In this document: piece by piece, positions 1-64,000 of the stretch
Layout of the letters: the number at the start of each line of letters is the position of its first letter
Numbering within the stretch: the stretch's first letter is position 1
Source of the DNA: Apteryx mantelli
Taxonomy: Eukaryota; Chordata; Aves; Apterygiformes; Apterygidae
Direction: 5' to 3'
Assembly: GCF_036417845.1 (NCBI RefSeq)
Contig: NC_089978.1
Span: 161,693,962 to 161,757,961, forward strand
Length of the DNA: 64,000 nucleotides
Made by a program: the position numbers and the translations under genes
Notes under the pieces: model-generated
Seen by the model: the letters and a program-made list of their open reading frames with translations, nothing else
What the model was told of the DNA's origin: nothing
Database searches by the model: none

Positions 1-3228
<3,228 letters not shown>

Positions 3229-4086
3229 AAACAAAACTGAGACATACTTGATTCTTCAGAATATTACATCAGTGGCATTAAAATCTGCTAAGATTTGGAC
3301 CACGAGAAGCCATGTATCTTAGACATCTATCTTCTAAAGAGCTGTGCAAGTAACTTGATTTCCTCTGAAAAGGACAGACGAAGCTTGGCTAGCACGGTGT
3401 ATGAAGATTTATTAGAAGCTAGATTCAAGCTTTATATCTGGTGAAATGTTACACTTGATTAACTATAGAAGCGAGTATGTGTATCTGAAGGGATAATACA
3501 TATTTGAATATTCACTTACTGTAAGTCTCTTGCAGTTTTGGATTAAAATGTGAACACAGAAATTTCATTTGGTAATCTCTGCAGTACCATAAATATGAGA
3601 TGCCAATTACTGTTCCCAGTGGTTTCCACATCTTCCTGCTAAGAATCCTTGAACTGTGTAATGGCATTGTTGGATGTGCCTAAGTAGTTTCACTTATGAA
3701 ACGGTATTTGCAGGCAGCCTGTAAACTATCCATGAGTGCATTCTGCCAGTGTGGGCTGGAAACAAATAGGACTGGAGGGATGCACAAATTGGAAATGGGA
3801 GTGGGAGATAGGAGGTGAGAAAGCTTGACAACATGTGGCAGAAGGGATCATAAAGAGTAAACTAATTTAATTGTTAATGCCTTATTGGAAAAAAAAATTT
3901 ATTAAGTGAAGCTGTGTAAAGAATTGTCTTGTTGTTTCAGTGCAGTTCACAGAACAAGCTTTAGACTCTCTTTATGACTCCCGATATCAGAAATTTAGTC
4001 AGCTTTTACTGCAAACAAGATTGCTAAATCTCAGGTGTATTGAATGATACACATCTATCTCCTGCAAGTGAAAACTTGCTGCTTCT

Positions 4087-4092
4087 AATAAA
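4087..4092 (+). terminator. TMEM263: Candidate poly(A) signal AATAAA (TMEM263, proximal)
   Basis: A canonical AATAAA hexamer about 860 nt after the stop codon. It is one of at least two possible cleavage signals for TMEM263. Confidence 0.4.
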
Positions 4093-5681
4093 CTTCTTAT
4101 AGACACTAGAAAAAAATGATGGCTTAATTGAAACTGGGCTGATGTTTGTGATCATCTAGCACTATATTATGACAACTGTGTAACTTGAAAGAAAATCCTT
4201 TGTGTAGTTGGGAACCACTGAAGAACTAGCAGAGTTGTTGTCTTAACTTCATGATGTGTCAGGTTATCTTCTTGCTCTGGCTAGAAGCTTCTTGTTTCTA
4301 GCTTCTCATTTAAACAAATGCAACAAATTTTTCACTACATCTATATCTCATACTTTACATTTTGATTTTGAGTACATTTAACACTTTTATTTAAAAAAAA
4401 AAAGGCAAATGAGGCCTTAAAGGAAAATAAGAATGAAAAACATTATCCAAGTAATACTGACAGATTCCAAACTTTGATATACCTCATCTGGGAGCATTTG
4501 TAGGCCTTCTGCAGAGTGGAGCAAAACACACTTGCAACTTTGAGCTGTCTCTTACCTTAAAATAGAAGCTGTCTGTGATCTTTGTGCTGACTTTGCAAAT
4601 AAGTAACTTGTTTGGAAGCCCATAACAGATGACTGAAGATTCATATGAACATTCTGCATGCAGTATTTACTAAAAACTTGTGTTCCTACAGAAAAATTTT
4701 AAGCATGTAAGCTTACTTTTTCAGTGGCTACGGTTGTACAAGAAGGATATATAGGGTTGTTGTTTTTCTATTTTGTTTTTTTTAGAAATTAAATCAAAAT
4801 ATATTACTTGTCTAAAACTTACTCCTATTCATGGATGTTGAAAGTAAACTATGTGTAAGTTATGGTACAGTAGTCACTTAGTCTTTCTGAGCCATTGGTA
4901 CTTTAACTGCAGTCTGGAACAACTTTCTTTATTTGATACTAGTAATTTTTTATGTTTAACAGTATTTCTAAGCATGGTGAGTTGGTGGTGGGGTGAAAAG
5001 ACCAAAAAACCCAACAAATGGAGTTATCTGTTCCTTTGTTGTTTGCACCAGATGCTTAGCTCCATTCTGCTGAAAGTGTATAATGGGGTATAAGAAGTCT
5101 ATGCAATACATGCAGACTTACTGTTTTTATTGTTAAAGGCTAATAATATAGAATACAGAGTAGCTTAGAGATATCAGTTAGCTATAGAAATGAGCTAGCT
5201 TTGACACCAGAAACAGTTTAGCTGCAGCAAATAATTAAGTATGATCTGCTCCCCTGCAGTTCTCAGTGTAGATGTATCCACAGAGTGCTACTGCTGGACT
5301 GCAAAGTCAGCTATTTCAGAGCAGTGATATTTGTGACATTCAACCAACCCTTCCTAATCACTTTCCGAAAACTTAAATGTTGAACGGATCATACCTCTTT
5401 TTTTATGACGTTCTCTAATTTTTATACTATGAAGCTTGCAGCAAAACGTGTGGTCTGAGATACATAATGTTAGAACTGTAAAAAGCTACCAATGCTTCAT
5501 TATGTTTTGTTCTTACCATGTCCTGTAGTCATTACCTCTGAATCTTGTAACTGAAATGCTTTAGTATGGCATATGGTTTTAGTTTTAGAGAAGAGCTTTG
5601 TACTATATTCTGCATATTTTCCATTCACATATGAAACTCACTTCTTTTTGTGTTCTGATTCTGTCCTGACACTTGTGAAAC

Positions 5682-5687
5682 ATTAAA
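5682..5687 (+). terminator. TMEM263: Candidate poly(A) signal ATTAAA (TMEM263, distal)
   Basis: The common variant hexamer ATTAAA, followed within 40 nt by T-rich and TG-containing sequence. It could mark a long 3' UTR isoform. Confidence 0.3.
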
Positions 5688-5710
5688 TTGTTGCTGTTTC
5701 AGACTTCTGA

Positions 5711-7827
5711 AAGCTTCCTTTGTTAATTTGTAGAGAAAGGCAGATTAGTGAATACTTAAGGGTGAAATCTTCATATCATTTCATGCCCCGAAGTGTCTTT
5801 TTTCTGCATCTAAGTAGTGTCAACAAGCTCTTAAAAACTTTAGCCTCTCTGTGTTGTAGGCTGTGCGTAGACACTACCCAATTCCTTACTGATTTTCCTG
5901 GGAACTGAGGCTTGTGGAAGTCCACTTTTAAGATTATAGAAAGGTTAGGTTGGGGGTTTTTTTGCTTTTCAGGGATTGAAGCTAGTGCCTTACAGACAAG
6001 ACTAATTTGCTTTGTCCCCAGCAGAATTTGTAACCAAGAAATCAATTAATTTTAGTAAGTGTCTGAGAAACTTCCAAGTGTGGGTTGTAACCTGGAGATT
6101 TCACAGCCCCCACTTCAAAAGGGGAAATGTATACAAATACTACTTGTATATCTGCATCTTCCTTCTGTGAGGGAAATGCTGGTCTATAGATTTTTATGTG
6201 ACAAACTTAAACTGTATAAACTTGTTCACATTCAGTGTGAGTAACAGCAAGAGATTGATGAGGATTTCAGCAATACAATGTTAGAGTAATCGGGGGCTTA
6301 TCTGAGGTTTCTTTGTAAATGAATCCTGGGAAGAACAAAGAAATGGCTCCAAGGTATAGAGATATTGAATGAATTTTGATCTGCTGGTATATAAAAGTAG
6401 TCTCCTTGTCTATGCCTTTGTTTTGAAAGGGGAGAGGGAGAAACTGTAACATTCAGAAGAGAAAATGAGGTGCTTGAGATGACTCAGATTGTGACTCAGT
6501 TAAGGAAATATGTCACTTTCCTGTTTTTTCCATTGCCACTGGAAGTATTGTAAGAAATGATGAGAGTAAGTTGCATCAGAAAGGAATTTTAAAACCAGGT
6601 ACCTGTAGAAATACTGAAATTAAATTTTCCTTGAAAATTTTTCTTTTATGTCTTTACCTCCTTTTCATCCTAAACCACCAATCCGTTTAGGAGTTCAGTA
6701 TTACATGCTGTAGTATGAGTATCTGCACAGAGCTGAAATGCCCCTTTGTGTTTGAGAGAAGGATGTTTTTGAATTACTGTGGTCTACTCAGTAGTTGAGC
6801 ACTGAAGGATAGTCAGAAAGTGACAAAGGCTGGTTCTTGTGAATTTTTAATTACAGCTGTATTCCCACTTCAGTTTCCTGTTATAAAAGATGGTGTTCAG
6901 TAAGAAAATGGCTTAGTAAAGCTGGACAGCCTAATTTTTCTTTAAGTGCTGGTGATCCACATCACTCCTCGAATTCTCGCCACTGTCGCACATACTCCTG
7001 CAAGGGCAGTATTTACCCCCCGTGAGCTGCTGCCACATCTACACTTGCCTGTGTGCCGGTGGGTTTAAGACTTTCAGCTGTTGAGATCCTTGCACTGCTC
7101 CAACCAGATGTTTCCAGTCTTTTCTAAGCTCACAGCAGATAATTTGGCAGGGTGTATAAAATCATCATCTTGCAGGCCACCCTCTAAGTAAGTAATCCAA
7201 CACCAACTTTACTCAGCAATTTAAAACTTTTCTTTAAGAAAAGCAACCCTGGACTTGCTGCCAAATGTCTGTTAAAAAGTGACCTTGAGGAATGGCCCAG
7301 AGGGTGAGGGTGTGTGTAACTGGCATATCTCCTGCTGTCAGAAGGGAATGTCTATAGATAGGTTGCTTAGGATAAGTTTTCCTTTTGAGGAATAAAATCA
7401 CTGATGACCCTACTTCTATTGAGATAATCTTTAATGATGCTACTATTTTATATCATTATGCACAGCCCATTTAAAAAAGAAAAAAAAAAACCCTAGAACT
7501 TAAACACTGTCCAATAGTTACTATTTAAAAGCCAGCATTTAACATGTCAACAGTTACCAGTGATATCTGAGAAGCCAGCTCACCAATATATTTAGAAACT
7601 GTGGCAGCTGTTTGCAAATCTGGTTGTCATTTTTAATCACCAGTGGTTCACAGACTAGAGTTTTGTTACATCTACTATAAAAGTGTGATTTTTTTTTTTT
7701 GCCTGTCTAGAAAAGAAGAAATTAAGAACTAGCCATTTGCAATAAATGTATTTCCTCCTCCCCCAAACATTTTACAAAATGAATCAGTTCTGAAGTCTCA
7801 AAAATTTAAAGGAGAATGTCTTTGTAG
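5711..7827. other. Intergenic or 3' flank between TMEM263 and MTERF2
   Basis: No gene, RNA or recognisable repeat is seen. The open frames are short, overlap on both strands and match nothing I know. Long 3' UTRs of either neighbour could extend into it. Confidence 0.5.
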
Positions 7828-7833
7828 TTTATT
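7828..7833 (-). terminator. MTERF2: Candidate poly(A) signal for MTERF2
   Basis: TTTATT on the plus strand reads AATAAA on the minus strand, about 650 nt after the MTERF2 stop codon. This is a plausible cleavage signal but is not unique in this AT-rich stretch. Confidence 0.35.
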
Positions 7834-8205
7834 AGCATAACAGTTTGTAGGTAAAAATAATGGGGCCTCACTGTAGTGGTCACTAATCAAAAATAGTGTC
7901 CTGCCCCTGTTCTCAAACTGTGCTCTAGGTAGTCCTCCCATCCAGGAAGTCAGGTCAGCTTCAGTTCAGGATCTGGAATATGGAAGAGAACCCTAAGAGA
8001 GTTTTTAAAAGTTAGCGTACCAGTGGGTTGATGAACGCTACTGGATAAATAACCCTCCTCCTCCTCTTTTCTGCAAACAGAGATTATACTAATCAGTGCC
8101 ATAGATTGGACTGTGCAATGATAGAGCTGAAAATCCAAAAACTTAGTAGCCAGTTAAATAAGGAAATGCAACAGAACCCAAAAATGCATGTGCGAGGTAA
8201 TCCCT

Positions 8206-8224
8206 GGGGGGGGGGGGGGGGGGG
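8206..8224. repeat. G19 homopolymer
   Basis: Nineteen consecutive G residues, probably in the MTERF2 3' UTR, where the transcript would carry C19. Length is likely variable and is also prone to sequencing error. Confidence 0.9.
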
Positions 8225-8479
8225 AAGGGATCAAGTCTTTATGTAAATGGTAGCAAGTCAGTTTTCATCAAAGTCAGATTCTGTGACATTACTTGAAAAT
8301 GTTAGAAAGCTACAGTTTTATAAGCAAGTTATGCATAAAACCCCATTCCAGGACAAAGCGTAGCGTAAGAATGCAATCTGGTTAATGTAACTTTTGTTTC
8401 AGTTTTGATCAAAGAAATCGAGATCTCTGTTTTCTCTTTAAATTATGCAAAAGAAAATGATCAAAGTACAGCATTCAAA

Positions 8480-9673
8480 TTAATCTTCAATGTTTATAGG
8501 AGCAACAGGATTAAACATTGGTCTCTCCTTCTTTGATTGTATCTTACCATAACTGACTTCAAAATCTTTCTTAGTACCATTCAAAGTTTCTAGAGTCCCA
8601 CTCTTTATATTATATCCTAAAGCAGAGAGTTTTTTAATTCTGTACTGAACAATCTGTGTTGTCAACTCCAGCACCATTGGGGTCTCTCTGATCTGCTCTA
8701 CAGAAATTCCTTCCTTCAATAGTCCCTCAAATCTTTCTTCCAAAATTGGAACAGAATAGTAGAGAAGGGCTGGGCATTTCAGCACTAGCTGTTTTAACTC
8801 TTGATCACTGCACTTAAAGACATTTTTGGAAAAAAGCATACTCTTCTGCATAGTAGTAGGAGTAAGTTGAAAAATAAAACCTTTAAGTTTGGACAGCAGC
8901 TGTAGAACTTCATGGTTAGTGAAATCATTCTTCTGGAGAAATTCCAAGTTCTTCTGGACTGCAGTGGAAGTATTTAATAAAATAAATGGATTTTGGCTCA
9001 ATAACTTCAGTATCCAAATCTTCATATTTGCATCAGAACCTCCTAAACTCAAATAATTTCTCTGTAATGTCTTTATTGTATGTTTGTTTTTCTCAACAGG
9101 ATTGTAAAAAATACTGGGTGCGCTTGTCAAGAACCTAGTGATTATATTATTCTTAAGTCCCAACTCTTGAAAAAACAGAATATTTGCTTTCTGATTCTCA
9201 TGATACTCAGTAGTAAAAAAAGACTCTGGAAATTGCTCTATTAATTTAATCAGCTGTTTTTCATCCTGGCATACTAATTGCCACAGAGCTCTTTGAGAGT
9301 TTATCTCTGCAGGGCTGCAGAGAATTGCCTCTGGCCAACGTTCTAAAATACTGGCGATCATAGTCTCATCTGCTCCCATTTCTCGTAAGATATTAGCAAT
9401 TTCTTTAACATAGGCTACATCCTGGAAAAGGACCCATGCCTTTAGTCTGCGTATTTTCTTAATATCAACTGACAATCTGTAGAGACTCTTGATTATTTTT
9501 TTATTTTCCTCTCTTGATCTGGTATCAGTTGTATAATGGGAATGAGGTAGAACGCTTCTGTTTGTTACTTCAGCCCATAACGATGAAAAATTCAATCCAG
9601 GGTTACAGTACTGAGATCTTGCCAACAGCAGTGTAAATGTATCTTTTGCACTGTGAGCAACTCCTCTCAGCAT
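8480..9673 (-). CDS. MTERF2: MTERF2, mitochondrial transcription termination factor 2
   Basis: An intronless 397-residue coding sequence of the mTERF family (human MTERF2 is 385 residues). These are mitochondrial proteins built of repeated helical mTERF units that bind nucleic acid. MTERF2 (MTERFD3) is reported to bind mtDNA and support mitochondrial transcription and respiration. The repeat signature is visible as regularly spaced proline motifs: ERWPEAI (111-117), EQFPESFF (146-153), TSAPSIF (183-189), SQNPFILL (226-233), [10 protein letters not shown] (298-307) and RETPMVLEL (329-337). The C-terminal [12 protein letters not shown] closely matches the human ending. The first 20 residues are basic and hydroxylated without acids until Asp11, which suits a mitochondrial presequence. 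The frame stays open 31 codons further upstream, but a pyrimidine tract and AG acceptor (plus-strand 9688-9689) lie 14 nt before this ATG, so the upstream part is intron and this ATG, with A at -3, is the start. Confidence 0.94.
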
Positions 9674-9686
9674 CGTGGAGTGCAGC

Positions 9687-9705
9687 ACTACACAGAGAGA
9701 AAAAC
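9687..9705 (-). promoter_or_regulatory. MTERF2: Splice acceptor before the MTERF2 coding exon
   Basis: On the minus strand the sequence reads GTTTTTCTCTCTGTGTAG, then TGCTGCACTCCACG and the ATG. The good pyrimidine tract and AG place the exon start at 9687. This fits a gene with a non-coding first exon and all coding sequence in the second. Confidence 0.8.
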
Positions 9706-10939
9706 AACTATAAGAAAACACATTACATAAGGCACGAATTATACCTCCTAATGTTCTCAGAAGCATTGTATTTAGAACTGAGCTGGCATAAAAAAAACCC
9801 TACTCTCAACAATGTTTTTGGTTAGTAGCAGAAAATTCAGCTTTCAGGCTAGAGGGAAAAAAAAAAAAAGGACTTTTGAAAGGTTAATGTTCTGACTGAA
9901 GCCTCACTGGAACAAGAACATGTGGATGCAGCAGACCTGAAATGAGGGCAGCTCTCTGTCCATACAAACACTTGTAGCCATACAAGAACCAGTCTGCCAT
10001 TTCCTGCAGACTGAGGCTGTTATTACATTACAGCTTGCTAGCTCTACATTTAAAAAAGTTTCATGCAATTTGATCTGACATTAATTCTACTGAATTAATC
10101 AAAAAAAAAAGCTTACACATCTTTCTTAACTCTTCTGAATGTATTTGCTTAATTTCTCAAGCATTGTTTGGACCGTGACTCGTTTCTTTGTGTGTCACAG
10201 AGACCCTGGTGTTCAGTAGCAGGTTATAGCTTAATTGCATTTTGAAATTGTTCTCCTTATAATTAAGGAAAAAAATCCTCCAAACCATCTCTCTATGTAT
10301 GTGTTTTTCACTAGCACAGTTAATTGGGGCTGAATAAGCAGACTGGTATTTTCAGGGAGAAAGCAAGCACACTGTAATGCCTTTCACTTCAGGCCGTCAC
10401 TCGCCTCCCCCAGTACCTACTTTGCTTCGGTTGCCCTTTGCTGAGATGCCTTATTTCTGTCTCCACATAACTTCTGCCGTTGGCAGCCAAGGTCAGGAGG
10501 CAGGGAGTCCTCCTGCGCCCTTTGCAGTAGGTGCGTGGCTGTGCTGAGGTCAAAAGCCAACCACAGGGTAGCTGTGGATAACCAAACCCTGGGTAGCACT
10601 AACAGAGCACGCGGTGTCACGTGATCTGCAAAGGCCAAAGGAGCAGCAGTGATCAAATGCAGAAGGGTATCATCAAGTATCTGTTTAACTTCCTGAATGA
10701 TATTTTTGTAATAAACTTTTGGAAGCAAACAGTATGAAATGGAATTGCTGATCTCTGAAATGCTGGTGCTAATTGCTGCTGCTAGGATCATACTTAAAAT
10801 CACTCTAATTGAAAGTGGGCAAAAAAAAATTCCTAAAAATGTCTTTATTTGACAACTCTATTTACACAGTTGCTTTCATTTCTTCCAAAGTATAGTGTGC
10901 TTCAAAAAATACCCATACGAGCATTAAAGACTTTTTTTT

Positions 10940-11180
10940 TTAAAGGAAAGACTGTTATGATCATCTAGTCTCTTGCAAAGCACAGGCCTAGAAGGCTATT
11001 GCAGGAATAGCGGTATAAGACCCCTTAAATTTTCTTTAAATTATATCACATCTTTTCAGAAAACACACAGTCTGTTTAGAGAACTAAAGTGATGGAAATT
11101 CCACCCAGTTCCAGGCATGGTTAAATACTTTCCAATGGCAAAATACTTCAACTTAAGAAAGTGCACCTTTGTTTTTAAGC
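10940..11180 (-). mobile_element. Ancient CR1/L3-like LINE remnant
   Basis: The phrases TGATCATCTAGTCT...CACAGGCCTAGAA and GTGATGGAAATTCCACCCAG...TTCCAATGG are degraded forms of an old repeat widespread in birds and turtles, in minus orientation. The assignment rests on remembered repeat phrases, not an alignment. The copy is heavily diverged and has no coding potential. Confidence 0.5.
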
Positions 11181-13102
11181 TCATGTTTTTCAGCTTCTAA
11201 AAGCTGAGTTCTTGTTATGCTACTATATCATAAACTAATAGATTAAGAGAGAAAAATAATTTACTGTATGCAAGTTTATGTTATTAACAGACAACTGTTT
11301 ATTGGTAACTTGGTTATTTTCAAATATCTGTAGCAAAATCCAATTGCCTAATGAATCTGCTTGTGTCATAACCCTACGGCTAATGATTTTATCTCTATGA
11401 ACTTAAGTCTTGAGAAGTGCTGTCCAGCAAGCTAAAGCACAGAACAAGCATTTTTTTAATATCTATGAAAGCACTCCAAAGCATAGGTAAGTCACTGACT
11501 TTTTCTGTCCATACTATCCATACCTTGAAAAAGTGACTCTTTCACAGGGTCTGCAAACTAAAACCTCTCCTCCATAGGGAGTGAGCGACACAGCTGCCTA
11601 TGTTTCAGTACTACGAGCGGTTGTATTGAATTCAGTGGATCCAGTTTGAGTAAGCAAATCTCTGAAGGGTCAGGCCCTTCTTCATTAATGCTTCTGCTAG
11701 AAATTGCTGTGAAAATGAAGTCTGGTTAACACTGTTTGGGATGTCAGATGACAGTTACAAAGAAGTATAAACTGGAAAAATTACTAACTGTGACTTTTAC
11801 TTCAATGTGCAAGCATGGTATTAAACAAAATTGCCTTGTGAGTAATGTAGTCACTTAAAATATACAGTCATTTTTACCTATTAGGTATAGAGCTTTTAAA
11901 ATAACTGAGGCTGAATTCTGATAGAGTAAATTGTGCGTTTGCAAGATCTGACATGAAAATTATGTTAAGTTCCCTTAAAAGAAGTTTTATGTTGTCTGAA
12001 AATGTTTGATAACAGTCATTTTTTTCCTGTTGTTAGTGAGGATCTTCCATACAGAAACACAAAATACTTTACAAAGAAAGAAAACTTAATTTGCTAAGCC
12101 ACATTTGACTGGGGAACTTGGGAGCCCTCCTAATACACTAAACTAATTATAAAGTATTAAAATAAAATGAATGGATTTTAATGTCATGGTGTTCAATAAA
12201 AACTGAAAAGTGCTTTAGAGCTATGATTTGGTGTCTGAAATGCATTTCAGAATCTGTAGATGGCAACGTCACAGATCCAGGCTTTTTCAAAATATTCAGA
12301 TCCTAGAATAAAATTATGGCACAATCTGTCCCAAGAATTCAGAGTTCTCTTAAAGCTCATGTTGGACTACTGCTACAGTATGCAGAACCCCTTTGCAACT
12401 TTTTATTGCAAGTCAGTTGAGAGATTAAAAAAAAACGCCAGCCCAGACAAGATGTTTGCTCTCACCGCCAGTAGTGAGCACCCTGTTACTGCCAGGTGTC
12501 ACAAAAGCAGTAAGGAAGTAAACAAATGTGTACCTGAAATTTATCTGAGATCTTGCTTGTTAGCACATCTGCAGTGGTATTATAATTTTTATTTTTTAAT
12601 GGGGCTCCTATGTGTATCTTCTATAGGAAATGGATTCTAGCATCAGCTGGCTGATTCATCATTGAGAAATATATTTTGAGACTCAAATCTCACTTAAAAA
12701 AAACAGACAAAAAACCTCTCATCCATGCTATACTTTTCAGGAAATCTTTCAATGAAGACAGCAACAGCATGGCTACTACTGCCTGCTGGTCACTACCATT
12801 TTTATTACAGCAAACTATAGCCAGGCCTTAGGTTTGTACAGTATGATATGAAACCACTAAGTGCTTAGGCTAACTCTTCAATTAACCAGGAAGAATAGGT
12901 ATTTACCTAGAAAGGACCCGTGCAGATAGGATTTAAACAGTTTGTGAAGAAATCTGGAGCAGTAATAGGTGGTGTTTGTAGATAAGAGTGGTAAGAGTAA
13001 GTATCCACACTTTTGCACTTACAGAAAAAATGAATCTCTGCTTTTTCATCTGCAGTGGAAATGAAGTAAAATGGACTAGAACATAAGGCTTTCTATACTA
13101 TA

Positions 13103-13310
13103 AAGAATCATAGGATACTTCAGGCTGGAAGGGACCTCAAGAGCTCAAGGCAGGTCAGGTCTGAGCTCAGACCGGGTTGCTTAGGACTTTATCCAGCTGG
13201 GGCTTGAAAACCTTCAGTGATGGAGACTGGCCAACCTCTCTGGACAGCCTGCTCTGCTGCTTGTCCGTCCTTATGGGGAGACATGTATCCTTGTATCCAG
13301 GAAAGGAAAC
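13103..13310 (-). mobile_element. Truncated CR1 LINE 3' end, old copy
   Basis: It begins with AGAATCATAGGATA and continues with GGCTGGAAGGGACCTCAAGAG, the standard CR1 3' end read on the opposite strand. The minus strand still shows the degraded ORF2 C-terminus (SREVGQSPSLKVFKPQLDKV). It is more diverged than the copies at 31.7 and 60 kb. It lies a few hundred bases from the CpG island. Confidence 0.8.
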
Positions 13311-13516
13311 GCATTCAGAAAAAGGCTTAAGGAAATATAATGCTATCTTAAAAATGGAAGCTGGGAGGCCCCCCCGGCCTCCTCCCCAGGGACCAGTGTC
13401 CCCCCATCCCCTCCCGTTTGCTGCCAGCAATTGCCACAGCCGGTCGGGAGGCGCCGCACGAGCGGCCTAAAAAGCGCCTCATGCCCCCAAACGTCTTTCC
13501 CTAACCATGCGTAATG

Positions 13517-13572
13517 AAAATAAATAAATAAAATAAAATAAAATAAAATAAAAAAGAAGAAGAAAAAAAAAA
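13517..13572. repeat. A-rich (AAATA/AAAAT)n microsatellite
   Basis: AAATA-type units pass into GAAGAAG and a poly(A) run immediately left of the CpG island. Confidence 0.85.
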
Positions 13573-13639
13573 GCAGCCTCTCCTTATGAATCTCGCCCCG
13601 TTCATCTTCAGGCAGCCGTTACCGCCGCACCGCTCGGCC

Positions 13640-13647
13640 TGACGTCA
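13640..13647. promoter_or_regulatory. Consensus cAMP response element TGACGTCA
   Basis: A perfect 8-bp palindromic CREB/ATF site inside the MTERF2-side CpG island. Confidence 0.7.
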
Positions 13648-13888
13648 GCTGCGGGGCAGCCCAAGGATAACGGCCGCCGGCCCGGCCCGCTGCCGGGCGC
13701 CCCGCTCCCCCCTCGCCTCGCCTCGCCTCACCGCGCCGGGCCGGGCCGGGTCGGCCCGGCCCCGGGCCCCGAGCCCCGGCCCCCCCGCGCCGCCGCCGCC
13801 GGCCTGACCTGGCTCGCCGCCGCGGAGCGCTGCGCGGCCGGGTCCAGCCCAACCGCCGCTGCCGCGCGCCGGGGGCGGGGCGGCGCGG

Positions 13889-13900
13889 CCGCCATGGCGG
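13889..13900. promoter_or_regulatory. Palindromic CCGCCATGGCGG, YY1-type motif
   Basis: It contains the YY1-like core CCGCCAT on both strands. YY1 sites near transcription starts are common in nuclear genes for mitochondrial proteins, which fits MTERF2. The ATG within it has a good translation context but opens a frame matching nothing known. Confidence 0.4.
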
Positions 13901-14200
13901 GCGGGCGGCGGGGCAAGGCTCGGAGGAGCAAGGCCGCTCGAGGGACGCGCTTGGGGCTGTGCGCCGTGCTAGGAGCGAGTCCCGCCGGCCCGTACGGCAG
14001 CCCCGGTGCCTCCCTGGCCCTGCGGTGTCCTTTCCCCTCCCCCCCCACCAGACCGAGACCGCGAGGGGAAGCCGCTGGCCACTGCCGCGGCAAGGGCTGG
14101 GGTGCCCCTGGCAGCCCCACACCTGAGGGCCCTCTGCCCTGCCCAGCTGCCCCGCTCCACAGTCCTCGCGGAAACGGGATTTGTCCCCGAGACCGCTGCG

Positions 14201-17200
14201 GAGTTTGGCTGAAATGAGCCTGTGTGTTGAAAAGTTGCGGGGTGAAGGAACAGAGCCCCAACGGGTGGTGCGATGGCATCGGTCATTCCCCCACGTCCCG
14301 AAAGGCATGGTGGGAGCCGTGAGATGGATGAAGGCCAAATTCAAGAGAGCATCTCTATTTAAAGCCCTACGTCGTGCCTGAATCTGGCATATATCATTTC
14401 AACCTTGCCCACTTTCCCATGAAATGTCAAAGTAAGAGCCTCACCAGCACCGTAGGCTAAGCAAATGGAGATGCCCTCACACCCCGGAAGCTGCACGCGT
14501 GCCACGAGGTCCATGAGGCCATGACACAGGGGCTTTTGTGACCGCGTAGGATCAACTTCACCACGCGCGGAGTGGGCTGCAGGGCTCCCTTTCCCGCCTG
14601 GCACCCAGAGCATAAATGTCCTGGGGTTTCTGAAAGGACTGCAGTCACAGCCAGTCCTTCCCCGGTGTGACTGCAGCTGTAAGCAGGATGGAAACAGGCT
14701 GGAGAAGCCAGGTTGGTGCCATGCGGTACTCAGGGCGCCTGGCTTCTGTCAATTCTGCATCATCATATTTTCATTGACTGGTGCAAGGAGAAGGGAAAAA
14801 ACTGCTTAATCAACAGATCTCATGGTACACTGAAGTACGGTTATTAAGTGGCTGTACTTTAATTCTGAGTTTGCAGTAAACAAGGACTTTGCCATCCTAC
14901 AGATGTGAATTTAGTATGCTATAGTTCATGTGCTGATGCACTCTCTTCTTAATCAGAGTGAAGTAAATTGGATTACAGTCTTTTTATCATGTAAAAACAC
15001 CTGAGTTTCTTCCACCTGTTAAAACAGTTTGTTATGATTGGAAATATTTTAAAGTGACATACTGAGAGGTGTATGGATTAAAACAGCTTTCAAGAAAGAA
15101 TTAGTGTACTAACTCAAAATCTATCATTTTGAAGTATTATTATGCTGCAATTAACAGTGTTAGTGAGGACTTGCACCCTGTACAGCACAATAGCTACCAA
15201 ATACACTAATCAGGAGATCAAAAGCAGTAGTGCTCCTGATACGAAACATGTTCTCTACAAAGACTATTCTACTCTTTCGCAAAGTAGCACACTGAAAAAT
15301 CTTTTCAGGATCAAATTTTGATGAGAGGCAACAATGATGTAAACACTGGAAGCTTCTCTTATATCAGTATATTTTCTTCCATATGATCACTGCACTTATC
15401 TCTAATAAAAGAATACAATTCATAGATGTAGTCATTGGATTAACAGTTTTGCCAGTGTTGTTTCAGAAGCTAAATGAGCTGTGATGGTGAGAATCTGCTT
15501 CCTGTATCGTAGTCTGTTCAGATGGTCTCCTCTTCAGTCATGTCTAAACTTAGAGTAAAAAATTGGCAAAGACACAAATAATTTCTAGACCAGACAAATT
15601 TTTCTAGGCATTTTAGCATTTTAAAAAAACATTTAACTCTGGTCTGCATAATGACATATTTCAAAGAGTGAAAATCAGGACTGTTTGCTTTGAAAGCACT
15701 TCTTTTGTCAGCTACATTTTCAATAATCTGCATTAGATCTAAGTATGAAAAGGAGAATTGCTATAGAAAGAAAGTATGCTCTACAAACCTTGTTCAAGCT
15801 TGGTTTCCTACATGACTGCTGTTTCAATAACACTTAATAGTTGTGAATATGAGTGACATAATTGCATGCAATGGAGTTAAGAAGCATGGATCTAAAAAAC
15901 TCTTCTGACTTTTTAATACACAATATATTCCATGTTTGCTCCTTGATGTTTTATTTTGTCCTTTCACTCCATGTTATCTTTTCTTCTCTTTTGATTCCTT
16001 TTCCTCTCCACTCCCTGGATTTCTGGCATCCCAGTCTGGGCTAAGTTAGCTGAATTAGCAATACTGTTCTTTCAAAAGTTATCCACAAGAGAACACAGTA
16101 GTGGGGTTTACTTGCACAAGTTCCTTGATTGACTCTGATTCTATTTTCTTTTTTCACTAACTTGAAGAGAGTGCCCTTCCCTTGAGATCTGACATTTTAA
16201 TTAATATATTCCTCACCTTCCTACCTTTTTTTAAATCAAAAACAATCAGTCTAGAATGGAAGGTATGGATAGAGCTGAATGGTGTTTTGACATAATGATA
16301 TGCTAATTACAGTTGTTATTTAATCTGTAGTGATAAACAGCTTATAGAGAGTGATAGTTTTCATGGTTGTAATTTGGTTATGAAACTATAAATTCCTGCA
16401 AGGGAGGGTTGGTTCCACCTCAGTTTAATAGTTTTAAATGTAACATTTTGAAGAAGGCAGATCAGTTGGCACTGGATATTCTTTAGGGCCATCCTTTGTT
16501 GCTCAGTGTCACAGCCTTGTAAGGAGCTAGCAGGGAACATAAAAGCAGTTTAAAAGTTTTAAATAAAAACTATATTGTGATGTGACTTTCCTTGAAAGTA
16601 AGCTTTCTCCTTCAGTGTGCTCAAATATCATAAAATTAAAAGGAATTTAATGGGAAGTGGTCGTTAACTACTGAGATTTTTTTTCATTCATTTCTACTTT
16701 ATTTCTTTTTGAAAATCAGTCAACAAAGTTTTGATGTTTCGTAAAAAACTGACCAAGCAAGGAACCCACAGGTTCCTCTTGGAGCAGAATGATGAGCTGT
16801 GGGATCCGATGTTACATGTATGACAAAATAATAGTGGAAAAACCTCATAATAATTAAAACTACTGTTAAGTTATGTTAAATGCTTAAGAAAAGTTGGTCC
16901 ACCACACTTTTTAGAGAGAAAGGTTGTACAATCTCAAATAGCAAGGGACTCTAATCATGGTTGGGGCCTTTTCTGTTAGCATGCTTTGATCAGTAATGAC
17001 ATTTTATGAAGTCATTCAAGATGAGGAAAGAAGAGCATTGAGGGAAACATATGATGCATATATGTTACTTTTTATTGACTTTAGGTTTTACTTTTCCATA
17101 CCTAAGCAGAAAACATATTTCAGAAGAAAGAGCAACTATAAATTTTAGATTTGAAATACTTTCCTACTTGGAAATGCTGGAAGTCAAGGAAAGCAAGTAC

Positions 17201-17560
17201 TGCAGATGCATGTCCGTTTTACTTTAGAGTCATTATTTTTGATGAGATCCCTCTTGCTGTTGTTTCCCTTGTTTATGGAAAGTACTAGAAGTTGTAGATT
17301 AAGTTACAATTCATGTGTGAAGGTTTGTTTTCAGAAGTGCATATAGAGCTGCCCTGTAGAGACTTGAAATTGCTGAGTCCTATGCTGGCCAATACCACAG
17401 AAAGCCTAAGAAAACCTGCACCACGCAGGCATCTTTTAGGTCTGTAATTAAATGGAAAGTACGTTAGACGTACACCATTTGCTAATAATGACTTTACCAA
17501 TAGTGCTAGAGAGACCATTTTAATTCATTTTACTTCTCGGTACTCTTTCGAAGATGTATT
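14201..17560. other. Spacer between the two CpG islands
   Basis: About 3.4 kb of AT-rich DNA between the presumed head-to-head MTERF2 and CRY1 promoters. No gene or mobile element is recognised. It is a possible site of shared regulatory elements, but I see no motif cluster there. Confidence 0.5.
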
Positions 17561-17964
17561 TTATTTCCACAGCTCTGGCACGGGGGGGGATCTGCACAGC
17601 CGCGTTAGCTCTGCCTTTGTTCCTTCCCTCCCGCCCCCCAAGTTTTGCACAGCACCTCAGTGCTGCTGCGGGCAGAGGCAAAAATACTTTGTCCGCTCCA
17701 TAAGCGACGAAACGTATCTTAAAATAACGAGGGGGAACTCCCTCCTCCTCGGGACGGGCAGGGGCGCCTGGCCAGGAGGCACCGCGGGTGCAGCCGGGAG
17801 AAGGCAAGGACGACGTGCGAGGGCTGACCGGCAGGGGGGCGGCCCCGGCCTCCCTACGTGGACACTTGCATAACCCGCCCGGCCCACTGGAGGCGGTGGC
17901 GGCTGCAGCTCCGCCTCCCCCCCGGTCACCCCCGCCGCGGCCGTTACGAGGGGGGCGGGAGACG

Positions 17965-17976
17965 CGCGCACGCGCG
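17965..17976. promoter_or_regulatory. NRF1 consensus site 1
   Basis: CGCGCACGCGCG is a full match to the NRF1 palindrome YGCGCAYGCGCR, upstream of CRY1. Confidence 0.6.
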
Positions 17977-17990
17977 CTCCGCGGGGAGCG

Positions 17991-18007
17991 TTATACATAA
18001 CAGGTCA
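17991..18007. promoter_or_regulatory. CRY1: Near-D-box adjoining an AGGTCA half site
   Basis: TTATACATAAC reads GTTATGTATAA on the other strand, with 7 of 8 bases of the D-box TTATGTAA. It is followed directly by AGGTCA (18002-18007), a nuclear receptor half site. It stands out as an AT-rich patch in GC-rich DNA. Confidence 0.4.
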
Positions 18008-18039
18008 CCGGCGCTGCCCCCCCCGCCCCTCCCAGCCCC

Positions 18040-18051
18040 CGCGCGTGCGCA
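18040..18051. promoter_or_regulatory. NRF1 consensus site 2
   Basis: CGCGCGTGCGCA is a full match to the NRF1 consensus in reverse orientation, 75 bp from site 1 (start to start). Confidence 0.6.
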
Positions 18052-18339
18052 CACGCGTCCCCCGGCGCCGCCTGACAGGTAGTGGCGCCTCCATGAGCCT
18101 CCTCCGAGCCCCGTGCTCATCCGGGTCCCCGGCGCCCCGCGCGGTAGGGGGGCGCGGCCTCCGTCCGCGGCGCCCCTCCCCGCCGCGGCCCAGTCCCTCG
18201 CACCGCCCAGGCGGGTGGGACTCCTCCCGGGGCCGCTGACTCCCCCCGGTTGCCCGGCGGCGGGAGCGGGGCCGAGCGTACCCCTGCAGCGCCTCTCCCC
18301 GCCGCCTCTTCCCTCCGCGGGTGCGAAACACACTTCAGA

Positions 18340-18363
18340 AACGTGAGGGCTGGCGGTCACGTG
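18340..18363 (+). promoter_or_regulatory. CRY1: E'-box plus E-box pair in the CRY1 promoter
   Basis: AACGTG (18340-18345, the E'-box CACGTT on the other strand) and the perfect E-box CACGTG (18358-18363) are separated by 12 bp. Both are CLOCK-BMAL1 target types. They lie just upstream of GC boxes and a CCAAT box, where proximal Cry1 E-boxes are expected from mammalian work. Confidence 0.65.
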
Positions 18364-18399
18364 GGGGCGGGGCCGGCCAATCAGGGGCGGGGGGCGGGG
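18363..18399 (+). promoter_or_regulatory. CRY1: G-quadruplex-prone GC-box cluster with CCAAT
   Basis: G runs of 5, 4, 4, 6 and 4 are separated by loops of 1, 11, 1 and 1 nt. The CCAAT box (18377-18381) sits in the long loop. The runs also form tandem Sp1-type GC boxes. Position suggests the core promoter. Confidence 0.6.
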
Positions 18400-18562
18400 A
18401 GCGGCGGCCGGCGGAGCCCGGCGCAGAGTCACAGGGCGAGCGGCGAGGCAGCGGCCGCGCGGCACCAACGGCCGCTTCTCGGGAGCGGAGCGCCGCCGAC
18501 CGGAGCCACCGCCTCGCATCTCCTCCTCCTCTTCCCCCCCGGCGCGGGGGCTGCGCGCGGTG

Positions 18563-18604
18563 ATGTGTCTCCGTCGGGCGGCCGCCCCCGGCGCCGTCTC
18601 TTAG
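18563..18604 (+). CDS. Upstream ORF 1 in the CRY1 leader (13 codons)
   Basis: ATG at 18563 opens a 13-residue frame (MCLRRAAAPGAVS) ending at TAG 18602-18604, about 190 nt before the CRY1 ATG. It matters only if transcription starts upstream of it. A sequence CTGAG|GTGAGG just after it resembles a splice donor. Confidence 0.35.
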   Translation: MCLRRAAAPGAVS

Positions 18605-18711
18605 AGCCGCCTGAGGTGAGGCCACGTCCCGGCTCCGCCAGCGCCCCGCTCCCCGCGGCGCCGGGGACCCCGCAGCGCTCCTTCTCCTCCCCCCCCCGCG
18701 GGGCGGCGGCC

Positions 18712-18744
18712 ATGAGCGGCCGCGCCGGCGGCGACTCCCGCTGA
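18712..18744 (+). CDS. Upstream ORF 2 in the CRY1 leader (10 codons)
   Basis: ATG at 18712, with G at -3, opens MSGRAGGDSR and ends at TGA 18742-18744, 48 nt before the CRY1 start codon. It could reduce or tune CRY1 translation. There is no evidence that the peptide itself is functional. Confidence 0.4.
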   Translation: MSGRAGGDSR

Positions 18745-18792
18745 GCGCCCGCCGCGCCCGCGCCCCCTGCCCGCCCGGCCCGCGGCGGCGGC

Positions 18793-18950
18793 ATGGGGGT
18801 GAACGCCGTGCACTGGTTCCGCAAGGGGCTGCGGCTCCACGACAACCCGGCGCTGCGGGAGTGCATCCAGGGCGCCGACACGGTCCGCTGCGTCTACATC
18901 CTCGACCCCTGGTTCGCCGGCTCCTCCAACGTGGGCATCAACAGGTGGCG
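18793..18950 (+). CDS. CRY1: CRY1 coding exon 1
   Basis: Residues 1-52 and two bases of Arg53. It begins [20 protein letters not shown], the start of the photolyase-homology domain. Donor CG|GTGAGT. Confidence 0.96.
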
Positions 18951-21900
18951 GTGAGTGAGGGCGGGCCGCGATCCCCGGTTATGTATGCGGTCACGCTGCC
19001 CGCCGCCATCCCCTGCCTGCCTGCCGCGCCGCCCGGCTGCCTCCCAATTTGGCCGCTTACCGGCCGCGGCTCCGCGCGCGTCCCCGCGGGCGGCGGCGGC
19101 GGTTACATATCCAGCCCGCGTGCCAGCCCCGCCCGCGGCTGCCGGCGGCGGGGGGGGGGGGAGGGCGCGCGCCGCGAGGGCGGCGGCTCCGCGCTTCCCG
19201 CCGCAGCGGAGTCGTCGGGCGGCGGGGGGAGGGGGAATGGGGTCGTGCTCGCGCCCCCGGACGAGCGGGCGGCCGGTTAAAACGTGGGCCCCCGCCCGCG
19301 GCGGAGTGCTGCGCGTGGGCGCATCGCCGCGGCCCCGCGCTGGGCAGCCCCAAGAGCAACCCGGCCTCGGGTCGGGCTGGGAGCCAAAGCTCCCACGCTG
19401 GCGTGGGGTGCCGCGTTTCTGAAAATACCCCTTTGAGGAAGGAAGGGAAAAAAAAAAGCTTTTTGGTTAGGTCAGAAGTAAATTCTCAGATTATCTTCCC
19501 TGTAGGGAAGGGTATGTAACATCCCTTTCAGGAACGTGCATCTCTGCTCTTGTACCTTTAAACCAGGTTTACTCTTGCTTTAAATGTAAAGCTGAACTTT
19601 TGCTATGGAATGGTGACCTCGATCTAGTATGGAAATGCATGCCATCATCAGACAGAGGTTAATGGGACTTCTGTGTGTGCATATCTTGTGTTAAACAATA
19701 CTAGTGATCTTAAAGTTCTTTTAAAAAAAAAAACTGACAATGCAGTAGAGTTCTTCTATCATCCATCCATCCAAGAATGGCAGGAACTTAAGATACTCAT
19801 GAACTTAGTCTGCATAGGCTGCAATGCTGAGAAGAGTTGTCTAATTCTGTAACAAGCACAGTTTAACTGGACTGAACCCAATGTCATGAAGGGATGACTG
19901 TCAAAGTAGAGATACTTGGATTTTCAGTTCAGTTTTCTTCAAGGATTATTTCTTTCAGATGTAATACCTTCTGTCCCAGATCATTAAATACTTTACCAGG
20001 AAGCTGACTTCTCTCTCTCTCTTTTTTTTTTTAATCTTGAAGTTTTCATTATGGTCATATCTCTGGTTTAAGGAAGATACAAATATTAAGAATGTTTTTT
20101 GTAAACTTTAACTTGATGGTTATTCTATTTTTACTGACAAGAATAAGGTGCATACTGCTTAATAACTGAAGGTACTTCCCTTATCTGAGGTTCATAATGT
20201 ACGCTTCTTTTACAGAGACTTTTAAAACTTCTTGCCAGTTTTGAATGAGATAATTTATCTTGTATAACAAATCTTAACTTTATAAACAAAACTCAGAAGT
20301 TGTCTTTATGGATAAGGTGTGAACAACTACTTAAGTTTTAAAAGAATGCAGTCAATTGGAACACGTCCAAGTGGTAAAGAAACTACATATTCAGAATACT
20401 TCACAGGTTTCTAATATATTTTGTAATTGAAGAAAACAAAGAGAACTAAACCATTCTTGGTCATATTCTGTGGGCTAGTGAGTAATAGACAAATGTGAAC
20501 TTTATGATCCTGGCAAAAGGAAATCCATCTCTGTAATGCTACTGCCTTAGTTTTTTCAATGGCTATTTAATATGATCAACACTTAACACAGTCTTAGGAT
20601 ACATTTATGCATAAAACATTTGTTAAGCATCTACAGGTTTATTTTCTTTAGCAGTTCTCAGTGTTACAAAAGACAATCCCTGCACCGAGTTTTACATTTG
20701 AAGAAAACCATCTTTTAGCTGTTGGTCAGAGAGGGTAGGTTTCTTTTTGAGGAGGGGTATTCATCTTTCAGTCCATTTTTGGGGAGGGGATTCTTTTCCC
20801 TGTGAAAAATGAAGATCTCCTAGAAGGAGGATCAGTTGCAACATCCCCACCCTCAGAGCACTTCAAACAATCTGCTGGGACCTGAATACCCTCAAGGCAT
20901 ATGCTGCACGTGGATTTGTGTAGGTCTCACTCCTTTTGTAGTCCAGTTTTGTGAGATTTTCATTTTTTTTCAAATAAAAAAAAAGTTTTATAAAATAACT
21001 GACTGCTAGAACTTTATGCTTATTAGTGATCTCAATAATTTATCATTTAAATGAACAGTTCATAGTTTGGAATTAATCCATTTTAGGTGCCAGTGGTTTT
21101 AATGAGCTATTTTTAACCATCTGTAGAACACTCACATTTGTAGTATGCATACTTAAGACTTGTAAAGTGGTACTCTTTTATTTGGTTTGCCAGTCTCATT
21201 CAGTACTTGTTATTGATAATCAAGCATTTTAGCTCCTTCATTACTAGATGACTTTTCCTTGCTTACATGCATGTGGAGTAGAATGTTGAACTGGTCAAAA
21301 ATATTTTATTTGGGATTAGGAACAGAAGCTCCTCAGCATCTGGAACTTGAGTCAAATTTAATCTTCTGCTGTGAATTTACAGTGATCCTTTCTTATTTAT
21401 GGGTTGATTTACATTAAGAGAGTTTATGTTCTGATGAGTTTAGGAACCTAATGCCCTAGGCTCACTCCTGTTGCAAAACTCTTGTCTGTCAGAGTTCAAA
21501 GTACAACTCATAGAATGAGCATGAGGAAGAATGGTGTAAAAAGACTAGAAACCACCAGGTTTGGTTTCTTGTTAGAAACAATATTGTGCCTTGGCTAGTA
21601 TTCAGTGAGTTGGTTTAGACCAAATATGGTTCATTTTAAAGATGTATCTTAAACACATTTAATATACAGGTGTTTTCTGTGGAAGTTTTCTCTTCAAACA
21701 TTCATGTAGCACTCATGAACTAATATTTTTCTGTAATTGCACTGTTGAGCAAGTCTAATTACTGAGTAGTCACATGGCCTTACTGACCTCCTTTCTCTTG
21801 GCATTCAGCCTACCAGTTCTAAAATCGTGAACGCTACATAACAAATATGAGGCCTTTCATCGACTCATTTCATTTTTCTGGTTCTGTTTCTTATCATTGC

Positions 21901-24900
21901 TCCTTCTCTCAAGCTATCAACTAGTCAAGATGATGTACTTCAGTTGCTATTGAGAGACACTATTTTCTATATAATGAGTTTTCTGGTGTCATTCACAGAC
22001 ACAGGCTTGCCTAAGAGAATAGTTATTCAGTACAAGTAAAAGGTGATGGAGGAATGGCAGGGGGTGCGGTGGGGGAATACTAAATGGAAAATCACTGTAA
22101 AACTGTTCTAAATTTTTGTTCATTGCCCTTAAACTTTTGGCACAAGAATTAGCATGCATCTAACTGTGTCAACAGAGTAGACAAAAGAATGCAACTTACA
22201 TACTCTAACAAGTAACCATTACCTACTTATGAAAAAATGTATTCCTATGTACTCGCAGACTTTTCCATATTGAGGAGAATGAGATCTTGTGTTAGCAATA
22301 TCATTTATGGGAGGGTTTCATTTAGCCCTCGCTTTTAGTACAGAATGGCATTTCATCAAAAATTTTTTTAAGTGTAAACATTCTGTTGGCTGCTGCATAA
22401 GAATTTACTTTAGCTAATTATTTACTTTTTTTAGTTTGTTTTTTGAGTGTGATATGTCTTTGACAGGCTAGTTAAAAGGCTGGAATGCAGCAATAGATTA
22501 AAAAAAAAAAAAAGGGTAGTCTTACTCTGCCAATCTTTGAATTTCTCTTTTTAATTCTTCAAAGGAAGAACTTTCGTTATTAAAATAAGTGTAATAAAAT
22601 TTGTTTTATATATCTAGTAGACTTTGAGAATATTGACATGTTCAACACCCTGTAAAACTAGTTATTGTTGTTATGGCAGATGGTCATATTGATTTAGGCG
22701 AAGGAAGTGATATGATGTATTTTTTTTTCACACTTGTACTTTAAAGTATATTAAAAATATTAAAGACCTAGTCAAAAAGATTGCTTTACTGCCAGGACAA
22801 TGATTGCAATTTTTTTTAAATGGATGTTTATTTTAAAAATAATACTTAGACATCCTTCTGTAGTGTATATTAGGTTTTTCTTGTCGTTCTGTACATCTGG
22901 ATTTGAAAATATACTAACAGTTTCAGGTCATGTAGGTAATGGTTTGTCCTAGAGAGACCTGTTTGTTAGATGTGGGGTCGGTGAAGAAAATTTGTCAATA
23001 GAACTATTTTATGAATGATTTGTATTAAATGATAATATATCTTCAGGAAAAAAATGTATATGCACAGACTGATTTTGGTGACTATGCTCGATATTTAAAA
23101 GGGAGAACAACAAAAAGAATAATAATGACTTTAGTGCAAACAGCCCTTTAAGTTTGTTTTCATGCCGTAGCACTTAGGACCAAAATCTCTGATTTATGAC
23201 ATATTTAATGTCAAGCTAATTATCTGAAGGATAAATGTAGAAAACAAATCTCATGATTCTTCAGATATAAAATTGGACACACATTGGGTGTGGGATTTTG
23301 GTGACAGGAGTAACATCAGTTTTGTATATATTCTGCAGATACTTTGGGGTTTCTTTTGCAAGATAGATAGCCGGCGCTGAACTCTGCTATAGCTACTGCA
23401 TAGCAGGTCCTCAAGCTAACTTTGGTGTTTCTGTGCTGTACTGTAGACATACCTGTAGCTTATTTTTCTTTTTTAATAAATCACTTCAAGCTCTAGTTTG
23501 GTGAGTAATTTGAAGCATTTTTGTCCAACCAACCCACTAAATTGAGGGTGACTGAACTGTAAACTTCAAAATTTAGTGTTGCAGAGTAATAGCTTGGTTT
23601 TAGAAATAGTACATTCAGAATAAAATTCTTCAGTACATGCTATGAAACTAGAGAGGTCCTCCAGTGTCATACCTAAATTCCCCACCTGTCCTCTTTCACA
23701 GAAGGTATTGTGTACCCCCAAAGTGCCCGCAGTTTTGTGACACCCACTGCAGTTCATAGTGTTATATGTAGTTCACAGTGTTACATGATCTGGTCCTGCG
23801 AGTTGCAAAGTACGTCACTGAACCATCATTTTAATCCTGCACTGTTGATGAAAGGGGTGGTTCCGTCTGCTTGTGATAGCTCTGGTACGCAGCCCTGGGG
23901 TGAGCCAAGTTAGCTCACCAATTTATCTGGAAGAGATAATTAATTTATTTACTTATTTTGGTGCGATCAGTTTTCGGGTAGATCTTGCCAGCACAGAGGT
24001 GGTAGTGGTAATGAAGGGTCAAGAGTGGGAAGGACAGGTACCATTCCTTTCAATGGCAGTAAGAATTTGTTTTAGATTAAAATAACCGTATAACTGTGGC
24101 CTGTATTGTTGTTCATTGCCTAGTAACTACTGGGTGTTTTTTGAAGATGATGATTGGTTTCTGCTTGGCTTGTAGTTGTTGACACCCTTTGAAGTTATAT
24201 TGTCAAAAAACAGTATTGGCCTGTTAACTGTGTTATAAGAAAGACCCAATTTATTTTTTGTCAGACTGTCAGAATGTGAAAAATAGCTCTCCACCAGCTG
24301 AGGAATAACACTATGCTTATTTGCTTAGTTTCATGAATGGTTTTGTATTGCCAGGTTCTGTAACATAGCTATGGTTAAACTAGGTGGATAAATCTGTACT
24401 GATTGGTCTGGAGAGAGCAGGTGGAACTGCAAATCAGATCTTAACAAAGTGTTCAGTAAGTTGTTTTTCCAAGTAGCAGTTGTTGTAGGCCAAAAATTCC
24501 AATCAGCATTTGCACCATTTGCTTGTTGACTGCAAGACTGGTCTTGAAGGAATCTAATTCTTCAGACTAAGAAATTCTGAAGTTCTAGAGATCTGGGTTT
24601 ACATCATTGATCTCTGTCTGAGGATATGAAGGGAAGATCTGGGTGAGAAATTTGCCATATATTTAAAAAAAAGTAGTGTGTGGACTTTGACTGAGCTGTG
24701 TATCAAGGGTCCAATGTGCTCTAGAAGCAGCTGCATAGGATTATTTCAGTTTTCCTTCTCTTGGAACCAGCAATTTATTTTCATTTTATTTTACCTAAGT
24801 GTCAATAGACCGCATTCTTCATATGAGCAGGGGAAAGTAGCCTCTGTACAGCTTGTGGTGTTACAGCTTTCTGTCGTAAGAAGGAAAGGTGAGAAAGGGA

Positions 24901-27900
24901 GAGGGCGATAAACCCCAAATGGTGTCTAGTGAACCTGAAAGCAGCTTTCTGTAGATAATCAAGAATACAGATCATGTTTTCATGTGATTATTATGTGGCA
25001 GTGTCGACGAATTGTTTGTTCTGAATCAGTTCTTCAAAGCAAATTATTTTGTGTTGTGTTCCTCTTTTGGCCATTTTCATGTAAGTATATTTGCCCTCAG
25101 AAAAAATGTTTTTCATTGGATCATCTCAGTTTTTTGGTTTATGACAGTTTATCTATGGTAGAGTGGTCTTCATTTTCAAGCAAAGTGATTCTTTTCCATT
25201 CTCCCGCGAGTTGTAGCAGGTTTTCAGGTTAGTTATATAACAAGCAATATGAGGAAGGTCAAGCTGCCAGTAAAGACGGCCACATTTTTCAGTGCAAAAG
25301 TTATATTAAAGTATGATGTATTAATTTGTGTATTGAAAGAAACTCCTCACTTGAGGGAGTTTTGTGGCCTTCCTATAGTGAACTAAAGAGGCAAAAACTT
25401 GAGTATGAGTTTTTTGTGTAAATAATGTGGGAGTATGTGGCTTTGTCTTGTAGGTCTGGTATGCTGCATGTCATGTTTTAGCAGGTTTAATAGCAGTAGT
25501 TTTGGTTACATCTAGGAAAGGATTGAATTTGACTACTGGGGTAAGAACTTCATGGTATTCTGATGCAGTACAGTTTACCTAATTTTTCAGAACTCTGATT
25601 TAGATGTGGAGCAAGGTTAGTTTATGTGCTTCTATATACTTTTGGCTTTCAGGTTCTTTACTGTCTAGGACAACAGATGAACTGTAATTGTAATGTTCTC
25701 TCACCCCCCCCCCCCCAAAAAAATTTTTTTTTCAGGGGCATGTGTGTATGTTTCTTCCTGCAGGGATAAGGACTTATTGGAGGTGAAGGATACAGTGGAA
25801 AGGACTGGGGAGAATAGATCGATATGACTATGTTCTGTTTCAAGTATGTGAATGGAGACAGCTGTGACAAAAGTCTACATATATATCTATGCTTCTGGAG
25901 TAGTTGTGAATCTGTGGGCACACTGATTAGTAATGCTGAGATATTATTAAAAATTAACAAATCAGCTTTGTTAATGTAGACAACAACTGGGCTGCAGTGA
26001 AAATAGCTTCCTAAAATAACCAGATCTTTTTCTTAATTTCAGTACTCTTTTTTTAAAATTGTTGTAGTATTTGAAAGGCCTGCATGTCTACACTGGTAAG
26101 CTTGGGTGAGAAATAGAAATTTGTTAAAACTCAAGGTTCAGAAATAAATTCAGGCATCAAACTATTGCTTGTAATCTCTTTGAAAAGTGCTAGCACATCC
26201 TGTTTGTTAAAGTAGAATGGAATGTATTCATATTATTAGAAACAAAGGGACTTCTTCCAGTTAAGCATGGATCTGAATGGTAACCGTGTCCTACAAGTTT
26301 AATTTTGGTGGTATGTCATAGACACTTGGGCTTTTGTGTTATGCGGTTTTCTCCTGTAACTTATTGGAGTAATTTTCTGGGCCTGCTTTTAAAACTTTAT
26401 CTGAGCGTTTCTTTGTTGGAAACCATCTCCTTCCTGTTCAGTCACATCATTCTTTTTTGACATGTGTTTTTGCTTGTGGATCTTGGACGGCCACAAAAAG
26501 TGAAAGCTGCAAAGCTCTTGCACTCTGAAAGTTTGGTTCCTTGTGAAACAAACAGTCCTTTCAAGAAGGAAAATCGGAAACATTGAAACAAAAACCTCTG
26601 TTTAAACTCCAGTGGAAAAGCTGTTATATAAATGTGTGATGTTATTGTTGATCCTGTAGTGAAGGAGATGAAATATTTGTGGTACAGGCTATGTAGGAAC
26701 ATCCCCTATAATGAAAGCTTGGATTTTCCTATCTATTACCATTTTTAACTTGTTTGTTTTTTAAAAGCTGTGCTAGTAACTACATTGATCTGAATTTGCA
26801 GTTTTCCTAGCATGTGGAGCTATGTGTTACGTCAACATTATTCCTGTAGTTTGGATTCTGTGTGTAAGTGCTAGAAGACCTGACTATGAGATGTGTCTCT
26901 CCAAAGCATGGAATCCATGACCTGGGAAAGGCTTTACTACTTATGATAAGGAGCCTATGGAGTTCAGGCACTTTCAGGATATTGCTTTTCCTTAATGCTG
27001 ATGCTAGCATTCTGCTTACCTTGTACTGAAGGGTGTGTTTTCATGATGGAGTTAAACTATGCTGCCTGCCTCCTGTTGGCAATAGCAGTCCTAGAAAGCT
27101 AGCAGTGATGGGAAGAATATTAGTCTTAAAGTAAAATGAGGAAGTAAGTTGATTTGCAGTGAGGTTGCACAATTACTGCAGTAAATGCAAGAGAACTCTG
27201 GAATTAGGGCCAGGTCATGCTTTACTGCAATTGAGAGGTGAATGAATGATCATAAGAACAGAAATGAGAGGGCAACCTCTATCAGAAAGATGAGTAAATA
27301 AATAGGTAACTCCTTCATATAGATTGCTTATTACTTCCTGCCCTGTATACTTTGCAACGCATGATCTCAGTCTGCATGGTTGCAATTTTGCTATGTACTA
27401 AAGATGTACAACACCATGGCAGGCTTACCTCAGTTCTGCAGTCGGTGCGCTTCTGAAATACTGGAGAGATGTACAAAAAAATTGCGAAATTCCATTTTGA
27501 TAACTGGCATTAAAATAGTCAATGATTAACTTCCCAATACTTTGGATTAATTGAAGAATGGAATAAAAATTTTCTTTGCTAAGAGGCTGTTTTCTCTTGT
27601 GAATGTCCTCTGGGTTGAGATATTATTTGCATGTAAATTCTTCATCTTTAACATTCTTAAGAATAAATAGACTTAAATTTTCTAAGAGTATATTTCTGTA
27701 CCTGAACAGGCTTTCAGTGACTTTTTAAAGCTAGCTGTCTTAAAGTAGGAAAAAAGAATAACATGGCATTTAGCAGAGATTGCCTACTATTCTATCTTTC
27801 TTTTTGCACTTGCATGGGAAAGACGTGATTGTACATTTGCAAAATTGAGATGCGCGTTTAAAATAAAATATTCTACAGACTGCTTTTTGCCATCAAAGTT

Positions 27901-30900
27901 CCAGAGGGATCTTTGTGTATGGAAAGAAGATTGTATTTTGGTTTTGGCTTTTTTTGTTTTGTTTTTGAGAGTCTTGTTACTAGTGAACTCAAGAAGTTGA
28001 AACTGCCCTAGTTTTAATGAAGAGTGATCAAGCAAAGGGTGTTACCTGAAGTATTTGTTTTACTCATGTTGTCTAGGGCTAAATCCTTTGACTTCCCAAC
28101 ATTATTTTTCAGTAGGTGGTATGCTTATTAAGATCTAGTACACTGTGCCTTATCTATGTTTCTTTTTAGGCAGCTTAGTTGTTTGCTGTTTACTGCTATT
28201 ATGCAGTATATCCCAAACACAGTGAGTGTTTTTTTTGTTTGTTTTTTTAAGATGTCTTGGAGTGACTTTTTCATTTTGTTTTCTCCTGTGTACTCTTTGA
28301 CTGGTGTGAACTAGAAACATCTAGTAACGTGTAGTTTCTTTTGTTCATGACAAAAGAAAAAGTTTTAAGTTACTATGGCATTGATAGTTCAGCCTTCAAT
28401 AATGTGTGTTTTCCCCTTTTATTTCAAGGCTTTCATAATCTCAGGAGACCTATATTAAAAATCAGTCTTGCTTGATCATCTAGTCATGGTTGTGTTTCAG
28501 TAAGCAGAGGTTTTTCATTTGTATATTTGATTGAAATTTCCTTTCTATAAGCCAGTTGCTGATAAATTTACTGTTGAGAAGTATTTTATTTTAGTGGTAG
28601 TGTATTTTTTCTAAACCGTAAGAAAATCAAGGGTTTGTGGAGATAACATAGATCTTCCTCTTTACATTTTAGGTTTTGGTTTCTTTCATTTTTTTCAAGT
28701 ATTATGCCATCCACCTTCTTCTTTTTTTCTTTCTTTTTTTTTTTTTTTGGTCCCAACTCTGAGGCTTTGTTAGTTTGCCAGAGAAATGTTCTCCAGTGCT
28801 CCATTGACTGAAAACCTTACTCAAGTTCTTTGCCTCTTCTATAGGAGACAGCACAATAGACTTTACTTTTTTGGCACTGGAGGTCAGGCTTTCAAACTGA
28901 AAACTGTTAGTACTGGTCAGCTGGTGCTCTTGCAGCAGCAACCTTTCTTTTTATGACTTTTCTTCGACTTCTCCCTCTCCCCCCCCTCCCCGAATTCTGC
29001 CTTTGTAGCACCTCTTGCTGCTGTTGTACTGCTCACCACTGGTGCACTGGTAAAGTTGTGGGTTTTCTGCTGTTCTGTTTGAAGAGAGTGCTATTTGCAG
29101 GAGTAACGATCTCATTACATATGCTTTATTCCAGTGTGGTGAAGGTGGGGGGAATTTCAAAATTTATTCAACACACAGTACTGTTTTTTTTCATGGATTC
29201 CAGTATTTTTCCTGATGAATTTACAGGGCTTAAGGTAAAGTAAATTTGGGGGGGCTTTGGTGCATGTGTTTTTGTTTTTCTTAATATGAGCTACCTCTGT
29301 TGCAACTTTTCTGTTAACTGAAGTTTTATTTAGGATCGTATGGTAATGCATAGTTTGTCTCTTGTTGGAATGTGTTGTCTTCAACTTGAAAATGTTAGTC
29401 TGCTATGCTTGCCTCTTAAAAATTTAGCTTGAATGAAAGCTTTTGAATTCAGGATTTGTATAAATTGATCAAAAATAAATACCCATGGCACAAATCAATG
29501 CGACTGAAATTTGAAGCCTTTTGGGCTTAGTTCTGCAGAGATAACCTGATAACTTTTCAATGTAAAGTTGTGCTGGTAAACTTTCCTCTGTCGTAAGGTT
29601 AATGACCATTAATAGCAACAGTAAACAGAAAACTAATTGTCAATGTTACTTCCTGGATTTGTGTTGTACCTTTTTATGTTCCTGCTCCACCGTTCATGCA
29701 GACTTAAATATGTCTTTAAAAACAACACGTCAGCTTTAACTGTCATTCGTGAGGGTTTTTGTTTTTCTTTTATGCAGATTTGATATCATTCAGACCTATA
29801 ATAAAGGATTATCTTCATCAACTTTTGCTTGGATATAATGCTGAAGCAGTCTGTTTACACTGAAGACTGCTGCCAAATATTGACACTGTCTTGGAACATG
29901 TTTATTTGCAAGTAGTTGTTCATTTTGACAGCTTTCCATTCTATTTTCTGTGAGCACCTCATATTTTGAATATTGACTTAGTATTTTTTGAACTTGGAAC
30001 ATATATTAGCTTTCATTTAACCTTTAGTAGACAGAGCTTCTAAATACGGCATAGATCAATGTAACTGATCTGCTACTGTAAATGCTGGAAGCCTTTGTCT
30101 GTCTTTTTTAGAAATAAAGTTCAACTGCAATATATAAATCCTCTCAGAACATTTCAAAAGTGAACTAGAATTTCAGCTCCTACTACAGCAGTTACGTATA
30201 ACTAGAAAAGTAGGTCATTGTGGCAGGGAGTAGTCCAAACAGTCTACTGGTTGCTAGAGCAACGACCTACTTTAAGAAACTATTTTTGTTGATTCATATT
30301 GAAACATTCTACTTGCAAATGGTATAAGGAAATGATCAGGTTATGAGCTATACAGTAATGAAAACTGCAAAGTTCCTAGGGTTTTTTTTTGTTTGTGGGG
30401 GGTTTGGGGGTACTTTTTTTTCCCCATACCCCTTGATCTTGAAGCATGGGGATTAAAGCAAGTAAAGTTTGTTTTTCGGTTTGACCTCTAGTGGGGAATA
30501 CCTCTTCTTCCTTGAAGGTCTTGTATAGCAATAATACTTACTTAGCAATGGTGATTAAGTTTCCAATTCAGAGGCTACAAATGCTCCCCTGTCATTTTTG
30601 GCTATAGAAATAACCTCAGAGTAAAGGAATAAATATGTGTGTGTGGGATACATATACATATATGTATAAATAATTTTTTTTTTTGTTTTTCCTAAGAAGC
30701 AGAACTTTTCTCTAGAATGCTCATGGTTTCTGACTGCTAGATATTCAATTGTTCTTCTTGTTTTTGACCACTCTGTCTTCAACAAAGATTAGCAGCCTTC
30801 AGGAAGGTGGTGTTGGTTCCCCATCCCTAACTTTTTTTGTTCTTAGCTGGCAACCTTCCCTTCTGCCTCCCCCAACCCTTCCGTGTTGCAACTAATTCTG

Positions 30901-33900
30901 ATGCTGGCACAAGCAAACCGGAAAAAATAATGTGGCCATGTGTCGGGTGTTGTTTTTCAGTTGTCTGCCTTTATTCTTTCAGCAGTCTAGAGTCAAAAAT
31001 CTGACAGTGGTGTCCAGGAGGTGAATTTTGGTATTTCATTCCCTTCTAATGAAAGGAATAGGTAGATGGGTAAAATGCAGGGGGAGAGGGGAACAGTTCT
31101 AAGAATAAAATTTTCATTCTTTATAAAATAATAGTTCATCTAAACTACTGTCACTTCTACAGAGATGATGGAGTATTGCTTTTTATTTATGTAGTACAGT
31201 TAAGTGGAACATTCTAATGATTTTTTTTTTTAATATTCATTTAATTTAGTTGCTTCAAGTGAGGTACTTCAGGTTGGTCATTGAGCCCTGTTTGATACTG
31301 ACCTTCTATAGTCCAGTGAACTGCTGCTGTTGTGGCAGATGAAGATAGCATGTTTGTCTAAAGGTTATTTGAATTTTTTCAGCTATTATTATTTCAGCCT
31401 TGACTTGTATTTTAATGTTGTATACCAGGAATTATTTACTGAGCTCATTGCATCTTTTTAAAGAGACTTAGACTTTGAAGTGAAGGCTTTTGTCAGTATG
31501 AAATGAGCCATTAACTCCATTAGTCTCCTTATGCTGTAAGAAAGTTGGGACAAAGGAGTATTTTTGGGCTTACATAGCTTACTAAATAAAGGTGTTTCAC
31601 TTATATGGGATTTTTTTGATATTTCTTAAAAACACTGATTCTTTCTACACTGCTATGACTCGAACCTGAACAGATTTTCACAGAATCACAGAACAGCTGA
31701 GGCTGGAGGGGAACTCAAGATCATGTAGTCCAACCCCCCTGCTCAAGCAGGGTCACCTAGAGCAGGTTGCTCAAGATCCTGTCCAGATGACTTTTGAGTG
31801 TCTCCAAGGATGGAGACTCCACAGCGTCTCTGGGAAATGTGTTCCAGTGCTCTGTCACCCTCACAGTGGAAAAGCATTTCCTTGTGTTCAGATGGAACTT
31901 CCTGTGTTTGTGCCTGTTGCCTCTCGTCCTGTCACTGGGCACCAGTGGAAAGAGTCTGGCCCCATCCTCTTTACACCCTCTCTTCAGGTATTTATATGCA
32001 TTGATAAAATCTCCCTCAGTCTTCTCTTCTCCAGGCTGAACAGTCCCAGCTCTCTCAGCCTTTCCTCATATGAAAGATGCTCCAGTCCCTTAATCATATT
32101 AGTAGCCTTTCACTGGACTCACTCCAGTAGCTCCATGTCTCTCTTACATTGTGGAGCCCAGAACTCTGTTCATGTTTACCTTGCATTCAGATATAAATGA
32201 CTAATTTCAGTTTTGAAAGACCAGTTTGGAAAATCTTGGCCGCCTTGATTCATAAGGGTAGTAGTGGAAAGTTAGGATAATACTGCATGTCTGACCACTG
32301 TAAGGCAAGCGTTTCCCAATGCTTCATTTCTGGTAAGCTTAAAACTGTCTGAAATCTTATTAGCAGCACTTAAAAAGATCACTTTAATGTAAGAAAATTT
32401 TTTTTATTAAAGTAAATGGGCCGCATAAAACTTGTCCTTCAGCATCAGCTTGCACAGGACTATATCTTGCTATAATGCTTTTATGTCTCTCTTTTTTTTT
32501 CTGGAATGTTAATTAAAATATATATATATTTCTGCAAAGTTTGTTTGAAATGAGGCATAGCTGTTATATTCTCATGGATAGGTTAGATTGTGGAGAGCAA
32601 TGTGGCTGAACTATTTTGTTCAGTGGCAGGAATAAAAGGCAGACCAACTCTGGTTTAATTGTATCAAGCCTTTTGAGCAGCTCATTTAAACAAGAGGGCT
32701 CATGAGAATAAGCAGCTTGAAACTTATTTAACCATGAACATGTCTCTACTGTCAAATAACTGGGTTCTGTAACTTGCATCTAGGTCCTATTTCCCTAGCT
32801 ATCCACACTGCAGATATGTTTGCTCCCAGACTTTCTTTTAGGGATCCAACTAGTTTCTTCTGATATGAAGCCCAGGTGCTATTTTCAGGACAGTTTGCTT
32901 GAGAGGTTGTTGGCATTGTGAGTGAGCCTGCAGGGAGCCAGTTCTCCTGTGCTGTCCTGGTAGGTGTTACGCCCTCTGCTCTTCTCGGTGGTCTTCATAT
33001 GTGCTTGACATCTTACAGAAGAGCACTACTTTGGCAAGCTGTAGTACTGTAATGCCATGTAATACCATCTTACCTTATCACAGATTCTTTGAATAGAGAA
33101 AAATACACATGACTAATGGCCTTGTAGGACCCTGGTGCAGTGTTTGGGGACCAGAGAAGGCCCAGGCCCAAGTGTCACGTGTGGTTTCAGCCACTGCTCT
33201 CTGCAGAGGTCTGTAAATGTGAGCTACTCCACACTAGTTAGCATAGAGTCAATACTATATTGTCTTTTTTGAGTAAAATCTGTGAGTGATGATAGGAAAA
33301 GCAGGATTTGGGTAGGCTTTATGAGGCCATGATGTTCAGGAGAACGACTTGCATCTTACATTTCTGGAAAGAATTGGCAGAAGGCAAGTAACAAGGACTT
33401 TCATCTGTCAGACCAGAATTAGAGGATTAGAGAAAAATAAATATTGAGCATGTAATTTGGAAAGAATGACATACTCTGGGGCAGAGCTTTAAGAAGCTGC
33501 AAGTCTGTTAGCCTGATATCACCAGAAGGCTGACCTTTGTAACAAGCAAATAATTTGAGAAGTGTGCTGCTAGATATACAGGAATGAATTTAGGAAATTA
33601 TAAGTGCTTTTTGAATGTGGAGTTTAGATCCAGATCTTCACTGAGACTAAATATACTATTTGCTATAAAGTATGGTTCATAAAATAGGAGCTAAATACAT
33701 ATTGCTGTTGGAAGATTAGGAATGCTCCTTGAATAGGACAAAAGAAATTCTTGTGTGCTTCCTTTCTTGGGGATTAATAACTGTGAGAAAGGAGTTCAGT
33801 CAGAAAGAAATTAATGAGGAATGATATGTAAGGAAATGATAGTTTGTCTAATGTAATCTAGATAGATTCAAATTTAGTTTCTTCTTAATACAGCAGTAGC

Positions 33901-36900
33901 TCTTGCTATAGTTGGTATTCTGCCTCTCTGCATATGTGAGAATGTCTTTACTACTTAGCTTCAAAGAAGATGCTCCTGAAAGGACTTGGCTTGAAGATGC
34001 ATGGAGATTAAATTTTAAATATTGCTTTATCTCAAGTTTTGTCATATGCCCCTTCTTTCATCCTTTTTCGAACAGTTAAAATTTCAATTTGTTTTTTAAG
34101 AACCAGTTTCACAGTAATCATGAATACTGCAGCTGGACTCGGGCTTGGGTGTGTTTGTCTGCTTCCTCCATTGCAGTTTTGCTTTGGCAAGTAATATATA
34201 GTAACAGTTGTAAATGGTAAAGGAAGAAAACCAAGCAACGCACATCTGTCTTGGTTTGTTTTTGCATGCAGATCAGCTTTTATTAAGTTATGAAAGATGC
34301 TGAAGTCCCTAGTCGCACTCTAAAGGAGCCTTTCTCTCTCCATTGATTATAGAGCAAACCTGCAGGTTCACTTAAGTATCTATAGGTGAATAGTGTGAAC
34401 TTTTGCCCAGTCCAGTGTATAAGCTTAAAGGATAATGCCTCTAATCAAGTGTATTATTGCATACCTTTTTAGGATATGAAAGTTGTATGCTATATTCACT
34501 GAAACAATGTAAGGTAATAAAGCCAGCCTCTGTGTGACCTTGATTTGGTAATAGGAAAATATTGCTATGGCCTACTGCCAAAGGATGATGTGGAGTGTAC
34601 ATAACACTTAAATCCTGTCTGAGCTTAATCTTCTTATAGTTTCACAAGAATATACTGCTAATGCTGCCTAAGATACATTGGTTTGTGGAAGTCAAACAGA
34701 AAAATATACTGATAAGATATTAAAAAATTGTGTATAGAAAAATCAAATATCAGATGCTTCTTGGTGTTGCATATGACTGTTAGACGAAATCTGTGTTATG
34801 ATTCCTCTGGAAGCAAATATGAGGAATATGCTTACCTAGATGATATTTTATACCTTTATAGTGGCCTGACTGAACATGCGGCAGAATAGCAGATATTTGT
34901 TAAATAAGGGCTCAATAGTCTCTTTTTCCATGAATGGAAATAAACATTACATGATGTATTGATGCAATCAGTGTCTAATGCTGAAAACTTTACTAGTTCA
35001 AATATAAAAACAGTTGATGCTATACAGTATGTAATATTCTTCTTTCTTTTTATTGACCCCAGCTCTTTACTGAAGTCTGTAAGAGACAAAGCAGGAATAT
35101 CTGATAGCAATGTTGAAAAAAAAATTTTTGAATTGGAAAATAAAACCAAAAGACATTATACTGCTTAAGATAATTCTGATAAACAAATTCTAGGTGGTGA
35201 TCAAACATCCATAACGACATAGTCTCTTGTTTGATAGTGCTTTTCTTTTGTTGGAAAGATTGAAATTAAGGACTTGGCATGAGAGCTAATGATTAGATAA
35301 AAGGTATTTTAAAACATGGGTTAAGCAGAAGTTTGGATGGGTTGCAAGAAGCTGACAATTTCTAGGTAAAAATACTAATTAAACTTAGAAACAAAACAAC
35401 TTTTAGCACCATCTTTTTACTCAACTTGTTTTTTTAACTTCTTCATCAGAGTTGGGAAGCCTAGCTAGATTCCATTTTGTATTGTAGTGGTAGTGAAGGC
35501 TAACACTGCTGCCTTTCCTAACAGTTTAAATTCAGAATCTGAGTCAGTTCAGGAAAAAATACAGAATAAAATTGAAATCGAAGCTCTTTGATCGTTAATG
35601 ATTTTGACACCACCATTTTCAGATGCGCATGACACCTGAAAGATAGGTCACTGGATTTTTAGTCAATTCACAGTAACTGTCCTCATTTCATACTGGCAAG
35701 GATGGATCCATATGACTACAGTTTCTGGGTGTTCATCATTCCTAAAAATAACTCCAAAACAAGATTTAATTTGAAGCCTTAAAAAGAGTGACTAAAGGTA
35801 TCTTTTCTGTAAGTGTTTCTTGCAAATAAAAATGCTACTGCCTTTTTAACAGCCTACTACTGACTTCTTCACTGGAGAAAGTCTTTAGTCCTGTTAATAT
35901 TACAGAGCTGGGATGTCTGCATGATGTGGTGTTTAGTTTTGGTTGTGTTATTAACAGTTTTGTTAACTGTGTTAACAATTAGTTACTTAGCTTTTGAATT
36001 TCTGCCTTGATGATACCTGTTTATTTCAGTTGCATCTTAGTTAAAATTATGATCTGTGTTACGTGAATCAATTTTCTGGCAGTCACTGTTAAGATGCAAA
36101 GGGGAAAAACATCTAGCTTAGATTTTTGGATCCCAAGCAGACTTTTCACAGTTGGAGGCAGGGAAGGTTGTGGTCTGGAATAAACAGATAAGATTTTTAT
36201 GTAAATTTCTTCTAAAGAATGTGGTCTGCAAAAAGCTCACATGAAAATTCTAAATACCATTAAAATAATTAGATAACCCTGAGCAAAATAGGTGTGTGAT
36301 GCCCTCTAAGAATGTTGCTTGAAGACAGGTATGTTTCTCATGCATATAATGTCTAGCATGGGCATCTTCTCTGTGTTGCAATAAACAAGCCTTTTCTGTC
36401 TCCCTCCATCATCTCAGTTATACCCATACCCTTACACAGTTTACTACTGTGAAATTAATGGCAGATTTTTCCTTCCTTTGGCTTGACCCAGGGAGAGTGA
36501 AGACCAGATGCAGAAACCTGGACTGACACTCTTACCTGATAAAATAATTTGTCCTTTCTCTGCCTTTTTATTGAATTTATGTCATGTTCTTCTTATATTT
36601 ATTCAGGGTGACAAAGAAAGTGCTTCCCTGTTTGACTGTTAGGTTGAGAGGAAGAAGTTGGTTTAGACTGCAGACTCAAAAACATGACCTGTTCCTACAA
36701 GGAGAGATTTAAGTAGCTCACAATTGCCAGACTTTGGTGTAAAGTGTAAGCGAGTTCAAACCTAGCAGCTGTTACTTCATAGCTACTATGAAGAAACTGC
36801 CCAAAAGCTTCATGTACTGAAAATAAATGGCTCTTTATGAGATGAAGCTTTCATGTTTGGTTTCAGTTCACGGATTAATTTTCAGCGTACTTGTGTTAGT

Positions 36901-39900
36901 CTAAGAAAGGAACATGTTTGTGAGCATTTTGGTGTGTCTCTTCAGAGAGAAAACTTGAACAATTTAGCCTTGTCTGTGCTAAAATGCTGCTCCTAATTAT
37001 GCTTAAATGTGTGCACTGAACAAAACATATGCATGTTCCTATTCTGCAGTAAGTGCCCATGCATGGAGTTAGAATAACTTGGAGCTATTTTCACTTGCAA
37101 ACAAGTCTTATCAGTCAAAACGAAATCTTGAAAAACTGGTTCTGTAAAAACACTTTTGTTTCAGATCCCATAATAGTTTGCACTGACAGTACTGAAAATG
37201 AGGGATATTTGTTCTTCTATTAGCGTGCTTTAAAATATGTGTTGGACGTTCATGTTGTGGATATGTGTATATGTTATTACTTTGGTATGTGATAGATGAT
37301 GCACTTTAATTAGTTAGGGCAGGCAATAAATGCAATGCATCAGAACGCCATGCTAAAAATAGGGGAAGTTCTGGAATTAAATGTTGTCCCAGGAAGTTAG
37401 TATCATTAAAAAAAAATAAAAAAAAATCCTTTCACATAGGCATGCCTTAACAGATTATATGAATTTTGAAGTTTTGAAAGGTAGGATTTTTCCTTCTTTA
37501 AATTCAAAGTAACTTGTATTTGGATATATCTAAAGCTAGGTGTTATTTAGCATGTATTTAACCATAGTGAAGTTGCAGTGCTGCTTCTATGTGTCTTAAA
37601 GGAACTCATGAGAAAAAGATGAAAATCCTGCTTATGGCAAGTATTTGCTTCAGCTAGAAGTTTCTTGGTAGTGTCTTTATCTAGAAGCAATGATTTAAGA
37701 AGGTTCATTTTTAATTGAGCAAGGAAAGTCTATATAAAGACTTCTCATACAAATGTTATTAACATTTTAATGAAAAATGCCTTTGAAAACAATATAGTGG
37801 GTTTCATTATTTGCAGCACATTTTAAGTACATTGGTCCAATAGAAATATTCAAATATGTTTAAATTGCATGTTTATTCTGAGTAATCACTTGTTGCAAAC
37901 TGAACCCACGTTCTGAAAGTCAAAATGAGCCTTCTTTTATGTTGTGTTACATAGATATCGTAGGGTCACTGGAGTTTAATTTGGTCTATTATCTTTGAAC
38001 AATATGCTTTCAGTGACAGTATTACAATTCAAGCTGTGATTTGGCTACCTTACCTTTCTTTTGTTCTGTTTTTGTTCAAGTAGTGTGGTTGTTTTTGAAG
38101 GGTTCCCCCCACCCCCACCTGTCTTCTCTCCCTCTCCCTATGTGTATTGAAGAATCTGAGTCTAGACCATTATGAAGAGCAATACTTAACGCAGGCAAAC
38201 AAATTAAAGACTTGTGTTGTTTGGATTTTAAACTTTAAACATTTGAGTGCACCATCCATGAGGAGTATGTTTTACTGAAGTGCATGATTACCTTGAATTT
38301 GACACTTAACTACACCAAAGCAGCACATGCTTGTTAAATACATGAGAGTTTTCTGGAGATTGAAATGCAGGAGCAGTAAGAGACAGTTAAGAGATAATCG
38401 AGGAGACTTTGGGAGCCAACAAAATAGAGATTAGATAGTATTAACGGCAAGTTTAGGGACCTTGGAAGTGAATTGAAGACTGGATCACTGCATGTAATCT
38501 TCTTGAATAGGATTTTGCCAAGTCCAGGCTAGAAGTTGTATCTTCTTCCTAACCTAATTGATAATAGTGTAAAGACAAATTGAGAAAAGAGAAGGAACTG
38601 AGATGCAAGTTGAAGGAGGAGAGAATAACCCTTTCCTAAAAGACAATAAGATTTTTGTTCGGAATATTTAGGAACACTTTATGTTACCATTTTATCTCAT
38701 ACTTTTTCCCTATATTCTGTGATACGAAGTTTAAAAAAAAAAAACCTCTCCTGTTCCAAAGACATCTGGGAAACTCTTCTAGTTTATCTTCATAGTGATT
38801 TGTGAAGTATATATGAATGCATGTGTTCCCTGAAAGCAAGATACAGATGGATAAGATTAATAAAATAAGATCTGTAATTCCAGGATTAAAAAAAAGAATG
38901 ATAAAAGCTGTGCTTTTCACATTCCGTCTGGAGGTAACTTTGGTCTAGGGACTTAGGGCCAAAATTCTGTTTAATAGAAGCATATGTGATTCTACTCTGT
39001 TTCTTAAAATGACCATTGCATGGTTTCTAATTAAATGAGTATACACAACTTTTCTTCTTTTTAGATGCAGCATATCTTGCTTCATGGTATCCTACCTCCT
39101 TCCTGAATTTAGATATATATATTTTTCAAAACTAAATTAAGCAAAGTGAGAGTATAGACGTTTTAATTTTCCAGTCATTACATATAGGCATAGTTGTCAG
39201 TCAGGAAGTTGTTGTATTCTCATACACTGGCTTCTTTTATCACACCTTGTCTGCTTTCTATTACCGTTTTTGGCATGTAATTAGCAGCTAGATGATTTTC
39301 CTCCCAGCCTTCTATATATTATTTTTGATCTATTTTTTCCGTGCAAAGTTGGAGGTAATGATGTGTGTTAGACTGGCATCATTTAAATCGCTATGAAACA
39401 TAAAGAATAATTAGTCTTTTATTTCACAGTTTAGATGGGTTTACAACTGTGCTGTATCCCTTCTAGCAGCAGATGTGGCATTTTGATTGTAACTGATTGT
39501 GTTTTCAAACTGGCTTCAGTGACTTATGAACTTCTGCTTTTCGTAAACCTTGTTGCCCAATGCCTTAGGTGCCATTGCCTGTGTCCTGCTGGGGACCTGC
39601 CTTTTGCAGTCTGAAGGCTGCCCTTGGCTGGTGGCTCTGTCCCTGTCCCCCTGCTGCTGGGGCAGTGCTTGCGGAGCTGCCGGGGGCTCTTGGCATTCTC
39701 GGGCTGTTGCTCTCATGGCCTTGCACCTGCATGTGGTGGTGTTACGGCAGCTTCTCTTGAGAAGCGATTGCCACCAGCATGGCAGTCACCCCCTTTCCCC
39801 CTGCCTTTTCCTATCCTTTGGGTGTAGCTTTTGATTTTTGGTAGGGGATCAAATAAAGTGTGCGCACGGTGCTTAACAACCGACAGGCAGTGCCGTCCCT

Positions 39901-42900
39901 GCCCAGTCGACATGTGCTTATGTCAGTGCCAACAGCATCATAAAGCAGGAGAAACCAGCAATGGGTTTGAGCAGATCCAGATGAAAATTATATAGTTATT
40001 CAAGAAAAGTATTATGGAGGGAACCACCTGTCCCTATTCTGCAGTGTCCAGGGAGTTACAGGAAGTCCAGGGAAAGGATGTGCATCTAGAGACCCCCCCA
40101 TCGCCTTCCTTCCTGGCTGGCTACCACGGAAAGTGTTCCTTTCTCCTCTCTTTGCTTTTGTTTTTATTTCTTCCCAAAGCCAGCTTTCAACATTAGAGTC
40201 AATGTCTGTCGTCAACTATGGAAGCTGTTAATAAATCTTTGTGCATGTGAACCTCCTTTTTTGACAATCTCTTTTTTTTCTGGAAGACTTGCAGATTTGA
40301 AGCACCCTTCCCCCCCCCCTTTTTTTTCCTTGTTTGTTTGTTCATTAAATAATTCGGGGGGGATTATAGCCAAAATGCATGAAGGTTTCTGTTATAAAGA
40401 GGGCTGTTTTTATAAATGAAGGCCAGAGGGATTGTCATCTAGTCTCACCTCTGATATGCTGTTTTCAATAATAGTTTAGGCTGCAGTGTTGTAAGAGGGA
40501 CTTGCATTAAGTTTAGTAATAGTAGCATGCCAACAGCTGATTGTCTGCTATGTTGTTGTGGTATGCTTTTTCTCTTTAGACTGACAGTATACTTCTAGTT
40601 CTAGTTAAGACTTGATTATGTTTTAATACATTCCAAAATTAAATGTAGCATTGAGGTGAAAATTGAAATGACAATGCAGTTTAGTTTTCTGAACTAGGTA
40701 TCATTGAGTATATAATATGCCATTAAACTACTCTAAGCTAAGCGTTATTAGGATGTTAACATGAATGTGTGAACAAAAGTCTGCAAAGTTCTGTTTGATT
40801 ATTCCTTTTAGTTCCCTTTTCCTATTTTAGTTCCCTTTTCCTATTTTAAAGTTGTCTGGTCTGCTTCAGAAAGTAATGTGGTTTTTTTACAATTCTTTGC
40901 AGATTTCTACTTCAGTGTCTTGAGGATCTTGATGCCAATCTACGGAAACTGAATTCTCGCTTGTTTGTTATTCGTGGACAGCCAGCAGATGTTTTCCCCA
41001 GACTTTTTAAGGTAAATGCTAGAAATATGTACAATTAAAATATTAAATTCTTTTTTTCTCTTTGCTTCTGCCCATAAACGTGACTGTCATACTGGTTTCA
41101 GCTAGGAATATTTCTTGTTCTAATACACTTTAACACAAGTTCTGTGATATGTGAACAATTAACAATATCCTTGCTGCAGTTTCCCTTGCAGGTTATTTTT
41201 TGTTAAATTTGGGGCAGGGGAAGGAAGGGTTCCCTCTAACATGCTTATCGCCAACTAAACTGAACAGTCTTAGACTTCAGTTTTGTGTTTCTTTTCTCTC
41301 CAGAAATAAAAGCAATTTCTAATGGTTTGCTAAGTGTAGGTAAACTGTATATTATTAAGTTTTCCTTCCAGGTGCCTTTTGAAATACTGAAAAATGATTT
41401 TGCACAGTTGAATTCAGGTTCAAAGCCTGACCTCTAAAAACAATGCTTTATTTAGGCCAAATCTCTGCTGTGGTTTGCTTTTTTAACCAATAAAATGGTT
41501 TGTTTTGATAGGCTTTTATCTGGTAATAGACTTGCTGGAAAGCAGGGTTACCTCTGTTCCCCTTTTAAGTGTTATTCTTGCCTAGTTTCAGAGGAAGGAT
41601 TTCTGCATATCTGACTTCTTTTTTGATCTTTTTCTGAAGTAGTACATAACTGAAAACTCGCAATTGTTCTTGACCTAGAGAAACAGTGAAAGCTGAACCT
41701 AAGATTGAAAATTCTCAACTTTAATTTGATTAGATACCTCTTCTTCGCAGGCTAACTGTTTAAGCTCATCAAAAAGTGATTTCTGGTCAAGGAAGTTAAG
41801 GCTTTTGTGGGAAAGGCTCTTATTATTGAACAAATTAAAACTGTCGAAGATTGTTACTGATATTAGATTTGTTTTCCCTGGTCAATAGTGTGTTTAAGGC
41901 AACAGTATTACACTACTATTGTAAAAAATGAACACTTTGCAAATTGATTCTTAAAGTTCTTGCAGAATGACTGGATTGAGGTGACTGAGACAAGCAAGAC
42001 TGTGGTGGTGGTGGGGAGGGGAATATCTGTGTTTTCAAAGAGACTACCTATTCAATAATTTCATTCACAAGTTTTCAACACCAAACTATGGAAGGTCTTC
42101 AAGATTTTAGTCTTTATTCTCATGTTTTAATTGTGAAGTTCTAATTGGATGATATTCTAACTGGTCTGTTTTTGATTTCCAATCGGTAAAGAATTTCCTG
42201 CAGGAGTATGTGGCATTAGCTGCTGCTCACAGCAGCACTTGGATATTCAAGGTGACTTTTTCTTCCTGCCAGTTTGGTTAAATTCCATTTAAAGAGGCGC
42301 AAAGATCTTGTGGTTGCTATCATCTCAGGTTCTGGTACCATGTCAGAATTGTGGCACTTTATATAGCTTGTTTGGGGTTTTTCCTGCTTCTTATTGGTAG
42401 CTACATTAGCATTGCCTTAACATCTTAGTAACTGTTATGCATGTTATTTTTTGGATTTGAGTCATCTGGGACAAGTTTTTCTAAATTGTTTTGATGAACA
42501 CTTTGACAGTTCCTGTTTCAGACTTTTAGTACTAGGCTGATCTATTTACATTTAACTGCACAGGAGATTACTGCATCTTCAGAACATTATTTTAGTGCTA
42601 AGAAGGTAATGAAAATAACTTGTTGTGCAGATAGTGCATAGCATTCAAATAAGAATGTTTGTGTCTGTTCTGGTTCCTCAAAATACCGAAAAGTGTCTTT
42701 ATCATCTGTATTTTAGTTGATTGTAGGGCTTTTCAGGACAGCATGCTCTAACTTCAGACAAGTAAGAAGCATGTGCTTAAGCTTCTAAGGACTACTTTAA
42801 CTTCTGACAGAAGACTACCAGAAACATGCATCTATCTTATGTAAATAATCTCACAGGCCTTTTTTGCCTGAGCTGTACCTGTGTATCAGGCATGTGCAGC

Positions 42901-45900
42901 TGTGCAGAAGGTATATAACATTGTGAACCAAATGTTTCAGATCATCCTCATTAAACACCCCACAAAAGTTAGCAACCATTGTGAGCCTGAAGAACACATG
43001 TAGATGTTTTCTTGCCTTGAAGAGGATAACTTTAAGTAAATCATGGTAGGAGGTGGTGGGTGGAACTTCTGTAGAGTTGTGTCAGGAGCCCTGTCATGGA
43101 TCCCTGGGGATGAATGTTTCACAAAGGTTTCCTGATAGGGCTGCTCTTTGCACAAAACCAAAGGACAAGTCCTTCAAAAAGCAGGTCGTCGATCCATCTC
43201 TGTTCTTGCAAAAGGCCTCATGGAATATTTAAGGTCTTTCCTATATGTGACTTTGCTTTCCTCTTTTCCATCCACTTAAAACCCTTGAGAGCAGCTTTAC
43301 TCCCCTTAAGACACTGAATTCAGCAGCACCTGTTTTCAGCAGTAGCAGCTAACAGCGTTGCTGATAGCAGCAGTAGGCTGTCATCCTCTAGAGTAGAGCA
43401 CAGAGGCAGAGTATTTTTACCTGTGGATTTTGCAGGTCTCTGCAGAATTTTTTTTCTTTTCTTTCTTTTAAGTAACTTGAAAATGGTGGTTCTATCTGAC
43501 TCTGCAGAGATTGGACTTCCACTAGTAGCAGGCACCCAGTTACCCCAAAACTTGATTGTTTTTTGCCTTGTTCTGTTCAATTTGTGCCTGTCTGCTCTGT
43601 CTCTCCAGCTCTTTGGGACTGGTTTAGTAAAGAAATCGGAAGGGGGACAATCTCTAATTCTTTACATGCATCTGTGTTTCTAAAAGAATCCACCGCAGGG
43701 AGCAGTATGTGCAAAGTGATTTGTGTCCATGTTTCTAAGTGCCTAGCTTGTGCTAATATGACCTAGCTGTATTCACACTACATAGGATTTGTATGAGAGT
43801 TCCTTGGGACCCTGTGGGACATGACTGTGGCCCTTGGACACTTTTTTTAATTTTTTCTTTTCAAAATGCCTGAGAAAAGAAGAAAATTGTGCTGCAACCT
43901 GTCAGACAGTGACTTTATATTATGAAATGGAAAATAAATGTTTTATGAGGGTGTGGGAGGTTGCTTGAGGGTTCAAGGCCTGCTGGGACTGTGCTGGCAG
44001 ACTGCGAGGTGGAAGGAGCCAAACCTCCTCCTATCAAGCCCTCACTGAAATGGCCTGTCCCCAGAGCTGTATCTGGACTTAATCGGGGGACGAGTTGGAG
44101 AGTCCAGAAGTGAAACAGCACCCTAGGTGAACAGGATAGAGTACCCTGTGTCTCCTTGGTGTAAATCCACTTCTCTGAAATAATTTGGCTGGTGTATCTG
44201 AATCACCTGACTAACAGATCTGGGATTGGAAAGGCTTTTTTCTGAGTTTAATTGGCTGCGTGGTTTTCTAGGATCATTTGGGCATAACTCACCTTATCAG
44301 TTTTCTACTGTTTCAGAAGCCTTTAGCCATGTGATGCATTTCTTCATTTTTTTTTTTTTCTCCCCTGCTTGTTAGTGGTGGCCTTGATAACAGCATGTGT
44401 GGGTAAATTATAATGGCCTGTGACAAAGTATATTAGGCTTGCTTGAAGGTGTCGTCTTCTTAAGAGATTGGAGAGAGATTTTTTATTTTTTTTTTTGTCT
44501 CTTCCCCTTGCTGCCTTCCTCATCTTTGAGAATTTGAAGGTTGTTCTGGGTGGGGAGGGAGGGAGGGAAAGACTGGGAAAGGGAGGAAAAGCTTGTGGTA
44601 GTTGAGATTTTTTGCTTATTTTCCACCCTCCCCCCTCCTTCTGTCTTTGAGTAGTTTTGGAAAGAATTTGAATTCATTTCTCCCCAGGAACTTAACCTCT
44701 GCTGTTGAAGCTGACAGGGATATGTGAAAAGCAGTATCTTGCTCTGCAGAAAAGCTGCTGAATAATGTCCAGAAGAGAGCCTGTGTCATCTCTCTCCTTT
44801 TTTTTTTTTTCTTTTTTTTTCTTAAACCTAAAATTGGAGTGGAGTTTTCTTTTCCAATTTTGCACATATATGTAGTGGGCCAGATCAATAAAGGTGATTT
44901 GTGTGTGTGTGCACCTGATACATTTAGGCATCTAAATAGGATAGGTTTTATTTCCATAAGGCTGGGTGTCTAAATGTTTTGTGCCTTTGTGCATCTTTGC
45001 GAATTATCAATGGAAAGCAACTGTTGTTCCAGCCTGCCCCTGTCCTTCCACTTCTCCTTTCTCTCACCCTCCATCAAGCAGCTGAATTGCTGAAGGACCA
45101 CATTTTTACTGTGTTTCAGGAATGGAACATTGCAAAACTTTCTATCGAATATGATTCTGAACCATTTGGGAAAGAAAGAGATGCCGCAATTAAGAAACTG
45201 GCTAGTGAAGCTGGAGTGGAGGTCATTGTTCGAATTTCCCATACATTGTATGACCTAGACAAGTAAGTTACCATTACCCTAGTTTTAAGAACAAAGAAGG
45301 TATGACTCTTATGTAGTATTTATTTGGTTAGTCATTGTGTGCTACTTTCTGTGCAGAGCACTTTGCATCTTTAGTAAAGACGACTAAAACTTGTTCCCTG
45401 TTTTTCATTTATCCATTCATCTATCCAAATTTTATTACAGGCTGAGTATGATTTTGCAACTCCAAAATGGATCCAGAAAACCTGAAAATGTAGCCTTGGT
45501 TTGGGGTTCCTTTGAAAATAATGGTCCTGTTAATTATAGTGAAGTGTTTTTATAGGGAAGTGTCTCATACACTCCTATAACTTTTCCAAAATAGGAGCTA
45601 TTGTAGTTTAGTATATGCTAACCTTAACAATTGAATACCATTGTTCCATATCCATTGGGTGTCAGACTTAGCTAAAAATAGTAAAAATAATTGTTCTGTC
45701 CTTATTTTACTTGCTGTATACAAGCAAGCTGAAAGTTTTTCAAGTAGTATTTCTTATCTGTTATGTATTCAATAAATAATTGGGGATAGTTTGCTATCTC
45801 AGTGTTGCATTACTTAATGTCTTGTTTATATTTTTCCACAGATCTCTGTTTAAGTGGATTAGCATTAACTCCCTATTATAGAAACATAATCCACAAACTA

Positions 45901-47888
45901 TTCCAAAGTATGGCTTGGCTTTTCTTAACGTTGAGTAATTGATGTGGTAGATTCCTCTTTCCCTTCCAGTGAAGGAGAAAATTCCTTCATTGTTTTTAAA
46001 CCAGTAGTTATTTTTTATCATAAGTTGAGAATTTCCTTTCTTTTTTTTCCCCCTCATGCCCCTCTCCTGAACAGTTGGTTCCATCTAACGCTTTGTGTAA
46101 ATAATTTCTTGGAGGTTTTCCTGTTTTCTGATTTAAATATATTTAAGGCTGAACAATGCAGAATATGAAAATTGTGTGTTTTGACAGCAGATGTGGTGTA
46201 TAAACTTAATTTTTTCCCACATTAAACTGTTGTAGTATTGAACAGTGTTCTCAATACCAAATAGAAATACTTGTTTTCTATGCAAATATCTTAATTTTGT
46301 TTTTTTAAAAAAATTTTTTTTTGGTAAGTTGAATGTGTCTTTATGCAGCTGTGGTCTGTCTATGGCTTTGCTGATACATATTTTATTTCCCTTGAGCTGG
46401 GTATATTCATTAGTTACTCATTCTTGAGGGACTTTCCTCAACCTGGGAATTATTCTTAATTGACTTGTTATAAGTAGTTAATTTATGTGTCTCCCTAGTG
46501 AGAAAGGATGGTAAAATTAAGGTTCAAACTGTCTAGATTACCATGTCTGCCTGTCTATATAATAAGCAAATGGCAGGTAAGAAGATATTTCCTTTCTCCA
46601 TGTGTATATGAGTAGATATATATACATATTATAATAACATTGTAATATACAGCTGTCTGACATACCTGTGGTGTTTTTTTTTTGTTTTTCAAACACAGAA
46701 TAATAGAATTAAATGGAGGACAGCCTCCTCTTACTTACAAGCGATTCCAGACTCTAATTAGTAGAATGGAACCCCTGGAGATGCCAGTGGAAACTATAAC
46801 TCCAGAAGTAATGGAAAAATGTACTACTCCAGTTTCTGATGACCATGATGAGAAATATGGTGTGCCGTCACTTGAAGAGCTAGGTATACTTTAAGACTTC
46901 TTGACATTGTGTAACGGATCAGACTTAATCTACCACTCAGAGCATAATGTTTAAAATAACCACATGAGAGAGGTTCTGTTTGTGCTTTATTCTTAAACCG
47001 ATGCCGATTATGACATACAAAAGGAACGGAAAAGCATAATCAACTTTGTAAATTTAAAGAGTTTTTTGGGAGGGGAGTTATTTTTGGTTTTTATTTTTTT
47101 TTAAATGGTAGGTCAGATAGGTCAAACTACACTTAAATACTATTTGGTTTCATGTAGTGTAGCACAGTTCAGCATCATATAGCTGTTCTCCCATGATACT
47201 AAATCATCAATAAACTAATAGCCTTTGATACTTCACTTTGTAATAAACGCATTTGGTATCCTTGTGCTTCAGATTGGTAATCTGCCATTTTGTAAGTTAA
47301 TTTAAAAAAAAAAAAAGTTGTCTTGCAGGGACCCAAAAGGTTGTAATAAGGCAAATAAGCAATGAAGGCTAATTTGTCTATTACTTTTCTACTTCATCTA
47401 CATTGGCTGAGAATGTTGTTTACTGGAAGTTTTAGGGGACTGGGACTAATATGTTGTATAATACAGCATATATGAATAGTATTAATACTTGAACAGGCAT
47501 GGATTTCAATCCAGGTGTTTCCTAAGGCTGCTCACCCATTGCATGTTGTTTCAGAAGCTTCTTTAAAAAAACAAAACAAAACTCTTCTGTTCCTGTAAAT
47601 TTAGTTTTAAGGGAAACTCTTGCCCTCCTTCCCCTCCCCACCATGAAATAAAAGCAAATATGGTCTGAACTCCAAATTGCTGACAAGAGGATCTGGAGAA
47701 ATTTTAGCTAAGCTCCCCTGCTCTGTGCAGTCCGCTTGAACTCTTGCATAACAGACCTTGCTTTTAAAGCCTTTTTAATGCTGTGCAATGGTTAAACTAT
47801 AGGTGGGTGTGTTATCTTGTGCACCTGGTGAACAATCTCTGGAAAAGGGGGGAGAAAATACTGATATCTTCTTTTAAGCTTTTGCAGT

Positions 47889-47941
<53 letters not shown>

Positions 47942-50900
47942 TGAAGAAATTATGCTCATAGTTGATGTGAAAAGTTTTTCATCATTCTTTAAATTACAAT
48001 AGCAATTGTTGCTTCTTCATAGTAATTTGGGGGTGGGGAATGGAGGTAAAAATCATGATTTTGGGAGGTACCACATATTGCAGAGCTGAGAATTTGAAAA
48101 TAACTTGGAAAATAAATGAAAGAGATTGTGCAAAGACAAGAGAAGTTGAATTAAAATAAAATCATTCTGCATTAAACTTCATAATGGAATGGAAAAATTG
48201 CCTCTTGCTACAAGTTACAAGTATTCTAATGTGATTTGATGTGAGGGGGTTCCAATGGCAAACACTGGTTTTAAAACTTTTACTTTGCAATGCATTCAAC
48301 TTCAGGCTGTTTTCAACATGCAATAAAATGTATCCCAGTATCAGTACATTATACTTCTGTTGCCCTACAGTGTAAACAAACAAGGAATTTCCTTGTTTTA
48401 ATTTGTTTTTCAGGTTTCGACACAGATGGTCTGCCTTCCGCAGTATGGCCAGGGGGAGAAACAGAAGCTCTGACACGACTGGAAAGACATTTAGAACGAA
48501 AGGTATATTACAAATCATTGTAAGCAGGACTTGATACCTGGAAAATATAGTTGCTCTTTGCAATTAAATGCAAAAAGAATTGGGCTTTTCTGTCTTTTAA
48601 AAAACTCGAACTCAAGGCCTGGATATAATGTTATAAATCAAGTTGCTGTTTCTTGTTTTTATATGATGGTAGCAGGTTGTCGCCTAATTTTAATTTTAGA
48701 GAAAGTCTTTTATACTCTGAAAAGCAGAATTCTTATTTTTTATTGGAGGTCATCTTAACTTGAAACACAGTTTTTGTTTATTTTGAAGAGGGATTCCTCT
48801 AAAGGCCAACATGTTGCTAGTTGTCTGGGTTTCCGCTGTATTTAATAGAAAGAGATAGGCAGTTTTGGAGGACAGGCCATGCCTTCTGCATTGGGATGAT
48901 CTATCTTCTAAAGATTCCACTGATGCAAGAAGAACTCTTAGATATTGTAGATAATGTGATCAACTGTCCAGTGTCTAGATTCAGTTAAAGTTTTCTATGT
49001 ATATATTTAGTGTTTGATTTATCCCTTTATCCTTATATGCAGCTACAGAGTCTATGATCTGATGTTGGTGTTTTCAATTCTTTAGGCTTGGGTAGCAAAC
49101 TTTGAAAGACCACGAATGAATGCGAATTCCCTTCTGGCAAGTCCTACAGGGCTTAGTCCCTACCTCCGTTTTGGCTGTTTGTCCTGTCGTCTCTTTTATT
49201 TCAAGTTAACGGACCTGTATAAAAAGGTATGATTTTTGTATGGTCTGCTTCTTTCTTAGATGCTGTGATTTTTTTTTTTCTCCCCCCCCCCCCCCCCCCC
49301 CACCCCTTTACTACCTTTTTCTAATAAAATGTTTTTCTTTAATGGTGGTTTTCAGGTAAAAAAGAACAGCTCCCCTCCCCTCTCTCTCTATGGCCAGCTG
49401 TTATGGCGTGAATTTTTCTACACAGCAGCAACTAACAATCCACGATTTGATAAAATGGAGGGAAATCCTATCTGTGTTCAAATTCCCTGGGATAAGAATC
49501 CTGAGGCTTTGGCCAAGTGGGCAGAAGGCAGGACAGGTTTTCCCTGGATTGATGCAATTATGACACAGCTTCGCCAAGAAGGCTGGATTCACCATCTAGC
49601 TCGGCATGCTGTGGCATGCTTCTTGACTCGAGGTGACCTCTGGATTAGCTGGGAAGAAGGAATGAAGGTACTGTTTCTCATTCTTGAATATATATTTTTT
49701 TAAAGTGTCTATTCTAAAATGAATTTTTGAAACTTTAACTTATACCATACAGTAAAAATAATTAAAATTTAAAATCTAAGCTGCAGCCAAAGTTAAATCA
49801 TTTCTGATCAAACTAATGGCACTGAAGTTTTGCCTCTTGAATGAATTTTATTGGAATATTAGAATAGGTCTGCAGTTCTTTTAAATTTGAGAGCTCTTCC
49901 TAAATCTTGGCAAATAAATATGAATTCCTCTTTTAATTGAAGTTTCTTTCTGATCATATTGTGTGAACAGTTTCTGTTCACCTCTGTAATGTCCCCTTCC
50001 CTGCTAAGGGAAATCACCATAGGAATTAAATGGAGAAAACTAAAAATGGAGACTGTGTCCTGTCTTCCACTTCCATCCCATCATCTCATGTTAGAAGTGT
50101 GCACAAGGGCAACATGGTTTGGCTGTAGTTTCAGTGCAATTAATTTCTGTCAGGTGTCCAGGATACCTGGAGGTTCAAAGTACAAATGTTAGTCTCTTTG
50201 AAGAAAAAAATGGAATAATTTAATCTCTGCCTTTTGTGTCAGTTTAAAATTTTTTTTAAAAGGTAACACTTTATTGAATAATAATTGTCAATAAGAACTA
50301 CTGTTATTTTTGAAATGTTAGGAACAATTTTTTCCCCATCAGGATTGTGACCTCACATTTATGTGTGTATATAATCTTAATGAAATTTCACCTTTCTAAA
50401 CAAATAAGTTGTAAGCAAACCCTTTGCAATTAAAAAAAAAAAAAAATCTTTGCTATACAACAACATAAACTGCTTTAGGAATTTTCCTTTTGCAGTTCAC
50501 AGATACAGACATAGATACAAATGTGTAGATAACAGTCAAATGAAAACACTGAATATTACAGATCAAAACCAAATTGTTCTTACTCTTGAAGTAATACAGA
50601 TTAACAGAAGGTCTGGACTTTTGCAGTGCAAGGTGGTGTAATTTAGACATCCACAGCTAGCAAAAGTTAATCTGGCCTTCTGAGGCGATGTTATTTCCAA
50701 AGTTTATTACATGGCAGCATCTAGTGGAACAGTTGTGTGCTAACATTTAATGTTACTTTCATCTAAAGGTCTTGTTGCATTATTAGTTACTTTCTGTTTA
50801 AATTGTTTTTAAAAGTGCTTCTTAAATCTTATTTTTCAAAACAAATATTCTTTTCTAAAGGTTGCATATATTCAGGCAAAGATACTTTCATAACTCTTAT

Positions 50901-53900
50901 TCAGTGTATAGTGTAGTATGAATGCCATATTGAATATATGTTGAGAGAGATCCTTTTTGAATGGTATTACCTTATTTAGACTTTATATTAGAATAAAACT
51001 AGTTGAAGTTAGGTTGTAATAGTGAGATATGTTAAGTTTTAATGTCTTAGAATGAAGAAAGTTGATGGTTTCTTTGGAATGCTTGGAGATGATGCAAGTT
51101 TGAAAGGAAGATCAGGGCTTTGAAAAACATGTACTAAATAAGTATCTGTTTTGAAAACTACTTTTCAGTGCTTTTATATATATATTTATATATATTATAA
51201 ATATATTTTTATATTTTTATATATGTGTATATATATATATATATAAGAGGCCTTGAATGTTCTCCTTCAAAGAATAAGGGGCTCCCTTCCCCGGTGAGCC
51301 TACTTTGGCAGTGATCTCACTGAGCAGAGGAACTTCTTGTGCAAGTTAGGATTGTCTGTATTAATAATAATAATAATAATAATAAAAAAAATCAGTGCTA
51401 GAAACTCAAATATCTAAGAAGTGTTGAGTTCCATATTTAAAGAAAGACCTTGAAAATCTTCATGTTTCTCATGGGATCTTTTTAATATAATAGGAGTAGC
51501 AATTACCAGAGAAGACATTTTTGTCTTCTAACTAGATTTCATTATCTCTCTGACCGTTCTTCATTGTGCTTGGTGGCTCATATACCTCCAGGAATTTAAG
51601 CTCACATCCTCAGAACTGTGACTTATTAGAATAATTAGTGGCCTTCAGGAACACTGCCTCTGAATGTTTGTGCTACCCAGAATTTCTTGAATGTTACTCT
51701 TGGGTCTCCTTGCATAGCAAAAGTTGCTGAGGAAGTTCCAGGCTCCAGACTGGCAATTTGAGTTTGAAATGTGTGCCTCTATGTTCCCTGTTCTCTGGAA
51801 GTTTGCAAAGCTTATTCAGTTGTCACATGAAGAAGCAGCTCTTCTGAAAACAACAAATAAATTTGTGAAAGACTAGACTACAGCCATCCTTTGGGAGACT
51901 TATTTTGAAGCATGTGTTTATGCAAAAATGTGTATTTTCTTGCAAAAGTCTCAAAGCTAAGACCAAGTTTTTACATGGTAAGAGCCAGACAGGCGCTTTC
52001 ACCATTGTCCTTGGATTTGGCTTTTAGGTAAGTACTTGCAGTTGTGTGCTGAGCACTTTGTGAATGTTGCCAGGTTGGAAGGAATGCTGTCATGTTGAAG
52101 AACATGGTTTTCTCTGCCGAAATCTGAAACTCTGAACAACTCCTGAAAATAAGCATTTCAAAGATGTTCCCATCTCCAGACTAATTTGGTACTCTAATTT
52201 CTCAAGGTGTTTGAAGAACTCCTACTTGATGCAGATTGGAGTGTGAATGCTGGAAGCTGGATGTGGCTCTCCTGTAGTTCCTTTTTTCAACAGTTCTTTC
52301 ACTGCTACTGTCCAGTGGGTTTTGGCAGAAGAACTGACCCAAATGGGGATTATATCAGGTAATTCACAATCCAGAAACTGTAATGCATCATTGAATTTGC
52401 TTAAACTTTTAAATGGCTTTATATTTAAAATGTCCTTTTTAATTCTTTCAAGACGTTATTTGCCTGTACTCAGAGGTTTCCCTGCAAAATACATCTATGA
52501 TCCTTGGAATGCACCAGAGAGTGTCCAGAAGGCTGCAAAATGCATTATCGGAGTTAATTATCCCAAACCGATGGTAAATCATGCAGAGGCAAGCCGTCTG
52601 AATATTGAGAGGATGAAACAAATCTACCAGCAGCTTTCACGATATAGAGGACTGGGTATGGTTTTAGGCTATTTGCTTTATTTATTTGAAAATTTCTCTC
52701 TCTCTCCCTTAATTGATAGTTTTGTCCCATAGCAGTGGTAATCATTTGTGAGCTCAAAGTTGTGACTGGGGTTGTATGTCCAAATAAATTGAAATATTAG
52801 AGATGTAACCAAGAAGGGGGGGGGGGGGGGAGTCAGAGCTTGAGTGGGAGTGCCTCTTTCCATATCTTAACTTGTCTAGAAAATTACTTTTCAGTGGGTT
52901 TATGGAAGTTTAAACTGGGTCTTCTGAGCATTGTGATTCTCTTGTACAGTTTTACACCAGTGATTAGAAATTGAAAGCAGTTCATAACTTAAACTATACC
53001 ATTTTCAAATGCTCAGATAGACTGAGGAAAACTCTGGTAGCATTCTTTCTACTTTGGAAAGAATATCTGCTTTGTTCTGAGAAGTAAAACATCTGCATTT
53101 GTGTTGCTCAGCAAGGTGTAAGCAGTCTGTGTATTCTAATGATACTGGATATAGAATCAGGAGCCATTGCACTCCAGTGTAACACAGTGAATATATGCAA
53201 CTGATGTGTACTGGAGAAGTCATACAGAATATTTTGTACAAAATGCCTGCTAAATTTTGTGAACTAAAATTACCTGACAGGATCCCAAGCATTTGTGGGG
53301 ATGGAGAGATGCTCTCCTATTACGAAGATAAATACTCGTGGCGAGGATGGAGAACTGACTATTAGGAGAATAAAGCATGCTACATTAAACCTTTCTTGCT
53401 GTCTGGTCTTTATGCCTTTGCGTTTTATTTTGTTGCTTAGGTCTTCTTGCAACAGTGCCTTCTAATCCAAATGGAAATGGAAATGGTGGCCTAATGGGAT
53501 ATTCCCCAGGAGAAAACATTTCTGCTTGTGGTAGTACAGGAGGTCAGTCAAATTCTTAATTCACAGAAGTATTGGAACTGAACTGCACAAACTTCTTATG
53601 TTTCATAGGAAAGAGCTGTCTTCACAAGACAGTTTAAAGTGCAAATGAGTCAAACATTTTCAGATTTCTTAAGTTTGCTAATATTTGTAGAAAGACATCT
53701 TCAGATTTTTTTTATGTGAGGAACAGATAGAATAATTTTTTTTACTTTTTTTTTTTTCCAAATTATATATTAACATGTATCAGTTTGGTTTCAAAAGCCT
53801 TTGAACATATGATCTTATTTTAGAAATCAGCAAGCCATCTGACATTTGTAGTAAACAGTGATTTGTGAATTCTTTTAAGTCAAACCTGTTACTTTAAGTC

Positions 53901-56226
53901 TTCTAATGCTAGCATTAGATTGCTTATTGGAATCTGTAAGCCTATGATACTGACAACAGCAGTACGGTAGGCAGTGTCTGTAAGTACATAATACCTAACT
54001 TATATGATTTTGATGAAAATTACTTTAGGCTATTAATATTCTTTCTGTAACTTAGATTAGTATTAACGAGTTACTAGGAAAGAAATACAAATTGAGATAA
54101 CATTGTATAAATCCATAGTGCATCAGCACCTTGAAAACTATGTACACTTGGGCTCCTCCTTTTAAAAGGGTGCAACAGAACTGGAAATTTGCTGGGTTTA
54201 TGTTCACTGTAGGCTTAGAAGCAGGTTGTAGAGGAAGATGGACCTTCTTGGTCTGACTAAGCAAAGCTACTGTTAGAGAATAAAAGTCTAGAGCTCTAAA
54301 AGCTGGCTGCTTGAGCTTTGATTTGTTTATTTTAAGTTTAGGGCTTTAATAGACAAAGAGAGCTTAATTCAACAATTAATGTTATGTGTCCTTTCTTCTC
54401 CTTCAAATGCATACATATATAAGCTCCACTTACACTTCTTATATCAGGAATGTAAGGGTCATCTACTGTGTCTCAGATTACTATACTTGTCTGAATTTGC
54501 AAATTTGAATTTGCAAAACCATTAAAGCTTTGGATCTTGTTTGAGATGATTAAAAAAAATAGAACAAGAAAAAAATTGCACTTAAATCTACCCTCTTGGA
54601 AAAAAAACCCCTACTTTTAACTCTAAAACTGGAATTGTATATGCTAAAACATAATCTTTGGTCATGTGTAAAATTTTTTTCTCACCTTTCTCAGGAGCTC
54701 AGTTAGGAACGGGTGACGGCCATACTGTTGGTGTTCAGACATGTGCCCTGGGAGATTCTCATACTGGAGCAAGTGGAATTCAGCAGCAAGGTATTATGAG
54801 AGTACCTGTCTATATCTCCAAATTCTTGCAACTTTAGAAAAACAGACAAAACATCAAAACAACTTGAATCAATTTTTGGTGACAGCTGCTGTCTACAACT
54901 TGAAATGGCCTTGTTTCTGTTCTTTAAACATAAATTATCTTTTAGAGTGAACTTGCTTGTCTTGTCACTTTTATCTCTAAAATCCTAATCTAGAACAATA
55001 TTCATATATTGTTTCGTGATTGGAGAGGGGAAAATGACAAGTATAACTTAACAAAAAAATCTGTTAATATTATCTTAGGTTACTTTAAAAGCAAAATACT
55101 GAAAGAAGAATTAGTGTTAGTATTTTTGTGTTTGATAGCAAAACTTGCATGTTATCATTTTTCCTGATTTCCCCCCCCCCCCCCCCATCTTTCTTATATG
55201 TAATCAACTTTCAATGTTTTGTCTGGGTATTCTCATATAATGGAAGCAAATTTTTATTACTTTAACTACACAAAAATTTCAGGTGTGGTTAGTAGTAGAT
55301 CAAAATTGCAGGCAGATTTATCCCACCTGTCTTTTCTCTGCAGTCTTGATGGAGGTTGTGTATTCACCGGTCATGAAGAGTGTACTCTTTAAGTGCCCAG
55401 AACATAACTGGAACACAGTAACTGTTCAGAATAAGAAAACTTGCAGCTGCTTTTGCTAATTTGCTCTACTTATTCAGAGGGCTCAGTGTCAGGGTTGCCA
55501 GTTTACATGAACGAAAAAATGGTTTGTGTCTAAGTAACTTCCAATTTTTCTGCCACTTAGCTACGTTAAAGATTTGTTATTATTGCTATAACAATAATAA
55601 AAAGGATGACGAGAGTTGGCAGTACAAAAGTTAAATTTTATAGCAGCTTAGAAAATGGCAATATATCCAAACATCTTATGCTTGCAACAAATAGGAAAAA
55701 TAATACATTAATGTCTATGCACTTAATACATTGCTTTACACATACTTATTTATTAACAGCATTTTTTAATTACTGTACATGATGTCATGAGTATTTTTTT
55801 TGGTAAGGAAACTTTTCTTCTTTCAAGATAGTTTCTATCAGGATTTTTTGTGATAGTGATGGAAAGCTAATCAATTGGCTCTTTTTTGCTGTAAATCTTA
55901 AAGAATGTAATTGTACACTTGGTTCTGGTTCTAAATTTTATTATGATAAATATCTACTCTATCTGAACAGGTTACTGTCAAGCAAGTAGTATCTTACACT
56001 ACGCTCATGGAGACAATCACCAATCACACTTATTGCAAACAGGTAATTAAAAAAAAAAAAGGCTTCCTGTGTGTATATATAAAGGCACAATAGAGTCTTA
56101 AGTATTGGTTTTAAATTATCAGGAAGAACATCCCTTGGTACTGGCATTAGTGCAGGCAAACGCCCAAATCCAGAAGAAGAAACTCAGAGCATTGGGCCAA
56201 AAGTCCAGCGACAGAGCACAAATTAA
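18793..56226 (+). CDS. CRY1: CRY1, cryptochrome 1 (13 coding exons, 621 aa)
   Basis: Cryptochrome 1 is a photolyase-family flavoprotein that, with PER proteins, represses CLOCK-BMAL1 transcription in the nucleus. Coding exons: 18793-18950, 40903-41011, 45120-45262, 46699-46883, 48414-48502, 49086-49226, 49356-49667, 52207-52358, 52453-52655, 53441-53542, 54695-54790, 55971-56042 and 56123-56226. All introns begin GT and end AG and all phases agree, giving 621 residues. The N-terminal photolyase domain starts [19 protein letters not shown]. The FAD-binding region keeps the electron-transfer tryptophans W320, W374 and W397 and pocket residues D387 and N393. The PER/CLOCK-binding helix is at about 473-493. 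A variable tail (about 498-621) ends PKVQRQSTN. Human CRY1 is 586 residues; the difference is mostly one extra tail exon (54695-54790). Confidence 0.96.
18979..18986 (+). promoter_or_regulatory. CRY1: Near-D-box TTATGTAT in early intron 1
   Basis: Matches 7 of 8 bases of TTATGTAA, 28 bp after exon 1, inside GC-rich sequence where AT-rich octamers are rare by chance. Confidence 0.35.
19103..19110 (-). promoter_or_regulatory. CRY1: Near-D-box in early intron 1
   Basis: TTACATAT reads ATATGTAA on the minus strand, 7 of 8 bases of the D-box. It is the third such site around exon 1. Confidence 0.35.
30191..30273. promoter_or_regulatory. CRY1: Intron-1 module: two inverted RREs around an RFX X-box
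   Basis: AAAGTAGGTCA (30207-30217) is a perfect ROR/REV-ERB response element (WAWNTRGGTCA). On the other strand, AAAGTAGGTCG (30263-30273) is a second one with a single mismatch. Their first 10 bases form a perfect inverted repeat. Between them GTTGCTAGAGCAAC (30250-30263) is a perfectly dyad-symmetric RFX X-box. GTTACGTATA at 30191-30200 is a weak D-box-like match. Functional RREs in Cry1 intron 1 are known in mouse and give Cry1 its late phase, so this is a strong candidate for the avian counterpart. Confidence 0.65.
31678..32165 (-). mobile_element. CR1 LINE 3' fragment in CRY1 intron 1
   Basis: Minus-strand CR1, with its 3' terminus at the left (CACAGAATCACAGAACAGCTGAGG), about 490 bp and 5'-truncated. 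The minus strand preserves the ORF2 C-terminus with motifs [20 protein letters not shown]. It is clearly younger than the 13.1 kb copy. It lies antisense to CRY1. Confidence 0.92.
39530..40250. other. GC-rich patch of unknown origin in CRY1 intron 1
   Basis: Base composition rises abruptly compared with its surroundings, with AATAAA at 39852-39857 and 40230-40235. It could be an old retroelement piece, such as a long terminal repeat, or a retrocopy. I recognise no coding family and could not define terminal repeats or target duplications. Confidence 0.3.
40425..40500 (-). mobile_element. Possible ancient CR1/L3-like remnant
   Basis: GGATTGTCATCTAGTCTCACCTC resembles the degraded repeat phrase also seen near 10.95 kb. 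It is short and diverged, so this is a tentative call. Confidence 0.35.
40810..40847 (+). repeat. 19-bp tandem duplication before CRY1 exon 2
   Basis: AGTTCCCTTTTCCTATTTT occurs twice in perfect tandem (40810-40828 and 40829-40847), 55 bp before the exon 2 start. It enlarges the pyrimidine-rich region upstream of the acceptor. Confidence 0.9.
40903..41011 (+). CDS. CRY1: CRY1 coding exon 2
   Basis: Completes Arg53 and encodes residues 54-89 ([20 protein letters not shown] onward to VFPRLFK) of the photolyase-homology domain. Acceptor TTTGCAG, donor AAG|GTAAAT, phase 0 at the end. Confidence 0.96.
41012..45119 (+). other. CRY1: CRY1 intron 2
   Basis: 4,108 nt with no recognised gene or mobile element. 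Short low-complexity T and AG-rich tracts near 44.35-44.83 kb are the only notable content. Confidence 0.85.
45120..45262 (+). CDS. CRY1: CRY1 coding exon 3
   Basis: Residues 90-136 and two bases of Lys137, from [20 protein letters not shown] to ISHTLYDLD. Acceptor GTTTCAG, donor AA|GTAAGT. Confidence 0.96.
45263..46698 (+). other. CRY1: CRY1 intron 3
   Basis: 1,436 nt of AT-rich sequence. No feature recognised. Confidence 0.85.
46699..46883 (+). CDS. CRY1: CRY1 coding exon 4
   Basis: Completes Lys137 and runs to Leu198 plus one base of Gly199, from [20 protein letters not shown] to YGVPSLEEL. It links the N-terminal domain to the FAD-binding region. Donor G|GTATAC is weak but in phase with the next exon. 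Confidence 0.95.
47110..47124 (+). promoter_or_regulatory. DR3 nuclear receptor motif
   Basis: AGGTCA-GAT-AGGTCA is a perfect direct repeat with a 3-bp spacer, the arrangement preferred by vitamin D receptor-RXR. The motif is exact but the function is untested. Confidence 0.4.
47892..47937. repeat. (TC)23 microsatellite
   Basis: Uninterrupted TC dinucleotide repeat of 46 nt in CRY1 intron 4. Its length is probably variable between individuals. Confidence 0.95.
48414..48502 (+). CDS. CRY1: CRY1 coding exon 5
   Basis: Completes Gly199 and encodes residues 200-228, [20 protein letters not shown] to HLERK. Phase 0 at the end, donor AAG|GTATAT. Confidence 0.96.
48503..49085 (+). other. CRY1: CRY1 intron 5
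   Basis: 583 nt with no recognised feature. Confidence 0.85.
49086..49226 (+). CDS. CRY1: CRY1 coding exon 6
   Basis: Residues 229-275, [20 protein letters not shown] to KLTDLYKK. This part of the FAD-binding region contains the conserved [10 protein letters not shown] motif. Confidence 0.96.
49282..49301. repeat. C20 homopolymer in CRY1 intron 6
   Basis: Twenty C residues within a 129-nt intron (49227-49355), preceded by a T tract. It lies close to the branch and acceptor region of exon 7, so its length could affect splicing. Confidence 0.9.
49356..49667 (+). CDS. CRY1: CRY1 coding exon 7
   Basis: The largest coding exon, residues 276-379, from [20 protein letters not shown] to WISWEEGMK. 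It carries tryptophans W320 and W374 of the photolyase electron-transfer chain and the conserved [20 protein letters not shown] motif of the FAD pocket. Confidence 0.97.
49668..52206 (+). other. CRY1: CRY1 intron 7
   Basis: 2,539 nt. It contains a TA-rich low-complexity block at about 51174-51245 and an AAT repeat at about 51361-51385. No mobile element is recognised. Confidence 0.85.
51174..51245. repeat. TA-rich low-complexity block
   Basis: Imperfect TATATA and TATTTATA repeats over about 70 nt in CRY1 intron 7. Confidence 0.85.
52207..52358 (+). CDS. CRY1: CRY1 coding exon 8
   Basis: Residues 380-429 and two bases of Arg430, from [20 protein letters not shown] to [12 protein letters not shown]. 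It contains D387, N393 (facing flavin N5 in CRY structures) and W397. Acceptor CTCAAG, donor AG|GTAATT. Confidence 0.97.
52453..52655 (+). CDS. CRY1: CRY1 coding exon 9
   Basis: Completes Arg430 and runs to Leu497 plus one base of Gly498. It includes the end of the FAD-binding region and the helix [20 protein letters not shown] (about 473-492) that contacts PER and the clock activator. The preceding intron 8 is only 94 nt. Confidence 0.97.
52656..53440 (+). other. CRY1: CRY1 intron 9
   Basis: 785 nt with a G homopolymer near 52816-52830. Reading through the donor adds a 22-codon in-frame extension before TAG. Confidence 0.85.
53441..53542 (+). CDS. CRY1: CRY1 coding exon 10 (tail begins)
   Basis: Residues 498-531 plus one base of Gly532. 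Gly/Asn/Ser-rich tail sequence including [18 protein letters not shown]. Like human CRY1 this is a disordered C-terminal extension. Confidence 0.94.
53543..54694 (+). other. CRY1: CRY1 intron 10
   Basis: 1,152 nt, AT-rich. No recognised feature. Confidence 0.85.
54695..54790 (+). CDS. CRY1: CRY1 coding exon 11 (extra avian tail exon)
   Basis: 96 nt encoding 32 residues of the tail ([20 protein letters not shown] then [11 protein letters not shown]). It has good splice sites, TTTCTCAG and CAAG|GTATTA, and its length is a multiple of three, so skipping it keeps the frame. Human CRY1, as I know it, lacks the corresponding segment, which accounts for most of the 35-residue length difference. Confidence 0.92.
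54791..55970 (+). other. CRY1: CRY1 intron 11
   Basis: 1,180 nt. Contains a C homopolymer near 55171-55186. Read-through of its donor would add 15 codons ([15 protein letters not shown]) then TAG. Confidence 0.85.
55971..56042 (+). CDS. CRY1: CRY1 coding exon 12
   Basis: 72 nt completing Gly564 and encoding 565-587, including [11 protein letters not shown]. It corresponds to human exon 11, the 24-residue exon whose skipping gives the long-period CRY1 delta-11 allele linked to delayed sleep phase. Intron 12 after it is only 80 nt. Confidence 0.95.
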
Positions 56227-56230
56227 ACTG
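56123..56230 (+). CDS. CRY1: CRY1 coding exon 13, with stop
   Basis: Completes Gly588 and encodes 589-621 ([20 protein letters not shown] then [13 protein letters not shown]), with TAA at 56224-56226. The exon ends four bases after the stop at 56230 (donor ACTG|GTAAGA). An exon junction this close to the stop should not trigger nonsense-mediated decay. KRP within [11 protein letters not shown] resembles the bipartite nuclear signal of the mammalian tail. Confidence 0.95.
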
Positions 56231-58212
56231 GTAAGAACTGAGAAATTTCAAAGTTGTCCTGTCAGTAAGTTATTGTACAGGTTTTGTATCTATTAATAAC
56301 ATTTGTATTGCTGCAATACAAAGTACCTTAAACTATTGTTCTAGATCCTTCAGTTTCAGGTGCTGTGCAAACATAAAACATAAATTCTGGCCCTAGAAAG
56401 CTTGCAAAGTAGGAGATAGGAAGCAGAAGAACAGATCAAGACTGAAGAATAGCAGACACCTTATTTAAGGTGTCAAAGAAGTGGAGGTCCATGAACTGTG
56501 GTTCCATAAACATTAGCAGAGCTGCTTATGTAGCCTCATTTACTCTCTGCTTCTGAATCTTGCCTTAGACTGTGCCAGCAGCACTGCTTGTGTGAATATA
56601 CAGTCAACTGCATCAGAAAACTGACAGAGCTTAAAGGGAAGTCTCAGAGCCTGGATTAGAGCTTTTAGATGTGCAACTGAATCAGGAAGGCCGTGTTTTA
56701 AAGAGACTATGCAAAAAAACTGATGTAGTCCTTGGATTCTTGGATCCTTGTACTGGGGACCTTTTGTCACTGGCCCATAATCCAAGCAGGATGCTCAGAT
56801 TGCCGAAGTTTGTCAAGAAGAACTGTGGTGAAAAGTAGTTGAATTTGAGGAAGGAGGCATGGGTGAGAGGATGATCATGAGTTGTACTTCTGGCCACCCT
56901 GAATTTGGGCTGATAGCTAGTTATGCATGAACCGGTGTCAAAATATGTGTAGTGAGAGGAAGTAAATTGTGAAAAATTTGATTTGTGTGAAATGATCAAC
57001 ATAAAGAAGTTTACTGGATTTTGTGTTTTGGATACAATTACTTAGGAATAGGGAAAGGAGGGAGAAGAGGACCAAAGACATTGTACCCTTCCTGTGAGCT
57101 TGAGTTGAGAGTAATTAGGAAAATCACTTGAGATGCATGTTAAAGACTAATTACTTAGAAGGGAAGCCAGGAAAGGATGGCTGTCTGAAACAAGAAGGGA
57201 CAAGATTTCAGGAGCATAGATTAAAGGCAGTCAACATGTCATTCCATCTGTATCTTTCATAGAAATTTTAAGAGTTGGTCATTATGGAGTTTGGAGAAAG
57301 TAACAAAAATAATGGGTGTAGAGCCTTTGGTGGAACTGGGAGATAGGAATGCCATACAGCAATTGTAGAAAGCACATTCAGCATCTCTAGAGATAAAATA
57401 GCAGATTTAATCTTTTGTATTTGGCTTTGACAGCAAGATCTAATTTTGCTTGTTATGCAGCATCAGCATTTTGACAAAGTTATTGCAGTGCATTATGAAC
57501 AGTTGTGCTGTACTGATTTGATTCAGTAAAGAACTACAGCATTGTTCCCTTGATGCCTATCATTCTCCGTTTCTTAAAGAAGTGAGCTGAGACACTACTG
57601 CTTGTTCCATCTGCTATTTTCTCATATATATGGAGCAGTGTAAACTGTGCTTCTGTGTTCTCAACAGAACTTTTGGCACTGAGGCCAAAGCGGAGCGCAA
57701 GTCCGAGAGAGTCCATATTTTGGTAGCTGTCTAATTCTTAGTATGTGTAGATTTCATTCAGCATCCATGTTTTGTATTGCAGAATTCCTTAGGTGCTCAT
57801 GTCTTTGTAAAAGTAATACCTGTAGAGAGAACAGCTGGGTCCTGTATAAGCGCTTATTCAATGGAGAGATGGGTTGGAGGGGTTTCTAGTTCTGCAGAGA
57901 AGACTGACTTTCTGTTAGGGATGTTCAGGGCATGCAGCAAGAGCATTGGAGTTGGATATAAAAATTAACCAAGATTCAAAAGCACTGCTGGCAAATAAAT
58001 GCACACTTTGTGATTAGCCATAAAGTACAGAGGTGGTGGATTTTTTTCCCCTTTTGGCATCGAAGGAGTAAGAATAAGAGTTCTGAGTCATTTGGGCCTG
58101 TAAAAGGGCTTACTGCGCTGAGAAAGGGGGAAAGAGTATTGGTCCCTTGAATTACTTCTGCCTTCCCCAAAGACAATTTGCTTAAATGGGGTTTTGTTTT
58201 CTTTTCTTGCAG
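56231..58212 (+). other. CRY1: CRY1 intron 13, within the 3' UTR
   Basis: 1,982 nt between the exon holding the stop codon and the terminal UTR exon. It contains an old LINE-like remnant near 56.34-56.41 kb and nothing else recognised. Retaining it would not change the protein. Confidence 0.75.
56340..56410. mobile_element. Possible ancient L3/CR1-type remnant
   Basis: GTGCTGTGCAAACATAAAACAT followed by TTCTGGCCCTAGAAAGCTTGCA resembles the 3' part of old L3-like LINEs (GCTGTACAAACA...CCCAAAGAGCTTACA). Judged from memory only. Confidence 0.35.
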
Positions 58213-58890
58213 CATTATTGGAAGAGAACGTACCACACAAAGAACACGCGGGACAAAATTCTGCTACTCTGTATTGGAACTGAAGTGTTGTGAGAGTACT
58301 TGTACTAAAACAACATACTTTTTCATAAATTATTTTCAATTGTTCTCAGTTGTTGTAAGCAAGTCCAATTTTTGGAATGCATTATTTCTAACTGGCATTT
58401 CTATGTTTTTTAACTTTTTAATGACGCTTTCACAAAGGGCAAATTGAGTTTTGTATATAAAGTATTTGGTGAAGAATTTGTTAACTTAATGTAAATATAA
58501 ACATTCATGATTAGCGATAGACCCATCAATATATTTTTGATAATCTTTCATGTATATGGTAGTAGGAAAAGCTGTAGTGATGTTCTGTAAAATGGATGGA
58601 CATAGAAGGTTTTGAGGTTTTTAAACTATTACTATTTTTAGATTTCAGAATTTGACCTCTGTATGATCAACTTCATACTTTCATAATTTAGGTGCTTAGG
58701 ACTGTGTTTAATCAAAATACAGAAGAGTGGCAACCTTTATTAAATGCATTTGTATATAAGTCATATGTCAATTTTTTGTCAAGTTGTAAAATTATCATGT
58801 ATACGTTCAGTCCTTGTATTTTGCAGTTGCCTTGTTCAGTAATGATATTGACCCTGTTAATAATAAAAAAATAATAATAATAAAAAAATT
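58213..58890 (+). other. CRY1: CRY1 terminal 3' UTR exon
   Basis: It starts after the acceptor CTTTTCTTGCAG. It carries three Pumilio-type sites (TGTANATA) at 58452-58459, 58490-58497 and 58751-58758, with a fourth overlapping the end at 58890-58897. AATAAA at 58862-58867 followed by T/G-rich sequence (58904-58922) marks the probable cleavage region. Confidence 0.75.
58862..58867 (+). terminator. CRY1: CRY1 poly(A) signal AATAAA
   Basis: Canonical hexamer in an AAT-rich tract about 650 nt into the terminal exon, followed by a TGTGTC...TTTTTGTGT downstream element. ATTAAA at 59121-59126 is an alternative distal signal. Confidence 0.65.
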
Positions 58891-59895
58891 GTATATACAG
58901 ATACATGTGTCTTTTTGTGTATGCTATTGCTCCGGTATATATTTCCTAACAAAATTATTTGAAAAAAAAAATAAGGGAGATGTAATGTTCAGACTTGGTA
59001 TAGTTAATTGTACATGGCTTCTAGTTTGACTTTCACTCAGGTTTCATGATACTGAAACAAGATGCTGTCCAAATTATTTGGCTGTTTTTATTGAAATTGT
59101 ATGTGTGTATGTAGTCTTGCATTAAATATTTTTTCCCAATCAAATTCATTAGGTGTTTCTGCAAAATTTAAATTGTATGTGTTTTTTTGCTATATCTATC
59201 ATTTGCTTGATAGCCTGGCATTGTTTCCTGCAGCTGGTTTGCTGCTCTTCAAGGATGCTGACTTCTAAAAATGCATCATGTTTATTGGCCACTATGTCAA
59301 AACTCTGCCTCTATCTGAAATGTTTAAAGAAATTGTTTATAATGTTTTCTCAGAATGTTAAGATCTCTGAAGAAACAGTCTGAATTAATACATTTACATA
59401 AAACTAGGTCAATTGTCCACTTCAGTGGATGTACAAATTATTCTCACGTGTGAGGAATTAATTATCTGTTCTTAGTATCATGTGATTGACATGGGGCACT
59501 TGGAGATAAAATTCAGACCAGATTCATGGGTTGACAATATGTGCAGCAGGACAAGCTGCCATGATTCTGTCTATTCATAGATTTTTAGATAATAGTTAAT
59601 GTAAATATCTTTGCATACTGATTTGGGCACCATAGCAAAATTAAAAGTCCTACTAAAAAATACAGGTATATGCATTAAAGCAGAGGATCTTTGACTGGTC
59701 TTCAAGAAAAAACCTCAACACTGAAAATGGAGAAACAGATGTTAAGTATTTTCCACAGGTCAATCCAAGCAGAATGGAGAGGTTTCCTGGTAACATACAT
59801 AAACCAACAGATTACACAATTCTCTTGCTCATTTCAGTAATCTAAAAAAGGAGAGGTTAGACCAGAGGCCTATAATGTTTTAGGAAATGTTTTAT
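58891..59895. other. 3' flank of CRY1
   Basis: About 1 kb of AT-rich flank with no gene. It contains AAACTAGGTCA (59401-59411, a perfect RORE) and the E-box CACGTG (59445-59450) within 50 bp. Confidence 0.6.
59401..59450 (+). promoter_or_regulatory. RORE and E-box pair downstream of CRY1
   Basis: AAACTAGGTCA matches WAWNTRGGTCA at every position, and CACGTG follows 33 bp later. The pair lies about 0.5 kb past the CRY1 poly(A) signal and just before the CR1 insertion. Confidence 0.4.
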
Positions 59896-59972
59896 CCTGT
59901 CAAGATAAGGGAAGGGAAGTACCTGGGACAACACACCCTGTGCCTTGCCGGAACGCCTGGAAGAAGCGGTGA

Positions 59973-60471
59973 GTGATTGTTAGGGGGGACTCCCTGCTGC
60001 AGGGGATGGAGGCATCTATCTGCCGACCTGACCTCATGTCTAGAGAGGTTTGTGGCCTGCCAGGGGCTCACGTGAGAGATGTCATGCAAAGACTGCCAAG
60101 GCTTGTCCACGCTTCGGACTATTACCCACTGCTGCTCTTCCATGTGGGTGCCAATGACACCAAGGGCAAACTGGAGACCATCAAGCAGGATTTCAGAGCT
60201 CTGGGGATGGTGGTCAAGGGTCTGGGAGCCCAGGTCATCTTCTCCTCAATCCTGCCAGTGAGGAGGATGGATGAGAGGAGGAGGAGACAGACTCCAAGTT
60301 AATGACTGGCTGCACCGCTGGTGTTGGCAACAGGGTTTTGGTTTCTACAACCATGGGACCCTGTTTGAAGATCGACAACTGATGGCAAGAGATGGGATCC
60401 ACCTCACGAGGCGGGGCATGCGGGTCTTTGCCAACAGGTTGGCCAGCCTGGTAAGGAAGGCTTTAAACTAG
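59973..60471 (+). pseudogene. CR1 ORF1 remnant, SGNH/GDSL esterase domain
   Basis: Blocks of an SGNH hydrolase, as carried by CR1 ORF1, are visible: GDSLL (59985-59999, catalytic serine), VGANDT (60144-60161) and DGIHLT (60391-60408, catalytic Asp and His). A frameshift near 60.29 kb separates the first two blocks from the last, and the upstream part of ORF1 is missing. It cannot make a complete protein. Confidence 0.85.
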
Positions 60472-60629
60472 GAAAGATGGGGGAAGGGGAGAGTTATAGT
60501 GCCAGGGTAGCTGGCAAAAGACAGCTCAAGTCGGGATGCCTCCAACAGGTGAATGCAGCCAGGGAAGTGCGCGTGGGATGTGGCTATGGAGGATCCTCTT
60601 TTACCCCTCCTGGGAAACCTGCATGCTCG

Positions 60630-61430
60630 ATCACCTCTCTGAAATGCCTGTACACCAATGCACGCAGCTTGGGGAACAAACAGGAAGAACTAGAGATATG
60701 TGTGCGGTCGCAGGGCCATGATCTCATTGCCGTTACAGAGACATGGTGGGATAGCTCGCATGACTGGAGTGCCGTCATGGATGGCTACGTGCTTTTTAGG
60801 AAAGACAGGCCAGGAAAGCGAGGTGGTGGAGTTGCTCTTTAGGTGAGAGAGCAACTGGAATGTATTGAGCTGTGCCTAGGGGTGGATGAAGAGCGAGTTG
60901 AGTGCTTATGGGTAAGGATCAAAGGGCAGGCTAGCATGGGTGACACTGTTGTGGGTGTTTACTACAGGCCACCTGATCAGGATGAGGAAGTCGATGAGGC
61001 CTTCTACAGACAGCTGGAAGTAGCCTCTGGTTCTCATGGGGGACTTCAACCACCCCGATATCTGCTGGAAAGACAACACAGCTAGGCACAAACAGTCCCA
61101 GAGGTTCCTGCAGAGCATTGGTGACAACTTCTTGACCCAGGTGGTGGAGGAGCCAACAAGGAGAGGTGTGCTGCTGGACCTCGTACTAACAAACAAAGAA
61201 GGACTGGTGGAAGATGTGAAGGTCGGGGGCAGCCTTGGCTGCAGTGACCACGAGATGGTGGAGTTCAGGATCCTGCGAGGAGGAGGCAGGGCACCAAGTA
61301 GGATCGCAACCCTGGACTTCAGGAGAGCAAACTTTGGCCTCTTCAGGGACCTACTTGGAGTAATCCCATGGGTGAGGGCCCTAGAAGGAAGGGGGGTCCA
61401 AGAGAGCTGGTTAATATTCAAACATCACTT
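60630..61430 (+). pseudogene. CR1 ORF2 endonuclease remnant
   Basis: APE-type endonuclease motifs in order: [38 protein letters not shown] (from 61039) and CSDHEMV (61240-61260). An in-frame TAG at 60840-60842 and a frameshift near 61.03 kb, between GVYYRPP and GDFNHP, break it. Confidence 0.9.
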
Positions 61431-63410
61431 CCTCCAGGCTCAAGAGCGGTGCATCCCTATGAGTAGGAAGTCAAGCAAAGGAGGCAGGAGACCTGCATGG
61501 ATGAGCAAGGAGCTCCTGGCAAAACTCAACCAGAAGAAGGAAGTATACAGAAAGTGGAAAGGGGGACAGGCCACTTGGGAGGAATATAGGAACACTGTTA
61601 GAGTATGCAGGGATGCGACGAGGAAGGCTAAGGCCCGTTTGGAATTAAATCTGGCTAGAGATGTCAAGGACAGCAAGAAGGGCTTCTTCAAATACATCAG
61701 CAGCAAGAGGAAGACTAGGGAAAATGTGGGCCCTTTGCTGAATGGGGTGGGTGCCCTGGTGACGAAGGATGCAGAGAAGGCAGAGTTACTGAATGCCTTC
61801 TTTGCTTCAGTCTTTACTGCTCAGGCCAGCCCTCAGGAACCCCAGACCCTGGAGGCAAGAGAGAAAGTCTGGAGGAAGGAAGACTTTCCCTTGGTGGAGG
61901 AGGAGTGGGTTAGAGATCATTTAAGCAAACTTGACACCCACAAATCCATGGGCCCTGATGGGATGCACCCACGAGTGCTGAGGGAGCTGGCGGATGTCAT
62001 TGCTAAGCCACTCTCCATCATCTTTGAAAGGTCATGAAGGACAGGAGAGGTGCCTGAAGACTGGAAGAAAGCCAATGTCACCCCAGTCTTCAAAAAGGGC
62101 AAGAAGGAGGACCCAGGGAACTACAGGCCAGTCAGCCTCACCTCCATCCCTGGAAAGGTGATGGAGCAGCTCATCCTGGAAGCCATCTCCAAGCATGTGG
62201 AGGACAAGAAGGTGATCAGGAGTAGTCAGCATGGCTTCACCAAGGGGAAATCATGCCTAACCAATCTGATAGCCTTCTATGATGGAATGACTGGCTGGGT
62301 AGATGAGGGGAGAGCAGTGGATGTTGTCTACCTAGACTTCAGCAAGGCTTTTGACACTGTCTCCCATAGCATCCTCATAGACAAGCTCAGGAAGTGTGGG
62401 TTAGATGAGTGGACAGTGAGGTGGATTGAGAACTGGCTGAATGGCAGAGCTCAGAGAGTTGTGATCAGTGGCACAGAGTCTAGTTGGAGGCCTGTAGCTA
62501 GCGGTTTCCCCCAGGGGTCAGTCCTGGGCCCAGTCTTGTTCAACTTCTTCATCAATGACCTGGATGAAGGGACAGAGTGCACCCTCAGCAAGTTTGCTGC
62601 TGATACAAAACTGGGAGGAGCGGCCGATACACCAGAGGGCTGTGCTGCCATTCAGAGAGACCTGGACAGGCTGGAGAGGTGGGCGGAGAGGAACCTCATG
62701 AAGTTCAACAAAGGCAAGTGCAGGGTCCTGCACCTGGGGAGGAATAACCCCATGCGCCAGTACAGGTTGGGGGTTGACCTGCTGGAAAGCAGCTCTGCTG
62801 AGAAGGACCGGGGAGTGCTGGTGGACACCAAGTTAAGCATGAGGCAGCAATGTGCCCTTGTGGCCAAGAAGGCCAATGGTATCCTGGGGTGCATCAGGAA
62901 GAGCGTTGCCAGCAGGTCGAGGGAGGTGATTCTCCCCCTCTACTCAGCCCTGGTGAGGCCACATCTGGAGTACTGCGTCCAGTTCTGGGCTCCCCAGTAC
63001 AAGAGGGATGAGGCACTACTGGAGCAAGTCCAGCGAAGGGCTACAAAGATGATTAGGGGACTGGAGCATCTCTCTTATGAGGAAAGGCTGAGAGAGCTGG
63101 GCCTGTTTAGCCTAGAGAAGAGAAGGCTGAGAGGAGATCTTATCAATGTGTACAAGTATCTGAAGGGAGGGTGTCGAGAGGATGGGACCAGACTCTTTTC
63201 AGTGGTGCCCAGCGACAGGACACGCGAGGCAACGGGCACAAACTGAAACACAGACAATTCCATCTGAACATGAGGAAAAACTTTTTCACTGTGAGGGTGA
63301 CAGAGCACTGGAACAGGTTGCCCAGAGAGGTGGTGGAGTCTCCTTCTCTGGAGATATTCAAAACACACCTGGACGCAATCCTGTGCAATGTGCTCTAGGT
63401 GACCCTGCTT
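61430..63410 (+). pseudogene. CR1 ORF2 reverse transcriptase remnant
   Basis: Reverse transcriptase of the CR1 clade. [13 protein letters not shown] is followed by a TGA stop (62035-62037), then [32 protein letters not shown] (from 62320), [13 protein letters not shown] and the catalytic block. That block reads FAADTKL where the family has FADDTKL: the first of the two metal-binding aspartates is alanine (GCT at 62599-62601). The frame shifts near 63.2 kb before the C-terminal RVTEHWNRLPREVVESPSLE region. Confidence 0.92.
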
Positions 63411-63480
63411 GAGCAGGGGGGTTGGACTAGATGATCTCCAGAGGTCCCTTCCAACCTCAGCGATTCTGTGATTCTGTGAT

Positions 63481-64000
63481 AAGATCCTATTAATGTTTTC
63501 TGCTTATTTCTACTAAAAAGAAATCATACCATCTAAATGAAATGTTCCAATGGCTTTTCTAAATGAATGGGCTGTGAAACTCCTGCAGAGAAATTTAATC
63601 AAGATAAGAAAATACAGTTATTAACTATCACCTTCCCCCAACCAATCTGAAAGTTGAATAGGTACGGAAGAAATTTTCCAAGGAGTGAGATTCTAAGGTA
63701 AGTTAATTTCACCCCCTCCTTAAATACAAAAAGAAGGAGTCCTCTTTTTGCTGCAGCCAAGTCCTTAGACTTGCAAGGGAAAATTCCCAATGAAGGTTTT
63801 GTTTCACTTGCATGCCAGCTTGTATGCGTTATGGCATCAGGACTGCAGTGGAAGAAATGATCTGTAAGTAGTTCAACGTGAGAGAAAAGCTAAGTTAGCT
63901 TCTGACTAGTACTGAGTTTGTAAGAGTGCTTTGCTTCATGCTCTTCCTTCCCTTCCCACTTCTATTTTTTGTCACCACAAAAAGCTGGAACTTTGTGCCT
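63481..64000. other. Flank right of the CR1 element
   Basis: About 0.5 kb of AT-rich sequence. Nothing recognised. Confidence 0.5.

Follow-up and report, generated by a model that had tools for sequence, protein, structure and literature searches.

An inverted pair of ROR/REV-ERB elements sharing a base with an X-box-like site in kiwi CRY1 intron 1, probably a counterpart of the mouse Cry1 enhancer

The CRY1 locus and its first intron

We studied a 64-kb window of the kiwi genome (C1:161693962-161757961; positions without a contig name are those of this window), which belongs to an assembly of 1.504 Gb in 408 contigs. Peptide matching, conducted exon by exon with CRY1 queries, identified the CRY1 exons on the plus strand between 18793 (MGVNAVHWF) and about 53.5 kb, where a tail exon lies. 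The coding part of exon 1 (MGVNAVHWF...) was assigned to 18793-18950 by translation match, its end being set by the donor GTGAGT, and exon 2 was found to begin at 40903, which gives an intron 1 of 21952 bp on the plus strand (18951-40902). These bounds place the motif module described below (30207-30273) inside CRY1 intron 1, as an earlier reading of the bare DNA letters (the sequence-only reading) had claimed. The module is located 51% along the intron and 11.4 kb from the ATG.

An E'-box on the minus strand (18340-18345) and a CACGTG E-box (18358-18363) lie approximately 430 bp before the ATG, as expected for the promoter of a CLOCK:BMAL1 target. On the flank of the gene, the open frames at 2914-3228 (plus strand) and 8480-9799 (minus strand) are presumably TMEM263 and MTERF2, neighbours of CRY1 in human. 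Long reverse-transcriptase-like open frames, which we take to be CR1-like, occupy 61024-63246, and a similar frame is found in locus L023.

Chicken primers were also compared with the window. The CRY1 reverse primer printed in PMC10816401 matched it at 20 of 20 bases, which, like the CR1-like frames, points to a bird or other reptile. The forward primer had no match in the unspliced window DNA at up to 3 mismatches, because it spans the exon 1-2 junction, from which it differs at two bases as counted by eye.

Two facing RREs and an X-box-like site

The plus strand carries an RRE, the element recognised by ROR and REV-ERB, at 30207-30217 (RRE1, AAAGTAGGTCA), which is exact to WAWNTRGGTCA. A second copy (RRE2, AAAGTAGGTCG) lies on the minus strand at 30263-30273 and shows one mismatch, at the last base of the AGGTCA half-site. 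Both elements agree with the sequence-only reading, which had listed one perfect and one near-perfect RRE in opposite orientations. The 10-bp inverted repeat that it had seen between them was found to extend to 14 nt, with 13 of 14 bases matching between the left arm (30207-30220, plus strand) and the right arm (30260-30273), and either strand of the whole module (30207-30273) can be represented as an imperfect hairpin. Arms of this length are no rarity here: in a 23-kb stretch we counted 17 inverted repeats, three of them longer than the 14-nt arms of the RREs.

Between the two RREs lies an RFX X-box-like site (GTTGCTAGAGCAAC, 30250-30263), consisting of the inverted half-sites GTTGCT and AGCAAC at a distance of 2 bp. 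Such a site falls within the X-box class, which has inverted GTTGCY/RGCAAC half-sites 0-3 bp apart. It had been described as perfectly symmetric; this is true of its six-base arms, but the central AG breaks the symmetry, leaving 12 of 14 bases symmetric. Compared with the RFX consensus GTTGCYNNRGCAAC, the site shares the inverted half-sites and their 2-bp distance, whereas its centre is AG instead of AT and it is fused to an RRE. The proposed one-base overlap was confirmed: the X-box-like site and RRE2 have base 30263 in common, and this is the very position at which RRE2 departs from AGGTCA. A further D-box-like match (TTACGTAT, 30192-30199, plus strand) agrees with the D-box consensus TTAYGTAA at 7 of 8 bases and ends 7 bases before RRE1; it is weak and may have arisen by chance.

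RRE pairs across the genome and at BMAL1

The whole 1.5-Gb genome was searched for copies of the 9-mer AAAGTAGGT lying 25-55 bp apart, a word that was picked after the CRY1 and BMAL1 loci had both been seen. Six places were identified, 2 face to face, 4 tandem and none back to back, against 8, 9 and 4 places, respectively, for the reversed control. Close pairs of this word are not over-represented genome-wide, and the argument therefore rests on their location. One of the two face-to-face pairs is the CRY1 module; the other, at C1:9468575, has the half-sites AGGTTG and AGGTGA, which are not RREs. One of the tandem pairs (C4:31366686) is located 34 kb upstream of exons that match BMAL1 bHLH/PAS at 73-96%, on the same strand. 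Thus, two of the six close pairs are found at CRY1 and BMAL1, both of them core clock genes with known control by RREs.

The BMAL1 pair reads AAAGTAGGTTA and then, 42 bp on from start to start, AAAGTAGGTCA. As at CRY1, both copies contain the AAAGTAGGT core, and each locus holds one perfect RRE and one copy changed at a single base. However, the BMAL1 copies are arranged in tandem whereas those of CRY1 face each other, and the 3-kb BMAL1 locus holds no GTTGCYNNRGCAAC X-box, in contrast to the CRY1 module with its X-box-like site. The available text of PMC3066191 shows that a human BMAL1 probe carries the same 11-mer, AAAGTAGGTCA, as RRE1, and a word search of the literature found the letters of the BMAL1 variant copy in 13 papers. 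A chicken BMAL1 forward primer was found letter for letter at the C4:31366686 locus; its 17-mer occurs at three genome places (this locus, C27 and C31), and the full 20-mer is present only at the BMAL1 locus of these three. With up to 4 mismatches allowed, the 3-kb BMAL1 locus gave no match to the reverse primer. Another tandem pair, on C2, was set aside as a candidate, as it sits in a small local repeat where no gene was recognised.

A probable counterpart of the mouse Cry1 intron-1 enhancer

An RRE enhancer in intron 1 of mouse Cry1, at +26 kb, was reportedly described by Ukai-Tadenuma 2011, as cited by others, and by Mermet 2018. The available text of PMC5900709 describes, in Cry1 intron 1 and 26 kb from the start, a site that holds an RRE and is bound by REV-ERBalpha and RORgamma; this site contacts the promoter rhythmically, and a 300-bp deletion there shortens the free-running period by 15 min. 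Deletion of both intronic Cry1 RREs led to a 3.7-h phase advance, according to work cited in PMC3489864 (its ref 38) and in so far as that text was available. Intronic RRE control of Cry1 also appears in the accessible portions of PMC9399252 and PMC6238625. These sources, PMC5900709 and PMC3489864 in particular, agree with the statement of the sequence-only reading that intronic RREs delay the phase of Cry1 in mouse.

The kiwi module resembles this enhancer in that it lies in CRY1 intron 1, contains at least one exact RRE and would follow ROR/REV-ERB logic. More than one RRE is reported for mouse ("both of the RREs" in the accessible portion of PMC3489864); in kiwi the second copy carries one mismatch, and the second BMAL1 copy likewise carries one change. 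The module differs in distance, with 11.4 kb from the ATG against +26 kb in mouse. On the simplest reading it is probably the counterpart of the mouse Cry1 intron-1 enhancer, an orthology proposed by analogy. We consider it likely that 30207-30273 forms the core of a CRY1 intron-1 ROR/REV-ERB enhancer that delays CRY1 transcription. The gene, the intron, the motif letters, their pairing, the comparison with BMAL1 and the RREs of mouse intron 1 together argue well for the ROR/REV-ERB interpretation that had been made from the letters. Against it, RRE2 is imperfect, and a position in intron 1 proves nothing by itself.

If the module works as such an enhancer, activation of CRY1 by ROR and its repression by REV-ERB would fall at opposite times of day, with RRE1 as the stronger and RRE2 as the weaker site of action. 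Compared with genes under E-box control only, CRY1 would thereby be transcribed later, and the activity of the element would be rhythmic. By analogy with mouse, the module may contact the CRY1 promoter about 11 kb upstream.

Several searches with the letters of the element gave null results. Exact words of 17-19 bases, used in an orthologue search, matched 0 viral contigs and 3 bacterial ones among the genome contigs, which we took as chance. In a word search of the literature, 60 papers contained one of five words, six words of 14-15 letters from the element did not occur, and ChIP at Cry1 gave no match. A clock enhancer at this place is not new in kind. Its interest is that CRY1 timing in mouse depends on an intronic RRE enhancer, so that a bird-like counterpart would suggest a delay circuit common to amniotes. 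The compact and legible core would also offer a small target for testing.

A tentative link between the X-box-like site and RFX factors

The new part of the proposal is the RFX link, for which one good motif speaks. We tentatively suggest, at somewhat less than even chances, that the X-box recruits RFX in cells having these factors, and that it is bound there and matters. The available text of PMC10317116 reports that RFX motifs are enriched in H3K27ac regions of the SCN, which makes such a link plausible and is not evidence for the site at 30250-30263 itself. RFX motifs are likewise enriched at ZFHX3-bound sites of the SCN, and the Cry1 rhythm is unaltered on loss of ZFHX3, in the accessible part of PMC11928027. 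A conserved and bound X-box would give cell identity a direct route to tune the phase of the clock.

We give even odds to the alternative that the RREs work and the X-box is accidental, either unbound by RFX or bound to no consequence, an alternative that is compatible with the RRE enhancer. The X-box is a single site, and its class shows no clear excess genome-wide: the GTTGCYNNRGCAAC type occurs at 632 places in the 1.5-Gb genome, compared with 480 places for a permuted palindrome and 1202 for the same permuted palindrome read backwards, and enrichment of the X-box as such was therefore rejected. With bases treated as independent and GC assumed to be 0.41, the estimate is 211 places. The reversed control of the pattern itself gives 36, a figure that we did not rely on because this control contains a CpG.

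The fused X-box/RRE arrangement was found in the genome at the CRY1 module and at one other place, C1:149898006, where GTTGCTTCAGCAAT runs into AAACTAGGTCA, an RRE that is exact on the minus strand, and another TGACCTA starts 20 bp after the start of this RRE. Inspection by eye of the 14 longest open frames in the 60 kb around this place revealed no clock gene, and no report of RFX at CRY1 was found among the literature matches listed, in a search with most subscription journals outside its range. We also asked whether RFX sites and RREs form a recurrent grammar. A search for X-boxes with a minus-strand RRE no more than 30 bp downstream, a pattern that excludes the one-base overlap and hence the CRY1 module, identified 2 other places (C3 and C7), compared with 1 for the reversed control, and this candidate was rejected. 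On the other side, the 64 kb contain no second site of this kind, the CRY1 X-box is positioned exactly on the module, and the RFX motif enrichments in the SCN noted above also speak against an accidental X-box.

If RFX does bind, the shared base 30263 suggests competition between the X-box and RRE2, as far as the letters can indicate. A perfect X-box arm would require C at this base, whereas a perfect RRE2 would require T, and the compromise in the sequence would keep the RFX site strong and leave RRE2 weakened. Bound RFX would then block ROR and REV-ERB at RRE2 and leave RRE1 free, such that the CRY1 delay would depend on a single RRE in RFX-rich cells (SCN, pineal and ciliated cells) and on both RREs in other tissues. 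We regard it as unlikely that the X-box and RRE2 act as a single switch with overlapping sites in this way, giving a tissue-dependent phase of CRY1.

Chance expectation in the window and in simulated introns

The enhancer reading had also to be weighed against the alternative that short motifs have come together by chance in an AT-rich intron and form no working enhancer, which we hold to be quite unlikely. Taken singly, the motifs offer little resistance to it. Two exact RREs were seen in the 64-kb window against 1.74 expected, and 51 of 100 shuffles held at least 2, so that a lone exact RRE is at chance level in a window of this size. When one mismatch was allowed, 37 RREs were counted, with four pairs starting within 70 bp of each other, one of which is another inverted near-RRE pair (22161/22219); loose pairs are common in the window, and only the 30207/30263 pair includes an exact RRE. 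Sites matching the X-box pattern GTTGCCATGGCAAC at up to 3 mismatches numbered 3, against 2.59 expected. Scored against GTTGCYNNRGCAAC, however, 30250-30263 was the only site in 64 kb at one mismatch or fewer.

We then simulated 1500 introns from the second-order base statistics of CRY1 intron 1, which contained 722 exact RREs and 3 exact X-boxes in total. Of the 1500 introns, 26 held an exact RRE within 70 bp of an inverted copy with no more than one mismatch, and 48 held such a pair when either orientation was accepted. These frequencies favour chance, as do the abundance of the X-box class, which is about that of permuted palindromes, and the fact that the motif names were chosen after looking. 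By comparison, none of the 1500 introns combined an exact RRE and an exact X-box within 70 bp, and 1 did so when the X-box was allowed one mismatch. The genome-wide count corresponds to one X-box per 2.4 Mb, or 0.009 per intron of the size of CRY1 intron 1, and at this density 5.9e-5 X-boxes are expected in the 70 bp around any one point, for one motif taken singly out of many that could be named. This real-genome figure is safer than the simulation, because X-boxes were rarer in the simulated introns than in the real genome. Moreover, CRY1 is a gene whose intronic RREs are known to work, which further argues against chance. By the loosest tests the RRE and the X-box are each unremarkable alone; together they are notable.

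A hairpin RNA or mobile element

We consider it very improbable that the inverted repeat is instead an intronic hairpin RNA or the ends of a small transposon. The module does fold better than its shuffles, both as RNA (z of -3.38 on the plus and -3.47 on the minus strand) and as DNA (z of -3.15), but in a 150-base context z was only -1.73, two facing RREs form such a stem by themselves, and the window had 0 Rfam matches at the gathering threshold, so that a hairpin RNA or microRNA was rejected. Transposon ends were rejected on copy number, as a terminal-inverted-repeat element is expected in more than one copy and this one is single: a 201-base query matched the genome once at E up to 10, in a search that skips very common words, and the pair of 10-bp arms also occurred once.

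A second motif group beyond the CRY1 coding exons

A separate motif group was observed at 59394-59450, about 6 kb beyond the last CRY1 coding exon found. It comprises the second exact RRE of the window (AAACTAGGTCA, 59401-59411) and a CACGTG E-box (59445-59450) within 50 bp, together with a match to the D-box TTAYGTAA (59394-59401) that overlaps the RRE by one base. In mouse, Cry1 has a secondary contact peak near its 3' end, according to the available text of PMC5900709.
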